Below, piece after piece: positions 1 to 64,000 of a stretch of DNA of 64,000 nt. The position numbers and the translations under genes were made by a program. Position 1 is the first letter of the stretch; each line of letters begins with the position of its first letter. Under the pieces are notes generated by a model. It was not told where the DNA came from, ran no database searches, and saw only the letters and a list, made by a program, of their open reading frames with translations. The stretch is from Jannaschia sp. W003. GTDB taxonomy: Bacteria > Pseudomonadota > Alphaproteobacteria > Rhodobacterales > Rhodobacteraceae. The DNA lies in the NCBI RefSeq assembly GCF_025144335.1, contig NZ_CP083539.1, positions 1,179,501 through 1,243,500 on the forward strand, in the 5' to 3' direction.

Positions 1-146
1 GCGGTGCCGGGGGCGGGGACGCCGGGGGCGAGGCCACGGTTGGCGATGGGGCAGAGGAGGCCGATGCGGCCGAAGGGCCGGCCGACGCGGCGGAGGACGG
101 GGACCCGGAGGTCCGGGTCGTGCCGGTGGAGCCCGCGGGCGACTAG
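1..146 (+). CDS. 3' end of an unknown protein with an acidic tail (partial)
   Basis: An open frame runs in from before the window (codons start at base 3) and stops at TAG 144-146, giving about 47 C-terminal residues. The tail is almost only Gly, Ala, Glu, Asp and Pro and ends in a short Val-rich stretch, which looks like a low-complexity acidic C-terminus. No domain can be recognised. The next gene is convergent, with 13 bases between the stops. Whether this is the true frame cannot be settled from so short a piece. Confidence 0.45.
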   Translation, partial: GAGGGDAGGEATVGDGAEEADAAEGPADAAEDGDPEVRVVPVEPAGD

Positions 147-159
147 GCGCCCGCGCCCC

Positions 160-720
160 TCAGGCCGCGGCGACCGCGTCCGCGTCCGCGAGGTGGTCGA
201 GGGTGTCGGCGATCTCGGCCCAGAGGCGCGAGAGGCTGAGGCGGTCGGGCAGGTCCACGTGGGCCACGCCCGCCGCGGCGAGGGCCGCCGTGATGCGGCC
301 GCGGGTCGCGGGGTCGGCGCGGCGCTCGCGCAGCAGCGCCGCGACCGGGCGCCCGGCCTCGTCCACGATCACCATGTCGGCCACCAGCCCGTCGAGCGCG
401 CCGGGGGCGTCGCTGTGGAGGAACGCGGCCAGGGCCACGCCGGCGTGGAGCGTGGCGGTGGGGGTCTCGACCTCGAGGCGGTCGGCGATCCAGTTGTGCA
501 GGCGCACCTCGCGCTCGGTCATCAGGGGGCGTGCGCGCACCGCGGGGGCGCTGTCGCCGCCGGTCCACTCGTTGGCCCAGGAGCCCGAGCCGCGCAGGCC
601 GTCGCGCGCGGCGGCCTTCGGGGCGGCGGGGGCCTCGGCGGGCCCGGCGCGCAGGTGGCGGGCGAGGAGGCGGGGCGCGAGGCGGGCCGCCTGTCGTACG
701 ATGGTCTGGTCGATCTGCAT
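160..720 (-). CDS. DUF2726-like conserved hypothetical protein
   Basis: A 186-residue protein starting at ATG 718-720. The N-terminal 60 residues are basic and Ala/Pro-rich. From about residue 65 it reads like the nuclease-like DUF2726 fold: a 'LMTEREVRLHNWI' helix, then a hydrophobic strand 'VADMVIVDEAGRPVAAL' and a late 'ALAAAGVAHVDLP' motif, where DUF2726 proteins have a DFV..D..G.PVAVIELD strand and an 'aLaaaGiPllrv' end. The acidic residues expected at the end of the central strand are replaced by LLRERR, so a working nuclease centre is doubtful. It lies 89 bases downstream of the photolyase gene on the same strand. Confidence 0.6.
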   Translation of the reverse strand: MQIDQTIVRQAARLAPRLLARHLRAGPAEAPAAPKAAARDGLRGSGSWANEWTGGDSAPAVRARPLMTEREVRLHNWIADRLEVETPTATLHAGVALAAFLHSDAPGALDGLVADMVIVDEAGRPVAALLRERRADPATRGRITAALAAAGVAHVDLPDRLSLSRLWAEIADTLDHLADADAVAAA

Positions 721-809
721 GGCTGTGAACCCCGGTCGATGCGTTGCGTCCGGTGTCACGGGCGGTCGCGGCGGAATTGGGGCGCGGCGGGGGTGTTTGC
801 GCGGTGGCC

Positions 810-2342
810 TCAGACCCGCTCGCCCCGATCGAGGCGCTCCAGCACCGCGTCCGCGTCCGCGAGGATCGCCGCGCGGCGGTCCTCGGCCATGCGGTCCCAG
901 CTGCGATAGGCCTGCCGCATCCGGGGGTTGGGCTCGAACCGCGCGCGGTGGCGCGCGAGGAAGTGCCAGTAGAGGCGGGTGAACGGGCAGGAGGGACGGC
1001 CTTTGCCGGCCCCCTTGGGATCGTAGCGGCACTGGCGACAGTAGTCCGACATGCGGTCGATGTAGGCGCCGCCCGAGACATAAGGTTTGGAGCCGAGGAG
1101 GCCGCCGTCGGCGTGCTGGGACATGCCCACCACGTTGGGCGCCTCCACCCATTCGTAGGCGTCGGCGTAGACCTCGAGGTACCACTGCTGCACCTCCGCC
1201 GGATCCAGCCCGGCGAGGAGCGCGAAGTTGCCCGTCACCATCAGTCGCTGAATGTGGTGGGCGTAGGCGTCCTGCATGGTGGCGCCCACGGCCTCGGCGA
1301 CGCAGCGCATGTCGGTCTCGGCGGTCCAGTAGAATTCGGGCAGCGCGCGGTGGTGATCGAGGGCATTGCGGCTCGTGTAGTCCGGGCCCTCGCGGAAGTA
1401 GACGCCGCGCACGTACTCGCGCCAGCCGATGATCTGGCGGATGAAGCCCTCGGCGGCGTTGAGGGGGACGTGGCCCGCCTTCCACGCGGCCTCGGCGGCC
1501 TCGCAGCACTCGCGCCAGCCGAGGAGGCCCGCGTTCAGGTAGACCGAGAGCACGGCGTGGTAGAGGAACGGCTCGCCCGCGACCATCGCGTCCTGGAAGT
1601 CGCCGAAGCGGGGGAGCGAGACGCGGACGAAGTGCGCGAGCGCCGCCTTCGCGCCGTCCCGGTCGGTGGCGAACCAGAAGGGGCGCAGGGTGCCGTAGCG
1701 GTTGCCGAACTGCGCTTGGACGAGGGCGAGGACGTCTTCGGTGGTCTCGTCGGGCTTGAAGCGCAGGGGGCCGTCCGCGTCGCTCACGTCGTCGGGCGCG
1801 GGCTTTCGGTTGTCGTGGTCGTAGTTCCAGCGGTCGCCGGCGGGCTTGTCGCCATCCATCAGGAGGCCGGTCTTGCGGCGCATCTCGCGGTAGAACCACT
1901 CCATCCGCAGCTCCTTCCGGCCGTCGGCCCAGGCCTCGAACTCGGCGTGGGAGCACAGGAACCGGTCGTCGGGGAAGAGGTGGACGGGGAGGGGGGCTTC
2001 CTCGAGCGCGTCGATGAGGCGGAACTCGCCGGGCTCGGTGGCGAGGGCCTCGGCGGCGCCGGTGGCCGCGGCGGCGCGGAGCAGCTCGCCGGGGATGCTG
2101 TGGGTGTTCTCGGGGTCGTCGAGCCGGGTGTAGTGAACCTGCCAGCCCGCTTCGCGCAGGGCGTCCGCGTGCTTTCGCATGGCGGCGAAGAGGAAGGCGA
2201 TCTTCTTGGGGTGGTGGGAGACGTAGTCGGTCTCCGCGCGCACCTCGGCCATGACCACGGTGTCGGTGGAGGGATCGCCTTCGCGCAGGGCCGAGAGGTC
2301 CATGGAGAGCTGGTCGCCGAGGACGAGGACGAGGCGGCTCAC
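810..2342 (-). CDS. FeS-type cryptochrome/photolyase (deoxyribodipyrimidine photolyase-related)
   Basis: A 510-residue protein of the FeS-BCP/prokaryotic (6-4) photolyase group (PhrB/CryB-like), expected to use blue light and FAD to repair (6-4) photoproducts or to act as a photosensor. The N-terminal half begins with the family pattern 'LVLVLGDQLS' and the C-terminal half is the helical FAD-binding part. The four cysteines that bind the 4Fe-4S cluster are visible: one in 'MRC' (about 345), two in 'YCRQC' (about 435) and one in 'PSCPF' (about 450). Translation starts at GTG 2340-2342, which overlaps the TGA of the upstream dehydrogenase gene by four bases (GTGA), so the two are probably coupled. 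Repair versus signalling cannot be told from sequence. Confidence 0.93.
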   Translation of the reverse strand: MSRLVLVLGDQLSMDLSALREGDPSTDTVVMAEVRAETDYVSHHPKKIAFLFAAMRKHADALREAGWQVHYTRLDDPENTHSIPGELLRAAAATGAAEALATEPGEFRLIDALEEAPLPVHLFPDDRFLCSHAEFEAWADGRKELRMEWFYREMRRKTGLLMDGDKPAGDRWNYDHDNRKPAPDDVSDADGPLRFKPDETTEDVLALVQAQFGNRYGTLRPFWFATDRDGAKAALAHFVRVSLPRFGDFQDAMVAGEPFLYHAVLSVYLNAGLLGWRECCEAAEAAWKAGHVPLNAAEGFIRQIIGWREYVRGVYFREGPDYTSRNALDHHRALPEFYWTAETDMRCVAEAVGATMQDAYAHHIQRLMVTGNFALLAGLDPAEVQQWYLEVYADAYEWVEAPNVVGMSQHADGGLLGSKPYVSGGAYIDRMSDYCRQCRYDPKGAGKGRPSCPFTRLYWHFLARHRARFEPNPRMRQAYRSWDRMAEDRRAAILADADAVLERLDRGERV

Positions 2343-2986
2343 CAGGGGATCTCCGCGCCATCATACGCGAAGAAGCCGCCCGATTGCGCGGGCGCGAGGG
2401 TGGCGAGGACGCGCACGAGGTTGGCGGCGGCCTCCTCCGGGGCGACCTTCGGGGCCTTGTAGCCTTCGGTGAACGCGGTCTCCACGGTGCCGGGGTGGAG
2501 CGCGGCGACCACCGAGCCCTTGCGGCGCCGCGCGATCTCGATGGCCGCCGTGCGGGTGATCTGGTTCGCGGCGGCCTTGGCGGCGCGGTAGGCGTACCAG
2601 CCGCCCATGCGGTTGTCGCTAATGGAGCCCACGCGGGCGGTCAGGACGCCGACGCGGGCGGCGTCGCCGAGGCGGGGGGCGAGGTGCTTGAGCACCAGCG
2701 CCGGGCCGATGGCGTTGGCGGCGAACACGGCGGCGAGGGCGTCCGCGTCGACGGCCTCCAGCGCCTTCTCCGGGGCGCCGCCCGGGGGCGCGAGGATGCC
2801 TGTGGCGACGAAGGCGAGGTCGATGGGAGGGAGCGCGCCGAGGTGGCGGGCGACGGAGGCCTCGTCGGTGACGTCGAGGCCGTCGTGGCGGCGCGAGAGG
2901 CGGGTGACGGCGTGCGAGGCGGCGAGGTGGTCCGCCAGCGCGGCCCCGATGCCGCCCGAGGCGCCGATGACGAGGGCGTTGGGCAT
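2339..2986 (-). CDS. short-chain dehydrogenase/reductase (SDR, C-factor-like)
   Basis: A 215-residue NAD(P)-dependent oxidoreductase of the classical SDR type. It has the Rossmann motif GASGGIG at residues 8-14 and the catalytic YxxxK pair as Tyr133 and Lys137, with 'ARVGSISDN' a little before it supplying the serine. The start is ATG 2984-2986; longer reading frames upstream would only add a Pro/Arg-rich extension before the Rossmann strand. The short length and the 'NAIGPALVLKHLAP' region fit the C-factor/CsgA-like subfamily. The 3' end overlaps the photolyase start by four bases, an arrangement that suggests a two-gene operon. The substrate is unknown. Confidence 0.88.
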   Translation of the reverse strand: MPNALVIGASGGIGAALADHLAASHAVTRLSRRHDGLDVTDEASVARHLGALPPIDLAFVATGILAPPGGAPEKALEAVDADALAAVFAANAIGPALVLKHLAPRLGDAARVGVLTARVGSISDNRMGGWYAYRAAKAAANQITRTAAIEIARRRKGSVVAALHPGTVETAFTEGYKAPKVAPEEAAANLVRVLATLAPAQSGGFFAYDGAEIPW

Positions 2987-3044
2987 GGAGGCGAGGTAGC
3001 GGCGGGGGGAGGGGAGGCAAGCGGGCCGGGCTGGCGGCACGGCC

Positions 3045-3144
3045 CGCCCCGGCCTTCGAGCCGGGGCCTCGGGTGGCGGGCTGGCGCTTCGCTGCGGGTC
3101 GATGCGCCGGCGGTTGGCGGAGGCCCCGGCGCAGGGCCGGGGCG
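3045..3144. repeat. dispersed palindromic repeat, family 1 (copy A)
   Basis: Two arms, each itself a small hairpin (CCCCGG...CCGGGGCCTC and GAGGCCCCGG...CCGGGGCG), face each other around a 45-50 base centre. The same arms recur at about 37.8, 40.3, 40.4, 41.5, 48.4, 57.3 and 58.5 kb. Confidence 0.8.
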
Positions 3145-3162
3145 TTCGAAGCTACACCGTCC

Positions 3163-3183
3163 GCCTGACGGGAACCGTCAGGC
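3163..3183. terminator. hairpin, possible terminator
   Basis: A perfect 9-base stem (GCCTGACGG / CCGTCAGGC) with a GAA loop. It lies downstream of the frameshifted dehydrogenase gene, which reads towards it. No run of T follows, so termination is only possible, not shown. Confidence 0.4.
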
Positions 3184-3293
3184 AGCGGCCGTCCGCCCCC
3201 ATGGGCGGCCGCTTCGCGACCGCCCGCGGACGCCCCCTGCCTTCGCCGCGGAGCGGATTGGGATGATGCTGGAAACCCGATGCCCCAGCGGCC

Positions 3294-4246
3294 CTACCGC
3301 CGCACCACCACCTCCGCGCCGCGCTCCTCCGGCTCGTCGTCGCGCATCTCCGCCGGGAAGCCCGGGCTCGGATGTCGAGGCGGTCGCCTCCTCCAACCGG
3401 CGCACGACGTTGGGCGACAAGCTCGCGGGGCCGAAGCGGGCGATCGCGTCGGCGAAGATCGAGACCAGCAACGGCGAGACCTCCAGGGGGACGCCCGCGT
3501 CCCGGGCGAATGCGGTCGAAGAGGCCGATGTCCTTGGCCACGAGGTCCATCGTGAACGAGATGTCGCGCGAGCCGTTCAGGATCACCTGGCCTTCGGTCT
3601 CGGCCACGAAGGAGGTGCCCGATGAGATCGCAATGGCCTCGTAGGTGGTAGCGAGGTCGAGGCCGGCGGCCTTCATGGTCACGAGCGCCTCGCACAAGGT
3701 GACGAGGTTCGCGGTGGCGAGGTAGTTGGTCATCACCTTGAGCGTGGACGCCGTGCCGATGGGGCCTGTGTGGAGCACGCGGCGGCCGAGCACCGTCAGG
3801 AGGGGCAGCATCCGCTCGAAGGTGGCGCGCGGGCCGCCCGCGAGGATCGCGATGTTGCCGGTGGCGGCGCGGTGGCAGCCGCCCGAGACGGGGCACTCGA
3901 TGGCCTCGCCGCCCGCCTCGATCACGAGCGCGGCGAGGCGCTTCACCTCCTCGGCGTCGTTCGTGCTCATCTCGGCCCAGATCGTACCGGGGCGCAGGCC
4001 CTCCAGCACGCCGCCCGGCCCCTCGACCACGGCGGCCACGGCGCGGGGCGAGGGCAGGCAGGTGACGACCACGTCGCAGCCCCGCGCCATGGCAGTGGCG
4101 CTGCCGCCCCACGTGGCCCCCCGCGCCTCCAGCGGCGCGGCGGCGGCGCGGTCGAGGTCGAGCACCTCCGTCTCGGTCCCGTTCCGCACGAGGCTGCCGG
4201 CGAGCTTGGCGCCCACGTTCCCCAGTCCGATGAATCCGACGCGCAT
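3294..4246 (-). pseudogene. frameshifted NAD-binding 3-hydroxyisobutyrate dehydrogenase-like gene
   Basis: Starts at ATG 4244-4246 behind a good AGGAGG-like site and encodes a Rossmann dehydrogenase (GLGNVG at residues 7-12, 'CPVSGG' substrate loop, 'KVMTNYLA' helix carrying the catalytic Lys). After 'DIGLFDRI' the frame breaks. The family-like C-terminus continues in a second frame ('DAGVPLEV', 'VVRRLEEAT') and then a third ('PGFPAEMRDDEPEE', ending VVVRR and TAG at 3294). Restoring it needs one base removed near 3509-3510 and one base added near each of 3377 and 3363, which would give about 317 residues. Three single-base indels within 150 bases in a GC-rich stretch may be real decay or assembly error. 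The likely role was NAD(P)-dependent oxidation or reduction of a short hydroxy acid. Confidence 0.75.
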
Positions 4247-4336
4247 GGGCGGTCCTCCCTCGCCCCCACGGTGGCGGGCGATCCCGCCCCTGCGCGCCGG
4301 TCCACGCCCCCCGGCGCGCGGTTCGCGACGGGGGGG

Positions 4337-4365
4337 CTTCCATCCCCCGCCCGATGCCGTATCCT
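4337..4365 (+). promoter_or_regulatory. weak promoter candidate for the leu leader
   Basis: A poor -35-like CTTCCA (4337-4342) and a -10-like TATCCT (4360-4365) are separated by 17 bases. Transcription would then begin almost at the leader ATG (4373), making the leader message nearly leaderless. The match to consensus is weak. Confidence 0.3.
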
Positions 4366-4372
4366 GCGCCCC

Positions 4373-4417
4373 ATGACGTCGCTCGCGATCCTCCGTCTCC
4401 TCCTTAGCCGCTCCTGA
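4373..4417 (+). CDS. leuL: leuA leader peptide
   Basis: A 14-codon reading frame, MTSLAILRLLLSRS, ending at TGA 4415-4417, just 75 bases before leuA. Five of fourteen codons are Leu (four CTC, one CTT), with three in a row at codons 9-11 and one Ile. That is the signature of an amino-acid-sensing leader peptide: ribosome pausing at Leu codons when charged tRNA-Leu is scarce changes folding of the downstream RNA. Leader peptides of this kind are known for leu operons in proteobacteria. The name leuL is given by analogy. Confidence 0.8.
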   Translation: MTSLAILRLLLSRS

Positions 4418-4486
4418 GCGTGCCCTTCGGCGCGACCGCTCGGGAGAGGGACCAGCGCCGGACACAGGAGACAGACCAGGAGGATC
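4387..4486 (+). promoter_or_regulatory. leuA leader RNA: attenuation/anti-Shine-Dalgarno structures
   Basis: Two possible structures are visible. (1) CTCCTGAGCG at 4411-4420, which contains the leader stop codon, pairs over ten bases (one G-T pair) with CGCTCGGGAG at 4437-4446. (2) GATCCTCC at 4387-4394, inside leader codons 5-8, is exactly complementary to GGAGGATC at 4479-4486, the ribosome-binding site of leuA. No T-run follows either stem. This suggests control of leuA translation: a ribosome paused on the Leu codons would cover the anti-Shine-Dalgarno segment and free the leuA site. The pairing is seen; the mechanism is inference. Confidence 0.6.
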
Positions 4487-4492
4487 AGGACG

Positions 4493-6049
4493 ATGACCAA
4501 ACCCCGCGTGAAGATATTCGACACCACCTTGCGTGACGGCGAGCAGTCGCCCGGCGCGACCATGACCCATGACGAGAAGCTGGAGATCGCCTCCATGCTC
4601 GACGAGATGGGCGTGGACATCATCGAGGCGGGCTTCCCGATCGCCTCGGAGGGGGACTTCGCGGCCGTGAAGGCGATCGCCGAGAACTCCGTGAACGCGG
4701 TGATCTGCGGGCTGGCGCGCGCCAACCTCAAGGACATCGACCGCTGCTGGGAGGCGGTGCGCCATGCGGCCAAGCCCCGCATCCACACCTTCATCGGCAC
4801 CTCGCCCCTGCACCGCGCCATCCCGAACCTCTCGAAGGACGAGATGGCCGAGCGCATCCACGAGACGGTCACCCACGCCCGCAACCTGTGCGAGGACGTC
4901 CAGTGGTCGCCCATGGACGCGACCCGCACCGAGTGGGACTACCTCGCGCGCGTCGTGGAGATCGCCATCCGGGCCGGCGCGACCACCATCAACATCCCCG
5001 ACACCGTGGGCTACACCGCGCCGGCCGAGAGCGCCGCGCTGATCCGCCGCCTGATCGCCGAGGTGCCGGGGGCGGAGGGCGTGACCTTCGCGACGCACTG
5101 CCACAACGACCTCGGCATGGCGACGGCCAACGCCCTGGCCGCCGTGGAGGGCGGGGCGCGCCAGATCGAGTGCACCGTGAACGGCCTCGGCGAGCGGGCG
5201 GGCAACACGGCCCTCGAGGAGGTGGTGATGGCGCTGAAGGTGCGCGGCGACATCATGCCCTACGAGACCGGGATCGACGCGCGCCGCCTGATGGCGATCT
5301 CGCGGCGCGTGGCGAGCGTGTCGGGCTTCCCCGTCCAGTTCAACAAGGCGATCGTGGGCAAGAACGCCTTCGCCCACGAGAGCGGCATCCACCAGGACGG
5401 GATGCTCAAGAACGCCGAGACCTTCGAGATCATGCGCCCCGCGGACGTCGGCCTGTCGGCCACCTCCCTGGTGATGGGCAAGCACTCGGGCCGCGCGGCG
5501 CTGCGCTCCAAGCTCAAGGAGCTGGGGTACGTGCTGGAGGACAACCAGCTCGGCGACGTGTTCGTGCGCTTCAAGGCGCTGGCGGACCGCAAGAAGGAGG
5601 TCTTCGACGAGGACCTGATCGCGCTGATGCAGGCCGAGGAGCGCGAGGCCGAGGACCGCATCCGCGTGGAGCGCCTGCGGGTGGTCTGCGGCACCGACGG
5701 CCCGCAGACGGCGGAGCTGACGCTGAGCGTCGACGGCGAGGCGCGCTCCGCCGAGGCCACCGGCGACGGCCCCGTCGATGCCGCCTTCAACGCGGTGAAG
5801 GCGCTGGTCGCGCACGACGCACGGCTGCAGCTCTACCAGGTGCACGCGGTGACCGAAGGCACGGACGCGCAGGCGACCGTGACCGTGCGCCTCGAGGAGG
5901 ACGGCCGCATCGTCTCGGGCCAGTCCGCCGACACCGACACCGTGGTGGCCAGCGTGCGCGCCTACGTGAACGCGCTGAACCGCCTGATGGTGCGGCGCGA
6001 GAAGGCCGGGCGGGACGCGGCGGAGGTGAGCTACAAGGACGTCGGGTAG
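4493..6049 (+). CDS. leuA: 2-isopropylmalate synthase
   Basis: A 518-residue enzyme that condenses acetyl-CoA with 2-oxoisovalerate, the first committed step of leucine synthesis. The catalytic barrel opens with DTTLRDGEQSPG (residues 10-21); the metal-binding HxH appears in 'THCHNDLGMA'; 'FNKAIVGKNAFAHESGIHQDG' marks the linker region. From about residue 385 follows the C-terminal regulatory domain that senses leucine, so allosteric feedback is expected besides the leader control upstream. The start ATG lies 6-7 bases after AGGAGGA. Length is normal for the long bacterial form. It is followed convergently by the ATP-grasp gene. Confidence 0.97.
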   Translation: MTKPRVKIFDTTLRDGEQSPGATMTHDEKLEIASMLDEMGVDIIEAGFPIASEGDFAAVKAIAENSVNAVICGLARANLKDIDRCWEAVRHAAKPRIHTFIGTSPLHRAIPNLSKDEMAERIHETVTHARNLCEDVQWSPMDATRTEWDYLARVVEIAIRAGATTINIPDTVGYTAPAESAALIRRLIAEVPGAEGVTFATHCHNDLGMATANALAAVEGGARQIECTVNGLGERAGNTALEEVVMALKVRGDIMPYETGIDARRLMAISRRVASVSGFPVQFNKAIVGKNAFAHESGIHQDGMLKNAETFEIMRPADVGLSATSLVMGKHSGRAALRSKLKELGYVLEDNQLGDVFVRFKALADRKKEVFDEDLIALMQAEEREAEDRIRVERLRVVCGTDGPQTAELTLSVDGEARSAEATGDGPVDAAFNAVKALVAHDARLQLYQVHAVTEGTDAQATVTVRLEEDGRIVSGQSADTDTVVASVRAYVNALNRLMVRREKAGRDAAEVSYKDVG

Positions 6050-6155
6050 GTCAGGCAAGCCCTCGGCCACCGGGGGCGCCGCCGCGTTTGCTTTGGCCGC
6101 CCCCTCCCCGAGGCACCAAGGCGGGGCCACTACGCGGGGTTGCGCGGCGCTCGGG

Positions 6156-8496
<2,341 letters not shown>

Positions 8497-8512
8497 CCCG
8501 CGAGGCGGCGCC

Positions 8513-9457
8513 ATGGCCCGCAGGCGATCATCGAACCCCGACGAGGTCTACGGCCGGCCCCTGCGCCGGCTGCTCGTGACGCTCGCCTGCGTGGTGCTGG
8601 TGGGGCTGGTGCTGCTGTGGCGCATCGACAACCCCCGCGCCGAGCGCCTGCGCGCGTCGCTGGTGGACCGGGTGATCCCCTCGTTCGAGTGGGCGCTCGC
8701 CCCCGTCACCTGGGCGGGCCGGCTGGTCGAGGACTTCGAGGGCTACACCCGCGTCTACGAGCAGAACCAGGAGCTGCGCCGCGAGCTGCAGCGCATGAAG
8801 GCGTGGCAGGAGGCGGCGATCCAGCTCGAGCAGGAGAACGCGCGCCTCCTGGACCTCAACAAGGTGAAGCTGTCGCCGGACCTGACTTACGTCGGCGGGC
8901 GGGTGCTGACGGATTCGGGCTCGCCGTTCCGCCGCTCGGTGCTCCTGAACATCGGCTCCGAGGTGGGCGTGCGCGACGGCTGGGCCGCCACCGACGGCCT
9001 GGGGCTGGTGGGGCGCATCTCGGGCGTGGGGCGCACCACGAGCCGCGTGCTCTTACTGACCGACGGCAACAGCCGCATCCCCGTCACGATCCAGCCCTCG
9101 GGCCTGCGCGCGATCCTGTCGGGCGACACCACACCGCTGCCGGCGCTCGACTTCGTGGAGACGCCCGAGGACGTGCGCGCGGGCGACCGCGTGGTCACCT
9201 CCGGCGACGGGGGCGTGTTCCCGCCCGACCTGCTGGTGGGCCAGGTCGTGCGCGACCGCAACGGGCGCCTGCGGGTGCGGCTGGCCGCCGACACCGCGCG
9301 GCTGGAGTTCCTGCGCGTGCTGCGCTCCGGCCCCGCCGACCCGATCGGCAGCACCGGCGGGCTGATCGCGCCGCCCGGAGCCGACGTGATCGGGCCGCCG
9401 CCCCCGCCCGAGGGCGAGGAGGCCGCCTCCGCCGCGGCGGCGCCGGGGGGCGGCTGA
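8513..9457 (+). CDS. mreC: rod shape-determining protein MreC
   Basis: A 314-residue inner-membrane/periplasmic scaffold that links MreB to PBP2 and RodA. A basic cytoplasmic tip is followed by one membrane helix (about 19-38), a coiled coil around 80-115 (repeated 'QELRREL', 'QLEQENARL') and the two beta-barrel lobes, with the typical 'GVRDGWAATDGLGLVGRI' segment. The last 45 residues are Pro/Ala/Gly-rich and probably disordered. Second gene of the mre operon. Confidence 0.95.
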   Translation: MARRRSSNPDEVYGRPLRRLLVTLACVVLVGLVLLWRIDNPRAERLRASLVDRVIPSFEWALAPVTWAGRLVEDFEGYTRVYEQNQELRRELQRMKAWQEAAIQLEQENARLLDLNKVKLSPDLTYVGGRVLTDSGSPFRRSVLLNIGSEVGVRDGWAATDGLGLVGRISGVGRTTSRVLLLTDGNSRIPVTIQPSGLRAILSGDTTPLPALDFVETPEDVRAGDRVVTSGDGGVFPPDLLVGQVVRDRNGRLRVRLAADTARLEFLRVLRSGPADPIGSTGGLIAPPGADVIGPPPPPEGEEAASAAAAPGGG

Positions 9458-9458
9458 G

Positions 9459-9986
9459 GTGGCGCCGCGCCGCGTCTGGTGGTTCCGCGTCCTGTTCGCG
9501 CTGCTGGCCTTCCTCGTGCTGTTCTTCGCGCTGCTTCCCTTCGGCCCGGGCGAGGGCGGCGTGCCGGGGCCGGACCTGACGCTGTGCCTCGCGGCCGCCT
9601 GGGTGCTGCGCCGTCCGGACTACGTGCCCGTGTGGCTGCTGATCCCGCTCCTGGTGCTGGGCGACGCGCTGCTCGGCCGCCCGCTCGGCCTCTGGGCGCT
9701 GATCGTGCTGCTGATCACCGAGTACCTGCGCCGGCGCGTGGACCAGTCCGAGGCGCTGCCCTTCTGGAGCGAGGTGGGGCTGGTCACGGGCTGCATCGCG
9801 GTGGCCTTCGTGGCGAACTACGCGGCCCTCGTGCTGCTGCTGGCGGGCACGCCGCCCCTCGGCGGCGAGGCGCTCCATGCCCTCGCCACGATTGTATTCT
9901 ACCCGCCCGCGGCCATATTCTCACAGATGCTCGGCGTCCGGCGCCTCGCCCCGGGCGAGCTCGACACGCTGGGCAGCCGCGCCTGA
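9459..9986 (+). CDS. mreD: rod shape-determining protein MreD
   Basis: A 175-residue integral membrane protein with about five hydrophobic segments, the usual size and position for MreD. It starts at GTG 9459-9461, one base after the mreC stop. The segment 'GPDLTLCLAAAWVLRRPDYVPVWLLIPLLVLGD' matches the alphaproteobacterial form. MreD joins MreC at the membrane; its exact role is unclear even in model species. Confidence 0.9.
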   Translation: MAPRRVWWFRVLFALLAFLVLFFALLPFGPGEGGVPGPDLTLCLAAAWVLRRPDYVPVWLLIPLLVLGDALLGRPLGLWALIVLLITEYLRRRVDQSEALPFWSEVGLVTGCIAVAFVANYAALVLLLAGTPPLGGEALHALATIVFYPPAAIFSQMLGVRRLAPGELDTLGSRA

Positions 9987-10003
9987 GCCCGAGGTATCCC
10001 GTC

Positions 10004-11941
10004 ATGAAGCGATCGCCGCAGGAGACCCAGCTCTCCACTCGCCGCATCACCCGCCGCGCCGCCGTGGTGGGGGGGCTGCAGCTCGCCTTCGCGGGGGTGC
10101 TGACGGCGCGCCTCGTGGACATGCAGCTGGAGGGCGGGCAGCAGTTCCGCCTGCTGGCCGAGGAGAACCGCATCAACGTCGGGCTGCTGGCCCCCGCCCG
10201 CGGCCTGATCCTCGACCGCAACGGCGCCGTGCTGGCCGGCAACGAGCAGATCTACCGCGTCTCGATCCGCCGCGAGGAGGCCAAGGACGTCGACGCCGTG
10301 ATCGCCCGCCTGCGTACCCTCGTGAACCTCGACGACGAGCGGCTGGAACGAGCCATGCGCGAGATGGAGCGCTCGCCCTCGTTCGTGTCCGTGACCCTCG
10401 CCGACCGCCTGACCTGGGAGGAGCTGTCGGCCGTCGCCCTCAACGCGCCCGCGCTGCCGGGCGTGACCCCCGAGGTGGGCCTGAGCCGGGTCTATCCGCG
10501 CACCGACGACTTCGCCCACGTGATCGGCTACGTGGGCCGCGTCACCCAGCGCGACCTCGACGCCGACACCACCGGCGACCCGCTGCTGGGCGTGCCCGAG
10601 TTCCAGATCGGCAAGACCGGCACCGAGAAGATGATGGAGCCCGTCCTGCGCGGCAAGGCCGGCACGCGGCGCTACGAGGTCAACGCCGCCGGACGGGTCA
10701 TGCGCGAGCTGGACCGCCGCGAGGGCGTGTCGGGCGGCGACCTGCGCCTGACCATCGACGCCAACCTCCAGAACTTCGTGCAGGCGCGCCTCGGCGTCGA
10801 GAGCGCCTCGGCGGTGGTCATGGACGTTCGCAACGGCGACGTGCTGGCGGCCGTGTCCTCGCCCGGCTTCGACCCCAACCTCTTCGTGCAGGGCATCTCG
10901 GTGCCCGACTACGCGGTGCTGCGCGACAACGACCACCGCCCCCTGCACAACAAGATCGTGCAGGGCCTCTACCCGCCGGGCTCGACGTTCAAGATGGTGA
11001 CCCTGCTCGCCGCCCTGGAGGCCGGGCTCGTCACCCCGCGCGAGACCATCGGCTGCCCGGGCTACACCACCGTGTCGGGCCGCCGCTTCCACTGCTGGAA
11101 GCGCGGCGGGCACGGGCGCGTGGACCTGAACGCCTCGCTGCGCTCCTCCTGCGACGTCTACTACTACGAGCTGTCCCAGCGCGCCGGCATCGAGCGCATC
11201 GCCGCCATGGCCCGCAAGCTGGGCCTGGGCGTGCAGCACGAGCTGGCCATGACCTCCGTGTCCGAGGGCCTGATCCCCGACAAGCAGTGGAAGCAGGTGC
11301 GCCGGGGCGAGCCCTGGCAGATCGGCGACAGCCTCAACGCCTCGATCGGGCAGGGCTTCGTGCTCACCTCGCCGCTGCAGCTCGCCGTGATGACCGCGCG
11401 CATCGCCTCGGGCCTCGAGGTCTCGCCGCGGCTGGTGCGCTCGATCGACGGCGTGGACCAGCCGTCCGGGGTCAAGGGCGTGCTCGACGTGCCGCGCTCG
11501 CTGCTCGATCTCGTGCGTGGCGCCATGGACCAGGTGGTGAACGCGCCGGGCGGCACCGCGGGGCGCTCCAAGTTCGACCTCGCGGGGGTGAAGTGGGCCG
11601 GCAAGACCGGCACCTCCCAGGTCCGCAACATCACCGCGGCCGAGCGCGCGCGCGGCGTCTCCTCGAACGCGGACCTGCCGTGGGAGCGGCGCGACCACGC
11701 GCTGTTCGTGGGCTACGCGCCCGTGGACGACCCGCACCTCGCCGTCTCGGTGGTGGTCGAGCATGGCGGCGGCGGCTCCACCGCGGCGGCGCCCGTGGCG
11801 CGCGACGTGATGCTCTACGCGCTGCACGGCGACGTGCCGCCCCTGGAGGCCTACCCGGACTACCAGCGCGAGGACATCGCCGACATGCTCTCGAACCTCG
11901 CGCTCAAGCCGCGCGTGGGCGGCGGATCGAGCCAGGCATGA
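10004..11941 (+). CDS. mrdA: penicillin-binding protein 2 (elongation transpeptidase)
   Basis: A 645-residue class B PBP that cross-links peptidoglycan during cell elongation, working with RodA. One N-terminal membrane anchor (about 21-40) is followed by the PBP dimerisation domain ('ARGLILDRNG') and the transpeptidase domain. The active-site serine is Ser327 in PPGSTFK, the second motif is SCD around Ser382, and the third is KTG at Lys534. The TGA overlaps the rodA start (ATGA), so translation of the two partners is coupled. Confidence 0.97.
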   Translation: MKRSPQETQLSTRRITRRAAVVGGLQLAFAGVLTARLVDMQLEGGQQFRLLAEENRINVGLLAPARGLILDRNGAVLAGNEQIYRVSIRREEAKDVDAVIARLRTLVNLDDERLERAMREMERSPSFVSVTLADRLTWEELSAVALNAPALPGVTPEVGLSRVYPRTDDFAHVIGYVGRVTQRDLDADTTGDPLLGVPEFQIGKTGTEKMMEPVLRGKAGTRRYEVNAAGRVMRELDRREGVSGGDLRLTIDANLQNFVQARLGVESASAVVMDVRNGDVLAAVSSPGFDPNLFVQGISVPDYAVLRDNDHRPLHNKIVQGLYPPGSTFKMVTLLAALEAGLVTPRETIGCPGYTTVSGRRFHCWKRGGHGRVDLNASLRSSCDVYYYELSQRAGIERIAAMARKLGLGVQHELAMTSVSEGLIPDKQWKQVRRGEPWQIGDSLNASIGQGFVLTSPLQLAVMTARIASGLEVSPRLVRSIDGVDQPSGVKGVLDVPRSLLDLVRGAMDQVVNAPGGTAGRSKFDLAGVKWAGKTGTSQVRNITAAERARGVSSNADLPWERRDHALFVGYAPVDDPHLAVSVVVEHGGGGSTAAAPVARDVMLYALHGDVPPLEAYPDYQREDIADMLSNLALKPRVGGGSSQA

Positions 11942-13107
11942 CCTACCTGGAGTACAACGTCGCCCGGACGCCCACAGGCCTGCGCAAGGTGCTGGCCATG
12001 AACTGGGCGCTGCTGATCGTGGTGGTGGCGGTGGCCTCCTTTGGGTTCATGGTGCTCTACTCCGTGGCGGGCGGCTCCATGACGCCCTGGGCGGAGGCGC
12101 AGATCGAGCGCTTCGTGCTGGGGCTCGCGGCGATGTTCATCGTGGCGATGGTGCCGATCTGGTTCTGGCGCAACACCTCGGCCCTCCTCTACGCGTTCGG
12201 CCTGCTCCTCCTCGTTGCCGTGGAGGTGGTGGGCGTGACGGGCGGCGGCGCGCAGCGCTGGATCGACGTCGGGCCGCTGCGCCTCCAGCCCTCGGAGGTG
12301 ATGAAGGTCGTCCTGGTGATGTTCCTGGCTGCCTACTACGACTGGCTGCCCCCTTCGAAGGTCAGCCGCCCGCAATGGGTGCTGGTGCCCATCCTCATCA
12401 TGATGGTGCCCACCGCGCTGGTCCTGAAGCAGCCCGACCTCGGCACCTCGATCCTCCTGGTCACGGGCGGCGGCGCGATCATGTTCCTGGCCGGCGTCCA
12501 CTGGGCCTACTTCGTGACCGTGATCGGCGCCGGCGTGGCGCTGGTGACGGCCGTCCTGAAGTCGCGCGGCACCGACTGGCAGATCCTGAAGGACTACCAG
12601 TACCGCCGCATCGACACCTTCATCGACCCCGAGAGCGATCCCCTGGGTGCGGGCTACCACATCACCCAGTCGAAGATCGCGCTGGGCTCGGGCGGGCTGC
12701 AGGGCAAGGGGTTCATGCAAGGCACGCAGGCGCGGCTGAACTTCCTGCCCGAGAAGCACACCGACTTCATCTTCACCGCCCTCGCCGAGGAGTTCGGCTT
12801 CATCGGCTCGATGTCGCTCCTGGTGCTCTACATGCTGATCGTGGCGTTCTGCATCTGGACCGCGGTGAAGACCAAGGACCGCTTCGCCTCGCTGGTGTCG
12901 CTCGGCGTCGCTGTCACGTTCTTCCTGTTCTTCGCGGTGAACATGTCGATGGTCATGGGGCTCGCGCCCGTGGTGGGCGTGCCGCTGCCCCTGGTGAGCT
13001 ACGGCGGCTCGGCGATGCTCGTGCTGATGGTGGCGTTCGGGATGGTGCAGTCGGCGCACGTGCACCGGCCGCGGATGCCGAGCGAGGGGCGGCTGCTGAA
13101 GCGATAG
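11938..13107 (+). CDS. rodA: peptidoglycan glycosyltransferase RodA
   Basis: A 389-residue polytopic SEDS-family enzyme that polymerises lipid II for cell elongation in complex with PBP2. About ten hydrophobic segments are visible. Family landmarks: 'GGGAQRWIDVGPLRLQPSE', 'KQPDLGTSILL', 'GKGFMQGTQARLNFLPEKHTDFIF' (the loop with catalytic Asp) and 'PLPLVSYGGSAML' near the end. ATG 11938-11940 lies inside the mrdA stop. A stem-loop begins right at the TAG. Confidence 0.97.
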   Translation: MTYLEYNVARTPTGLRKVLAMNWALLIVVVAVASFGFMVLYSVAGGSMTPWAEAQIERFVLGLAAMFIVAMVPIWFWRNTSALLYAFGLLLLVAVEVVGVTGGGAQRWIDVGPLRLQPSEVMKVVLVMFLAAYYDWLPPSKVSRPQWVLVPILIMMVPTALVLKQPDLGTSILLVTGGGAIMFLAGVHWAYFVTVIGAGVALVTAVLKSRGTDWQILKDYQYRRIDTFIDPESDPLGAGYHITQSKIALGSGGLQGKGFMQGTQARLNFLPEKHTDFIFTALAEEFGFIGSMSLLVLYMLIVAFCIWTAVKTKDRFASLVSLGVAVTFFLFFAVNMSMVMGLAPVVGVPLPLVSYGGSAMLVLMVAFGMVQSAHVHRPRMPSEGRLLKR

Positions 13108-13212
13108 GAGGGCTCCGCCCTCCGGGCGCTGCGCGCGTCCCCAGGCGGATCGGTCCACTGGACCGATCTCAAGAAGCCTGCGGACCCCCCTCGGTATTTT
13201 CGGAACAGGGAC
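13107..13212 (+). repeat. composite intergenic repeat, family 3 (copy i), with terminator-like stem
   Basis: Begins with the stem GGAGGGC-TCC-GCCCTCC at the rodA stop codon and ends in the conserved tail CCCCTCGGTATTTTCGGAAC. A family 2 palindrome (13148-13168) lies inside. It sits between convergent rodA and the small secreted-protein gene, so the stem may serve as terminator. Confidence 0.65.
13148..13168. repeat. 21-base palindrome, family 2 (copy 1)
   Basis: GATCGGTCCA followed by a centre base and its reverse complement TGGACCGATC. Recurs at 35571 and 40265, always intergenic. Confidence 0.8.
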
Positions 13213-13227
13213 TGCGGGCAAAGCCCT

Positions 13228-13584
13228 TCAGAGGTCGAGCGACCCGTCCGGGTTCGGCTCCACGCCCTCGGGGAGGGGGAGCTTGCGGCGGATGATGATG
13301 TCGCCGTTGGGCAGCATCTCGGGGGCGTCGTAGGCCGGCAGGTCGGCGAAGCCCTCCAGCACGCGGCCGAGGTCGCCCTGAAGGCGCTCCAGGAGGGGCT
13401 GGGCATCGCGGCGCAGGCCGTCCAGCTCGTCCAGCTCGGGGCCGATCTCGCTCAGGAGGCCTTCCATCAGGAGCTGGAGGCCGCGCTCCAGCGACGCGCC
13501 GACGTCGCCCTCGTCCTCCTGCGCCCCGGCGGGCGCGGCGAGGAGGAGCAGGGCGGCGGCGAGGGGGGCGAGGGTGCGTGTCAT
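13228..13584 (-). CDS. small secreted protein of unknown function
   Basis: A 118-residue protein with a clean signal peptide (cleavage after 'APAGA', about residue 21). The mature part is acidic, helical in the first two thirds ('LERGLQLLMEGLLSEIGPELDEL'), and ends in 'PPEMLPNGDIII'-like sequence, here 'APEMLPNGDIIIRRKLP'. Similar proteins are widespread in Rhodobacteraceae and are often mislabelled as AAA+ ATPases; no ATPase motif is present. Probably periplasmic. It shares its strand with the nuclease-like gene upstream (32 bases away). Confidence 0.8.
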   Translation of the reverse strand: MTRTLAPLAAALLLLAAPAGAQEDEGDVGASLERGLQLLMEGLLSEIGPELDELDGLRRDAQPLLERLQGDLGRVLEGFADLPAYDAPEMLPNGDIIIRRKLPLPEGVEPNPDGSLDL

Positions 13585-13616
13585 GGAGGGGGAGGTGGGG
13601 GCGCCCCCGTGCCGCG

Positions 13617-14618
13617 TCAAGCGGGCGGCGCCAGCTCCAGCACCACCGGGAAGTGGTCGGAGGCGTCGAGCAGGGCGTCGCGCAGGGCGGGGTCGCGCCC
13701 CGGCTCGGGGTCGTCGAAGGGGTGGAGGATGCGCCAGCGCGCCCGCGAGGCGAGGGGCTTCGAGACCATCGCGAAGTCCAGGAGCGCGTTGAGGAACCGC
13801 CCGCAGTCCCGGTCCCAGAACCGCGCCGTGGCGGGCTGCGCGGCGCCCAGGCGCGGCGGCACGGCGTGGGGCTCCACCAGCGCGCCCTCGCCCTCGCCCA
13901 GCACGATCTCCACGCCGGAGCGGCCGAACAGGGTCTCGAAGCGGTCCAGCCCGGGGCCGTCGTTGAAGTCGCCCGCCACGATCAGCGGCACCCCCTCGGC
14001 GAGCCGCGCGTCCACGCGCGCGCGCAGCCAGATGCATTGGGCGAGCTGCTTGCGGCGGTTCAGGATGGCGACCCGCAGCGCCTCGTCGCCGGTGGCGCCG
14101 TGGAGGCCCTTGGACTTCGCGTGGACGCCCACGAGGCGGATGGCCTCGCCGCGCACAGCGAGGTCCAGCTCGAGGGGCGGCTTCGACCAGCGCACGAGGT
14201 CGGCGCGGCTGTCCACGTCGAGGTCGATGCGGAAGCTCGTGTCGAAGCGCGGCGCCTCGGGGTGGTCGCCGGGCGCGTGCTCGGCCTCGACGGCGGCGGG
14301 GTCGAACATCAGCGCGATCTCCTGCCGCGTGCCGCTGCGGAATCCGGTGCGGGTCTGCGAGAGGCGAAGCCCCGCCCAGGCCGCGAAGCCCTCCAGCGCG
14401 GCGCGGGCCGAGCGGCGCGCGCCGTCATCAGGCGCCTCCACGATCAGGGCGGCGTCGGGGTCGAGGTGGCGCAGCACGTGGGCCACCGCCTCGGCCTGCC
14501 GTCCACGCGAGACGCCGTAGCGGCCAATCTCGGGGTCGCCCGCGCGCACCTTGCCCCGGTCGTCGAACAAGCGGTCGAACCACTCCACGTTCCACACCGC
14601 GAGGCGGAACGGGGTCAC
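13617..14618 (-). CDS. endonuclease/exonuclease/phosphatase family protein
   Basis: A 333-residue protein of the EEP fold (DNase I/exonuclease III/inositol phosphatase type). Fold landmarks: 'FRLAVWNVEWFD' at the start, 'RQEIALMFDP', 'VGVHAKSK', the metal/active-site strand 'PLIVAGDFNDGPG' and the terminal 'DASDHFPVVLEL' with the catalytic Asp-His. No signal peptide. Start is GTG 14616-14618, overlapping the TGA of the DnaJ-type gene by four bases. The substrate cannot be deduced. Confidence 0.88.
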   Translation of the reverse strand: MTPFRLAVWNVEWFDRLFDDRGKVRAGDPEIGRYGVSRGRQAEAVAHVLRHLDPDAALIVEAPDDGARRSARAALEGFAAWAGLRLSQTRTGFRSGTRQEIALMFDPAAVEAEHAPGDHPEAPRFDTSFRIDLDVDSRADLVRWSKPPLELDLAVRGEAIRLVGVHAKSKGLHGATGDEALRVAILNRRKQLAQCIWLRARVDARLAEGVPLIVAGDFNDGPGLDRFETLFGRSGVEIVLGEGEGALVEPHAVPPRLGAAQPATARFWDRDCGRFLNALLDFAMVSKPLASRARWRILHPFDDPEPGRDPALRDALLDASDHFPVVLELAPPA

Positions 14619-15295
14619 GCCGCCTCGGCCTGGATGCGCTCCCACGCGTGGTTGATGGCGATGAGGCGCTTCTCGGCCAGCTTCACCGCCTCCTCGGGCA
14701 GGCCGCGGGCGATCAGCGCGTCGGGATGGGTCTCGCGCACCTGCTGCCGCCAGGCGCGGCGGACCTCCTCGAGGGGGGCGTCGGGCGCGACCCCGAGGAT
14801 CGCGTAGCAGTCCGGCTCGCGCCCCGGCGCGAAGCGCGCGCGCAGAGCGCGGAACTCGCGGTCGGGCAGGCGGAAGGCTGCGGCCACGCGGGCCAAGAAG
14901 TCGTCCTCGGCGGGGTGGTAGTCGCCGTCCGCCAGCGCGATGTGGAACAGCCCCTCCATGAGGTCGCACAGGATCGGGTCGTCCTCGGGGAACATCGCGG
15001 CGATGCGCCGGGCGTAGTCCTCGAAGCCCGCCACATCGGTGCGCGCGAGGTCGAACACGCGCGCGGCGTTGGCCTCCTCGCTGCGGGGGATCGTGAACAC
15101 CTCGCGGAAGGCGGCCACCTCGGAGCGGGTCACCTGCCCGTCGGCCTTGGCCATCTTCGCCCCCAGCGCGATCACCGCGATGGTGAAGGCGACGGAGCGT
15201 TCGGGCGCGCCGCCGAGGCGGTCGAACAGGGCCGAGAGCCGCTCGCCGGGGGCGAGGCGGGACAGGGCTTCGAGGATGCGGGACCAGAGCGTCAT
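14615..15295 (-). CDS. TerB/DnaJ-domain protein, DjlA-like co-chaperone
   Basis: A 226-residue protein made of a TerB-like helical domain (about 35-140, 'KADGQVTRSEVAAFREVF', 'ALADGDYHPAEDDFLARVA') and a C-terminal J domain (about 158-226) with the HPD motif that stimulates DnaK. This order matches DjlA, but there is no N-terminal membrane anchor. Expected to recruit DnaK to particular substrates. It precedes and is coupled to the EEP gene through a GTGA overlap. Confidence 0.88.
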   Translation of the reverse strand: MTLWSRILEALSRLAPGERLSALFDRLGGAPERSVAFTIAVIALGAKMAKADGQVTRSEVAAFREVFTIPRSEEANAARVFDLARTDVAGFEDYARRIAAMFPEDDPILCDLMEGLFHIALADGDYHPAEDDFLARVAAAFRLPDREFRALRARFAPGREPDCYAILGVAPDAPLEEVRRAWRQQVRETHPDALIARGLPEEAVKLAEKRLIAINHAWERIQAEAA

Positions 15296-15305
15296 GGGGG
15301 CGACC

Positions 15306-16061
15306 CTAGCGCGCGAGGAGCGCGGCGAGAACGGCGATCTCGGCGAGCTGCTGCGCGGCGCCGCACACGTCGCCCGTCACGCCGCCGATCCGGGCGCGGG
15401 CGAGACGGGCGAGGGCGAGCGTGGCGAGGGCGGCGAGGAGGGCCGCGGCAAGGCCGTGGAGGCCGAAGGCGAGGAGGGGCAGGGCGCCGAGGGCGAGGGC
15501 GGTCGCCACCGTGCGCGGGCCGGGCCGCCCGGCGCCGCGCCCGAGCCCGTCGGCCCGGGCCGGGGGGCGGGCGAGCATCCACGCCATCGCCGCGCGCGAG
15601 GCGGCGGCCGCGGCCACGGGGGCGAGCCAGTAGTTGCCCGCGAGGGCGGCGACGAGGAGGCTCCAGCGGGCGAGGAGCCCGAGCCCCAGCGCCAACGCGC
15701 CGTAGGTGCCGAGGCGGCTGTCGCGCATGATGGCGAGGCGGCGTTCGGGCGTGCCCCCGCCCCAGATGCCGTCGGCGACGTCCGCCAGCCCGTCCTCGTG
15801 CAGCGCGCCGGTGAGCATCGCGCCCACGAGCAGCGCCAGCGCCGCCGCCAGCCCCGGCACGGCGCCGAGAGCGGCGGTCCCGAACAGCGTCCCCGCCACC
15901 GCCGCGCCCACCGCGAGGCCCACGAGCGGCCACGCCCACGCCGCCCGCGCGGCGGGCGCGGCGACGGGGCCGCGCACGGGGATGCGGGTCAGCAGCAGGG
16001 CGGCGGAGCGAAGCTGCGCGGGGATGTCGTTTTCGGTGGCGGACACGGGGGAATGCGGCAT
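15306..16061 (-). CDS. cobS: adenosylcobinamide-GDP ribazoletransferase (cobalamin synthase)
   Basis: A 251-residue inner-membrane enzyme that joins adenosylcobinamide-GDP and alpha-ribazole, the last assembly step of cobalamin. The Mg-binding motif 'HEDGLADVADGIWGG' (about 88-102) and the following 'RRLAIMRDSRLGTYG' are diagnostic; six or so hydrophobic segments follow. Also called CobV in the aerobic-pathway nomenclature. It is divergent from cobT with 59 bases between the starts; no riboswitch is seen there. Confidence 0.96.
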   Translation of the reverse strand: MPHSPVSATENDIPAQLRSAALLLTRIPVRGPVAAPAARAAWAWPLVGLAVGAAVAGTLFGTAALGAVPGLAAALALLVGAMLTGALHEDGLADVADGIWGGGTPERRLAIMRDSRLGTYGALALGLGLLARWSLLVAALAGNYWLAPVAAAAASRAAMAWMLARPPARADGLGRGAGRPGPRTVATALALGALPLLAFGLHGLAAALLAALATLALARLARARIGGVTGDVCGAAQQLAEIAVLAALLAR

Positions 16062-16120
16062 CAGGGGCGGACCGGGGCGGTGGACAGCCCCCCGCCTAGC
16101 TGCAACGACAGGCCCGCGCC

Positions 16121-17122
16121 ATGACCGATCTCCGTTCCTTCGATGCCATCCGCCAAGCGCTCGCCGCGCTGCCCGCCGCCGACGAGGCCGCCCGCCGGGG
16201 CGCCGCCGAGCGCGACGCGCAGCTGACCAAGCCCCCCGGCTCGCTGGGGCGCTTGGAGGATCTGGCGCAGTGGTACGCCGGGTGGCGCGGCGACCCGCGG
16301 CCCCGGCTGGAACGCCCGCAGGTGCTGGTGTTCGCCGGCAACCACGGGGTCGCGGCCGCCGGGGTCAGCGCGTTTCCGGCCGAGGTGACCGTGCAGATGG
16401 TGGCGAACTTCCGGGCCGGGGGTGCGGCGGTGAACCAGCTCGCCGCGCTGGCCGGCGCACGGCTCGACGTGCACGCGCTGGAGTTGGAGCGCCCCACCGC
16501 CGACTTCCGGCACGGACCCGCGATGAGCGAGGCGGAGGCTTGCGCCGCCTTCGCCGCCGGGTGGGAAGCGGTGGACGACGGCGCCGACCTCGTGGTCGCG
16601 GGCGAGATGGGCATCGGCAACACCACGGCGGCGGCGGCGATCGCGGCGGCGCTGCTCGGCGGCGAGGGATGGGCCGGGCGCGGCACCGGGGTCGACGATG
16701 CGGGGCTGGCGCGCAAGGAGGCCGCCGTGGCCGCGGCCCTGCGGAGCAATCCGGGGCGCACGGGGCTGGAGGTGCTGGCCGCCCTCGGCGGGCGCGAGCT
16801 TGCGGCGATGGCGGGCGCGGTGGCCGGCGCGCGGGCACGGGGCATCCCGGTGATCCTCGACGGGTTCATCTGCACCGCCGCCGCGCTCTGCCTGCGGGCC
16901 GAGCGCGGGGACGCGCTGGATCACTGCGTGGCCGGGCACCTCTCGGCCGAGGGCGCGCACGGGCGGATGCTCGACGCGCTGGGCATGGAGCCGCTGCTGC
17001 GCCTCGGGCTTCGCTTGGGCGAGGGCTCGGGCGCGGCGCTGGCGATCGGGGTGCTGCGCGGGGCGCTGGCCTGCCACCGCGGCATGGCGACCTTCGCCGA
17101 GGCGGGCGTGGCGGCGGGCTAG
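16121..17122 (+). CDS. cobT: nicotinate-nucleotide-dimethylbenzimidazole phosphoribosyltransferase
   Basis: A 333-residue enzyme that activates dimethylbenzimidazole to alpha-ribazole phosphate for the lower ligand of cobalamin (CobU in the aerobic naming). Family features: '[15 protein letters not shown]' near the start, '[17 protein letters not shown]', '[13 protein letters not shown]' and '[12 protein letters not shown]'; the general base Glu is expected near the C-terminus. Head-to-head with cobS, whose product consumes its product. The stop codon overlaps that of the minus-strand membrane protein by four bases. Confidence 0.96.
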
Positions 17123-17619
17123 GGCCGCTCGGCCACGCGCATCGCCAGCACGTCGGCGGCGAACTTGGCGTCGCTGGGCGAGATCACCCCGCCCACGCCC
17201 ACGCGCCGGCCCACGCGCCACCACATGCCGGGGCTCCAGGCGCGGGGCATCGGCTCGTGGAGGCGCAGGAGGAACCCGTTCGAGGGCTTGAACGCGAAGA
17301 CGCCGCGGTCGACCGAGGCGATGTTGGCGAGCGCCGCGACGGTGCGCCCGTCCTCGGTGCGAAGGCCGCCCGCATCGAGCACGATGCCCTGCGCGCCGCC
17401 CTGCCAGCCGCGCAGCCCGAGCACGAGGGCGCCGCCGCCGAGGGCGAGGAGGACCACGCGCCACAGCAGCGCCTCGGGCGGCTGGGCGAGCGCGATCCAC
17501 AGAAGGAGAAGGCCCAGCACGATCTGGATGCCCAGGGCGATGGCGCGGCGCGCGGGCGAGGGCCGCAGCACGTGGATCGGCGGGGCCGCGTCGTCGGGGG
17601 GGTCGGGAGCGTGGGACAT
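17119..17619 (-). CDS. membrane protein with PH-like domain, unknown function
   Basis: A 166-residue protein with two adjacent membrane helices (about 28-47 and 50-68) and a C-terminal soluble half of beta character ('[29 protein letters not shown]') resembling bacterial PH-like domains that follow a helical hairpin. No signal peptide. Convergent with cobT, overlapping its stop by four bases. Function unknown. Confidence 0.75.
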
Positions 17620-17654
17620 GGTGGGGGGCTAGCGCGCCGGGGCGGTCGCGGCAA

Positions 17655-18029
17655 TCAGGCGAGGCCGCGCCAGTGGAGCACGGCGACGAGCAGCAGGACC
17701 ACGACGAGCACCCGCAGCGCGATCCCGCCCCAGAGCGCGGAGCACTCGCGGCGGCGCCACTTCCCCTCGGGCACCTCGCCCAGGTAGCGCTCCAGCGCGT
17801 CGCAGAGGTCGCGCACGTGGTTCGGATCGACCGCGCGGGCGGTGGCCGGGGCCTGGAGCATGGCGCGGAGGCCGATCAGCTCGCGCGCGCGGCGGCGGGC
17901 GGCGCGGGGCAGGCGCCCGCGGGCGGCATGGAGCACGCCGCCGAGCCGCGCCCGGCGGCTGAGGTGGAGGCGCTCGGCCATGAGGGCCTGCAGGGCGTCG
18001 ATCCGGGCGAGGGCGTCGGCGTGTAGCAT
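17655..18029 (-). CDS. small basic protein with C-terminal membrane anchor, unknown
   Basis: A 124-residue protein starting at ATG 18027-18029. The first 95 residues are helical and strongly Arg-rich ('ARGRLPRAARRRARE'); a single hydrophobic helix at about 103-119 ends the protein. That suggests a tail-anchored inner-membrane protein. No family was recognised. A longer frame upstream exists but would run into the divergent hydrolase. Confidence 0.65.
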   Translation of the reverse strand: MLHADALARIDALQALMAERLHLSRRARLGGVLHAARGRLPRAARRRARELIGLRAMLQAPATARAVDPNHVRDLCDALERYLGEVPEGKWRRRECSALWGGIALRVLVVVLLLVAVLHWRGLA

Positions 18030-18095
18030 CGCGGCGACCCTATCCCGGCCCCGCGCGCACTGGCAATCGCCGGCGGGGCGGCTAGGGTGCGGCCC

Positions 18096-18842
18096 ATGCT
18101 GAACCTCGTGCGCCACGGCGCCCCCTCGGACCGCCCGCCGCTGCTCGTCGCCCACGGGCTGTTCGGCTCGGCCCGCAACTGGGGCGTGATCGCCAAGCGC
18201 CTCGCGCGGGACCGCGAGGTGGTGGCGGTGGACATGCGCAACCACGGCGCCTCGCCGCGCGCGGACAGCCAGAGCTACCCCGACATGGCGGCCGACCTGG
18301 CCGAGGTCTGCGCCGGGCGGCCCCACGACGTGCTGGGGCACTCCATGGGCGGCAAGGCGGCGATGGTGATGGCGCTGGCGCACCCGGAGTTGGTGCGGCG
18401 CCTCGTGGTGGCCGACATCGCGCCGGTCGCCTACGGGCATACGCAGTCGCACCTGATTGCGGCGATGCGGGCGGTGGACCTCGGCTCCGTTGAGCGGCGC
18501 TCCGACGCCGGCGCGATGCTGGCGGTGGACGATCCGGGAACGCGGGCGTTCCTCCTGCAGTCGCTCGACGCAGCCGAGGGGCGGTGGATGCTGAACCTCG
18601 ATGTGCTGGAGCGCGAGATGCCACGGATCGTCGGCTTTCCCGACGTCACCGGGCATTTTACGGAGCCAGCGCTGTTCCTGTCCGGCGGGGCCAGCGACTA
18701 CGTGCTGCCGGAGCACCGGGCGCGCATCAAGTCGTTTTTCCCGAAGGCGCGATTCGCCCGCATCCCCGGTGCGGGCCACTGGCTGCACGCGGAGAAGCCA
18801 AGGGAGTTCGAGGCGGCGGTGCGCGCATTTCTAGACATGTGA
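18096..18842 (+). CDS. alpha/beta fold hydrolase (YbfF-like esterase)
   Basis: A 248-residue hydrolase with the nucleophile elbow GHSMGG (Ser about 85), oxyanion segment 'VAHGLFGSARNW' and catalytic His in 'PGAGHWLHAEKP'. The overall pattern fits the YbfF/epoxide-hydrolase-like esterases. ATG 18096-18098 is preferred to a GTG nine bases upstream. The start is 66 bases from the divergent basic-protein gene, so the promoters of both lie in that gap. Substrate unknown. Confidence 0.9.
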   Translation: MLNLVRHGAPSDRPPLLVAHGLFGSARNWGVIAKRLARDREVVAVDMRNHGASPRADSQSYPDMAADLAEVCAGRPHDVLGHSMGGKAAMVMALAHPELVRRLVVADIAPVAYGHTQSHLIAAMRAVDLGSVERRSDAGAMLAVDDPGTRAFLLQSLDAAEGRWMLNLDVLEREMPRIVGFPDVTGHFTEPALFLSGGASDYVLPEHRARIKSFFPKARFARIPGAGHWLHAEKPREFEAAVRAFLDM

Positions 18843-18932
18843 CGCGCAGGTCACGGGGAACAACGGGGGCACGGCGCGGTTGAGTGGATGAACCGGCGCC
18901 GCACCGTGGCGCCCCCCTGCCGGAGACCTGCC

Positions 18933-19016
18933 ATGACCGCGACCACCCTCCTGATCCACGCCGGTTTCGCCACCGGTCTCGTGCTCGCGCTCCTGACCGG
19001 CGTCGCCCTGTCCTGA
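18933..19016 (+). CDS. 27-residue hydrophobic peptide
   Basis: A short frame with ATG 18933-18935 and TGA 19014-19016, preceded by GGAG seven bases before the start. The peptide begins MTATTLLIHAGFATG and continues as one hydrophobic helix ending in GVALS, enough to cross the membrane once. It stands alone between the hydrolase and the MOSC gene. No homology is claimed; the ribosome site and amphipathic start make translation plausible. Confidence 0.5.
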   Translation: MTATTLLIHAGFATGLVLALLTGVALS

Positions 19017-19017
19017 C

Positions 19018-19638
19018 CTAAGGCTGCCCGGGGGCGACTGCCGCGCCCCCGCCCGCGCCCTGCCAGGCGCGCTGATCGGGGACGTGGAGCGCCACCGCGT
19101 CCCCGACGTCGACCACCCCCTCCCGCTCGACCGACCCGACCACGCCGCGCCGCCCCTCGGCCGCGCGCTTGAAGCGCGTACCGAAACCGGGCCGCGCGGC
19201 CTCGATCACGGGACCGGGCAGGACGCAGGGGCGGTTCTGCATGTCCACCGCCACGGTCGGCCCGCCACGCCCCCTGAACTGGAGCCGCGAGGCCGGGGGC
19301 AGGTGGCTGAAATCCGGCAGCCCCTCGACGACCATCGTGGCCCCCAGCCAGGCGGGGTCGAGCGCGTCCAGACCCATCGCGGCGGCGACGGCCTCCAGCT
19401 CCTCCTGCGACAGGATCGAGAGCTGGCGCGCGTTGCGGATCGGCGTGCCGCGCTCGTAAAGACCGAGCACGCGCGAGCAGGAGGGGCGGGTGAGGCCGCC
19501 GTGATTCTCGCCCTCGGGGCCGGCGAAGGCGAGGCGGAGTCGCGGGAGGGACTCGGAGGCCAGCGCGGCGTCGCGGTCGGGCACGCGGCCCAGCCAGCGG
19601 ACGCGTCCGGTCAGGCCGGTGGGTTCGAGGGCGGGCAT
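19018..19638 (-). CDS. MOSC domain-containing protein
   Basis: A 206-residue protein of the MOSC (molybdenum cofactor sulfurase C-terminal) type. Visible features: 'EGENHGGLTRPSCSRV' with the conserved cysteine, 'GTPIRNARQLSILSQEEL', 'LDPAWLGATMVVEGLPDFSHLPPASRLQF' and 'VAVDMQNRPC'. MOSC proteins bind or transfer sulfur near molybdenum cofactor. Its start (ATG 19636-19638) lies 28 bases inside the end of the upstream membrane-protein gene, so the two are probably co-transcribed. Confidence 0.87.
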   Translation of the reverse strand: MPALEPTGLTGRVRWLGRVPDRDAALASESLPRLRLAFAGPEGENHGGLTRPSCSRVLGLYERGTPIRNARQLSILSQEELEAVAAAMGLDALDPAWLGATMVVEGLPDFSHLPPASRLQFRGRGGPTVAVDMQNRPCVLPGPVIEAARPGFGTRFKRAAEGRRGVVGSVEREGVVDVGDAVALHVPDQRAWQGAGGGAAVAPGQP

Positions 19639-20231
19639 GGGGACGTCCTGTAGGCGAGCACCGCCCAGAGGAGGCACGCGCCGAACAGGAGTTCAAGGCT
19701 CTCCTCGAAGGCCGGCGCGCGGGCGGCGGCCTCGGCCGAGATCTCCACGCCGATACCGGCGAGCTTGCGGGCGAGGCCGTCGAGCGTCTTGGCGACCACG
19801 ACGAGCGCGAAGGCCAGCAGCACCAGCCGTGCCCAGGTCTCGCGCCGCGCGGCGCGCAGCACCGAAGGCAGGGCGCGGGCGAAGCGCCAGAGGATCGCGA
19901 GGATCAGTGCGATCACGAGGAGGCCGGCGATCTTCTCGCCGAGGGGCGCGTCGCCACTGTACTGCCGCAGCTTGAGGATGCCCTCGGACACAGCGCGCTT
20001 GTCGAGGTCCAGCTCGCGCAGCGCCAGGAGCACGAGCGCGGTGCCGGCCCACGGGCGGCGAAGCACGAGCGCGGCAGAGCCTGCGGCGGCGAGGAGGCCC
20101 GCGGTGGCGGCCTCGACCACGCCCCCTTCCGCGAACAGTCCGGCGCCGTGCACCCGGCCGACGGCGAACAGCACGGCGCCCGTGAGGAGGGCGGCGAGGA
20201 TGGGGAGCCAGCGGGGGGCGGGTCGGGTCAT
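19611..20231 (-). CDS. membrane protein of unknown function
   Basis: A 206-residue protein with about five hydrophobic segments (about 9-24, 37-56, 102-118, 135-150, 185-200) and a conserved-looking cytosolic stretch 'RELDLDKRAVSEGILKLRQYSGD'. No catalytic motif is obvious. It overlaps the MOSC gene by 28 bases in another frame. Function unknown. Confidence 0.75.
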   Translation of the reverse strand: MTRPAPRWLPILAALLTGAVLFAVGRVHGAGLFAEGGVVEAATAGLLAAAGSAALVLRRPWAGTALVLLALRELDLDKRAVSEGILKLRQYSGDAPLGEKIAGLLVIALILAILWRFARALPSVLRAARRETWARLVLLAFALVVVAKTLDGLARKLAGIGVEISAEAAARAPAFEESLELLFGACLLWAVLAYRTSPCPPSNPPA

Positions 20232-20310
20232 GGTGCGGTCCTCCGGGGCGCCCCTCTGCCGGAGGCGGGGCCGGAGCGCAAACCCCGGCCCGCGCCCCGT
20301 GTGACGCCGC

Positions 20311-20347
20311 TGAAACGAAAGCGCCCCGGCCGAGAGGGCCGGGGCGC
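20311..20347 (-). terminator. rho-independent terminator of ftsH
   Basis: Perfect 11-base stem GCGCCCCGGCC / GGCCGGGGCGC (20321-20331 with 20337-20347), five-base loop. Read on the minus strand the stem is followed by TTTCGTTT. It lies 25 bases after the ftsH stop. Confidence 0.85.
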
Positions 20348-20372
20348 GGGGTCTTGCCGACGGGGGGGGGGC

Positions 20373-22289
<1,917 letters not shown>

Positions 22290-22341
22290 GTTCCCCAAAG
22301 GAGGTCTCCCGGCTGGGGCGCGCGCGCCCGTGTGAGAGGGG

Positions 22342-22370
22342 ACATAGGCGGCGAACGCCCGCGGTTCAAC
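22342..22370 (-). promoter_or_regulatory. RpoH (heat-shock sigma) type promoter of ftsH
   Basis: On the minus strand, GTTGAA (22365-22370) and CCTATGT (22342-22348) are 16 bases apart. The -10 matches the alphaproteobacterial RpoH pattern CYTATNT. The -35 overlaps the tilS stop codon, and the expected start gives a leader of about 45 bases. ftsH is a classical heat-shock gene. Confidence 0.6.
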
Positions 22371-23556
22371 GCGCGATGGCGGGGTGGCGTCGGATCGCCG
22401 CGGCGAGCGGCGGGCGCTGCAGCGCGGCGCGATAGCCCGCGGCGAGGCCCGCCACGGGGGCGGCCACGAGCGCGCCGTCGCGGCGCAGCGCGGGTGTGGC
22501 GAGAAGGGCACGACGAGGCAGTCCGGTGCCGCGCCACGGGACCTGGGCGACGTCGTCGCCCAGGGCGCCGACGGTCAGCGCGCCGAGCGCCGGTCCCTCG
22601 ACGCGCCAGCCGTCCCACGGCGCGGTCGCCGGTCCCGGGGATGGGCAGGCGGCAACCTCGCGGGCGATGCGCACAGGCGCGCCGGGCGTGACGATGCAGC
22701 CCGCGAGGGCGTGGGACGCGGTGGCAGCCATGGCGCGGGCAAGCTCGGCGCCGCGGGGGGCGGGGCGGCCGCCGACGCGGGCGAGCGCGAAGAGCCAGAG
22801 GCGCCGGCGCTGCTCGGCGGCGCCCTCGGGGATCGCGGCCTCCTCGATCAGCACCTCGCCGGCGGCGGTCTCCCGCACGGCGCGGTCCGCGATCTCGGCG
22901 GCGTGGGCGCCGAGCGAGCGGCTCGCCTCCCGCAGGGCGCGGGCGGAGCGGGCGAGGGCTTCCGCGTCCCATCCGAGCGAGGCCATGGCGGCGCGCAGGC
23001 GCGCGCGCTCGAAGCGGGGGTCGTCGTTGGAGGGGTCCTCCAGCCAGGTCTCGCCCCGCGCCCGGAGCCAGTCCCGCAGGTGCGCGCGGGTCAGAGGGAG
23101 GAACGGGCGCGCGAAGGGGGTGCCGTCCACCTCCCAGGCGTCCGGCATGGCGGCGAGGCCGCGCAGGCCCACGCCGCGGCCGAGGCGCATGGCGAGGGTC
23201 TCGGCTACGTCGTCGGCGGTGTGCCCCACCAGCACGGTGCGCCCGGCGCCCCACGCGGCGAGCGCGGCGTAGCGGGCGGTGCGGGCGCGGTCCTGGAGGC
23301 CCGGGCCGTCGCGCAGAGAAAGAGGGAGGGTCGCGTGGGGCACGCCGAGGCGGGCGCAGAGGGCAGCGGCCCAACGGGCCTCCGCCGCGGCCTCGGGGCG
23401 CAGGCCGTGATCCACGGTGGCGGCGCCCCGGAGGAGGCCCGCCTCGTGGGCGGCGAGCAGGAGGGCCACCGAATCGCCGCCCCCGGACAGGGCGACGAGG
23501 GCGGGGGCGTCCCCGAGGGCGGCACGGACCGCCCCCGCGGGATCACCCGCAGGCAA
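22366..23556 (-). CDS. tilS: tRNA(Ile)-lysidine synthetase
   Basis: A 396-residue enzyme that attaches lysine to C34 of the CAU anticodon of minor tRNA-Ile, using ATP, so that AUA is read as Ile. The PP-loop SGGGDS is at residues 24-29; '[18 protein letters not shown]' and '[19 protein letters not shown]' are also characteristic. The start is probably TTG 23554-23556, as no ATG or GTG fits the N-terminus. It overlaps the end of the cpoB gene by 14 bases. Confidence 0.93.
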
Positions 23557-24370
23557 GCGCCGTGCGGGCCATGCGCGCCTCGGCCGTCTCGGGGGACGAG
23601 GGGAAGCGGATCGCCACCTCCTCCAGCGTCAGGCAGGCCTCGCCGGTCTGGCCCAGCGATCCCAGCGCGCGCCCGAGGCCGAGCAGGGCGGCCGCCGCGT
23701 GGGGGCCGTCGGGCGTGCCCGAGAAGCTCTCGAGGTACGCGCGAGCCGCGTTCGCGGCGTCGCCGGTCTCGGCCAGCGCCTCGCCGCGCAGGAGGTGAGC
23801 CTCGGCGGTCAGCGGGCCGGTGGGGTAGCTCTCGACGAAGCCCCCGAACAGGCGGGCGGCCTCGTCGTGGCGCCCCTCGCTCAGGGCGATGCGGGCGGCG
23901 TCGAAGCGGCTGCGCTCGTCGACGGCCAGCTCGGGCGTGCCGGCGGCGGGCGCGGCGGCGGCGGGGGCCTCCACCACCAGTGCGCCCGCGGGGGCGCCGG
24001 TCTCGCCGCCCAGCGCGGAGGGCGCGGGCAGGGCGCCGATGTCGCAGTCCGGGGTCAGCTCGCAGAGCTGGAAGCGCAGGTCCTCGATCCGGTTGCCGCC
24101 GTCCTTGGCCACGCTCTCCACGCGGAAGGCGAGGCGCTCGGTCTTGCCCGACAGGTCCTGGAGCTGGCTCTCGAGCGCGATCACGCGGTCCGGGAACGTG
24201 GTGCCGGCGATGCCGAGCGCCGGCGCGCCGGTGGTGGACAGCTCGCGCTTGAGGCCCTGCAGCTCGCCGTTCAGCACCTGGAGCTGCTGGCGGATGTCGG
24301 CCAGCGTGTCCGCGTCCTGCGCCGCGGCGGGCGCGGCCAGGAGGGCCAGGAGGAGCGCGGCGCGGATCAC
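23543..24370 (-). CDS. cpoB: cell division coordinator CpoB (YbgF), Tol-Pal associated
   Basis: A 275-residue periplasmic protein: signal peptide (cleavage near 'AAPAAAQ', about 19), an N-terminal coiled coil ('DIRQQLQVLNGELQGLKREL'), an Ala/Pro linker and about three TPR-like repeats (about 155-275). In model species it links Tol-Pal constriction with PBP1B. GTG 24368-24370 overlaps the pal stop (GTGA). Last member of the tol-pal series before tilS. Confidence 0.93.
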   Translation of the reverse strand: MIRAALLLALLAAPAAAQDADTLADIRQQLQVLNGELQGLKRELSTTGAPALGIAGTTFPDRVIALESQLQDLSGKTERLAFRVESVAKDGGNRIEDLRFQLCELTPDCDIGALPAPSALGGETGAPAGALVVEAPAAAAPAAGTPELAVDERSRFDAARIALSEGRHDEAARLFGGFVESYPTGPLTAEAHLLRGEALAETGDAANAARAYLESFSGTPDGPHAAAALLGLGRALGSLGQTGEACLTLEEVAIRFPSSPETAEARMARTALACG

Positions 24371-24900
24371 ACGCCCGCCCCGGCGGCCAGCACCGTCACG
24401 GCGCGGCGGTTCTGGGCGTAGCACGACTCGGTGGAGCAGATCTCCAGCGGGCGCTCCTTGCCGTACGAGATTGTGCGCAGGCGCGAGGCGTCCACGCCGC
24501 GGGTGATGAGGTAGTCGCGCGCGGCATTCGCGCGGCGGCCGCCGAGGGCGAGGTTGTACTCGCGGGTGCCCTGCTCGTCGGCGTGGCCCTCGATCAGCGC
24601 GGTGTAGCCGGGGTTGGCCTGCAGCCACTGGGCCTGGCCGTCGAGCGTCGCGGCGCCTTCGGGCGAGACGGTGCTCTGGTCCACGGCGAAGAGCACGCGG
24701 TCGCCCACGCGCTGCGCGAAGTAGGCCGCCGAGGACGGATCGTCGGGGCCGCCGGGCGTGAAGGCGCCCGCGCCCATGCCGGCACCGGCGGCGTCGAAGC
24801 CGCCCGCGCCGAGCGCGTCGTTGGGGTTGGGGCCGAAGTCGCGCTTGGCGCAGGCCGACAGCGCGAGGGCGGCGCACAGGATCAGGGTGGGGGTCTTCAT
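24367..24900 (-). CDS. pal: peptidoglycan-associated lipoprotein Pal
   Basis: A 177-residue outer-membrane lipoprotein. Lipobox LSAC gives Cys17 as the lipidated residue. After a Gly/Ala-rich linker comes the OmpA-like peptidoglycan-binding domain (about 65-175), with 'IEGHADEQGTREYNLALGGRRANAARDYL' as its core. It anchors the outer membrane to the wall and is moved by TolQRA-TolB. Eleven bases downstream of tolB. Confidence 0.97.
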   Translation of the reverse strand: MKTPTLILCAALALSACAKRDFGPNPNDALGAGGFDAAGAGMGAGAFTPGGPDDPSSAAYFAQRVGDRVLFAVDQSTVSPEGAATLDGQAQWLQANPGYTALIEGHADEQGTREYNLALGGRRANAARDYLITRGVDASRLRTISYGKERPLEICSTESCYAQNRRAVTVLAAGAGV

Positions 24901-24911
24901 GGGAGTACCTT

Positions 24912-26240
24912 CTACTTCAGCAGCGGACCCCAGGAGGGGTCGGAGGCGGCGGCGGGCGTTGGGGCGCGCTGGAGGTTGCGCCCGGTGATGTCGACGGAAT
25001 AGAGCGCCGGCGCCCCGGCGGCGCCGGGAGTCTCGCGGGTGAACATCACCACGCGGCCGTTGGGCGACCAGGTCGGGCCCTCGTCGAGGAAGGCGCCGGT
25101 GAGCAGCCGCTCCTCGGAGCCGTCGGTGCGCATCACGCCGATGTGGAAGCGCCCGGCGTTCTGCTTGGTGAAGGCGATGTAGTCGCCCTGGGGCGACCAG
25201 ACGGGGGTGCTGTAGCGCCCCTCGCCGAAGGAGATGCGGCGCGCCTCGCCGCCCCCGGCGGGCATCACGTAGAGCTGCTGCTGGCCGGAGCGGTCGCTCT
25301 CGAACACGAGCTGCGTGCCGTCGGGCGAGTAGGAGGGCGCGGTCTCGATCGAGGGGGCGTCGGTCAGGCGGCTGGTGGCGCCGGAGGCGATGTCGAGGGC
25401 GTAGAGGTCGGTGTTGCCCGAGGCCTCGGCCGAGTAGACCACGCGGTCGCCCGAGGGCGAGAACCGCGGCGCGAAGCTCATGTTCTGGGTCTCGCCGCCG
25501 ACGATGCGCCGCTGCAGCGAGCCCACGTCGAGCAGGGTCACACGCGGAAAGCCGCTCTCGTAGGAGGTGTAGATCAGGTTCCGCCCGTCGGGCGAGAACC
25601 GCGGCGCCAGCACGATCGAGTCCGAGGACGTGAGGTACTGCACGTTGGCGCCGTCGTAGTCCATGATGGCGAGGCGCTTGAGGCGCGCGTCCTTGGGCCC
25701 GCTCTCGGACACGAAGGCCACGCGGCTGTCGAAGTAGGGGCCCTCGCCGGTGATGCGGCTGTAGGCGGCGTCGGCGACCTTGTGGGCCATGCGGCGCCAG
25801 CCCTCGGCGGTGCCCACGAACTGGAGGCCCTCGCCCAGGGGGGCCTCGGAGAACACGTCGAACAGGCGGAACTGCACCACGAGCTGGCCCGACGGCTCCA
25901 CCGACACCGAGCCGGTGATGAGGGCCTGCGCGCCGATCGCCTTCCAGTCGGCCCACTGCACCGCGGACTCGAACGAGGACACGCGGGCGATGTGGGCGTC
26001 CTGGGGGATCTCGCGGAAGAGGCCGGTGTTGGCGAGGTCACCCGCGATCACGCGGGTCAGGTCCTGCGCGAGGTCCTCGGCGGCGGGGTTGCGGGCGATG
26101 AAGCGCGGCACCGCGAAGGGCAGCGGCTCGATCACGCCGTCGGTGATCTCGATGCGCAGGGGGCCGGGATCCTGGGCCGCCGCCGGCGCGCCGAGCACGG
26201 CGAGACCGAGGCAGAGGGTCGTGAACAGTCGATGGAGCAT
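24912..26240 (-). CDS. tolB: Tol-Pal system protein TolB
   Basis: A 442-residue periplasmic protein: signal peptide (cleavage near 'GAPAAAQ', about 20), an N-terminal alpha/beta domain ('[19 protein letters not shown]') and a six-blade beta-propeller from about 180, with repeated '[14 protein letters not shown]' and '[14 protein letters not shown]' blades. It binds Pal and TolA. ATG 26238-26240 is chosen because the signal peptide begins there. Confidence 0.97.
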
Positions 26241-26322
26241 TCCGTCACCGTTTCCGTTCCGGGTGGGCGTGTATCGCGTAGCGTGGGGCAAGTCTCAACC
26301 TCGCGGCTGGACGGGACGGCGC

Positions 26323-27516
26323 CTAGCGGCGGCGCATCTCGTCGGGGTTGAAGGTCATCTCGATCTCGCGCCAGTGCGCGAACTTCTCGGCCGGCAGGTC
26401 GAAGCCGCCCGAGCCGCAGCGCAGGATGGCGCGGCGACCGGCCTCGAAGGCGTCGCGGGCGGCGGCCTCGGAGCCGCCCTCCCACGCGATCAGCCGCAGG
26501 GTGTTCGAGCGCGGCTTGCCGTCGCGGTCCATCTCCATGGCGATGGTGACCACGGTGCGCAGCGCCTCGGTGGACATGGAGCCCACGTTCCAGCACTGGC
26601 TCACGGCCACGCGCAGGCCCTCGCGCTCGCCGAAGGTCAGCGGCGGGCCGGCGGCGGCGGCGGGCGCGGCGGCGGGGGCCTCCACCGCCTCGGCGAGCGC
26701 GCCGGCGATGGCGTCCGACAGGTCGGGCGCGGGGGCGTCCGGAGTCTCCGGCGCGGCGGGCGCCGCCTCGGCCGGGGCGGCCGGGGCCGGATCGCGGGCT
26801 GGCGCGACGTTCTCCGACGAGGCGGCGGCGACCAGTCGGCGCGCGGGGCGGCCCGGCGGGCGCGCGCTCGTCTCGGGCGCGCGGCTCGGCGTGTCGGCCT
26901 CGGTCACGATCACGGGCGCGGCCTCCTCGGGCGCGGCGGGCGTCTCGACCGGCTCGGCGGGCTCGGGCTCCGGCTCGGGCGAGGGCTCCGGCGGCGCCTC
27001 GGGGGCGGGCGCGGTCTCGGCCAGGGGCGGCGGCGCGGGGGCGGGCAGGGCGGCCACCCGCGGCGCGGGGCGCGGCGCGGGCTGCTCGGACACGGTCGGC
27101 GCGTCGGGCGCGTCGGGGGGCGGCGCGGCCGGGGCGTCGGGCGCGTCCGGCGCCAGATCCTCGGGCACCGGCGCGGGGGCGACCAGCGTGGCGACGTCGG
27201 GGTTCGCGTCGGGCGCCGCGTCGGCGGGCGCGGGCGGCGCGGGCGCGGGGGCGGGCGCCGGGGTCTCCTCGGCGGGCCGGGGCGGCGGGGCCTCGGCGCT
27301 CTCGGGCGCGGCGGGGGCCGCGGGCGCGGGCGTCTCGGCGGCCTCGGGCGCGTCCGAGACCAGCGCGTCGAAGGCGGCCGGCGAGATCACGGAGACGGCC
27401 GCGACCTGCAGGTTGTCCTCGGGGGGCGCGTCGGGGAACAGCCCCGCGAGCAGCGCCCAGAGGAACAGCCCCGCATGGGCCGTGCCCGACACGGCGACGG
27501 CGGTGCGCAGGCGCAC
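26323..27516 (-). CDS. tolA: energy-transducing protein TolA
   Basis: A 397-residue protein that spans the periplasm and passes energy from TolQR to TolB-Pal. One N-terminal membrane helix (about 10-28), then a long Ala/Pro/Glu linker (about 45-290) instead of the Lys/Ala-rich helix of enterobacteria, then a C-terminal domain with 'VSQCWNVGSMSTEALRTVV'. The proline-rich linker is typical of high-GC Rhodobacterales. Starts at GTG 27514-27516, one base after the tolR stop. Confidence 0.9.
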   Translation of the reverse strand: MRLRTAVAVSGTAHAGLFLWALLAGLFPDAPPEDNLQVAAVSVISPAAFDALVSDAPEAAETPAPAAPAAPESAEAPPPRPAEETPAPAPAPAPPAPADAAPDANPDVATLVAPAPVPEDLAPDAPDAPAAPPPDAPDAPTVSEQPAPRPAPRVAALPAPAPPPLAETAPAPEAPPEPSPEPEPEPAEPVETPAAPEEAAPVIVTEADTPSRAPETSARPPGRPARRLVAAASSENVAPARDPAPAAPAEAAPAAPETPDAPAPDLSDAIAGALAEAVEAPAAAPAAAAGPPLTFGEREGLRVAVSQCWNVGSMSTEALRTVVTIAMEMDRDGKPRSNTLRLIAWEGGSEAAARDAFEAGRRAILRCGSGGFDLPAEKFAHWREIEMTFNPDEMRRR

Positions 27517-27517
27517 G

Positions 27518-28009
27518 TCAGCCGTCCGATCCGGGCGCGCCGTCCAGTGTGGGGCCGCCCCCGTCGGTCACGAGGCCGATGTCGCGGAAGCCGCCGGCGT
27601 TCAGCGCGCCCATGACGACCATCACCTCGGCGTAGGGCACGGCGCCGTCGGCGCGCAGGTAGACGCGGCTCGAGGTCCGCTCGGCGGCCACGGCGCGCAG
27701 GCGGGCGAGCAGCTCCTCGCGCGGCACCTCGCCCGAGCCGATCAGCACGCGCCCGTCGGCGGCCACGGTGACGGCCAGCGGCTCCTCGGGGTCGTTGGGC
27801 AGGGGCGCGGCGGCGGTCTCGGGCAGCTCGATGGGCACGCCCGCGGTCAGCAAGGGAGCTGCCACCATGAAGATGATGAGCAGCACCAGCATCACGTCCA
27901 CGAAGGGCGTGACGTTGATCTCGGACATGGGCGCGGAGCCGCCCCCGCCCCGGCGGCGCCGGCGCCGCGGCGCGTTCCCGCCCGATCCACCGACGACCCC
28001 CGCGCCCAT
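27518..28009 (-). CDS. tolR: Tol-Pal motor subunit TolR (ExbD family)
   Basis: A 163-residue subunit with a Gly/Arg-rich N-terminal tail, one membrane helix (about 35-56) and a periplasmic domain. 'SEINVTPFVDVMLVLLIIFM' carries the conserved Asp that channels protons. Pairs with TolQ. One base separates it from tolQ. Confidence 0.96.
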   Translation of the reverse strand: MGAGVVGGSGGNAPRRRRRRGGGGSAPMSEINVTPFVDVMLVLLIIFMVAAPLLTAGVPIELPETAAAPLPNDPEEPLAVTVAADGRVLIGSGEVPREELLARLRAVAAERTSSRVYLRADGAVPYAEVMVVMGALNAGGFRDIGLVTDGGGPTLDGAPGSDG

Positions 28010-28010
28010 C

Positions 28011-28709
28011 TCAGGCCGCGTCCAGCTGGCGCGACAGGATGGTGGCGAACTCGTCGGCGAAGCTCTCGTAGTTGCCGGCGATGCGCTCGGAGTCGCGGGT
28101 CAGCTTGTTGTAAAACACCACCGCCGGGATCGCGGCGAGGAGGCCGAGGCCGGTGGCCAGCAGCGCCTCGGCGATGCCGGGGGCGACCACGGCGAGGTTG
28201 GTGTTCTGCTGGGCGGCGATCTCGGTGAAGGCGTGCATGATGCCCCACACGGTGCCGAAGAGGCCCACGAAGGGGCCGACCGAGCCGACGGTGGCGAGGA
28301 AGATCAGCCCGTTGGCGAGGCGGTCGCGCTCGCGGGAGATGGCCACGTCCATGGCGCGGTCGATGCGCGCCTGCGCGCCCGCGATCAGGCCGCCGTCGTC
28401 GCGGTGCGAGCGGTTCCACTCCTCCATCGCGGCGGCGAAGATGCGCTCCGAGGCGGAGCGGGGGGTGTCGCCGATCTGGTCGTAGAGCTCATCGAGCGGC
28501 TCGCCCGACCAGAACGCGCGGTCGAAGGCGGCGGCGCGGCGCCGGGCGAGGCGGAACTGCCCGATCTTCTGGATGAACACGGCCCAGACCAGCACGGATG
28601 CGATCAGCAGGCCGAACATGACGATCTTGACCACCGGGGTCGCGCGCCAGAACAGCGACCACATCGAGAAGTCGGCTTCGCCGGCCGCGGCCAGCACTTC
28701 GGTTTCCAT
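28011..28709 (-). CDS. tolQ: Tol-Pal motor subunit TolQ (ExbB family)
   Basis: A 232-residue inner-membrane protein with three membrane helices (about 25-43, 137-158, 175-195). The second and third carry 'FVGLFGTVWGIMHAF' and 'PGIAEALLATGLGLLAAIPAVV', diagnostic for TolQ/ExbB. Proton channel with TolR. It begins the compact tolQRAB-pal-cpoB run; its promoter should lie in the 242-base gap before the ATG, which also holds a family 3 repeat. Confidence 0.96.
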   Translation of the reverse strand: METEVLAAAGEADFSMWSLFWRATPVVKIVMFGLLIASVLVWAVFIQKIGQFRLARRRAAAFDRAFWSGEPLDELYDQIGDTPRSASERIFAAAMEEWNRSHRDDGGLIAGAQARIDRAMDVAISRERDRLANGLIFLATVGSVGPFVGLFGTVWGIMHAFTEIAAQQNTNLAVVAPGIAEALLATGLGLLAAIPAVVFYNKLTRDSERIAGNYESFADEFATILSRQLDAA

Positions 28710-28890
28710 GGGACTGCCCGTCCTCTGTCTGTCGGGTCGCTTGTGCGGCCTCGGTGTTGCGGCGGGACGCTAGCAGATGGAAGCGGGTCGGGCGAGGCCC
28801 GATCCGGTTTCGGCGGGATCGCGCGCGTCATCGTGATCGCGCGGGGCCCGTCCGCAGGCTCCCGGGGATCAGTCCGACAAGCCGATCCGA

Positions 28891-28956
28891 CCCCGTCCTC
28901 GTTCCACAAGTACCTCGGGGGAATCGCCGCAGGCGATGGGGGCGGCGCCCCCTACG
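28891..28956 (-). repeat. intergenic repeat, family 3 (copy ii)
   Basis: On the minus strand it begins at the ybgC stop with GGGGGCGCCGCCCCC, continues through CGCCTGCGGCG and ends in CCCCCGAGGTACTTG and GGAACGAGGACGGGG. Here it is placed like a ybgC terminator. Confidence 0.65.
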
Positions 28957-29341
28957 TCCCCGCCATCGCGCGCACCGCCTCGGGAATGCGCCGGGGCCGG
29001 CCCTCGAGGTCCATGCACACCACCTCGACCACCGCCTCGAGGAGAGGCTCCCCGTCCCGCCGGACCGTCTGCAACATGGTGAAACGCGCGCGCGAGACCG
29101 TGCCCATTCGCGTCTCCACCTCCAGCCGGTCGTCGTAGCGGGCGGGGCGCAGGTAGTCGGCCTCGACCCGGCGCACCGCGAACACGAGGCCGTCCGCGCG
29201 CATGACCGCCTGATCGATGCCGGCCTCGCGCACCATCTCGGAGCGGGCGCGCTCGATGAAGCGCAGGTAGTTGGCGTAGTAGACGATCCCGGCGAGGTCG
29301 ACGTCTTCGTAGTACACCCGGATCGGCCAGCGGTGGATCAC
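28952..29341 (-). CDS. ybgC: tol-pal system-associated acyl-CoA thioesterase
   Basis: A 129-residue hot-dog fold thioesterase. 'YYEDVDLAGIVYYANYLRFIERAR' holds the catalytic Asp of the 4-hydroxybenzoyl-CoA thioesterase type. It hydrolyses short acyl-CoAs and is usually encoded next to tolQ. Start GTG 29339-29341 overlaps the TGA of the upstream hypothetical gene. Confidence 0.95.
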   Translation of the reverse strand: MIHRWPIRVYYEDVDLAGIVYYANYLRFIERARSEMVREAGIDQAVMRADGLVFAVRRVEADYLRPARYDDRLEVETRMGTVSRARFTMLQTVRRDGEPLLEAVVEVVCMDLEGRPRRIPEAVRAMAGT

Positions 29342-29967
29342 TGCACGCCCCCGGTGCGCGCGGCGACCCGGTGGGCGTGGGCCGGGTCGTGGGAGACCGC
29401 GGGCAGCACGGGGTCGTAGGCGGCGTGCATCACCGCGGCGACGTCGGGGCGCAGCACGGCCACGCCGTTTGCGACGGCCAGCGGCGAGGCGTCCCGGAAG
29501 GCCGCGTCCGACCACAAGAGCATCGCCTGCACGGCCTGGTTCAGCGCCAGCGTTTCGGCGGGCACGGCTTCGATGTGCGCGTCCACCCGCACGAAGGCGA
29601 AGCAGGCCCGGATCGCGCCCGCCTCGTCGAAGCGGAACACGCGGTACTGGTTGGCCTCGGCCGCCTCCAGCCGCTCCACCAGGGGGGCGAGGCCGTCCAC
29701 GAGCCGGTCCAGGTTGGGCACGTCCAGCAGCTCGCGCCAGTCGCGGCAGAAGAACACCATCAGGTTGGCGCCCAGCTCCGGGTCGGTCTCGGTCATCTGG
29801 TGCCCGGTCAGCGCGCAGACCGCCTCGAAGGCGCCCTTGAGCACCGCGACGGTCTCGGGCTCGACGCCGAACACCACGGGCGCGAGGGGGCGGCCCCAGC
29901 GGGCGAGCAGGAAGCGGCCATCGGCGCGGGTGAAGAGGCGTTCCACGGTCTCGGGGGGCAGGCTCAT
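29338..29967 (-). CDS. conserved hypothetical protein upstream of ybgC
   Basis: A 209-residue soluble protein, start ATG 29965-29967. Notable stretches: 'RFLLARWGRPLAPVVFG', 'GANLMVFFCRDWRELLDVPNL', 'YRVFRFDEAGAIRACFAFVRVD'. No signal peptide, membrane helix or known catalytic motif was found. Its fixed place between ruvB and ybgC and the GTGA coupling to ybgC suggest a role in the same operon; I do not recognise the family. Confidence 0.75.
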   Translation of the reverse strand: MSLPPETVERLFTRADGRFLLARWGRPLAPVVFGVEPETVAVLKGAFEAVCALTGHQMTETDPELGANLMVFFCRDWRELLDVPNLDRLVDGLAPLVERLEAAEANQYRVFRFDEAGAIRACFAFVRVDAHIEAVPAETLALNQAVQAMLLWSDAAFRDASPLAVANGVAVLRPDVAAVMHAAYDPVLPAVSHDPAHAHRVAARTGGVQ

Positions 29968-30030
29968 GGGGCGGGGGTGCCATGGGGGCGGGGCGGAGGG
30001 CAAGCGGGGGAAGGATTGCGGTCGGAGGCG

Positions 30031-30094
30031 AGGGGGCTCCGCCCCCGTCGCCTGCGGCGACTCCCCCGAGGTATTTACGAAACGAAGACGAGGG
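30031..30094 (+). repeat. intergenic repeat, family 3 (copy iii)
   Basis: GGGGGCTCCGCCCCC stem, CGCCTGCGGCG stem, then CCCCCGAGGTATTTACGAAACGAAGACGAGG-type tail. It lies between ruvB (stop side) and the hypothetical gene, in the orientation opposite to both genes, so it is not simply their terminator. Confidence 0.65.
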
Positions 30095-30128
30095 AAACCG
30101 GATAGCGAGCGCCCATTCCCATTGCGGA

Positions 30129-31151
30129 CTACTCGAACAGCGCCCCCTGGTCGGGGGCCTTCGGGGCCGCCAGCCCGAGGTGGGTCCAGCCCTTCTGGGC
30201 CAGCATCCGGCCGCGGGGGGTGCGGGCGATGAGGCCCTGCTGGAGCAGGTAGGGCTCGATGACTTCCTCGACCGCGTCGCGCGGCTCGGAGATGGCGGCG
30301 GCGATGGTCTCGATGCCCACGGGGCCGCCGCCGTAGTTCTCGGCGATCACGCCGAGGTAGCGCCGGTCCGCGCCGTCGAGGCCGAGGCCGTCCACGCCCA
30401 GCCGCGTCAGCGCCCGGTCGGCAATCGCGGCGGTGACGGTGCCGTCACCCTCCACCACCGCGAAGTCCACCACCCGGCGCAGGAGGCGCCCGGCGATGCG
30501 CGGGGTGCCCCGCGCGCGGCGGGCGATCTCGCGGGCGCCGTCGTCGGTCGCGGGCGCGCCCATCATCCGCGCGCCGCGGGTGACGATGCTGTGCAGCTCG
30601 TTCACGGTGTAGAACTCGAGCCGCGTGGGGATGCCGAAGCGGTCGCGCAGCGGCGTGGTCAGCAGCCCCAGCCGCGTGGTCGCGCCCACCAGCGTGAAGG
30701 GCTGCAGGTCGATCCGCACCGTCCGCGCCGCCGGCCCCTCGCCGATCACCAGATCCAGCGCGTAGTCCTCGAGCGCGGGGTACAGCACCTCCTCCACGGC
30801 GGGGTTCAGGCGGTGGATCTCGTCGATGAAGAGCACGTCGCGCGGCTCGAGGTTGGTGAGGATCGCGGCCAGGTCGCCCGCCTTCACCAGCACCGGGCCG
30901 GAGGTCATGCGGAAGCCCACGCCCAGCTCGCGCGCCATGATCTGCGCGAGCGTCGTCTTGCCGAGGCCGGGCGGCCCGTGGAACAGCACGTGGTCCATGG
31001 CCACGCCGCGGCGCCGGGCGCTCTCGATGAACACGCGCAGGTTCGCGCGCGCCTCGGCCTGCCCGGTGAACTCGTCGAGCGACTGCGGCCGCAGCGAGAC
31101 GTCGGCCTCGTCGGGCTGGGCGGGGTTCAGGATGGGGTCGCGGGGGGTCAT
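30129..31151 (-). CDS. ruvB: Holliday junction branch migration helicase RuvB
   Basis: A 340-residue AAA+ motor that drives branch migration with RuvA during recombination repair. Walker A GPPGLGKT at residues 59-66, Walker B '[13 protein letters not shown]', sensor-1 '[20 protein letters not shown]', and the C-terminal winged helix with '[18 protein letters not shown]'. Same strand as ruvA and ruvC, 86 bases after ruvA. Confidence 0.98.
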
Positions 31152-31175
31152 CGGTGCGGCTCCGGTTGCGGGGCG

Positions 31176-31233
31176 CGGGGGCGGGGGGGCAGCCCCTCGC
31201 GCGCCCCGAGGTGTCTATCGAACGAGGGCGGGG
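31176..31233 (+). repeat. intergenic repeat, family 3 (copy iv, degenerate)
   Basis: A weaker copy: GGGGGCAGCCCC, then CGCGCCCCGAGGTGTCTATCG and AACGAGGGCGGGG. Between ruvA and ruvB. Confidence 0.5.
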
Positions 31234-31237
31234 CGGC

Positions 31238-31891
31238 CTACTCCCGCGGCGCCAGCTTGCGCAGGGCGGCGCGGATCACGGCCGCGGTGTCCTTGGCGCC
31301 CTCGCCCGCGGCCTCGGCCACGGCGCGGGCCGCGTCGATCGGGGCGTAGCCGAGGTTGGCGAGGGCTGAGAGGGCCTCGGACTGGGCGGCGAGGGCGCCA
31401 TCGCCCGGGGGCGCGGCGGGGGACTCGACGAGCGGATCGCCCGCCAGCGCGGCGGCCGCCATCGCCGGCTCGCCCGTGCCCATCATCATGGCGGGCGCCT
31501 TGCCCTTCAGCTCGTTCACCACACGCGCGGCGATCTTCGGCCCGACGCCGGGGGCCGCGCGTACGGCGTTGGCATCCCCCAGCGCGATGGCGCGGGCCAC
31601 GCCGTCCGGCCCCAGCGCGCCGAGGATCGCCAGCGACGCCTTGGAGCCGATGCCCTGCACACCGGTCAGCAGGCGGTGCCACTCGCGCTCCTGCATGGTG
31701 AGGAAGCCGAAGAGCTGCAGCAGGTCCTCGCGCACCAGGAGCTCGGTCCAGAGGGCCACGGGCGACTTGACGGGCGGCAGCGCGGCGAGGGTGCGGTCCG
31801 AGCAGAACACCACGTAGCCCACGCCGCCCACGTCGAGCAGCACGTGGTCGGGGCCGCGATGGTCCAGCCGTCCGGTGAGCCGCCCGATCAT
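31238..31891 (-). CDS. ruvA: Holliday junction branch migration protein RuvA
   Basis: A 217-residue DNA-binding protein that clamps the four-way junction. OB-fold start '[26 protein letters not shown]', two HhH motifs ('[17 protein letters not shown]', '[17 protein letters not shown]') and a C-terminal RuvB-contacting domain after an Ala-rich linker. ATG 31889-31891 overlaps the ruvC stop (ATGA). Confidence 0.97.
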
Positions 31892-32391
31892 CGCGCCGCC
31901 CCGATCGCCGCGGCCAGCCGTCCGGCGGACTGCACGTGGAAGGCGTGGCACAGGGCAACGGCGAGCGCGTCGGCGGCGTCGGCGCTGTCGGGCACGGCGC
32001 CCGGAAGCTGCATCCGCACCATGTGGCCGATCTGGTCCTTGGAGGCGCCGCCCACGCCCACCACGGCCTTCTTCACGGCCGAGGGCGCGTACTCGCCCAC
32101 CACAAGCCCGGCCTGCGCCACGGCGAGCACGGCCACGCCGCGCGCCTGTCCCAGCTTCAGCGTGCTCGCGCCGTCGCGGTTCACGAAGGTCTGCTCCACG
32201 GCGGCCGCCTCGGGGGCCTGCGCCTCGATCACCGCGCACAGGAGGCCGTGCAGCGCGAGCAGCCGATCCGCGAGCGCCGTGCCCTTGGGACGCAGCGTGC
32301 CGCTGGCCACGTGCAAGAGCCGTCCGGGGCGCGCCTCGATGACGCCCCAGCCGCAGGCGCGCAGCCCCGGATCGATTCCCATCACGCGCAT
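31888..32391 (-). CDS. ruvC: crossover junction endodeoxyribonuclease RuvC
   Basis: A 167-residue resolvase that cuts Holliday junctions symmetrically. Acidic catalytic residues are visible: Asp7 in '[12 protein letters not shown]', Glu in '[11 protein letters not shown]', and the Asp pair in '[17 protein letters not shown]'. First gene of the ruvCAB run, which continues towards tol-pal. Confidence 0.97.
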
Positions 32392-32524
32392 GGCGCCTCC
32401 GCATGTTCCCGACCCGTTCGCCCTAGCACGCCCCCGGGCGGGGCGGCAAACGCCCCTGCGGGGGCGGGGGACCGAATCGCGCGGCCCCCCGCGGCATCCG
32501 CGCAACGACGCCCTCCGTCATGCG

Positions 32525-32588
32525 ATGCCGACATCGCCGGCATGCACGATGAATATTTGTGCGGTGTGCGAACGCCTCCTAGGTGCGG
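32525..32588. promoter_or_regulatory. possible control region of the first DUF1127 gene
   Basis: An inverted repeat ATGCCG-N7-CGGCAT (32525-32543) and the sequence CGCCTCCTAGGTGCGG (32573-32588) lie before the gene. The CTCCTAGRT core recurs before the second DUF1127 gene (33016-33030). Function is not shown. Confidence 0.3.
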
Positions 32589-32646
32589 GACATGATCGCT
32601 TCATGACGCATCCGTGCGGCCCACCCACCCTACGCCGAGGTCCACC

Positions 32647-32859
32647 ATGGCCACCTTCGACCAGTTCCGTCCCGTCTACGCCGCCCGCCCGGGCCTCCTC
32701 CAGCGCCTCGGCGCGCGCATCGACGGATGGGCCGACCGCCGCGCCACCGCCCGCGCCCTCGGCAAGCTCACCACGCGCGAGCTCGACGACCTCGGCCTGA
32801 CCCGCGCCGACATCGACGCCATCGCCGCCGGTCGCCGTCCCGCCACGCGCGTCTACTGA
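32647..32859 (+). CDS. DUF1127 domain-containing small protein
   Basis: A 70-residue basic protein. The C-terminal half has the DUF1127 (YjiS-like) pattern 'LGKLTTRELDDLGLTRADIDAIAAG', an Arg-rich helical hairpin. Small DUF1127 proteins in alphaproteobacteria have been linked to RNA-binding and to small-RNA and phosphate or stress control. ATG 32647-32649 follows CGAGG. Placed head to head with ruvC. Confidence 0.87.
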   Translation: MATFDQFRPVYAARPGLLQRLGARIDGWADRRATARALGKLTTRELDDLGLTRADIDAIAAGRRPATRVY

Positions 32860-33063
32860 TCGCGCGCATCTCCGCGCCGCCGTCGCGTCGCCGTCCCTGC
32901 CCGGGGCGGCGTTTCTCGTTTCGGGAGGGCGGCCGCGCGCCGTCCGCCTCTCCCCGGGTTCCATGCACGCGCAGCATAATCGCCTTGCGCGCGAGCCCCT
33001 GACCGGGACGCCGGACGTCTCCTAGATCGGGCTGGTAACGCAAACATCCCCGAGAGACCCGCC

Positions 33064-33207
33064 ATGACCCGCTACGACACCCTTCGCGCCCGCTGGGCCG
33101 ACCGCACCGCCCGCCGCACCACGCGCCGCGCGCTCCTGAGCCTCGACGAGCGTCAGCTCGAGGACATCGGCCTGAACCGCGCCGACGTCGACGTCCGCTT
33201 CGGCTGA
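33064..33207 (+). CDS. second DUF1127 small protein
   Basis: A 47-residue paralogue, 'LLSLDERQLEDIGLNRADVDVRFG' at its C-terminus, preceded by GAGAG eight bases before the ATG. Shorter than the neighbour, containing little beyond the DUF1127 core. It has its own 204-base upstream gap, so it is probably expressed separately. It stops one base before the convergent prmA stop. Confidence 0.85.
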   Translation: MTRYDTLRARWADRTARRTTRRALLSLDERQLEDIGLNRADVDVRFG

Positions 33208-33208
33208 G

Positions 33209-34090
33209 CTAGCCGCGCCGCATCAGCAGCGTGGTCCAGTCGCCCAGCTCCCGCCGCCCGGCTTCCCGGAAGCCGGCGGCGCGGTAGGCGTCCGACACCT
33301 CGTCCGCCTGCGCGTTCAGGAGACCCGACAGGATCGCCCGCCCCTCCGGCGCCACGGCGCCCGCCATCGCGGGGGCCATCTCGACCAGCGGTCCCTTGAG
33401 GATGTTGGCGAACACGAGGTCGAAGGGGCCCGCCAGCGCGGCGTGGTCGAAGCCCGCGGCCTCCACGCAGTCCACCGTGCCCGCCATGCCGTTCACGCGC
33501 AGGTTCGCCTCGGCCACCTCGACCGCCACGGCGTCGATGTCGGAGGCCACCACGTGGGCTTCCGGGAACACCCGCTTGGCCGCCATAGCCAGCACCGCCG
33601 TTCCCGCGCCCACGTCGGCCACGGCGCCGGGCGCGAAGCCTTCCGCGAGCAGATCCTCCAGCGCCAGCAGGCAGCCTTGCGTCGTGCCGTGGTGGCCGGT
33701 GCCGAAGGCCATCGCCGCCTCGATCAGCAGCGCCACGCGCCCTTCGGGCATGCGGTCCGCGTCGTGGCTGCCGTAGACGAAGAAGCGCCCCGCCTCGACG
33801 GGATGCAGCTCGCGCCGCACCTCGGCCACCCAGTCGGTGGGCGGCAGCTCGGAGACCGTGAAGGGCTTCGCACCGAAGGCCGCGGCCAGCAGCGCCAGCG
33901 CGGCGCCGTCGGGGGCCTCGGTGAAGTAGCCCCCCACCTCCCACAGGCCCGAGCCGTCCTCGATCTCGAACACGCCCAAGCCGTCGGGCGCGGGGTCGAG
34001 CAGCTCCATGCGCTCACCGAGCGCCTCGGCGGCGTCGCGGCCGGGCAGGGTGGTGAGGGCGGTCCAGGTGGCGGGGGTGATGTCGGTCAT
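33209..34090 (-). CDS. prmA: ribosomal protein L11 methyltransferase
   Basis: A 293-residue SAM-dependent enzyme that trimethylates ribosomal protein L11. The substrate-binding N-terminal domain is followed by a Rossmann methyltransferase: 'AFGTGHHGTTQGCLLAL' (typical PrmA), motif I 'VADVGAGTAVLAMAA', 'VVASDIDAVAVEVAEANLRVNG' and 'VFANILKGPLVEMAP' (motif IV). Start ATG 34088-34090. Confidence 0.95.
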   Translation of the reverse strand: MTDITPATWTALTTLPGRDAAEALGERMELLDPAPDGLGVFEIEDGSGLWEVGGYFTEAPDGAALALLAAAFGAKPFTVSELPPTDWVAEVRRELHPVEAGRFFVYGSHDADRMPEGRVALLIEAAMAFGTGHHGTTQGCLLALEDLLAEGFAPGAVADVGAGTAVLAMAAKRVFPEAHVVASDIDAVAVEVAEANLRVNGMAGTVDCVEAAGFDHAALAGPFDLVFANILKGPLVEMAPAMAGAVAPEGRAILSGLLNAQADEVSDAYRAAGFREAGRRELGDWTTLLMRRG

Positions 34091-34122
34091 GGGCCGCCCC
34101 CTCACGCGGGCACGGGCGCCTG

Positions 34123-34497
34123 TCAAGCGCCAGTGCGGCCCCGCGCGGCCGCCGCGCGCGCCGTGGCGGGGTCGAGGAACGCCTCCACCGCCGCGGTCGC
34201 CACTATCGCCGTCTCGCCGGTGTCGGGGTTGCGCACCGCGAGCCCGCCCTCCACGGCGCGCACCGTGGCGCGGCCGCGCGGCAGGCGGGCGGCGAGCGCC
34301 GTGCAGTCCACGCCGGCCGGGTCCGGCACGGCCACCGTCACCCGCACCTCCATCTCCGCGTGATCCAGCCCCAGCGTCTCGAAGAGCGGCAGGGTGGAGC
34401 GGCGCAGCGCGGTCTCGATCGCGCGCCCGGCGGCCTTGGTGGCATCGCAGCCGTGGAGGTCGTTGCCCATGCCCATCTCGAGGATGAAGCGCCTCAT
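34123..34497 (-). CDS. Lin0512 family protein
   Basis: A 124-residue protein: 'MRRFILEMGMGNDLHGCDATKAAGRAIETAL' start, followed by 'MEVRVTVAVPDPAGVD' and 'VRAVEGGLAVRNPDTG'. This matches the Lin0512 family, small proteins of unknown function that are often encoded as a pair beside cobalamin genes in alphaproteobacteria. Its ATG overlaps the stop of a second, frameshifted copy (ATGA). Tied by overlaps to cobO upstream. Confidence 0.8.
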   Translation of the reverse strand: MRRFILEMGMGNDLHGCDATKAAGRAIETALRRSTLPLFETLGLDHAEMEVRVTVAVPDPAGVDCTALAARLPRGRATVRAVEGGLAVRNPDTGETAIVATAAVEAFLDPATARAAAARGRTGA

Positions 34498-34830
34498 ACG
34501 CCCTCCAGCGCGACCGACAGCGCGGCGTTGGCGATCACCGTGGGCACGCCGCCACCGGGGCGGGGCACGGCCAGGCCGCCGCGGCGCACCTCGACGCGGG
34601 CCTCGCCGTAGGGGAGAAGGGCGGCGACGGCCGTGGCGTCCACCGCCCCGGGCTCGGGCACGCCGATTTCCACCAGCACGCGCATGGCGTCGCGCTCCAC
34701 GCCGAAGAGGCCCGCGAGGTCGACGGAGTTGCGCCACAGCGCGTCCGCGCACCGCCCGGCAGGCGGCCTCGGTGTGGTCGCCCCGGCGCAGCGAGGTGCC
34801 GATGCCGAACTCGGTCACGAGGCGGCGCAT
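34494..34830 (-). pseudogene. second Lin0512 family gene, single-base frameshift
   Basis: Starts at ATG 34828-34830 with 'MRRLVTEFGIGTSLRRGDHTEAACRAVR', then breaks. One extra G (C on the plus strand at about 34745-34746) shifts the frame; removing it restores 'DALWRNSVDLAGL' and continues to 'VIANAALSVALEGV' and the TGA at 34494. The length, 337 bases, is one more than a multiple of three. The repaired protein would be 111 residues and parallel to its neighbour. Both ends keep their ATGA overlaps with cobO and the intact copy, which argues for a very recent mutation or a sequencing error. Confidence 0.8.
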
Positions 34831-35447
34831 CAGAACTCCACGCCCGCCTGCGCCTTCACGCCCGATCGGAACGGGTGCTTCACCAGCTCCATCTCCGTGA
34901 CCAGGTCGGCGGCCTCGATCAGCGCGTCCTTCGCGTTGCGCCCCGTGAGGACCACGTGGGTGGTGGCGGGCTTCTCGTCGCGCAGGAACCGCACCACCTC
35001 GTCCACGTCGAGGTAGTCGTAGCGCAGCGCGATGTTGATCTCGTCGAGCAGCACCATGCGGATCTCCGGATCGCGGATCAGCGCCTTGGCCTGCTCCCAG
35101 GCCGAATGGGCCATCTCCTTGTCGCGGGCGCGGTCCTGCGTCTCCCAGGTGAAGCCCTCGCCCATGGTGTGGAACCGGCAGGCGTCGGAGAAGTGGGCGA
35201 GGATCAGGTCGCGCTCGCCCGTGGACATGCCGCCCTTGATGAACTGCACCACGGCGCAGGGCATTTCGTGGGCGATGCAGCGGAAGATCATGCCGAAGGC
35301 GGCCGAGGACTTCCCCTTGCCCTTGCCGGTGTGGACGATCACCAGCCCTTTCTCCGCGGTCTTGGTAGCCATGATCTTGTCGCGGGCGGCCTTCTTCTTG
35401 GCCATCTTGGCGTTGTGCCGGGCGTCGTCGTCGGGGGTCTCGGTCAT
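34830..35447 (-). CDS. cobO: cob(I)yrinic acid a,c-diamide adenosyltransferase
   Basis: A 205-residue enzyme that adds the adenosyl group to cobalt after insertion and reduction. P-loop GKGKGKS at residues 41-47; 'VVQFIKGGMSTGERDLI', 'VLLDEINIALRYDYLD' and 'VVLTGRNAKDALIEAADLVTEM' are typical of CobO/BtuR. The N-terminal 30 residues are Lys-rich. Starts a coupled run with the two Lin0512 genes. Confidence 0.96.
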   Translation of the reverse strand: MTETPDDDARHNAKMAKKKAARDKIMATKTAEKGLVIVHTGKGKGKSSAAFGMIFRCIAHEMPCAVVQFIKGGMSTGERDLILAHFSDACRFHTMGEGFTWETQDRARDKEMAHSAWEQAKALIRDPEIRMVLLDEINIALRYDYLDVDEVVRFLRDEKPATTHVVLTGRNAKDALIEAADLVTEMELVKHPFRSGVKAQAGVEF

Positions 35448-35511
35448 GGGGCGGGCCTCGTGCGGGGGTCGGTGGGACTGTCCGTTCGGGGGGGCGGGAT
35501 TGCAACCGGGG

Positions 35512-35640
35512 AGGGGGCTCTGCCCCCCGGCGCCTCCGGCGCCGACCGGGGCTTCGCCCGTCCGCGGGCGGATCGGTCCACCGGACCGATCCCAAGTTGC
35601 CCGCGGGCCCCCTCGGCATTTTGGGAACGAAGACGGGGGC
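35512..35640 (+). repeat. composite intergenic repeat, family 3 (copy v) enclosing family 2
   Basis: GGGGGCTCTGCCCCC, GCGCCTCCGGCGC, a CCGCGGGCGG stretch, the 21-base palindrome (35571-35591), then CCCCTCGGCATTTTGGGAACGAAGACGGG-type tail. Most complete copy in the window. Confidence 0.75.
35571..35591. repeat. 21-base palindrome, family 2 (copy 2)
   Basis: GATCGGTCCA then CCGGACCGATC: the same palindrome as at 13148, with one change near the centre. Confidence 0.8.
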
Positions 35641-35641
35641 A

Positions 35642-35656
35642 TTAACTCGGCATTAG
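35642..35656 (+). promoter_or_regulatory. CtrA-like half-conserved site
   Basis: TTAA-N7-TTAG, one base off the CtrA pattern TTAA-N7-TTAA, 24 bases before the lipoprotein ATG. Such AT-rich words are rare in this GC-rich sequence, but a chance match is possible. Confidence 0.25.
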
Positions 35657-35680
35657 GCATGGAGGGCGCACGGTCGAGGC

Positions 35681-35986
35681 ATGATCCGCCTGCTTTCCCT
35701 CCTTCTCCTCCTCGCCGCCTGCGGCACGCCGCATCCCCTCGACGGGCTGGACCGGTCCGCGCGCGTCGGCGCGCTGGGGCACCGGTTCGTGGTCAACTGG
35801 AACGCGGACACCGCTCAGGCGACGCGCATGAATCCCACGTGGCGGCCCGCTTTCTCCGGAGTGGCCCTTGCCGCCGTCGCGGCGGTGGAGCGGGTCACGG
35901 GCTGCGCCGTGCCGCCCGGATCCGTGGACGGCGACGTGGCGCTGGTGGAGATGACGCTCGACTGCGGAGGCGGGGGCGCGAAGTAG
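35681..35986 (+). CDS. small lipoprotein, unknown function
   Basis: A 101-residue protein with a lipobox LAAC (Cys14). The mature part is short, with 'GHRFVVNWNADTAQATRMNPTWRP' and two later cysteines ('VTGCAVPPGS', 'LDCGGGG') that could form a disulfide. Probably anchored in a membrane facing the periplasm. Not related to the cobalamin genes around it by any visible feature. Confidence 0.75.
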   Translation: MIRLLSLLLLLAACGTPHPLDGLDRSARVGALGHRFVVNWNADTAQATRMNPTWRPAFSGVALAAVAAVERVTGCAVPPGSVDGDVALVEMTLDCGGGGAK

Positions 35987-35988
35987 CG

Positions 35989-36438
35989 TCAGACCGGGCG
36001 CAGCATCGTCACGACGCGCCCCTCGCGCGCGTGCTCCGCGAAGCCCAAGCGCGCGAAGTAGCCCCGCGGCCCGGCCTCGCCGGTCCAGGTGTCCAGCGTC
36101 ACCGCCGGAGCGCCGTTCGCCCGCGCTTCGTCCAGCGCGGCCTCCACGAGGGTCCGCGCGACCCCGCGCCCCCGGGCGTCGGCATCCGTCGCCACCGGCC
36201 CGAGGTAGAGCGCCCCCGGCACGTCGCGCGAGGGCCGGGTGAAGGCGACCCCGAGCAGCGCGCCGCCCGCCTCCGCGCCGAAGCCCGCGCCTTCCGCGAG
36301 CTTGGCGCGCACGCCCGCCGCGTCGATGCGGCGCGAGGGGCTGTCCATGCCCGTCTCGCGGTGCATCGCCCCGAAGGTCTCGCGCACGAGCGCGGCGGCC
36401 GCCTCCGCATCCGCCTCGCCGAGCCGCCGGACCCTCAC
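35989..36438 (-). CDS. GNAT family N-acetyltransferase
   Basis: A 149-residue acetyltransferase fold. The acetyl-CoA loop is seen in 'LYLGPVATDADARGRGVARTLVEAALDEA' and the C-terminal strand in 'YFARLGFAEHAREGRVVTML'. Starts at GTG 36436-36438, overlapping the cobN TGA (GTGA), so it is translated from the cobN message. Substrate unknown. Confidence 0.87.
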   Translation of the reverse strand: MRVRRLGEADAEAAAALVRETFGAMHRETGMDSPSRRIDAAGVRAKLAEGAGFGAEAGGALLGVAFTRPSRDVPGALYLGPVATDADARGRGVARTLVEAALDEARANGAPAVTLDTWTGEAGPRGYFARLGFAEHAREGRVVTMLRPV

Positions 36439-39400
36439 GCCAGTCGCACCCGAACCGAGTTCGACCGGGGCCGCCAGAGCCCGCGCTCCACCGCCTCGCG
36501 CAGCCGCGCCTCGATGTCCGCGAGCGCAGGCGCGTTGTGCTCCGCGATGAAGCCGCGCACCGCCTCGTCCTCCAGCACGGCGGCATGGACGAGGTCGAAG
36601 TGGTGGTCGCGCACCGCTCCGGTCGTGGCAGCGAAGGCGAACAGGTAGTCCACCGTGGCGGCGATCTCGAAGGCGCCCTTGTAGCCGTGGCGCATGACGC
36701 CCGCGATCCACTTGGGGTTCACCACGCGCGAGCGCACCACGCGGCCGATCTCCTCCTCGAGCGAGCGGATCACGGGGCGCTCGGGACGCGAGTGGTCGTT
36801 GTGCCAGACGGGGACGCGCTCCCCGCGGATCATTTCCACGGCGGCGGCGGCCCCGCCCTCGAACTGGTAGTAGTCGTCGCTGTCGAGGAGGTCGTGCTCG
36901 CGGTTGTCCTGGTTCTGGACGATGGCCTCCACTTGGCCCAGCCGCTGGCGCAGCCCGTCGTGGTCGGCGGTGCCTTCCGCGTCCGCGCCATAGGCGTATC
37001 CCCCCCACTCAACGTAGGCCCCGCCGAGGTCCGAGGCGTCGTTCCACAGGCGCTCGTCGAGCATCGCCTGCAGCCCCGCCCCGTAGGCGCCGGGCTTCGA
37101 GCCATAGACCCGCGCGGTTCCCTCCCCGGCGCGGGCGCGGGCGGCGGCAGGGTTCTGGGCGGCGTCCTCGTCCAGTGCTTGCACCGCGCGGGCGGCGGCG
37201 TCCACGAGGGCCATCTGCTGCGGAAAGGCGTCGCGGAAGAAGCCCGAGACGCGCAAGGTGACGTCCACGCGGGGACGGCCCAGCGCGCCCTCGGGGATGA
37301 TCTCGAAGCCGGTGACGCGGCGGTTCATGGCGTCCCAGCGCGGGCGTACGCCCATCAGCGCCAGCGCCTGCGCGATGTCGTCGCCGCCCGTGCGCATGTT
37401 GGCGGTGCCCCAGGCCGTGAGCAGCATGGCGCGTGGCCAGTCGCCGTGGTCCTGCAGGTGCCGCTCGATCAGGAGGTTCGCGGACTTCCACCCCAGCTCC
37501 CACGCCGCGCGGGTGGGCACGGCGCGGCTGTCGACGGAGAAGAAGTTGCGGCCCGTGGGCAGGACGTCGGGGCGACCCCGGGTGGGGGCGCCCGAAGGGC
37601 CGGGGGAGATCGCGCGGCCGTCGAGGCCCGCGAGCAGGGACCGACGCTCCGCGGGGCCGCAGGCGTCGAGGGTCGCGCGCAACGTTGCCGCTTCCTCCAT
37701 CACGGCGGCGGAGGCGGGGCCGGGCGCCTCGGCCTCGCCGCGCAGGAGGCGCGAGACGAGATGCTCGATGCGCTCGACGGTGTCGCCGTGGGAGCGCCAG
37801 GAGCCTGGGGCATCGGGGTGGGACGAATCCGCGGTGTCGCCCCGGGCTCGATCCGGGACCTCCGTCACCGACTGCGCGTCACCTCCGAACGGCTCGCTGC
37901 CTTCGCCGGAGGCCCCGGCGCAAGGCCGGGGCGGGGCATCCCCTAGCACCGCAGGCCGCGGCCCTTCCCACGGGGCGGCCATGTCGCAGTCGAGCGGATC
38001 GAACGGGAGCCTGAGGTCCGCGGCGATCGCCCGCGGCAGGCTCTCGCCCTTCCCACGCGGCAGGCGCAGGAGAGCGGCGAGGAGATCGTCGCGCAGCCGC
38101 CCCTCGGGGCTCACGCCGAACACGTGCAGCCCGTCGCGGATCTGCGCCTCCTTCAGCTCGCAGAGATACGCGTCGAGCTTGGCCAGGTCGCCCTCGTTCC
38201 CCTCCAGGCCCGCGTCCACGTCGAGGCCGGCCACGCGGGCGAGGCTCAGGATCTCGCTCCGCAGGTAGTCGATGCGGCGCGGGTCCACGCCGGCGGCCTC
38301 GTAGTACTCGTCCACCAGCGCCTCGAGGTCGCGCATGGGCCCGTAGCTCTCGGCGCGGGTGAGGGGGGGCGTCAGGTGGTCGAGGATCACCGCCGCCGCG
38401 CGCCGCTTCGCTTGCGTCCCCTCCCCGGGATCGTTGACGATGAACGGGTAGAGGTGCGGGGTCGGGCCGAGGGCGATCTCGGGCCAGTCCTCGGCGCCGA
38501 GCGCCACGGCCCGCCCCGGCAGCCATTCGAGATTGCCGTGCTTGCCCATGTGCACCACCGCGTCGGCGCGGAACTGCGCGCGCAGCCAGAAATGAAAGGC
38601 CAAGTAGTGGTGCGGCGGCACGAGGTCGGGGGCGTGGTAGGTCTCGGTGGGGTCGACGTTGTATCCCCGCGCCGGCTGCACCCCGACAACCACGTTGCCG
38701 AACTCCAGCACCGACAGGGCGAAGTGGCCGCAGTCCACCGCGCCGGGGGCGAAGAAGGGGTCGGATTCGGGCGGGCCCCAGCGCTCCTCGACCTGCCGGC
38801 GGGCTTCCCACGGGAGCTGGCCATACTCGATCTGGTAGTCGGCCATCGACAGGGTCACGCCGCCCCGGCGCTCGGCGCGGTCCGCGAGCCAGTTGGTGGG
38901 GCCGGCGAGGATCGCGCGCATCAACGCGTCCGAGTCCGCCGGCGCGCCGCGCACTCGGTAGCCCGCCTCGCCAAGCGCTCCGAGCGCGCCCACCGTGGCG
39001 GCGGGGGTGTCGAGCCCCACGCCGTTGGCGAGGCGCCCGTCGCGGTTGGGGTAGTTGGCCAGGATCAGCGCCACGCGCCGCTCGGCGGGGGGCGTGCGGC
39101 GCAGGCGGCACCAGCGGGCGATCAGCGCGGCGGTGAAGGCGATGCGGTCGCCGGCGGCCTTCCAGGTGGCGATCGGGCACTGGGTGGCCTCGTCGAAGAA
39201 CGCCTCGCCCTTGAAGCCGAGCGCGCGGGTCAGCACGCGGCCGTCCAGCTCGGGCAGGGCCACGTTCATGGCGATGTCGCGGGCCGAGAGGCCGCTGGTG
39301 CCCGTGCGCCAGGCCTCCTCGGTGCCCGACGACAGGACCCCCTGGAACACCGGGGCCTCGTCGGCCCAGGGCTGGGCGAGCGGGTTGCCCTCGCCGGCGG

Positions 39401-40199
39401 CGAAGGAGGTGAGGTTCAGGATCGCCGCGGGCGGGGCCTCGCGGAACAGGGCCTCGAGGGTGGCCGCCGACACCGGGTCCTTCAACGAGGCCACGAAGAC
39501 GGGCATGGGGTTCAGCCCCGCCCGCAGCAGCGCCTTCACGGTGCGGTTCACGGGGTTGAGGCCGGCGCCCTGCACCAGCGCGCGGTAGAACACGAGAGGG
39601 ACGACCGGCGCGCCGTCGGTCCAAGCCGCGCGTAGGTCGGCGAGGGTCGCGGCCTCCGTGCCCGGCCAGTAGAGGCCGGCCCGCAGGAGGGGCCGCGCGG
39701 GGCCGGGGCGCGCCTCGCCGCGGATCACGGCGCGGGCGTGGGCGAGGAAGGTAGCGGCGTTCTCGGGGCCGCCCTCGACCAGCGCGGACCACAGGGCGTC
39801 GTAGTCCTCGGGTGCGACCGTCGAGAGGCCGCGCAGCTCGGCGTCGGGCTTGTCGTCGCCGGGCAGGGCGGCGAAGGGCACGCCCGCCTCGTGTAGCCGG
39901 GCGGCGTACTGCTTTAGCCCGTAGGTCCAGTAGCCCCGGCCCCCCAGCACGCGGGCGACCACCAGCTTCGAGCGCGTGGCGCACTGATCGAGGTGGAGGT
40001 CCACGCTCATGGGGTGGCGCAGGTGCATGAGCGAGACGAGACGCGTCTCGGGCGGGTCCGCCATGGCGGCGCGCGCGCCCGAGAGCGCGGCCAGCTCGGT
40101 GTCGGCGGCGGAGATGACGACCAGCTCGCCGGGGGTCTGGCCGGGATCCACGGCCTCGCCCTCGTCGATGGCGCCGGGTTGGGCGGCAAGGAGGTGCAT
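36435..40199 (-). CDS. cobN: cobaltochelatase subunit CobN, with in-frame repeat insertion
   Basis: A 1254-residue large subunit of the ATP-dependent aerobic cobaltochelatase, which inserts cobalt into hydrogenobyrinic acid a,c-diamide together with CobS/CobT-type AAA+ subunits (not in this window). Family features: 'GRGYWTYGLKQYA', 'HMGKHGNLEWLPGRAV', 'HLYPFIVNDPGEGTQAKRRA', 'ILPTGRNFFSVD'-like 'VLPTGRNFFSVDSRAVPT' and 'VWHNDHSRPERPVI'. Residues about 756-788 are encoded by a copy of the family 1 palindromic repeat; this lies in a linker between 'WEGPRPAVL' and 'GDTVERIEHL', where homologues vary. ATG 40197-40199 is the only good start. A GNAT gene is coupled downstream. Confidence 0.96.
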   Translation of the reverse strand: MHLLAAQPGAIDEGEAVDPGQTPGELVVISAADTELAALSGARAAMADPPETRLVSLMHLRHPMSVDLHLDQCATRSKLVVARVLGGRGYWTYGLKQYAARLHEAGVPFAALPGDDKPDAELRGLSTVAPEDYDALWSALVEGGPENAATFLAHARAVIRGEARPGPARPLLRAGLYWPGTEAATLADLRAAWTDGAPVVPLVFYRALVQGAGLNPVNRTVKALLRAGLNPMPVFVASLKDPVSAATLEALFREAPPAAILNLTSFAAGEGNPLAQPWADEAPVFQGVLSSGTEEAWRTGTSGLSARDIAMNVALPELDGRVLTRALGFKGEAFFDEATQCPIATWKAAGDRIAFTAALIARWCRLRRTPPAERRVALILANYPNRDGRLANGVGLDTPAATVGALGALGEAGYRVRGAPADSDALMRAILAGPTNWLADRAERRGGVTLSMADYQIEYGQLPWEARRQVEERWGPPESDPFFAPGAVDCGHFALSVLEFGNVVVGVQPARGYNVDPTETYHAPDLVPPHHYLAFHFWLRAQFRADAVVHMGKHGNLEWLPGRAVALGAEDWPEIALGPTPHLYPFIVNDPGEGTQAKRRAAAVILDHLTPPLTRAESYGPMRDLEALVDEYYEAAGVDPRRIDYLRSEILSLARVAGLDVDAGLEGNEGDLAKLDAYLCELKEAQIRDGLHVFGVSPEGRLRDDLLAALLRLPRGKGESLPRAIAADLRLPFDPLDCDMAAPWEGPRPAVLGDAPPRPCAGASGEGSEPFGGDAQSVTEVPDRARGDTADSSHPDAPGSWRSHGDTVERIEHLVSRLLRGEAEAPGPASAAVMEEAATLRATLDACGPAERRSLLAGLDGRAISPGPSGAPTRGRPDVLPTGRNFFSVDSRAVPTRAAWELGWKSANLLIERHLQDHGDWPRAMLLTAWGTANMRTGGDDIAQALALMGVRPRWDAMNRRVTGFEIIPEGALGRPRVDVTLRVSGFFRDAFPQQMALVDAAARAVQALDEDAAQNPAAARARAGEGTARVYGSKPGAYGAGLQAMLDERLWNDASDLGGAYVEWGGYAYGADAEGTADHDGLRQRLGQVEAIVQNQDNREHDLLDSDDYYQFEGGAAAAVEMIRGERVPVWHNDHSRPERPVIRSLEEEIGRVVRSRVVNPKWIAGVMRHGYKGAFEIAATVDYLFAFAATTGAVRDHHFDLVHAAVLEDEAVRGFIAEHNAPALADIEARLREAVERGLWRPRSNSVRVRLA
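37837..37934. repeat. family 1 palindromic repeat inside cobN (in frame)
   Basis: Left arm CGCCCCGGG...CCGGGACCTCCG and right arm CGGAGGCCCCGG...CCGGGGCGG, with CTCCGTCACC after the left arm as in the intergenic copy at 57.3 kb (opposite strand). It adds about 33 codons to cobN without breaking the frame. Confidence 0.85.
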
Positions 40200-40264
40200 G
40201 GGGGCGTCATGGCAGGTGAGGTGGCGGGTGCAAGTGGGTGAGGGCGGTCCGGCGCAGGCGGACG

Positions 40265-40285
40265 GATCGGTCCAATGGACCGATC
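40265..40285. repeat. 21-base palindrome, family 2 (copy 3)
   Basis: GATCGGTCCA, centre A, TGGACCGATC. Lies 66 bases before the cobN ATG. Confidence 0.8.
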
Positions 40286-40316
40286 CGAGCCTGAACGCGC
40301 GAAGCGCTGGGGGGGC

Positions 40317-40422
40317 GACGCGCGCCTCGGACTCGATCCGGGGCCTCTGGCCGGGGGTGGAACTATGGTTGCGGAGCGAAGCGCCCCTAGTGGGCCGAGG
40401 CCCCGGCGCAGGGGCCGGGGCG
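40317..40422. repeat. family 1 repeat (copy B1)
   Basis: Degenerate left arm (CTCGGACTCGATCCGGGGCCTC) and intact right arm (GAGGCCCCGGCGCAGGGGCC...). First of a tandem pair. Confidence 0.7.
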
Positions 40423-40438
40423 CGGGCGGGGGGCAGGG

Positions 40439-40540
40439 CACGCCCCGGACCTGATCCAGGGCCTCTGGTTGCCGATGGTGCTGCCGTCGCCGAGCGGGGT
40501 GCCTCCGGCGAGCAGAGACCCCGGCGCAAGGCCGGGGCAC
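40439..40540. repeat. family 1 repeat (copy B2)
   Basis: Left arm CACGCCCCGGACCTGATCC, right arm GACCCCGGCGCAAGGCCGGG. Tandem with B1, separated by 16 bases. Confidence 0.75.
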
Positions 40541-40588
40541 GTCGCCCCCCACCTTGCCCCCCGCCCCCACCGGGTGCATCCCCGCCCC

Positions 40589-41500
40589 ATGAAACCCGAT
40601 CTCTCCGACGACGTCGCTCGCGCGCTCGCCACCGGGGCCCCCGTGGTGGCCCTCGAATCCACGATCCTCAGCCACGGCATGCCCTGGCCTCGCAACGCCG
40701 AGGTGGGCCGCGCCGTGGAGGACGCCGTGCGCGCCGAGGGCGCCGTGCCCGCCACCGTGGCCGTGGTCGAGGGGCGCCTGCGCGCCGGCCTCGGGGCGGC
40801 GGACATCGAGCGGCTGGGGCACGGTGAGGGCGTCGTGAAGGCCGCCTCGCGCGACCTCGGGGCGGCCGTGGCCCTCGGGCGCACCGCCGGCACGACGGTC
40901 TCGGCCACCATGCGGATCGCGCGGCTCGCGGGCATCGGCGTGTTCGCCACGGGCGGCATCGGCGGCGTGCACCGGGGCGAGGGGGGCGACGTGAGCGCCG
41001 ACCTCACGGAACTGGCCGCCACGGACGTGCTGGTGGTCTGCGCGGGCGTGAAGTCGATCCTCGACATCCCCCGCACGCTGGAGATGCTCGAGACGCTGCG
41101 GGTGCCGGTCGTCACCTACGGCTCGGACCGCTTCCCGGCCTTCTACACCCGCGACTCGGGCTGCGCGTCGCCGGAGCGTCTGGACACGTCCGAGCAGATC
41201 GCCGCCGTGCGCGCCGCGACCCGCGCCACGGGGCTCGGGACCGGCATGCTGGTCGCCAACCCGATCCCGGAGGCCCATGCGCTCCCGGCAGAGGAGATCG
41301 GCGCCGAGATCGACGCCGCCCTGCGCGCCGCCGAGGCGGAAGGCGTGCGCGGCAAGGACGTGACGCCGTTCCTGCTCGGGCGTCTCAACGCCGTGACCGA
41401 GGGCCGGGCGCTCGGGGCGAACGTGGAACTGGTGCTGTCGAACGCCCGGCTGGCCGCGCGCATCGCGGTGGCGGAGGCGTCGAGCGGGACCTGGGTGTAG
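40589..41500 (+). CDS. psuG: pseudouridine-5'-phosphate glycosidase
   Basis: A 303-residue enzyme that reversibly splits pseudouridine 5'-phosphate into uracil and ribose 5-phosphate. Landmarks: 'VVALESTILSHGMPWPRNAE' at the start, 'KAASRDLGAAVALGRTAGTTVSATM', 'FATGGIGGVHRGE' and 'GTGMLVANPIPEAHALPAEEI'. No psuK kinase gene is adjacent. It is the only plus-strand gene between cobN and cobW and probably has its own promoter. Confidence 0.95.
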   Translation: MKPDLSDDVARALATGAPVVALESTILSHGMPWPRNAEVGRAVEDAVRAEGAVPATVAVVEGRLRAGLGAADIERLGHGEGVVKAASRDLGAAVALGRTAGTTVSATMRIARLAGIGVFATGGIGGVHRGEGGDVSADLTELAATDVLVVCAGVKSILDIPRTLEMLETLRVPVVTYGSDRFPAFYTRDSGCASPERLDTSEQIAAVRAATRATGLGTGMLVANPIPEAHALPAEEIGAEIDAALRAAEAEGVRGKDVTPFLLGRLNAVTEGRALGANVELVLSNARLAARIAVAEASSGTWV

Positions 41501-41524
41501 CGAGGCGCCGCTGCCTCATCGCCA

Positions 41525-41633
41525 CGCCCCGGACATGATCCGGGGCCTCCGGCCGATGCCGGCGCTTCGGATGCGGAGCGGAGCGCGGGCGGTGGACCGA
41601 GGCCCCGGCGCAAGGCCGGGGCGTGTTGGTGAC
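41525..41633. repeat. family 1 repeat (copy C)
   Basis: Left arm CGCCCCGGACATGATCCGGG, right arm GAGGCCCCGGCGCAAGGCCG. A standard copy with centre GCCGGCGCTTCGGATGCGGA. Confidence 0.8.
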
Positions 41634-41679
41634 GGGTCGAGACACTCTAGTCCTGGCACGGAATCAAGGGCTTTAGCCC

Positions 41680-41822
41680 GCCGTGCCAGCGCCGACCCGC
41701 CCCTACGGGGCGGCGCTCCGTCGATGCTTGTGCAACGCGGATCGCTCATCCGACGGTAGGCACGATAAACCACTCAGCAGCGAGGCCGCCAGCGCCGCCC
41801 CGCGGGCCGGCGCTGGCACGGC
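41680..41822. repeat. inverted repeat pair GCCGTGCCAGCGCCG
   Basis: GCCGTGCCAGCGCCG at 41680-41694 is repeated in inverse orientation at 41808-41822. Each copy is itself a hairpin (AGCGCCG...CGGCGCT around a GC-rich core). The enclosed 70-odd bases are less GC-rich than the surroundings. It could be a small mobile-element relic or a bidirectional terminator. Confidence 0.6.
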
Positions 41823-41829
41823 TCCGCTC

Positions 41830-42903
41830 CTAGGCCGCCACCGCCTCCCCGGCCAGCGCCCGCTCGATCGCCGCGCGGTCCATCCCCGCCTCGCCGATAA
41901 CAACCAGCCGCGCGCCGCGCGGGTCCGAACCCAGGGGCCGGTCGAAGTAGTGGTCCACCCGCGGCCCCACCGCCTGCACCGTCAGGCGCATGGGCTTGCC
42001 CGCGACGGAGGCGAAGCCCTTGAGCCGCAGGATGCCGTGCGCGCGGATCACTTCCGCGACGTGCCGCGCGAAGGCCGCCGGGTCGGAGACCTCGGGCCCC
42101 TCCACCACGAAGCTCTCGAAGGCGTCATGGCCGTGCTCGTGCTCGTGGTGGTGGTGATCGTCGTCCCCGCCCTCGTCGTCGTGGTGATGGTGGTGGTGCA
42201 CCTCGTGGCGCGCCGAGAGGTCGTCCTCGGCCGCCATGCCGCGGCCCAGGAGCACGTCCACGGGCAGCGCCCCCATGGTCGCGGGGACCACCTGCACGCC
42301 GGGCCGCGCCTCGCCGCGCAGGCGCGCGAGCAGGGCGTCCGCGTCCCCCATCAGGTCGCGCTTGTTGACCACGATCATGTCGGCGCAGGCCACTTGGTCG
42401 GCGTAGAGCTCGGACAGCGGCGTCTCGTGGTCCAGCCCGTCGTCCGCCGCGCGCTGGCGGTCCACCGCGGCCACGTCGGCGGCGAAGGTGCCGGCCTCCA
42501 CCGCGGGGCCGTCCAGCACCGTGACCACGCCGTCCACGGTGACGCGTGCGGCCAGCTCGGGCCAGCGGAAGGCGCGCACGAGCGGCTGGGGCAGGGCGAG
42601 GCCGGAGGTCTCGATCACGATGTGCTCGGGCGGGTTCGGGCGGTCGAGGAGCTTGAGCATCGCGGGCACGAAGTCGTCGGCCACGGTGCAGCAGATGCAG
42701 CCGTTCGACAGCTCCATCACGTCGTCGTCCGCACAGCCCTCGATGCCGCAGCCCTTAAGGATGCCGCCGTCGACCCCGAGGTCGCCGAACTCGTTGATGA
42801 TCAGCGCGATGCGGCGGTCGGCGTGCTCGAGGAGGTGGCGGATGAGGGTGGTCTTGCCGGCGCCGAGGAAGCCGGTGACGACGGTGGCGGGGATCTTGGG
42901 CAT
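41830..42903 (-). CDS. cobW: CobW-type GTPase/metallochaperone
   Basis: A 357-residue COG0523 GTPase expected to deliver cobalt to the chelatase. Walker A GFLGAGKTT at residues 11-19; metal-binding CxCC as Cys69-Ile-Cys71-Cys72; 'VIETSGLALPQPLVRAF' switch; 'IVVNKRDLM' base-recognition motif. A His-rich loop at about 231-259 has 13 His plus many Asp/Glu, suited to holding metal ions. Minus strand, downstream of hupE and therefore under the cobalamin riboswitch if the repeat between them does not end transcription. Confidence 0.95.
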   Translation of the reverse strand: MPKIPATVVTGFLGAGKTTLIRHLLEHADRRIALIINEFGDLGVDGGILKGCGIEGCADDDVMELSNGCICCTVADDFVPAMLKLLDRPNPPEHIVIETSGLALPQPLVRAFRWPELAARVTVDGVVTVLDGPAVEAGTFAADVAAVDRQRAADDGLDHETPLSELYADQVACADMIVVNKRDLMGDADALLARLRGEARPGVQVVPATMGALPVDVLLGRGMAAEDDLSARHEVHHHHHHDDEGGDDDHHHHEHEHGHDAFESFVVEGPEVSDPAAFARHVAEVIRAHGILRLKGFASVAGKPMRLTVQAVGPRVDHYFDRPLGSDPRGARLVVIGEAGMDRAAIERALAGEAVAA

Positions 42904-42940
42904 GGAAGGCTCCGGAATCGGGAAGGGGGGCGGCGAGGGA

Positions 42941-43005
42941 GGGGGGCTCTGCCCCCGCTCGCTCCGCTCGCCCCCCGAGGTATTTCGAGCAAGGTGAGAT
43001 GGGGG
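42941..43005 (+). repeat. intergenic repeat, family 3 (copy vi)
   Basis: GGGGGGCTCTGCCCCC, CGCTCGCTCCGCTCG, CCCCCCGAGGTATTTCGAGC and GGTGAGATGGGGG. It lies between hupE and cobW, facing against their transcription. Confidence 0.7.
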
Positions 43006-43022
43006 ACGACGCCCCCTAGGGC

Positions 43023-43667
43023 TTAGCCCGCGAGGGCGGCGACCAACGGCCCCTCGGCCAGCTCCAAGGCGAGGAAGGCGCCCACGCCGAACACGGCGGC
43101 GCCGGCAAGGCGGGCGTTCACGGACGCGGCCGAGGTGGCGCCGAGCAGCGCGCGCACGGCCCAGCCGGCGGCGAGCGCCACGGCCAGTTGCACGGCCGCG
43201 AGGCCGCCGAGGTAGCCGACCATCACGGCGGCGCCCACGCCGCCCTCCTGCCCGAGGATCGAGCCGGCGAAGCCCGCGCCGTGGAACAGCCCGAACCCCG
43301 CGAAGAGGGCCATCGCGGCACCGGCGCCCAGCGCGCGGCCCGACAGCACGATGCCGCCCACGACCAGCAGCGACAGCACGATGCCCGCCTCGGCGAGCGG
43401 CAGCGCGGCGCCCATCGACACGGCGAGGGTGCCGAGCACCATCGCGGCCACGTAGGCCAGCGGGGCCAGGATGCGGCGCGCGGTGAAGGTGGCGGCCACG
43501 CCCATCGCGACCACGAAGGCGAGGTGGTCGAAGCCGAGCAGCGGGTGGCCCGCGCCCGACAGCATGCCGTGGGCGAAGGTCTCCATGGGCAGGCCGCCCA
43601 GGGGGTGGTGGGCCAGCGCCGGCGTGGCGGCGAGCGAGGCGAGGGCGGCGAGAAGCGTGCGGTTCAT
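43023..43667 (-). CDS. hupE: HupE/UreJ family protein, probable cobalt transporter
   Basis: A 214-residue membrane protein: signal-like N-terminus ending 'ATPALAHHPLGG', a metal-ligand-like 'HHPLGGLPMETFAHGMLSGAGHPLLGFDHLAF' region, and about six membrane helices with 'GFGLFHGAGFAGSI'. HupE/UreJ proteins carry nickel or cobalt; those behind cobalamin riboswitches are predicted cobalt importers. Here a riboswitch precedes the gene by about 110 bases and cobW follows, so cobalt is the likely cargo. Confidence 0.9.
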   Translation of the reverse strand: MNRTLLAALASLAATPALAHHPLGGLPMETFAHGMLSGAGHPLLGFDHLAFVVAMGVAATFTARRILAPLAYVAAMVLGTLAVSMGAALPLAEAGIVLSLLVVGGIVLSGRALGAGAAMALFAGFGLFHGAGFAGSILGQEGGVGAAVMVGYLGGLAAVQLAVALAAGWAVRALLGATSAASVNARLAGAAVFGVGAFLALELAEGPLVAALAG

Positions 43668-44124
43668 GTCTGTCCCCTTCGGACGAGCGTTGAAGGGGGG
43701 TGCGGAGCGGGGCGTGCGCGGCCCGGCTACGGATCACCCCGTCCGTATGGCGTTCCCCGCGCCCCGTGGGGGGACGCGGTGCGCGGCTGGTCTCCCGGCT
43801 CGCGGGTCGTCGCCCTCCGCCGCCTTCCCGGTTTCCCAGTGGCCCTTGGCGGAGCGCTCGCCGCTCACGGTCGCGGGGGCGGCTGCGGCACGGGACCCCG
43901 GCGTGGGTCGTCCCTTCCGCATTCCCACTTCGTCCCCTCCGGGCTTGGCCCGGGCGGGGAACCGCACGCCTCCGTTCCTGCGCGCCGCCGCGCGGGCGGT
44001 CAAGCGCCGAGGCGGCCGGCGGTGGCGCGAAAGCGACGCCGCGCGCCCGATGCGCCCCCGGCCCGCTTGACCCCGCCGCCGCCGCGCCCCCACGGTGCTT
44101 GCCCGCAACCCCGAGGGAGCCCGC
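43668..44124. other. regulatory region between divergent hupE and smc
   Basis: A 457-base gap. The minus strand carries the cobalamin riboswitch (43778-43970) and, at 43668-43777, its expression platform with a GC-rich stem near 43750-43780 and the hupE ribosome site AAGGGGAC. Bases 43971-44124 hold the promoters of both units; a lone TTGACC near 44067 faces smc, without a clear -10. Confidence 0.6.
43778..43970 (-). ncRNA. cobalamin (B12) riboswitch upstream of hupE-cobW
   Basis: On the minus strand the conserved blocks appear in order: GGCGTGCGG (5' arm of P1), GGGAATGCGG, CCGGGGTCCCGTGCCGCAG, CCCCCGCGACCGTGA (core), GCCACTG, CCGGGAAGG and the B12 box GACGACCCGCGAGCCGGGAG followed by ACCAGCC. 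CCGCGCACC (3' arm) pairs with the 5' arm in eight of nine positions. This is the adenosyl/methylcobalamin-sensing aptamer; with B12 bound, expression of hupE and cobW should fall. Confidence 0.93.
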
Positions 44125-47100
44125 GTGCGCTTCGACCGCCTCCGCCTGTCCGGCTTCAAGAGCTTCGTGGACCCGACCGAGCTCGCCATCGAGGACGGGC
44201 TGACGGGCGTGGTCGGCCCCAACGGCTGCGGCAAGTCGAACCTCCTCGAGGCCCTGCGATGGGTCATGGGCGAGAGCCGCCCCACCGCGATGCGCGGCGG
44301 CGGCATGGAGGACGTGATCTTCGCCGGCGCCGCCTCGCGCCCCGCGCGCCGCTTCGCCGAGGTAACGCTGGTGCTCGGCGACCTCGCCGCGTCCGCCGGG
44401 GAGGGGGGCGACACGGTGGAGGTGGTGCGCCGCATCACCCGCGACGCTGGCTCAGCCTTCCGCCTAGGGGGGCGCGACGTGCGGGCGCGCGACGTGCAGA
44501 TGCTGTTCGCCGACGCCTCCACGGGGGCGCATTCGCCCGCGCTGGTGCGGCAGGGGCAGATCGCCGAGCTGATCGCCGCCCGGCCCCGCCAGCGCCGCCG
44601 GGTGCTCGAGGAGGCGGCGGGGATCTCGGGCCTCCACGGGCGCCGCCACGAGGCGGAGCTGAAGCTCGGCGCCGCCGAGGCGAACCTCGCCCGGCTGGGC
44701 GACACCCTCGACGCACTCGCCGCGCAGATGGCCGCGCTCGGGCGCCAGGCGCGGCAGGCGCGGCGCTACCGCGAGATCGGCACCGCCCTGCGCCACGCCG
44801 AGGGACTGCTGCTGCTTGGGCGGTGGCAGGCCGCGGAGCGCGCGCGCGCGGCGGCGGAGGTCGCGGCCGGCGAGCGCGGCGCCGCCGTCGCCGTCGCCGC
44901 CCGGGCCGCCGAGGCCGCCGCCCGCGCCCGCGCCGCCGCCGAGGCCGCGCTGCCCCCGCTGCGCGAGGAGGAGACCGTGGCGGCCGCCGTGCTCGACCGC
45001 CTGCGCGCGGCCCGCGCGGGGCTGGAGGCGCGCGAGGCGCGGGCCCGCGAGGCGATCGAGGGGCTGGAGGCGCGGCTCGCCCAGATCGCGCGCGATGCCG
45101 AGCGCGAGGCTGCGCTGGAGCGCGACGCCGATGCCACCGTGGCCCGTCTCGCCGCAGAGGCCGATGCGCTGCGGGGCGACGCCGAGGGCGAGGACGCCGC
45201 CGTAGACGCCGCGCGCGACGCGGCCGAGGCGGCGGCACGGGCGCTGGCCGCCCGCGAGGGGGCCTTCACGGAGCGCGCCGAGGACGCCGTCCGCCTCCGC
45301 GCCCGCCACGCCGCCGCGGTTCGCGCCGCCGAGGATGCGCGGACGCGTCTGGAGAAGGTGGGGGCGGAGCGCGCGGCGGCGGAGGCGCAGCGCGACGCCG
45401 CAGAGCGCGCCAGAGCTGAGGCGGAGGCCGCGCACGGCTGCGCCGAGGAGGAGCAGCGCCTCGCCGCCGCCGGGGCCGCCGAGGCCGAGGTCGCAGTGCA
45501 GCGCGCGGATGTCGCCGCCGAGACCGCCGCGGGCGCGGAGGCCGAGGCCCGCACCACCCGTGCCCGCGCCGAGGCCGCCGCCGCCGCCCTGCGCGCCGAG
45601 ACCGACGCGCTCGCCGCCCTCTTGGACGGAGCGGAGGACGACGCCGCCCCGCTGATCCGCCGGGTGCGCGCGGCGCCGGGTCTGGAGGCGGCGGTGGGCG
45701 CCGCGATGGGCGATGACCTGCTCCTGCCCGAAGGCGACGCCCCCGCCGCCTGGACCGCGCTCGCCCCCTTCGCCACGCCGCCCCCGCTGCCCGACGGGGC
45801 AGAGCCGCTCGCTCCCCACGTCGAGGCCCCCCCGGCGCTGGCGCGGCGCCTCGCGCTGGTCGGGCTGGTGTCGGACGGCGCCGCGATACAGGACAGGCTC
45901 GCGCCGGGGCAGGCGCTGGTGTCGCGCGCGGGTGACCTCTGGCGGTGGGACGGGGTGCGGGTCGCCGCCGGCGCCGCGCCCTCCGCCGCCGCGCTGCGGC
46001 TGGAGCGCGCGAACCGCCTCGACGCCCTGCGCCGCGACCTCGCGGCGGCCGAAGCGGGGGCCGGGGACGCCCGCACCGCCCACCACGGTGCCGCCGCCGC
46101 CCTCGACGCCGCCCGCCGCGAAGAGACCGGCGCGCGCGAGGCCATGCGCGCCGCCGACCGTGCCGCCGCCGAGGCCGCCCGTGCGCTGGCCCGCGCAGAA
46201 GGCGACCGCGGCCTCGCCGCCACGCGCGCCGAGACCGCGTGGCAGGCGCTCGCCCGCCTCGACGCCGACCTGCGCGAGGCCCGCGACGCCGCCCGAGCGG
46301 CCGCCGAGGCGGAGGCCGCGCTGCCCGCCCCGGACGGCCTCGACGACGCGCTCGGCGCCCTGCGCAGCGAGGTGGAGGCCCTGCGCGCCCGCCTCGTGGC
46401 CGACCGCGCCGCCGCCGCGCGCCTCGCTGCCGAGGCCGAGGCGCGCGCCCGCCGCCGCGACGCCGTGGCGCGCGAGCTGCGGGCGTGGCGCGAGCGGGGC
46501 GCCGCCGCCGCCGCCCGCCTGGGCGAGCTGGCCGCGCGCCGCGCCGCCGACGAGACCGCGCTGGAGGCGGGGCGCACCGCCCCCGCCGCGCTGGCGGACG
46601 AGGGCACGCGCCTTTCCGCCGATCTTGCCCGCGCCAAGGCCCGCCGCGGCGATGCCGCCGAAGCCCTGCGCACCGCCGACGCCGCCTTCCGGGACGCGGC
46701 CGACGCCGAGCGCGAGGCCGAGCGCGCCGCCTCCGCCGCCCGCGAGGCTCGCGCCGCCGCCGCCGCCCGGCTCGAGGCCGCCGGGGACGCCGCCGCCGCC
46801 GCCGCCGCCCGCATTCACGAGGCGGGCGCCGGGACGCCCGACGCCCTGGCCGCGCAACTGGGCGAGGCCTCGCCCGCGCCCGACGCCGCCGAGGCCGAGG
46901 TCGCGCGCCTGCGCGCCGCGCGCGATGCGTTGGGCGCGGTGAACCTGCGCGCCGAGGAGGATGCCGAGGCGGTGGCAGGCGAGCACGATGCCCTCGCCGC
47001 CGAGCACGCCGACCTCGTCGCTGCCATCGCCGAGTTGCGCGCCGGCATCGACGCCTTGAACCGCGAGGGCCGGGGACGCCTGCTCGAAGCGTTCGAAGTC

Positions 47101-47550
47101 GTGGACCGCCAGTTCGGCGCCCTCTTCCGCACACTCTTCGGCGGCGGCGAGGCGCGTCTGGCGTTGGTGGAGTCCGACGACCCCCTGGAGGCGGGCCTCG
47201 AGATCATGTGCCAGCCTCCCGGCAAGCGCCTCGCGGCGCTTTCGCTCCTGTCGGGCGGCGAGCAGACCCTCACGGCGCTGGCCCTCATCTTCGCGGTGTT
47301 CCTGGCCAACCCCGCGCCGATCTGCGTGCTCGACGAGGTGGACGCGCCGCTGGACGATGCCAATGTCGGGCGCTTCTGCGATCTCCTGGACGAGATGACC
47401 CGCCGCACCGACACGCGCTTCCTGGTGATCACCCACCACGCGGTCACCATGGCGCGCATGGACCGGCTGTTCGGCGTGACCATGGTGGAGCAGGGGGTGA
47501 GCCAGCTCGTGTCGGTGGACCTCGGCGCGGCGGAGGCGATGGTGGCCTGA
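44125..47550 (+). CDS. smc: chromosome segregation protein SMC
   Basis: A 1141-residue SMC ATPase that compacts and separates sister chromosomes with ScpA/ScpB. Walker A GPNGCGKS at residues 31-38, 'VRQGQIAELIAARPRQRRRVLEEAAGI', two long Ala/Arg/Glu-rich coiled coils, a hinge around 510-600, signature LLSGGEQ and Walker B 'ICVLDEVDAPLDD' near the end. GTG 44125-44127 is preferred: GAGGGAG lies just before it and the protein then begins at the first SMC strand. A GTG 30 bases upstream is in frame but lacks such a site. Confidence 0.96.
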   Translation: MRFDRLRLSGFKSFVDPTELAIEDGLTGVVGPNGCGKSNLLEALRWVMGESRPTAMRGGGMEDVIFAGAASRPARRFAEVTLVLGDLAASAGEGGDTVEVVRRITRDAGSAFRLGGRDVRARDVQMLFADASTGAHSPALVRQGQIAELIAARPRQRRRVLEEAAGISGLHGRRHEAELKLGAAEANLARLGDTLDALAAQMAALGRQARQARRYREIGTALRHAEGLLLLGRWQAAERARAAAEVAAGERGAAVAVAARAAEAAARARAAAEAALPPLREEETVAAAVLDRLRAARAGLEAREARAREAIEGLEARLAQIARDAEREAALERDADATVARLAAEADALRGDAEGEDAAVDAARDAAEAAARALAAREGAFTERAEDAVRLRARHAAAVRAAEDARTRLEKVGAERAAAEAQRDAAERARAEAEAAHGCAEEEQRLAAAGAAEAEVAVQRADVAAETAAGAEAEARTTRARAEAAAAALRAETDALAALLDGAEDDAAPLIRRVRAAPGLEAAVGAAMGDDLLLPEGDAPAAWTALAPFATPPPLPDGAEPLAPHVEAPPALARRLALVGLVSDGAAIQDRLAPGQALVSRAGDLWRWDGVRVAAGAAPSAAALRLERANRLDALRRDLAAAEAGAGDARTAHHGAAAALDAARREETGAREAMRAADRAAAEAARALARAEGDRGLAATRAETAWQALARLDADLREARDAARAAAEAEAALPAPDGLDDALGALRSEVEALRARLVADRAAAARLAAEAEARARRRDAVARELRAWRERGAAAAARLGELAARRAADETALEAGRTAPAALADEGTRLSADLARAKARRGDAAEALRTADAAFRDAADAEREAERAASAAREARAAAAARLEAAGDAAAAAAARIHEAGAGTPDALAAQLGEASPAPDAAEAEVARLRAARDALGAVNLRAEEDAEAVAGEHDALAAEHADLVAAIAELRAGIDALNREGRGRLLEAFEVVDRQFGALFRTLFGGGEARLALVESDDPLEAGLEIMCQPPGKRLAALSLLSGGEQTLTALALIFAVFLANPAPICVLDEVDAPLDDANVGRFCDLLDEMTRRTDTRFLVITHHAVTMARMDRLFGVTMVEQGVSQLVSVDLGAAEAMVA

Positions 47551-47589
47551 GGGCTTACGCCGATGCCCCGCGCCCGCTACGCCGGTCCC

Positions 47590-48369
47590 ATGACCCAGCT
47601 CCGAATCACCACCCGTCTCGACTACCACTTCCCGCAGCCCTCGGACTGCCTCCTGCAGGTCGAGGTCGCCCACGGGCCCGGCCAGCGGATCGTCTCGGAG
47701 TCGCTGAGCACCACGCCGGTGGACGACTTCCGCCGCGTGCCTGCGGAATCCGGCCTCGGCACCCGCGCCTGGTTCGGCGCCGAGGGGTCGTGGCAGGCCA
47801 CCTACGAGGCCGAGGTCGAGGTGACGCGCCCCGGCGTGGACCTCGCCGCGCTCCCGGCCACGCCGTCGCGCCTCCTGCCGGGCGACGCGACGTCCTACCT
47901 GATGCCCTCGCGCTACTGCCAGTCGGACGTGTTCCTGCCGTTCATGGCCTCGGAGTTCGCCGACCACCGGGGCGGCGCGCTGGCCGAGGCGATCCGGGCC
48001 TGGGTCCACGAGAGCATGAGCTACGTCTCGGGCACGTCCGACGCCACCACCACGGCGGCCGACAGCTTCATGGCCCGCCAGGGCGTGTGCCGCGACTACG
48101 CCCACGTGGTGATCGCCATGGCGCGGGCGGGGGGCATCCCGGCGCGCATGGCCTCGGTCTACGCGCCCGACGTGGACCCGCCCGACCTCCACGCCGTGGC
48201 CGAGCTGTGGCTCGACGGCTTGTGGCGGCTGGTGGACGCGACCGGAATGGCCGATCCGTCGGAGATGGCGGTGATCGGCGTCGGCCGCGACGCCGCCGAG
48301 ATCTCGTTCATGACCGTGATGGGCGCGGCCGAGCTGCGCTCGCAGGAGGTCGAGGTGGTGCGGGCCTAG
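47590..48369 (+). CDS. transglutaminase-like cysteine protease
   Basis: A 259-residue protein with the transglutaminase-like fold: an N-terminal beta domain ('TTRLDYHFPQPSDCLLQVEV') and the catalytic triad Cys in 'RQGVCRDYAHV', His in 'PDLHAVAELW' and Asp in 'WRLVDATG'. No signal peptide, so it acts in the cytosol, probably as peptidase or amidase. ATG 47590-47592 follows the smc stop by 39 bases; the two may share a message. Confidence 0.9.
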   Translation: MTQLRITTRLDYHFPQPSDCLLQVEVAHGPGQRIVSESLSTTPVDDFRRVPAESGLGTRAWFGAEGSWQATYEAEVEVTRPGVDLAALPATPSRLLPGDATSYLMPSRYCQSDVFLPFMASEFADHRGGALAEAIRAWVHESMSYVSGTSDATTTAADSFMARQGVCRDYAHVVIAMARAGGIPARMASVYAPDVDPPDLHAVAELWLDGLWRLVDATGMADPSEMAVIGVGRDAAEISFMTVMGAAELRSQEVEVVRA

Positions 48370-48399
48370 GACCCGCTCGGCGATCGGGCCGTACGGGTA

Positions 48400-48486
48400 C
48401 GCCCCGGCCCCGAGCCTGGGCCCCGCCCGCCGTTCGCGCTGCCGCTTCGAGACGGGGCACCGACCGACGCAGGGGGCCCCGGGGCG
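48400..48486. repeat. family 1 repeat (copy D, degenerate)
   Basis: GCCCCGGCCCCGAGCCTGGG...CGCTTCGAGACGGGGC...GGGGGCCCCGGGGCG. Arms are diverged. It fills the gap between convergent genes and may form the terminator. Confidence 0.55.
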
Positions 48487-48495
48487 CAGTGCGCC

Positions 48496-49677
48496 TCAGA
48501 GCGCCCGGAGCAGCGCCTCCGTGGGCCAGCCGTCGGGCGCCAGCCCCAGCCGCCGCTGCTCGGCGCGCACTGCGTCGCGGGTCATGCGCCCCAGGATGCC
48601 GTCCACGGCGCCCACGTCGTGCCCCCGTGCCACCAGCGCGCGCTGCAGCGCCTCCATGCCGTCCGGCCCGAGGCCGGGCTCCGGGCTCCCGGCGTCGAAC
48701 ACCGGCGCGCCCGAGAGGCGGGTGGCGAAGTAGGCCGCCGTCAGCACGTAGACGAAGCTCTTGTTCCACTCGAACAGCACCTCGAAGTTCGGGAACGCCA
48801 GGAAGGTCGGCCCGCCCTCGCCCTGCGGCGCCAGCAGCGCGGCCCCCAGCCCCGGCGGTACCGGGATCACGGCGGCTCCGTCGCGCGGGCGCACGCCGAG
48901 CGCGGCCCAGTCGGCGGCGCTGCGCTTCTCGTCGAGCCCCGAGAGCGACCAGTCGTGGTCCGCGGGCACCTCGGCCTCCACCAGCCACGGCTCGTTGGGG
49001 CGCCATCCGATCTCGCGCAGGAACCGTGCGCCGGTCAGCAGCGCGTCGGGGGTCGAGGCCTTGAGGTCCACGCGCCCGTCGCCGTCGCCGTCGGCGCCGA
49101 GGTGGAGGATGTCGAGGGGCAGCATCTGCACCTGCCCGATCTCGCCGGCCCAGGCGCCGGTGGTCTGGTGCGGCTGGAAGCTCCCCGCCTGCCACAGCCG
49201 CAGCGCGCCGAGCACCTGCGGGCGGAACAGCTCGGGGCGGCGGCAGTCGTGGGCGAGCGTCACGAGGGAGTTCAGCGTGTCAAAGTCGCCCTGCACCTGC
49301 CCGTAGTCCGTCTCCAGCGCCCAGAAGGCCAAAAGGAGGCCGCGCGGCACGCCGTGCTCGGCCTCGATGCGGTCGAACAGCGCGTCGTAGGCCTGCGCGT
49401 TCGCCGCGCCCCGGCGGATGCGGTCGGCGGAGATGACGCGGCGCGCGAAGTCGGTGAACTCGAGCTGGAACACGCCCTGACGCTGGTCCGCGCGCAACGT
49501 GGCGGGGTCCTGGCGCACGTTCGCGAAGAAGCGGTCCGCGTCGGCTGCGGGAATGCCCGCGGCAACGGCCTCGGCGCGCAGGCCGTCCACGAAGGCCCCG
49601 AAGTCGCCCCCGCAGCTTTGCGCGGAGGCGGCAAGGGGCATGAGGGTGGCGGCGGCGGCGAGGAGGGTGGCGCGCAT
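48496..49677 (-). CDS. lytic murein transglycosylase (MltB family) with peptidoglycan-binding domain
   Basis: A 393-residue periplasmic enzyme that cleaves peptidoglycan to 1,6-anhydromuropeptides. Signal peptide (cleavage after 'LAASA', about 19); catalytic Glu in 'LLAFWALETDYGQVQGDFDT'; 'AGEIGQVQMLPLDIL' and 'RFLREIGWRPNEPW' are typical of MltB/Slt35-like enzymes. C-terminal PG_binding_1 domain (about 330-393, 'LVARGHDVGAVDGILGRMTRDAV'). No lipobox, so it is soluble rather than a lipoprotein. Confidence 0.93.
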   Translation of the reverse strand: MRATLLAAAATLMPLAASAQSCGGDFGAFVDGLRAEAVAAGIPAADADRFFANVRQDPATLRADQRQGVFQLEFTDFARRVISADRIRRGAANAQAYDALFDRIEAEHGVPRGLLLAFWALETDYGQVQGDFDTLNSLVTLAHDCRRPELFRPQVLGALRLWQAGSFQPHQTTGAWAGEIGQVQMLPLDILHLGADGDGDGRVDLKASTPDALLTGARFLREIGWRPNEPWLVEAEVPADHDWSLSGLDEKRSAADWAALGVRPRDGAAVIPVPPGLGAALLAPQGEGGPTFLAFPNFEVLFEWNKSFVYVLTAAYFATRLSGAPVFDAGSPEPGLGPDGMEALQRALVARGHDVGAVDGILGRMTRDAVRAEQRRLGLAPDGWPTEALLRAL

Positions 49678-49698
49678 GGGGAAGCTCCGGATTGGGTC

Positions 49699-50586
49699 TC
49701 AGGCGGAATAGGTCCCCGCGAAGCCGAGCGCGAGCAGCGCGGCCCAGACCCGCCAGAGGAGGCGGACCGCCGCCTCCACCGCCGCCGGCCCCGGCGCGGG
49801 CGCGCCCGCGTTCACGAGCGGGTAGTCCTGCATCGCGCCATCGTAGGCCCGCGGCCCCGCCAGCGAGACGCCGAGCGCGCGCGCGGCCGCCGCCTCGGGC
49901 CAGCCGGCGTTGGGCGAGCGGTGGAGGCGCGCATCCCCGGCGACGCCCCGCGGCGCCGTAGCGGTGACCGCGAGGATCAGGAGGGCCGTCAGGCGGGCCG
50001 GCACCCAGTTCAGCAAGTCGTCGAGCCGGGCCGAGGCCCAGCCGAAGCGCTCGTGCCGCGCGGTCCGGTAGCCCACCGTGGAGTCGGCGGTGTTCACCAT
50101 CTTGTAGAGGAGCATCCCCGGCAGGCCCGCCACCGCGAACCAGAAGGCCGGGGCTACCACGCCGTCGGAGAGGTTCTCGGCGGCGCTCTCCACGGCCGCG
50201 CGGGCCACCGCCGGCTCGTCCATCCCGGCGGTGTCGCGGCCCACGATCCGGGCCACGCTCGCGCGCCCATCGGGGAGGCCGCGCCGCAGGGCTTCGGCCA
50301 CGGCGGCGACGTGCTCGGCGAGGCTGCGCTGGGCCAGCAGAACGGCGGCGAGGAGGGTCTCGGGGATCCAGTGCACCGACAGCGCCCAGCCTGCGAGCGC
50401 GGCGAGGAGGGCGAGGAAGGCGATGGCCGCCACCCCCTTCGCGCGGCGGTGCCGACCCCGGTTCCAGCGCCGCTCCAGCGCCTCCACGGCGCGGCCCATG
50501 AGGACGGCCGGATGGGGCAGGCGGCGCCAGAGCCAGCGCGGCTCGCCGAGGAGGGCGTCGAGCGCCAGCGCGGCGGCGAGAACCAC
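49699..50586 (-). CDS. cbiB: adenosylcobinamide-phosphate synthase
   Basis: A 295-residue inner-membrane enzyme (CobD in the aerobic naming) that attaches aminopropanol phosphate to adenosylcobyric acid. Landmarks: 'ALDALLGEPRWLWRRLPHPAVLMGR' at the start, 'IVGRDTAGMDEPAVARAAVESAAENLSDGVVAPAFW', 'VNTADSTVGYRT'. Starts at GTG 50584-50586, six bases after the DUF1636 gene. Confidence 0.96.
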   Translation of the reverse strand: MVLAAALALDALLGEPRWLWRRLPHPAVLMGRAVEALERRWNRGRHRRAKGVAAIAFLALLAALAGWALSVHWIPETLLAAVLLAQRSLAEHVAAVAEALRRGLPDGRASVARIVGRDTAGMDEPAVARAAVESAAENLSDGVVAPAFWFAVAGLPGMLLYKMVNTADSTVGYRTARHERFGWASARLDDLLNWVPARLTALLILAVTATAPRGVAGDARLHRSPNAGWPEAAAARALGVSLAGPRAYDGAMQDYPLVNAGAPAPGPAAVEAAVRLLWRVWAALLALGFAGTYSA

Positions 50587-50592
50587 CGCGCG

Positions 50593-50967
50593 CTACTCGG
50601 CGTCGGTGGGCAGGGGCGGATGGCGCGTCACGAAGTGGCCCTTGATGGCGGCGGGCCAGGTCCGGTAGGGCACCACGCCCCCCGGCGCCGCCGCATGGAG
50701 CGCGGCGTAGGCGACGATGCCCTCGGCGGCCTCGGCGCTCGGCTCGAAGCGGCCCAGCGTGTAGCACATCTTGCCCGGCGCCTGCAGCGACACGTTGCAG
50801 GCCCGGTCGCAGCCCATGAGGCAGGCGTGGCGGCGCACCGCGACGCCGGTGCCCTCGGCGGCCCGCTCCACCAGCGCGGCGAGTTCCTCGCCGTGGGTCC
50901 GCGGGGTGCCGGCGGCCCAGTCCTCGCGCTTGCAGGTCTCGCAGACGGTGATGGTGGTCGTGGTCAC
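50593..50967 (-). CDS. DUF1636 ferredoxin-like metal-binding protein
   Basis: A 124-residue protein with cysteines arranged as CETCKRE near the start and CLMGCDRAC further on, plus one in 'KMCYTLG', a pattern like thioredoxin-fold 2Fe-2S ferredoxins. DUF1636 proteins are commonly found with cobalamin genes; a role in electron supply or cobalt handling is suspected but not known. GTG 50965-50967 is chosen because GGGAGGA lies eight bases before it; an ATG ten codons upstream has no such site. Next to cbiB on the same strand. Confidence 0.85.
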   Translation of the reverse strand: MTTTTITVCETCKREDWAAGTPRTHGEELAALVERAAEGTGVAVRRHACLMGCDRACNVSLQAPGKMCYTLGRFEPSAEAAEGIVAYAALHAAAPGGVVPYRTWPAAIKGHFVTRHPPLPTDAE

Positions 50968-51089
50968 GGTGCGTCCTCCCGGCGGCCCGTTCATCACGCC
51001 CGCGGCCCGGGATCAACGCCTGCGCTCTCGGCGGAACACCGCCTGCGGATCGAGGGAGCGTTGCCGATTTATCGTTTGTCAGCCGGGGA

Positions 51090-51105
51090 TTAACCCCTCG
51101 TTAAC
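51090..51105 (+). promoter_or_regulatory. CtrA binding site
   Basis: TTAACCCCTCGTTAAC: an exact TTAA-N7-TTAAC match to the CtrA consensus, 61 bases before the ATG of the next gene, in an unusually AT-rich island. CtrA is a conserved response regulator of alphaproteobacteria. Confidence 0.7.
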
Positions 51106-51166
51106 TATCCGAATCCTAGGTTCGCGGCGGGTGAGGGAGGCGTGCGAGCAAACAAGGAACAAGAAC

Positions 51167-51601
51167 ATGGGCGAGAAGACAGTGGTGCTGTGTGCGGGGC
51201 TCGGCGAGCGGATGGCCGCGCGGATGCGCGCGGCGGCCGAGGCGTCGGGCGCGTTCCGGCTGGTCGAGGCGGCCGAGGAGAGCGAGGCGATCTCGATCCT
51301 GCCCGACATGGCCCCGGCGGTGGTGGTGGTCAGCCTCGCGCAGGGGCGCGGCACGGCGCTCACGGTGGCGGACCGCGCGGGCTTCCGGCTCGACCATGCG
51401 CGGGTGCTGGTCGAGCTGGGCGAGGGGCCGGACTTCGCGGACGGCTCGATCTTCCTGCACATGCCCAACGCGCACGGCGTGGTCTCGGCGGAGATGGCGC
51501 CGGGCGACCTCGCGGCCTTCGTGCAGCACCACGCCGAGGCGGCGGCGCGGGGCGGCCTCCGGGCCGGCGCGGGCGGTCAGTCGAACATCCTCGTCACCTG
51601 A
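51167..51601 (+). CDS. unknown protein behind a CtrA site (degenerate receiver-like?)
   Basis: A 144-residue soluble protein preceded by AAGGA. It alternates strands and helices: 'KTVVLCAG', helix to 30, 'FRLVEAAEES', 'APAVVVVSLAQG', 'HARVLVEL', 'GSIFLHMPN', then a final helix. This order is like a response-regulator receiver, but the phospho-acceptor Asp at the end of the third strand is replaced by Ser ('VVVVS'). So it may be a pseudo-receiver or something unrelated. The 3' end overlaps the convergent gene by 25 bases. Confidence 0.65.
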   Translation: MGEKTVVLCAGLGERMAARMRAAAEASGAFRLVEAAEESEAISILPDMAPAVVVVSLAQGRGTALTVADRAGFRLDHARVLVELGEGPDFADGSIFLHMPNAHGVVSAEMAPGDLAAFVQHHAEAAARGGLRAGAGGQSNILVT

Positions 51602-52707
51602 CCCAGGAGCGCGAAGGCGCGGCCCGAGCGGGTCGCGGCCAGCGCGGCGATGTCGCCGTCCAGCGCATCGGGCGCGAACTGGGCGAGCGCGCGGTCGAAC
51701 GCGCGCAGGAAGTGGTGGGCCGCATCGCGGAACACCGGGTCCTCGCGCATCCGCGCGCCCGCCAGCGTCAGCGCCGAGCGGTCGCGGATCGAGCCCATCT
51801 CGGCCACCTGCGGCCCCCGCACCCCGTCCGCGAAGGCGCGCCAGACCATGGGCGGCGCCGGATCGCCGGCGAGGTCGTCCATGAAGATGCCGTCCTGGCT
51901 GAGCAGCGACAGCACGTCCTGCGCCGCGGTGACGACCTGCGCCGTGTCGCGGCGGTCGAGGGCGCGGCGCAGCACCTCGAAGCCCGCCACGTCGCGCTCG
52001 TTGCGCGGGAAGTCGAGCGCGCGCACGAAGTCCTCCGTGCCCAGCGGCGCGCCGTCCTCGCCGGCCGCCTCCTCGACGCCGAGGGCCAGCGCGGGCTGCA
52101 CCGCGGGGCGGGGGCGGGCGGGCGCGGCGAGCACCGGCCCCGCGCCTTCGGCCTCGCGCGGCTGCGATGGCGGCTGCGATGGCGGCGGCGGGGAGACGGC
52201 GGCGGGGGCCGCGGGGGCGGCGTCGCAGAGGGCGGCCACGGCGTCGGCGAGCGCGTCCTGCCGCGCGATCAGCGTGTCGAGGCGCCGCTCCAGAGCCTCG
52301 GTGCCGCCGCCCGCCTCGGCGCCGCGCGCGTCGAGCCAGCCTGCGCGCATGGCGTCGATGGCGGCGCGCAGGCGCGCGCCCTCCTCGCGCATGGCCCGCG
52401 CGGTGCGCGCCGCGGCGACGGCGACCCACAGGAGCGCCACGGGCAGCACGAGCCCCAGCATGGTGATCGCGAATCCCATGGGATCGGCGTCGAGCAGCCG
52501 CAGCAGCGCCTCGCCGCGCGCGGCCACGAGCCACGCCACGAACCCGGCCCAGACGAGGCTGACGAGCGCGGCCGCGATCTCGGCGGGGCCCATCCCACCG
52601 TCGCCGGAACGGGCGCGCCCGCGCGCCCGACCCTTGGGCGGAGGCGGCGGGGGCGTGCCGCCCCCGGCGGCGGGCGGGCCGAGCGCGGGGGGCTCGGCGA
52701 GGCTCAC
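51577..52707 (-). CDS. membrane protein with coiled coil and C-terminal conserved domain, unknown
   Basis: A 376-residue protein: Pro/Gly/Arg-rich cytosolic tail (1-38), two membrane helices (about 41-64 and 77-100), a coiled coil ('[22 protein letters not shown]'), a Pro/Ala linker and a C-terminal domain (about 220-376, '[28 protein letters not shown]', '[23 protein letters not shown]'). The last domain is conserved-looking in Rhodobacterales but has no known function. GTG start overlaps the greA stop. Confidence 0.8.
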
Positions 52708-53177
52708 TGGTAGCTGACCGCGGCGACCTCGTAGTCGCGCGTGCCGCCCGGGGTGCGCACCTCGACCGAGTCGCCCTCCTCCTTGCCGATCAGGGCGCGT
52801 GCGAGGGGCGAGCGGACGTTCAGGAGGCCGTTCTCGATGTCGGCCTCGTGCTCGCCCACGATCTGGTAGCGCCGCTCCTCTTCGGTGTCCTCGTCGATCA
52901 GCGTGACCGTAGCGCCGAAGCGGATCGTGCCGCCGTTCATCTTGGCGGGGTCGATCACCTCGGCGAGGCTGATCACGCCTTCCAGCTCCTTGATGCGGCC
53001 CTCGATGAAGCCCTGCTTCTCGCGCGCGGAGTGGTACTCGGCGTTCTCGCTGAGGTCGCCGTGCTCGCGGGCCTCGGCGATGGCGCGGATGATCGCAGGG
53101 CGCTCCACGGACTTGAGCTGCTTGAGCTCCTTCTCCAGCGCCGAGAGGCCGCGCGGGGTCATGGGGATCTTTTCCAT
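52704..53177 (-). CDS. greA: transcription elongation factor GreA
   Basis: A 157-residue factor that rescues backtracked RNA polymerase by stimulating transcript cleavage. N-terminal coiled coil with the acidic tip '[22 protein letters not shown]' and C-terminal FKBP-like domain ending '[23 protein letters not shown]'. Its stop overlaps the next start (GTGA). Confidence 0.97.
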
Positions 53178-53261
53178 CTCGGTCTCCGAGGTCGTGTTGG
53201 GTCCGCGGGGCGGGATTCGGGTGTATGTATCAGGGGTTGGGGGGCGCGCAACGGGACGCGC

Positions 53262-53654
53262 TCAGAGCAGGGCCAGCACCAGCCCGATCGTGCCGCAGCC
53301 CCCGACGGCGTAGCCCGCGTCGATCGCCGCGAGGGCCCGGGGCCGGCCCGCGAAGCCGTAGCAGGTCAGCAGCCAGGGCGCCGCCACGAAGGCGCCGGCG
53401 GCGAGGCCCCAAAGCAGGCCGGAGAGGGGCCCCGACACCCCGGCGGCGGCGAAGGCGAGATGCAGCATCAATGCCACCGCGACGTTGCCGAGCAGGCTGG
53501 TCGCGTAGGGCAAAGGGTCGCGGCGGTTCGCCGGCACCCCGTCCACCACCGGGACGCCCGACACCGCCATCCAGCGCCCCGCCAGCGCCGAGTACCACAG
53601 CGCGCCGAAGCCGAAGGCCGCCACCGCGGCGAGGAAGATCGAGAGGATGGGCAT
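53262..53654 (-). CDS. DUF1761 membrane protein
   Basis: A 130-residue protein with four membrane helices. 'AFGFGALWYSALAGRWM' and the later 'GLLWGLAAGAFVAAPWLLTCYGFAGRPRALAAIDAGY' fit the DUF1761 family. Function unknown. ATG 53652-53654. It stands alone between greA and the dioxygenase on the same strand. Confidence 0.85.
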   Translation of the reverse strand: MPILSIFLAAVAAFGFGALWYSALAGRWMAVSGVPVVDGVPANRRDPLPYATSLLGNVAVALMLHLAFAAAGVSGPLSGLLWGLAAGAFVAAPWLLTCYGFAGRPRALAAIDAGYAVGGCGTIGLVLALL

Positions 53655-53720
53655 CGGCGCGCTCCGCAGGGTCTGCGCGCGAGTGTGGGACCGGCGCGGA
53701 CGCGGGGTCAAGCGGCGCGC

Positions 53721-54455
53721 TCAGGCGGCCAGCGGCACCTCGCCCGCGACCATGCCCCGGTGGAGCACCCTGTCGCCCCGCACCGCCGTGTGGTCCGCCT
53801 TGTGCAGCGTGCAGCGGTTGTCCCAGATCACGATGTCGCCCGCGCGCCAGCGGTGGCGCCACTGATAGGCCGGATCGGTGGAGTGCTCGTAGAGCTCGGC
53901 CACCAGGTGATCGGCGCGCGTGCCGTCGGCCAGCTCCAGCGCCACGCAGCGCTCGGGCGTCGAGAGCCACAGCGCGGTCTCGCCCGAGACCGGGTGGCGG
54001 CGCAGCAGGGGGTGCCAGGTCTCGCGCTCGCCGCCCGTCTCGACGCCGGTGACGCGGTGGAGGACGCGCGCGCCCCGCAGCCGGACCTTGAGGTCCTCGG
54101 GCAGGCGGCGGAAGGCGTCGAACTGGTTGGTGAACACGGTCTCGCCGCCCGCCTCGGGGATGCGGTGCGCCTTGAGCGCCGTGAAGGCCGGCGGCGCGGC
54201 CACGTAGGAGGTGTCGGTGTGGAACACCGAGCGCGGCGGCGTCGTGCGCCCGACGTTGGTGACGAAGTTGAGCCGCGGCTCGCCCTCCAGCGGGGTCTCG
54301 CCGTCGGTGAAGGCGAGGGGGCCGAGGCCTTCCAGGAAGTCGGCGAAGGCGGCGTCCGAGATGGCGGCACCCTCGATCACGGCGACGCCCGCGCGGCCCA
54401 GGGCCTCGCGCACCTCGGCGGCGTCGAGCCGGCAGCGCGCCGCCTCCCAACTCAT
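53721..54455 (-). CDS. TauD/TfdA family Fe(II)/2-oxoglutarate dioxygenase
   Basis: A 244-residue oxygenase. The iron ligands His79 and Asp81 are seen in 'FHTDTSY', the distal His in 'RVLHRG' near residue 233, where the next Arg would bind 2-oxoglutarate. 'IVIWDNRCTLHKAD' is typical of the family. Substrate could be a sulfonate, carnitine-like compound or other small molecule; nothing nearby decides. The ATG overlaps the stop of the HAD gene (ATGA). Confidence 0.9.
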   Translation of the reverse strand: MSWEAARCRLDAAEVREALGRAGVAVIEGAAISDAAFADFLEGLGPLAFTDGETPLEGEPRLNFVTNVGRTTPPRSVFHTDTSYVAAPPAFTALKAHRIPEAGGETVFTNQFDAFRRLPEDLKVRLRGARVLHRVTGVETGGERETWHPLLRRHPVSGETALWLSTPERCVALELADGTRADHLVAELYEHSTDPAYQWRHRWRAGDIVIWDNRCTLHKADHTAVRGDRVLHRGMVAGEVPLAA

Positions 54456-55114
54456 TCCGCGGCGGCCCGATCGGGCCAGACGGCCTCGGCGATGTCGTCG
54501 CCCGCCATGCGCGCGCCGGTGAAGTCGTGGCCACGGTTGTTCTCGTTGGGCCAGGCGATGCAGGCCATGCCGGCGGCGAGCGCCGCGCGCACGCCGCCCT
54601 CGTTGTCTTCGACCGCGACGCAGTCCTCGGCGGCGAAGCCCAGGGTGGCGGCGGCGTACTCGTAGCAGTCGGGCGCGGGCTTGGGCGCGCTCACCTCCTC
54701 GGCGGTGACGATCACGTCGAACACGCCGCGGTCCATGCTCAGCGAGCCGAGCAGCGCGTCGACGTTGGCGCGCGAGGTGGTGGTCACCAGCCCGACGCGC
54801 ACGCCCTCGGCGCGGGCGCGGGTGATGGCCTCGCGCAGGCCCGGACGGGCCGAGGCGGCGCCGTCGGCGAGGTAGCCCTGGAACAGCTCCGACTTCGTGG
54901 CGTGGATCGCGGCGGCGTCCACGTCGATGCCTTCGGCGTCGGCCTGCGCGGCCACGCGGCGCTGGCCGCCCGACTCGCGCAGCATGCGGCGGTAGTCGTC
55001 GCGGGGCCACTGCCAGTCGAGGCCGTGCTTCGCGAAGGCCTCGTTGAAGGCCCGGCGCTGGAGTTCGGAGGTGTCGGCGAGGGTCCCGATGGACCCGAGC
55101 AGGAGGGCTTTCAT
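54452..55114 (-). CDS. HAD-like protein lacking catalytic aspartates
   Basis: A 220-residue HAD fold of the phosphoglycolate-phosphatase-like group: cap helices after 'TSELQRRAFNEAFAKHGLDW', motif II 'VGLVTTTSRAN', motif III Lys in 'SAPKPAPDCYEYAA', motif IV 'CVAVEDNEGG'. But motif I, normally D-x-D-G-T, reads G7-S-I9-G-T: both the nucleophile and the acid/base Asp are missing. It is therefore probably not a phosphatase by the usual mechanism. Coupled to the dioxygenase gene by an ATGA overlap. Confidence 0.9.
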   Translation of the reverse strand: MKALLLGSIGTLADTSELQRRAFNEAFAKHGLDWQWPRDDYRRMLRESGGQRRVAAQADAEGIDVDAAAIHATKSELFQGYLADGAASARPGLREAITRARAEGVRVGLVTTTSRANVDALLGSLSMDRGVFDVIVTAEEVSAPKPAPDCYEYAAATLGFAAEDCVAVEDNEGGVRAALAAGMACIAWPNENNRGHDFTGARMAGDDIAEAVWPDRAAAE

Positions 55115-55179
55115 GGCGTCGGTTCCGTTCGTTGATTGGGGATCGGCGACGGGCAGCACGTAGCGCGCGGCCCGCCGGA

Positions 55180-55341
55180 TCAAGGGGAGAGGCGCCCGGA
55201 GCCGCCGGCGATGCCCGCGGTGGCGGTGCCCGAGAGGGTGATGCCCGCAGCGGGGCGCTCGTCGTCGTCCGAGGGCGGCACCGGCGGGCCGGAGGCGCCG
55301 CAGGCGGCGAGGGCGAGGAGGAGCGCGAGGGGGCGGATCAT
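55180..55341 (-). CDS. argH-linked small lipoprotein
   Basis: A 53-residue peptide with lipobox LAAC (Cys14), then a short acidic stretch 'PPSDDDERP' and '[17 protein letters not shown]'. Very small lipoproteins directly after argH are common in Rhodobacterales. ATG 55339-55341 overlaps the argH TGA. Function unknown. Confidence 0.8.
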
Positions 55342-56723
55342 GCGAGGCGCTCCCGCCAGAGGGCCGCCTGCGCGCGCACCTGATCGGGCGCGGTGCCGCC
55401 GAGGCAGCGGCGCGAGGCGACCGAGTTCTCGACGCCCAGCACCGCGAAGACGCCGTCGTCGATGCCCTCGTGGACGCCCTGCATGTCGGCGAGCGAGAGG
55501 TCCGGCAGGTCGCAGCCCTTCGCCTCGGCCATCGCCACCAGCGCGCCGGTGACGTGGTGCGCCTCGCGGAAGGGGAGGCCAAGCTCGCGCACCAGCCAGT
55601 CGGCGAGGTCGGTGGCGGTCGAGAAGCCGCGGGCGGCGGCCTCGCGCATCGGCTCCCGGTTGGCCTCCATCTCGCGCACCATGCCGGTCATGGCGCGCAA
55701 GGCCAGCTCCAGCGCGTCAGCGGCGTCGAAGACCTGCTCCTTGTCCTCCTGCATGTCCTTGGAATACGCGAGCGGCAGTCCCTTCATCACCGTCAACAGC
55801 GCGACGTTGGCGCCGAAGATGCGGCCCACCTTGGCGCGCAGCAGCTCGGCGGCGTCCGGGTTGCGCTTCTGCGGCATGATCGAGGAGCCGGTGGTCCAGC
55901 GGTCGGGCAGGGTCACGAAGCGGAACTGCGCGGTCGACCAGATCACCAGCTCCTCGGCAAGGCGGCTCAGGTGCATGGCGCAGATCGAGGCGGCCGACAG
56001 GAACTCCAGCGCGAAGTCGCGGTCGGACACGGCGTCGAGCGAGTTGGCGCAGGGGCGGTCGAACCCCAGCGCCTCGGCGGTCATGGCGCGGTCGATCGGG
56101 AAGGACGTGCCGGCGAGGGCCGCGGCGCCGAGCGGGCACTCGTTCATGCGGGCGCGGGCGTCGGCGAGGCGGGAGCGATCCCGCGCGAACATCTCGGCGT
56201 AGGCCAGCATGTGGTGGCCCCAAGTCACGGGCTGGGCGACCTGTAGGTGGGTGAAGCCGGCCATGGGCCAGTCGGCGCCGGCCTCGGCCTGCGAGACAAG
56301 CGCGCCGAGGAGACCCGCCAGCAGCCCGTCGAGCAGGTCGATGCGCCCCCGCACCCAGAGGCGGAAGTCGGTGGCCACCTGATCGTTGCGCGAGCGGCCC
56401 GTGTGGAGGCGCCCCGCAGGCTCGCCCACGATCTCCTTCAGGCGCGCCTCCACGTTCATGTGGATGTCCTCGAGGGCGGCGGAGAACTCGAACGTGCCCC
56501 CCTCGATCTCTGACAAGACGGTGAGCAGGCCTTCCCGGATGGCTTGGGCGTCGCTATCCGAGACGATGCCCGTGGCGGCCAGCATCGCGGCATGGGCGCG
56601 GGAGCCCTCGATGTCCTCGCGGGCCATGCGCCGGTCGAAGCCGATCGAGGCGTTGATGGCCTCCATCACCGCATCGGGGCCTTCCGCGAACCGGCCGCCC
56701 CACATCTGATTGGACTGCTTCAT
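55338..56723 (-). CDS. argH: argininosuccinate lyase
   Basis: A 461-residue enzyme of the fumarase/aspartase superfamily, splitting argininosuccinate into arginine and fumarate. '[21 protein letters not shown]' start, '[19 protein letters not shown]' and the signature '[12 protein letters not shown]'. ATG 56721-56723 has GAGGAGGG five bases before it, and that site lies inside the first codons of the divergent TlpA-like gene: the two start codons overlap by two bases (CATG). Confidence 0.97.
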
Positions 56724-57270
56724 GCGCACCCTCCTCGTCGCCGCCGCCCTATACGCCTCGGGGCTGGGGGTGCCCACCCCCGCCGCCGCGGACGTGGCCG
56801 CGGCCGCCGCCGTCGCCGCCGAGCGGCTGCCCGCGATGCGCTTCCCCGCGCCGCGCCCGGCACCGGATGCGGCCTTCGCGCTGGACGCGGGCGAGGGGGG
56901 CGAGGGGACGCTCGCGGACTACCGGGGACGAGTGGCGGTGGTGAACTTCTGGGCGACGTGGTGCGCGCCCTGCCGGGCCGAGATGCCGGCGCTCGACCGG
57001 CTGGCGGCGCGGCGCGAGGTGGCGGTGGCGACCCTGGCCTTCGGGCGCCACGACGCGGAGGCGATGCGGCGCTTCTGGGCCGAGGCGGGGATCGAGCGCC
57101 TGCCGCTCCACCTCGACGCCGGGGCGGACGTGGCGAAGGCCCTGGGCGTGGGCGGGCTGCCCCATTCGGTTATCCTGGATGCCGAGGGGCAGGTGGTGGC
57201 CGAGGTGTCGGGCGAGGTGGCGTGGGACGGCGAGGCCGTGGCGGCGGTGCTGGCGGCGCTGGCGAAGTAG
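56722..57270 (+). CDS. TlpA-like periplasmic thiol-disulfide reductase
   Basis: A 182-residue thioredoxin-fold protein exported by a signal peptide (about 1-24). '[21 protein letters not shown]' carries the redox pair CAPC, and '[12 protein letters not shown]' holds the cis-Pro equivalent. It may reduce cytochrome c apoproteins or other periplasmic targets. The ATG overlaps the argH ATG on the other strand; no strong ribosome site precedes it. Confidence 0.9.
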
Positions 57271-57274
57271 GGGG

Positions 57275-57375
57275 CACGCCCCGGCCACGCGCCGGGGCCT
57301 CGGGATGCCGCTCGCGCTTCGCTGTGGATCGGAGCGCCATCGGGTGACGGAGGCCCCGGATCAAGTCCGGGACGC
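57275..57375. repeat. family 1 repeat (copy E)
   Basis: Left arm CACGCCCCGGCCACGCGCCG, right arm GGAGGCCCCGGATCAAGTCC. Directly downstream of the TlpA-like gene. Its inverse is the closest match to the copy inside cobN. Confidence 0.8.
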
Positions 57376-57474
57376 GGCTGGCAACCCCCGCCGCGCCGCA
57401 GCATCTTGCCGACCTGCGCGCAATGTCCTACCCCTCGCACCGACCCCGCACGCAACATCGTTACCGGAGCGCCC

Positions 57475-58437
57475 ATGTCCTTCCGCATCCAGCCCACGCC
57501 CGCCGCCCGCCCGAACCGCTGCCAGCTCTTCGGCCCCGGCTCGAACCCCAAGCTGTTCGCGAAGATGGCCGCCTCGGACGCGGACGTGGTGAACCTCGAC
57601 CTCGAGGACTCGGTCGCCCCTTCCGACAAGGACGCAGCGCGGGCCAACGTGATCGCCGCGCTCCGCGACGTGGACTGGGCGCGCAAGGTGGTGAGCGTGC
57701 GGATCAACGCGCTCGACACGCCCTTCTGGTACCGCGACGTGGTGGAGATCCTGGAGGCCGACACGGGGCGGCTGGACCAGATCATGATCCCCAAGGTCGG
57801 CTGCGGTGAGGACGTCTACGCGGTGGACGCGCTGGTCAGCGCGGTCGAGGCGGCGAAGGGCCGGGAGCGGCGCATCGGGCTGGAGGTCATCATCGAATCG
57901 GCTGCCGGCATCGCCCACGTGGAGGCCATCGCCGCCGCCTCGGACCGTCTGGTCGCCATGTCGCTGGGCGCGGCCGACTTCGCGGCCTCGATGGGCATGC
58001 AGACCACCGGCATCGGGGGCACGCAGGCGGACTACTACATGCTCCACGAGGGGCAGCGGCACTGGTCCGACCCCTGGCACTGGGCGCAGACCGCGATCGT
58101 GGCCGCCTGCCGCACCCACGGCCTCCTGCCCGTGGACGGCCCCTTCGGTGACTTCTCGGACGACGAGGGGTTCCGCGCGCAGGCTCGGCGCTCGGCCGTG
58201 CTCGGCATGGTCGGCAAGTGGGCGATCCATCCCAAGCAGATCGCGCTGTGCAACGAGGTGTTCACGCCGTCCGAGGCCGCCGTGGCCGAGGCGCGCGGCA
58301 TCCTCGAGGCGATGGAGGCGGCCAAGGCCGCAGGGCAGGGGGCGGCGACCTACAAGGGCCGGCTGGTCGACATCGCCTCGATCAAGCAGGCCGAGGTGGT
58401 GGTGCGCCAGTCCGAGATGATCGCCGGCGCTGCCTGA
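57475..58437 (+). CDS. mcl1: L-malyl-CoA/beta-methylmalyl-CoA lyase
   Basis: A 320-residue CitE-like lyase that splits beta-methylmalyl-CoA to glyoxylate and propionyl-CoA and condenses or splits malyl-CoA, in the ethylmalonyl-CoA pathway of acetate assimilation. '[35 protein letters not shown]' start with the Mg-binding region, '[19 protein letters not shown]' and '[19 protein letters not shown]' are characteristic. GGAG precedes the ATG. It is flanked by repeats and followed by accA. Confidence 0.93.
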
Positions 58438-58450
58438 GCGGCGCTACGCC

Positions 58451-58590
58451 ATGCCCCGGCCCTGCGCCGGGGCCTCCGCCTGCCGCGGGCGGTGGGCATG
58501 GTTGCGGCGCACACGCCTGGTCGGCTTTCCGCCTACGAGGCGACGTTTCGACCAACTGCCCCCGGAGGCCCCAGCGCGAAGCCGGGGCGA
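58451..58590. repeat. family 1 repeat (copy F, long)
   Basis: Left arm GCCCCGGCCCTGCGCCGGGG, right arm GGAGGCCCCAGCGCGAAGCC, with a longer centre (about 90 bases) than other copies. Between mcl1 and accA. Confidence 0.7.
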
Positions 58591-58664
58591 CGGCGCGCGA
58601 CCCCGCCCGCCTTGCCCCGCCCGTCCGGCGGCGGCATACGGTGCGCGCAACCGGAGGCCCGCCC

Positions 58665-59627
58665 ATGACCACCTACCTGGATTTCGAGAAGCCGCTCTCG
58701 GTGATCGAGGGCAAGGCCGAGGAGCTGCGTGCCATGGCCCGCTCCGACGCCACGCTCGACGTCGAGAAGGAGGCAGCGGGGCTCGACGCCAAGGCGCGCG
58801 ACATGCTCGCGAACCTCTACAAGGGGCTGACCCCTTGGCAGAAGGCGCAGGTCTCGCGCCACCCCGAGCGGCCGCACTGCAAGGACTACGTGGAGGCCCT
58901 GTTCACCGAATGGACCCCGCTGGCGGGCGACCGCAACTTCGCGGACGACCACGCGGTAATGGGGGGGCTCGCGCGGCTGGGCGACCGGGCCGTGATGGTG
59001 ATCGGCCACGAGAAGGGCCACGACACCCAGAGCCGCATCCAGCGCAACTTCGGCATGGCCCGCCCCGAGGGCTACCGCAAGGCGATCCGCCTGATGCAGA
59101 TGGCCGGGCGCTTCGGCCTGCCCGTGGTCACCCTGATCGACACGCCCGGCGCCTATCCCGGCAAGGGCGCCGAGGAGCGCGGCCAGTCCGAGGCCATCGC
59201 CCGCTCCACGCAGGCGTGCCTGTCCTTGGGCGTTCCGCTGGTATCGGTCGTGATCGGCGAGGGCGGCTCGGGCGGCGCGGTGGCCTTCGCTACGGCCGAC
59301 CGCGTGGCGATGCTGGAGCACTCGATCTACTCGGTGATCTCGCCCGAGGGCTGCGCCTCGATTCTGTGGAAGGACAGCGACAAGATGCGCGAGGCCGCCG
59401 AGGCGCTGCGCCTCACCGCGCAGGACCTGCAGAAGCTGGGCGTGATCGACCGCATCATCCCCGAGCCGCTGGGCGGCGCGCACCGCGACGGCGCCGCTGC
59501 CGTGGCCTCGGTGGGCGCGGCGCTGCAGGAGACGCTGGCCACGTTCGACGGGCAGGAGCTGGACGCGATCCGCGCGGCCCGCCGGCGCAAGTTCCTCGAC
59601 ATGGGCTCGAAGGGGCTGGCGGCCTAG
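58665..59627 (+). CDS. accA: acetyl-CoA carboxylase carboxyltransferase subunit alpha
   Basis: A 320-residue subunit that, with AccD, transfers carboxybiotin carbon to acetyl-CoA for fatty-acid synthesis. '[18 protein letters not shown]' start, '[27 protein letters not shown]', '[23 protein letters not shown]' and '[15 protein letters not shown]'. Ribosome site CCGGAGG. Stop is four bases from the convergent small gene. Confidence 0.97.
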
Positions 59628-59631
59628 GCGC

Positions 59632-59859
59632 CTAGCGGCGGCGGTACACGCCCTCGGGAAGGTTCAGCGCGGCGGCGAGGTCGCGCATCTGCGTCTGGCT
59701 CAGCGTCACGGTGACGGGCTGGCCGCTGCGCGCGTCCACTTGCGTGACCGTGGCGCATTCCTCGAACAGCGACACGGTGACGTCCTCGGCCAGGGGCGCC
59801 GCGCCCTCGTCCACCAGCGTCACCACGGTGGCGTCGAACTCGTGCTCGATCGTGAACAT
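59632..59859 (-). CDS. small conserved hypothetical protein
   Basis: A 75-residue acidic protein, 'MFTIEHEFDATVVTLVDEG' start and 'LSQTQMRDLAAALNLPEGVY' end, with predicted beta then helix. No family recognised. Its ATG overlaps the stop of the DCC-family gene (ATGA), so the pair is probably one operon. Confidence 0.7.
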   Translation of the reverse strand: MFTIEHEFDATVVTLVDEGAAPLAEDVTVSLFEECATVTQVDARSGQPVTVTLSQTQMRDLAAALNLPEGVYRRR

Positions 59860-60266
59860 CAGCGGCCCCCCTCGCGGCGCAGGTGCATGCGGTAGGCCAG
59901 CGGCGCGAACGCCCGCTCGTAGAGCCACGCCAGCACCGGGCGCAAGCCGGGCAGCCCGGCGACGCGCGCGAGCGGGCGCCAGCGCGGCACCGCCCGCCAC
60001 ATCGCGAGGTTGGCCTCGAAGCCCCGCACCACGCGCCCGTCGGCGAGGCGCGCATGGAGGCGCCGCGCGGCGGCGTCGGCGTCCACGCTCCAGCCCGCTC
60101 GGTCGGGCGAGTGGAGGTCGTCGAACGCCAGCGGCAGCCCCTCGCGCGCGGCGGTGCGGCGGTGGGCCTCGATCTCGTGGCGGCAGACCGGGCAGCGGCC
60201 GTTGTGCAGGACCGCCACGGCGGCCGTGGGATCGGCGGCCGCGCCGGCCGGATCGGACCCTGACAT
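59859..60266 (-). CDS. DCC family thiol-disulfide oxidoreductase (DUF393)
   Basis: A 135-residue protein with the family motif 'NGRCPVCRHEI' (CxxC) near residue 22 and 'LVRGFEANLAMWRAVPRW'-like sequence (here 'VVRGFEANLAMWRAVPRWRPLA') further on. Here the usual D-x-D-C-x-x-C has 'HNGRCPVC'. DCC proteins are thought to catalyse disulfide exchange. Upstream of the 75-residue gene. Confidence 0.85.
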   Translation of the reverse strand: MSGSDPAGAAADPTAAVAVLHNGRCPVCRHEIEAHRRTAAREGLPLAFDDLHSPDRAGWSVDADAAARRLHARLADGRVVRGFEANLAMWRAVPRWRPLARVAGLPGLRPVLAWLYERAFAPLAYRMHLRREGGR

Positions 60267-60323
60267 CGCATATCCTCGCGCTATGGTGCCCCTCGAAGGT
60301 AGGGGCCGAGCGGAGGGATTCCC

Positions 60324-61055
60324 ATGCGATTCACACTGGTGGCACTGCTCGTGGCGGTCGGCCTGGGCGGCTGCGTCACGGTCTCCACGGGGCCGACGCC
60401 CACGGCACCCGCGCCCGAGCCCGCGCGCCCGCCGATCGTGCAGCAGCCGGCGGTGGACCGGGTGTCCTCGGCCACCGCGGTGCGCAACTTCCAGGCGGCG
60501 GTGCGCCGCGTGGAGCCGGCCGCGGAATCGGTGTGCCGCGACCGGGCGCCGGGGCTCAACTGCGACTTCCTGATCCGCGTGGACCCGGACCCGCGCCTGC
60601 CGCCCAACGCCTTCCAGACGCTGGACAGGGGGCGCCCCGTGGTGATCTTCACCCGCGCGCTGATCGCCGAGGCGCGCAACGTCGACGAGATCGCCTTCGT
60701 GGTCGGCCACGAGACCGCGCACCACATCGAGGACCACATCGGCCGCCAGCGCCAGAGCGCGGCCACGGGCGCCATCATCGGCACCGTGATCGGGTCGATC
60801 GCCGGCGCCAACGCGCAGGTCGTCAACGAGCTGGGCCGGGCCGGCGCGCAGGTCGGCGCGCGGCGTTTCTCGAAGGCGCACGAGCTGGAGGCCGACGCGC
60901 TGGGCACGGTGATCGTGGCGCGCGCGGGCTTCGATCCGGTCCGCGGCGCGGTGTTCTTCGGACGCATCCCCGACCCGGGCGACCGCTTCCTGGGCACCCA
61001 CCCGCCCAACGCCGCGCGCATCGCCACGGTGCGCCGGGTGGCGGCGGGCCTCTGA
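60324..61055 (+). CDS. M48 family metalloprotease, lipoprotein
   Basis: A 243-residue putative lipoprotein: lipobox LGGC (Cys17), a Pro/Ala linker, then an M48 zinc-peptidase core with HETAHH (HExxH) and the third ligand Glu in 'AHELEADALGTVIVARAGFDP'. A hydrophobic Gly/Ala segment (about 148-165) follows the zinc motif, like OPA1-type BepA/LoiP proteases. Likely role: quality control at the outer membrane. A hairpin follows the stop. Confidence 0.9.
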   Translation: MRFTLVALLVAVGLGGCVTVSTGPTPTAPAPEPARPPIVQQPAVDRVSSATAVRNFQAAVRRVEPAAESVCRDRAPGLNCDFLIRVDPDPRLPPNAFQTLDRGRPVVIFTRALIAEARNVDEIAFVVGHETAHHIEDHIGRQRQSAATGAIIGTVIGSIAGANAQVVNELGRAGAQVGARRFSKAHELEADALGTVIVARAGFDPVRGAVFFGRIPDPGDRFLGTHPPNAARIATVRRVAAGL

Positions 61056-61080
61056 CGGGCCACTTTGAGGAAAACGTGAT

Positions 61081-61108
61081 CGCCGGCCCCGGAACACCGG
61101 GACCGGCG
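61081..61108. terminator. hairpin downstream of the M48 gene
   Basis: CGCCGGCCCCGG-AACA-CCGGGACCGGCG: eleven pairs with one mismatch, 26 bases after the stop. No T-run. Confidence 0.5.
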
Positions 61109-61159
61109 TCGCGGTTCCCCGCACAGGGACGCAACAATGTTCCGCCAAGGGAGACCGCC

Positions 61160-61651
61160 ATGCAGACGCGACGCCGCCTTCTTCTGGGATCCGCCGCCCT
61201 CCTCGGCACCGCCGCGCTGGGCGGCTGCCGCGACGGGGCGACGCGCGACGCCACGTTCCCCGTCTCCCTCACGCCTGCGGAATGGCAGGCGCGGCTCACG
61301 CCCGAGCAGTTCCAGGTGCTGCGCGAGCACGCCACGGAGCCGGCCTTCTCCTCGCCCCTCAACGAGATCGAGGCAGCGGGCACGTTCCACTGCGCGGGCT
61401 GCGACAACCCGCTCTACAAGTCCGAGCACAAGTTCGACAGCGGCACCGGCTGGCCGTCCTTCACGCAGCCCGTCTCCGCGGACGCGGTGGGCACGAAGGC
61501 GGACTACTCGATGGTGTTCCCCCGCACCGAGGTCCACTGCGCGCGCTGCGGCGGCCACCAGGGCCACATCTTCGACGACGGCCCCGCGCCCACCGGCATG
61601 CGCCACTGCATCAACGGCGTGGCGCTGCGCTTCGAGGCCGAGACGGCCTGA
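61160..61651 (+). CDS. msrB: peptide-methionine (R)-S-oxide reductase MsrB, exported
   Basis: A 163-residue enzyme that repairs oxidised methionine. N-terminus 'MQTRRRLLLGSAALLG' with two or three Arg looks like a Tat-type signal, ending in LGGC (Cys23), so it may be a lipoprotein. Zinc cysteines in 'CAGCD' and 'CARCGGHQGHIF', catalytic Cys in 'RHCINGVALRF'. Periplasmic repair is likely. GGGAG precedes the ATG. Confidence 0.94.
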   Translation: MQTRRRLLLGSAALLGTAALGGCRDGATRDATFPVSLTPAEWQARLTPEQFQVLREHATEPAFSSPLNEIEAAGTFHCAGCDNPLYKSEHKFDSGTGWPSFTQPVSADAVGTKADYSMVFPRTEVHCARCGGHQGHIFDDGPAPTGMRHCINGVALRFEAETA

Positions 61652-61652
61652 G

Positions 61653-61678
61653 GCGGCGGAGCCCGGAGGCTCCGCCGC
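61653..61678. terminator. terminator hairpin of msrB
   Basis: Perfect 11-base stem GCGGCGGAGCC / GGCTCCGCCGC with CGGA loop, immediately after the msrB stop and before the convergent small gene. Confidence 0.65.
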
Positions 61679-61684
61679 GATGCG

Positions 61685-61924
61685 TCAGTCCCGGCGGCCC
61701 TCTCCCTTCGGCGGATAACGGTCGTCCGGCTCCACTTCGGTGCCCGTGGTCACGGAGTTCGGGTCGTGCGTCGTGCCCTTCGGCCCGTGGGTCCGCGCGC
61801 CCTCCCGCACCTTCTCGGGGATCGGCGTCTCGGTGGAGCCGCGGTGCGGCGTCGAGGCGGCGGAGCGCTCGGCCTCCTCGAGACGGCGGCGGCGTTCGGC
61901 CTCGGCGGTGGATTCGTCGGTCAT
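61685..61924 (-). CDS. small hydrophilic hypothetical protein
   Basis: A 79-residue charged protein: Glu/Arg helix at the start ('AEAERRRRLEEAERSA'), then 'IPEKVREGARTHGPKGTTHDPNSVTTGTEVEPDDRYPPKGEGRRD'-type disordered tail rich in Pro, Gly, Thr. Resembles small conserved hypothetical proteins of Rhodobacterales. Downstream of rimO on the same strand would be 40 bases further from its stop, so co-transcription is possible. Confidence 0.6.
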   Translation of the reverse strand: MTDESTAEAERRRRLEEAERSAASTPHRGSTETPIPEKVREGARTHGPKGTTHDPNSVTTGTEVEPDDRYPPKGEGRRD

Positions 61925-61964
61925 GGGTCGGTCTCCTCTCGGGGCCCAACCGCCGGGCGGGCCC

Positions 61965-63326
61965 TTAGGTTTCGCGCACCACGCTGCCCCAGAGATCGTA
62001 CTCCGACGCCTCGTCCACCTCGACCGTCACGATGTCGCCGGGGGCCAGCGCCTCGAAGCCCTCGTCGATGAAGAGGTTGCCGTCGATCTCGGGCGCATCT
62101 GCGGTCGTGCGGCAGGTGGCGCCCTCGGCGTCCACGGCGTCCACGATCACCCTCTGACGCGTGCCCACCTTCGCCTCCAGCTTCGCCGCCGAGATGCGCT
62201 GCGCCACCTCCATGAAGCGGGCGAAGCGCTCGGCCTTCACCTCGTCGGCCACGTGATCGGGCAGGGCGTTGGCGCGCGCGCCGGCGACGTTCTCGTACTG
62301 GAACGCGCCCACGCGGTCGAGCTGCGCCTCCTCCATCCAGTCGAGGAGGTGCTGGAACTCCGCCTCGGTCTCGCCGGGGTAGCCGACGATGAAGGTCGAG
62401 CGGATCGCGATGTCGGGGCAGATGCTGCGCCACTCGGCAATGCGGTCCAGCGTGCGCTCGGCGGCGGCGGGCCGCGCCATGCGGCGCAGGGTGTCTGGGT
62501 GGGCGTGCTGGAACGGCACGTCGAGGTAGGGCAGGATCGCGCCCTCCGCCATCAGCGGCACCAGCTCGCGCACGAAGGGGTAGGGGTAGACGTAGTGCAG
62601 CCGGACCCACGCGCCGAGGCTGCCGAGGTCGCGGGCGAGCGGCACGATGGCGCGGGGATCCTTGCGGTCCACGCCGTAGGCCGAGGTGTCCTGGCTGATG
62701 ACCAGCAGCTCCCTGACGCCCGCGTCCACCAGCCGCTCCGCCTCGCGCACCACCGCGGCGTGTGGGCGCGACTGGAGGCGGCCCCGCATGTCGGGGATGA
62801 TGCAGAAGCGGCACTTGTGATTGCAGCCCTCGGAGATCTTCAGGTAGCTGAAGTGCCGCGGCGTGAGCGAGACCCCCGAGGCGGGCAGGAGGTCCACGAA
62901 CGGGTCCGGCGCGGGCGGCACCGCGCGGTGGACGGCGTCGAGCACCTGCTCGTACTGGTGCGGCCCCGTCACGGCCAGCACCTTGGGGTGCGCGCCTGTA
63001 ATGTAGTCGGGCTCGGCCCCGAGGCAGCCTGTCACGATCACGCGCCCGTTCTCGCGCAGCGCCTCGCCGATGGCGCCGAGGCTCTCGGCCTTGGCGGAGT
63101 CGAGGAAGCCGCAGGTGTTCACGATCACCGCCTCGGCGCCGGCGTAGTCGGGCGAGATGGCGTAGCCTTCCGCGCGCAGCCGCGTGAGGATGCGCTCGCT
63201 GTCCACCAGCGCCTTGGGGCACCCCAGCGAGACCATGCCGATGCGGGGCTGTCCGGGGCGGGCGTCCGAGGGCAGCACGGCGCGCGGCGCGAGGTCGGGG
63301 CGGAGATCGGGCGGGTTCTGCGACAT
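61965..63326 (-). CDS. rimO: ribosomal protein S12 methylthiotransferase RimO
   Basis: A 453-residue radical-SAM enzyme that adds a methylthio group to Asp of ribosomal protein S12. N-terminal MTTase domain with '[12 protein letters not shown]', '[11 protein letters not shown]' and 'VTGCLGAE' holding the auxiliary cluster; CNHKCRFC is the radical-SAM cluster; a TRAM domain ends the protein. ATG 63324-63326. Confidence 0.97.
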
Positions 63327-63409
63327 GGGCGCCACATAGGGGCACGGGCGGCGGCGCGTAAGCCCCCGCGCGTGGGCGCCCGGGGCGGGGGCGTGGTAGG
63401 GCCGGGGGA

Positions 63410-64000
63410 ATGGTGCTCCTCCTCCGCCTCCTCGCCCTCCCCATCGCCCTCGTGCTCCTGCTCGCGGGCGCGGCGATGCTCGTGCCCGCCGAGCGGCTGG
63501 CGCGGCACGCCGCCGGGGCCGTGGAGGCGGCGACCGGCCTCGCCGTGGCCTGGACGGGGCCGGTGCGCCTCGCCGCTTGGCCGCCCGGGCTGGAGCTGCG
63601 GGACGTGCGGGCCGAGGGACCGGGCGCGGCGGCGGACGTGGCGCGGGTGGGGCTGGCGATCGACCCCGCGGCGCTGCTGCGCGGCGAGCTGCGCCTCGCG
63701 CGCGTCCACCTCGCCGGCGCCCGCGCCGTGGTGCGGGACGGAGGCGGCTTGGCAGCGCTGCAAGCAGCGGCGCGGCTCGACCGGCTGGAGGTGGCGGGCG
63801 CGACCCTCGAGGTGGACGGCGCCCACGGCACCGCCCGGTTCCGCGCCGTGGAGTTGGACCTCCGCCGCGACGGGCGGGGCACGCGCTTCGAGGCGTCCGC
63901 GCTCACGCGCGAGGGCGCCGTGGTGGCGGGCGGGCGCACCGACGACCTCGCGGCCCTGCTCGGCGGCGCGCTCCAGCCCGTGACCTTGTCGCTGCGCGCG
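63410..64000 (+). CDS. AsmA-like family protein (partial, 5' end)
   Basis: The first 197 residues of a larger protein cut off by the window end. One N-terminal membrane helix (about 3-22) is followed by '[27 protein letters not shown]'-like sequence, here '[21 protein letters not shown]', and repeated beta strands, as in AsmA proteins that span the periplasm and are linked to outer-membrane lipid transport. It is 83 bases from the divergent rimO start. Confidence 0.75.

Follow-up and report, generated by a model that had tools for sequence, protein, structure and literature searches.

A dispersed palindromic repeat read in frame within cobN of a Jannaschia genome, and palindromes at the same two CobN loops in other genera

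The cobN gene and its in-frame element

Jannaschia sp. W003 is a marine bacterium with a genome (G000) of 3.42 Mb, of which a stretch of 64,000 nt, referred to here as the window, was analyzed. The minus strand of the window carries cobN, which encodes cobaltochelatase subunit CobN (PF02514; 36435-40199, stop codon included, start at 40199). The protein has 1254 amino acids and a single Pfam domain, CobN-Mg_chel, at residues 140-1247. A search for its sequence found only the one from this genome (one member, one contig), and the closest named CobN relatives belong to Jannaschia species. Upstream of cobN, on the other strand (40621-41477, plus strand), lies a gene that resembles one for a pseudouridine-5'-phosphate glycosidase. 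A search of the whole window against Rfam at the gathering score returned only a cobalamin riboswitch near the cob genes (RF00174, 67.6 bits; 43768-43981, minus strand) and no family match for the element described below.

Within cobN lies a copy of a palindromic repeat, family 1 (37837-37934, minus strand), that corresponds in frame to residues 756-788 of the 1254-residue CobN. On the plus strand the first arm of the element (37838-37862) is itself a hairpin, CGCCCCGG..TCCGGGACCTC, and the second arm (37909-37933) is the hairpin GAGGCCCCGGCGCAAGGCCGGGGCG, which is strongly conserved across the family. The element is stop-free in the frame used, and the insert is a multiple of three. An earlier sequence-only reading of this DNA had given the position, the frame and the residue numbers of the element correctly. 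It had also put the addition to the protein at about 33 residues. This number is indeed what the 98-nt element supplies, but compared with the common short loop the protein gains about 41-44 residues net.

An AlphaFold2 model of residues 55-1254, built on 40 sequences, has a moderate mean pLDDT of 72. The pLDDT is below 50 at residues 757-799, one of 16 such segments in the model. This segment sits between a short helix and a helix at residues 804-820 (37740-37790, minus strand; residues 750-766 of the model, offset 54) that separates the loop holding the insertion, loop A, from the loop that comes next, loop B (residues 821-827; 37719-37739, minus strand). Loop B has no insertion in this protein and is the site of palindromic insertions in Meinhardsimonia, in the genera G104 and G350, and in Wenxinia marina. 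The five inserted segments that were tested are hydrophilic, with 71-84% disorder-promoting residues. With inserts of this kind and a low-pLDDT loop A in the model, both CobN loops look permissive.

The repeat family in the Jannaschia genome

In the family-1 consensus, which starts with CGCCCCGG and finishes with CCGGGGCG, two arms, each about 25 nt long, flank a variable centre in which CGGAGCGNAGCGC is moderately conserved. The arms pair with each other as terminal inverted repeats and also within themselves, each arm being a hairpin. At one hairpin base pair, pairing is kept through changes on both sides in 19 of 39 sequences, which speaks for maintenance of the hairpin itself. Besides the copy in cobN, the window holds intergenic copies at 3045-3143, 40323-40419, 40441-40538 and 41525-41622 on the plus strand, the second and third of them upstream of cobN, and at 57278-57373 and 58453-58589 on the minus strand, the last with an enlarged centre. 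These are the sites that the sequence-only reading had listed as matches of the 98-base element, and all six are real.

Starting from six copies of the window, a profile search of the window and 30 stretches yielded 52 copies, and 39 more stretches brought the number to 111, of which 99 are full-length. This survey covered 70 sequences (397,649 bases including the window) chosen around matches. Eleven of 14 further stretches gave extra copies, mostly weak or partial and all called non-coding, while three (L262, L264 and L271) had no profile match; the pattern match in L271 lies inside a gene. Genome-wide, the arm pattern with at most two mismatches has 182 + 175 = 357 matches against 7 + 8 = 15 for a reversed control, so the genome probably contains more than 111 copies. 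Absence of the repeat elsewhere, which the sequence-only reading had named as a point against itself, is thus not what the search returned. A genome-wide covariance search gave at least 150 scored candidates. When the best 150 candidates per genome were taken from 20 genomes of the genus, five had family-1 matches (148 in this genome versus 10, 2, 2 and 2), and in this comparison the repeat is nearly confined to the Jannaschia genome described here.

The copies were placed by an automatic six-frame coding model trained on the fetched stretches. By this model 56 of the 111 copies lie between convergent genes, 42 between tandem genes and 10 between divergent genes, one is at an edge and two are called coding. 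On reading, one of these two (L237) proved to be intergenic, with a stop codon on one side and the start of the next gene on the other. Copies inside reading frames, which the sequence-only reading had proposed to count, therefore number 1 of 111, and the cobN copy is the sole one within a gene among the stretches read. For the 56 convergent copies the median distance to the nearest gene end, as set by the coding model, is 20 nt. Because the copies read outside cobN are intergenic and often stand just behind gene ends, the usual effect of the repeat, if any, would be at transcript 3' ends. Each of the six frames is open in 19 to 37 of the 40 copies that are no longer than 104 nt. Copies of the family are thus usually stop-free, and readability is no sign of adaptation to coding.

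The means by which family 1 moves was also considered. The idea that family 1 generally duplicates its target site was rejected, since flanking direct repeats over 52 copies are at chance level. Movement driven by a RAYT was rejected as well, because the Y1_Tnp profile (PF01797, RAYT-type transposase) has no match in this genome; the same profile has matches in five of 14 control genomes.

The cobN copy is among the more divergent ones (rank 88 of the 99 full-length copies), and its centre is divergent. It nevertheless scores 31.6 bits with a leave-one-out profile built from the 51 other copies, whereas when the codons of cobN were shuffled synonymously 200 times, 176 of the shuffles gave any match and the top score was 14.0 bits. 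By BLAST, the best match to the cobN element elsewhere in the genome has 77% identity over 96 nt (E 9e-11). The likeness of the cobN element to the repeat family is beyond chance.

A second palindromic repeat, GGATCGGTCCANNGGACCGATC, occurs in non-coding DNA of the window at 13125-13189, 35548-35612 and 40258-40299. Two of these three places precede a cobO-like gene and cobN, and the sequence could represent a further repeat family or an operator that these genes share.

The two CobN loops in relatives

Relatives of CobN were compared in an alignment of 105 sequences, which remained from 110 CobN-like translations after three fragments (L051, L052 and L056) and two duplicates (L060 and L066) were dropped. 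From the motif DCDMAAPW to the end of the next helix, 96 of the 105 have 37-42 residues, compared with 82 here, and these 96 are without the segment. The same span is 59-63 residues in four other Jannaschia, 73 in Tropicimonas, 48 in one sequence, and 0 and 12 in two divergent ones. The best 120 protein matches give a similar picture, loop A having 11-14 residues in 111 of them, 55 here and 15-48 in the other eight. The alignment with 9uk9, the closest solved CobN, runs over 1-757 and 797-1253 and omits the inserted segment. That the repeat is read through between two conserved blocks of CobN, as the sequence-only reading had proposed, is supported by this alignment. A protein search with the inserted segment of this genome matched only itself.

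The four Jannaschia relatives with a longer loop A (L031-L034) have 20-24 extra residues there, in sequences that are unlike each other. The sequence-only reading had held that equally long sequence in relatives would count against an insertion; these four do carry extra residues. A search of their longer loops with the repeat profile gave no match, and the idea that they are repeat remnants was rejected for this reason. On the tree, L031-L034 are scattered among relatives with a short loop. Taken together, these observations suggest that the labile loop was expanded separately in each of the four, and loop A appears to change its length readily. Another loop is affected in P0023, a Jannaschia-like CobN available as protein only, which has a 116-residue insertion rich in Pro, Ala and Glu after its own residue 488.

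In the 105 CobN, every insertion of 10 or more residues was scanned for stems of at least 12 bp, and further cases were recognized on reading. Stems of this length inside CobN were found only at loop A, in Tropicimonas, and at loop B near residue 822, in Meinhardsimonia. Capture of a palindrome inside CobN, which the sequence-only reading had described for the present genome, is not unique to it, as other genera carry other palindromes at these loops.

Within a 46-residue insertion in loop B, Meinhardsimonia xiamenensis (L068) carries a palindrome that occurs at least 22 times in the genome of this species, counting the copy in cobN. A position was determined for 23 distinct copies (the copy before cobN, which is present in both L068 and L294, being counted once): the call was non-coding for 20, reading showed two more to be intergenic, and the cobN copy alone was in a gene. 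The copy directly before the cobN start (L068 2902-2978) is inverted with respect to the in-gene copy. A related palindrome is found in loop B of G104 and G350. That of G350 has 81% identity to the Meinhardsimonia palindrome over 84 nt and has further copies in its genome, three of which are in readable places, all non-coding; G104 has two weak further copies. The Jannaschia and G350 elements share only matches of 7-8 bases. Judged by their sequences, the Jannaschia and Meinhardsimonia repeats are unrelated, and both are otherwise intergenic among the copies read. Between G104 and G350, the cobN palindrome is 96% identical (L275 3380-3553 and L277 2264-2422) and a nearby 100-nt stretch of cobN 87%, so that by nucleotide identity the insertion has changed less than the surrounding gene.

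Two further species carry palindromes of other kinds. The 15-residue insertion in loop B of Wenxinia marina (L119) is built of small palindromes and has three partial copies elsewhere, two of which were called coding by the automatic model; all three are intergenic on reading. Tropicimonas sediminicola (L116) has a perfect 21-bp stem in frame in loop A. The best other match to it has an E value of 0.0019; it was therefore rejected as a dispersed repeat and counted only as a palindrome. A protein-only case is P0033, a metagenomic CobN labelled Aliiroseovarius, which has EGGRISRPPWGAGSGANRIAGDP in loop B, with 23 residues identical to G104. A search of 5.8 billion proteins with the EGGRISRPPWGAGSGANRIAGDP segment (candidates within a length window that share words with it) returned only the CobN of P0033 and G104.

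On the CobN tree (FastTree supports, one gene) G104 and G350 are sisters. The sister of P0033, P0025 (support 0.919), and the sister of Meinhardsimonia, P0098 (support 0.983), are both without the insertion. This distribution suggests four to six independent captures. There would be four if all loop B cases of the Meinhardsimonia-type family go back to one old gain followed by losses, and six if each is separate; the cases of Jannaschia, Tropicimonas and Wenxinia are counted in both numbers.

The strength of folding along the gene was scanned in 59,190 windows of 90 nt from 110 cobN loci, with GC correction and with the windows sorted by alignment. Ten of 120 loci were left out, namely L051, L052, L056, L060 and L066, the divergent L058 and L059, the duplicates L112 and L280, and the fragment L283. 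Values of z < -4 were found in 7 of 1917 windows of the loop region (three loci: Meinhardsimonia, Tropicimonas and G350) and in 0 of 25,163 windows of the rest of cobN, and in the flanks in 4 of 28,126 windows of ORFs (three loci) and 4 of 3984 of intergenic DNA (three loci). At z < -3 there were 14 windows in the loop region (7 loci), 17 in the rest of cobN (15 loci), 53 in flanking ORFs (33 loci) and 24 in intergenic DNA (15 loci); as the windows overlap, the numbers of loci are safer than the counts of windows. Inspection of twelve flanking-ORF stretches that exceeded the threshold showed none that is clearly an insertion within a gene; one (L121) is at the 3' end of an ORF. In this comparison, which was made within cobN loci after CobN had been looked at first, the CobN loops resemble intergenic DNA more than they resemble the rest of cobN. 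The Jannaschia loop is inconspicuous in the scan, with a lowest z of -1.05, likely because the 90-nt window is shorter than the 98-nt element.

Capture of palindromes by CobN and comparison with known repeats

It is highly probable that residues 756-788 derive from a dispersed palindromic repeat of about 98 nt that was inserted in frame in cobN and is likely tolerated there, and that unrelated palindromes have been captured repeatedly at the two loops of CobN. The insertion would have occurred in this Jannaschia lineage after its split from the sequenced relatives, and it is likely recent, since the repeat is nearly confined to this genome. Most likely the repeat spreads between genes, where hairpins behind gene ends may be harmless or mildly useful. 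Copies within genes would be purged by selection, the cobN loops being among the few places that tolerate an in-frame copy. CobN is presumably made in full and works, the element forming, after translation, a hydrophilic and flexible loop about 33-42 residues long that is merely tolerated; inside cobN it most likely does nothing useful. The two loops that accept insertions flank the helix at residues 804-820, and palindromes unrelated to one another have been captured beside it several times in the Rhodobacteraceae. Thus, DNA repeats that lie outside any protein would become protein in free-living bacteria, and they would do so in a B12 enzyme that has a solved relative. Several unrelated repeats at the same two loops would also constitute a natural replicate experiment on whether these loops are a harmless place, the target of an aimed insertion or a site where an insertion is beneficial. 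Extra CobN segments in annotations may be captured repeats, which is a warning for their interpretation.

A stronger proposal is that the two loops are a true landing place for mobile palindromes in the Rhodobacteraceae, either by preferred insertion or because the loop is useful, and that the palindromes become new protein there; this is possible but doubtful. Less probable again is that the insertion is functional in itself, the mRNA hairpin or the loop tuning CobN translation or the assembly with CobS/CobT, and that capture reflects selection or site-directed insertion. The putative four to six captures at two adjacent loops would fit such a function, and the greater identity of the G104/G350 element than of nearby cobN points the same way. 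So does the strong folding of the element in the mRNA sense, with a z of -3.9 when it is folded whole and -3.0 to -7.1 for the four other insertions tested. However, the sequences captured from the two dispersed families are unrelated, most relatives do without an insertion, and both loops vary in length without palindromes as well.

There is very little chance that the segment arose by low-complexity expansion of the labile loop itself and resembles the repeat only through GC richness. The genome is GC-rich and loop A has lengthened repeatedly in Jannaschia by unrelated sequence (L031-L034), but those expansions do not match the profile, while in the cobN element both arms and their spacing match over 98 nt. 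The BLAST match also speaks against this explanation, and the shuffle test, with 31.6 bits against at most 14.0, largely refutes it.

Inserted repeat DNA that is translated, the preferred reading, also has to be set against the idea that the palindrome is missing from the final protein, through ribosome skipping or through its precise loss in part of the population. Such skipping or loss could take place between two copies of the direct repeat GATGCCCC (37933-37940 and 37807-37814), which bound a region on the minus strand (37807-37940) around the hairpin. The two copies are in the same frame and 126 nt, or 42 codons, apart, and deletion of one such 126-nt unit would leave a stretch of 21 residues, the normal loop length (20-22 in relatives). 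On the other hand, an 8-nt flanking repeat of this kind is at chance level, being expected in 1.9 of 52 copies, and the insert is stop-free and a multiple of three, which skipping would not need. We know of no case of ribosome skipping or of such a loss in a bacterial housekeeping gene, and this explanation is scarcely credible. Equally improbable is a sequencing or assembly artefact, which a single genome and repeat-rich sequence might invite, since the insert is in frame and lies inside a 3.25-Mb contig and the element has its own substitutions and is no copy of another locus.

In-frame palindromes are already known from Rickettsia, Wolbachia, MITEs and REPs; what is new is their repeated capture by the two loops of one enzyme. 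A literature search found no report of a palindromic insertion in CobN, in agreement with the sequence-only reading, and the main text of a survey of REPs does not name CobN, the target ORFs being listed in its supplement (PMC3733652). The published systems are compared below as they are described in portions of the cited papers.

The palindromic elements of Rickettsia (RPE) and Wolbachia are dispersed palindromes of about 100-150 nt, some of them read in frame within conserved proteins at solvent-exposed places, for which hot spots have been suspected (PMC3767692, PMC2229807). In these respects they are like the cobN element. Of the RPEs first reported, almost half were insertions in ORFs (reviewed in PMC10969869), whereas 1 of 111 family-1 copies is in a gene. 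The likeness to the Rickettsia elements that the sequence-only reading had drawn holds for the kind of event and does not extend to family membership, RPEs having been likened by description only. The organism also differs, and in CobN two unrelated repeat families have entered the same enzyme.

REPs, which carry GTAG/CGTC, are found mostly between convergent or tandem genes and close behind gene ends, as is family 1, and some are intragenic; in two Xanthomonas species, different REPs even occupy roughly the same position in recB (PMC3733652). Family 1 differs from them in its length of about 98 nt with two hairpin arms, in having no GTAG or CGTC tag at its consensus ends and in the lack of a Y1 transposase. 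Bacterial MITEs such as Correia/NEMIS and ERIC/RU-1 are small, non-autonomous palindromes that form in-frame fusions with conserved genes (PMC2229807, PMC10969869). Terminal inverted repeats are common to MITEs and family 1, but target duplication is not above chance in the 52 family-1 copies.

Other repeats of this kind occur in Alphaproteobacteria. The CIR of Caulobacter exposes a GANTC motif (PMC2229807), whereas no GANTC was seen by eye in the family-1 majority consensus. In Bradyrhizobium, Br-REP1 is located between convergent genes (PMC5082802). Compared by description, Br-REP and RIME are both like family 1 in being alphaproteobacterial intergenic repeats. RIME contains two palindromes in about 100 nt.
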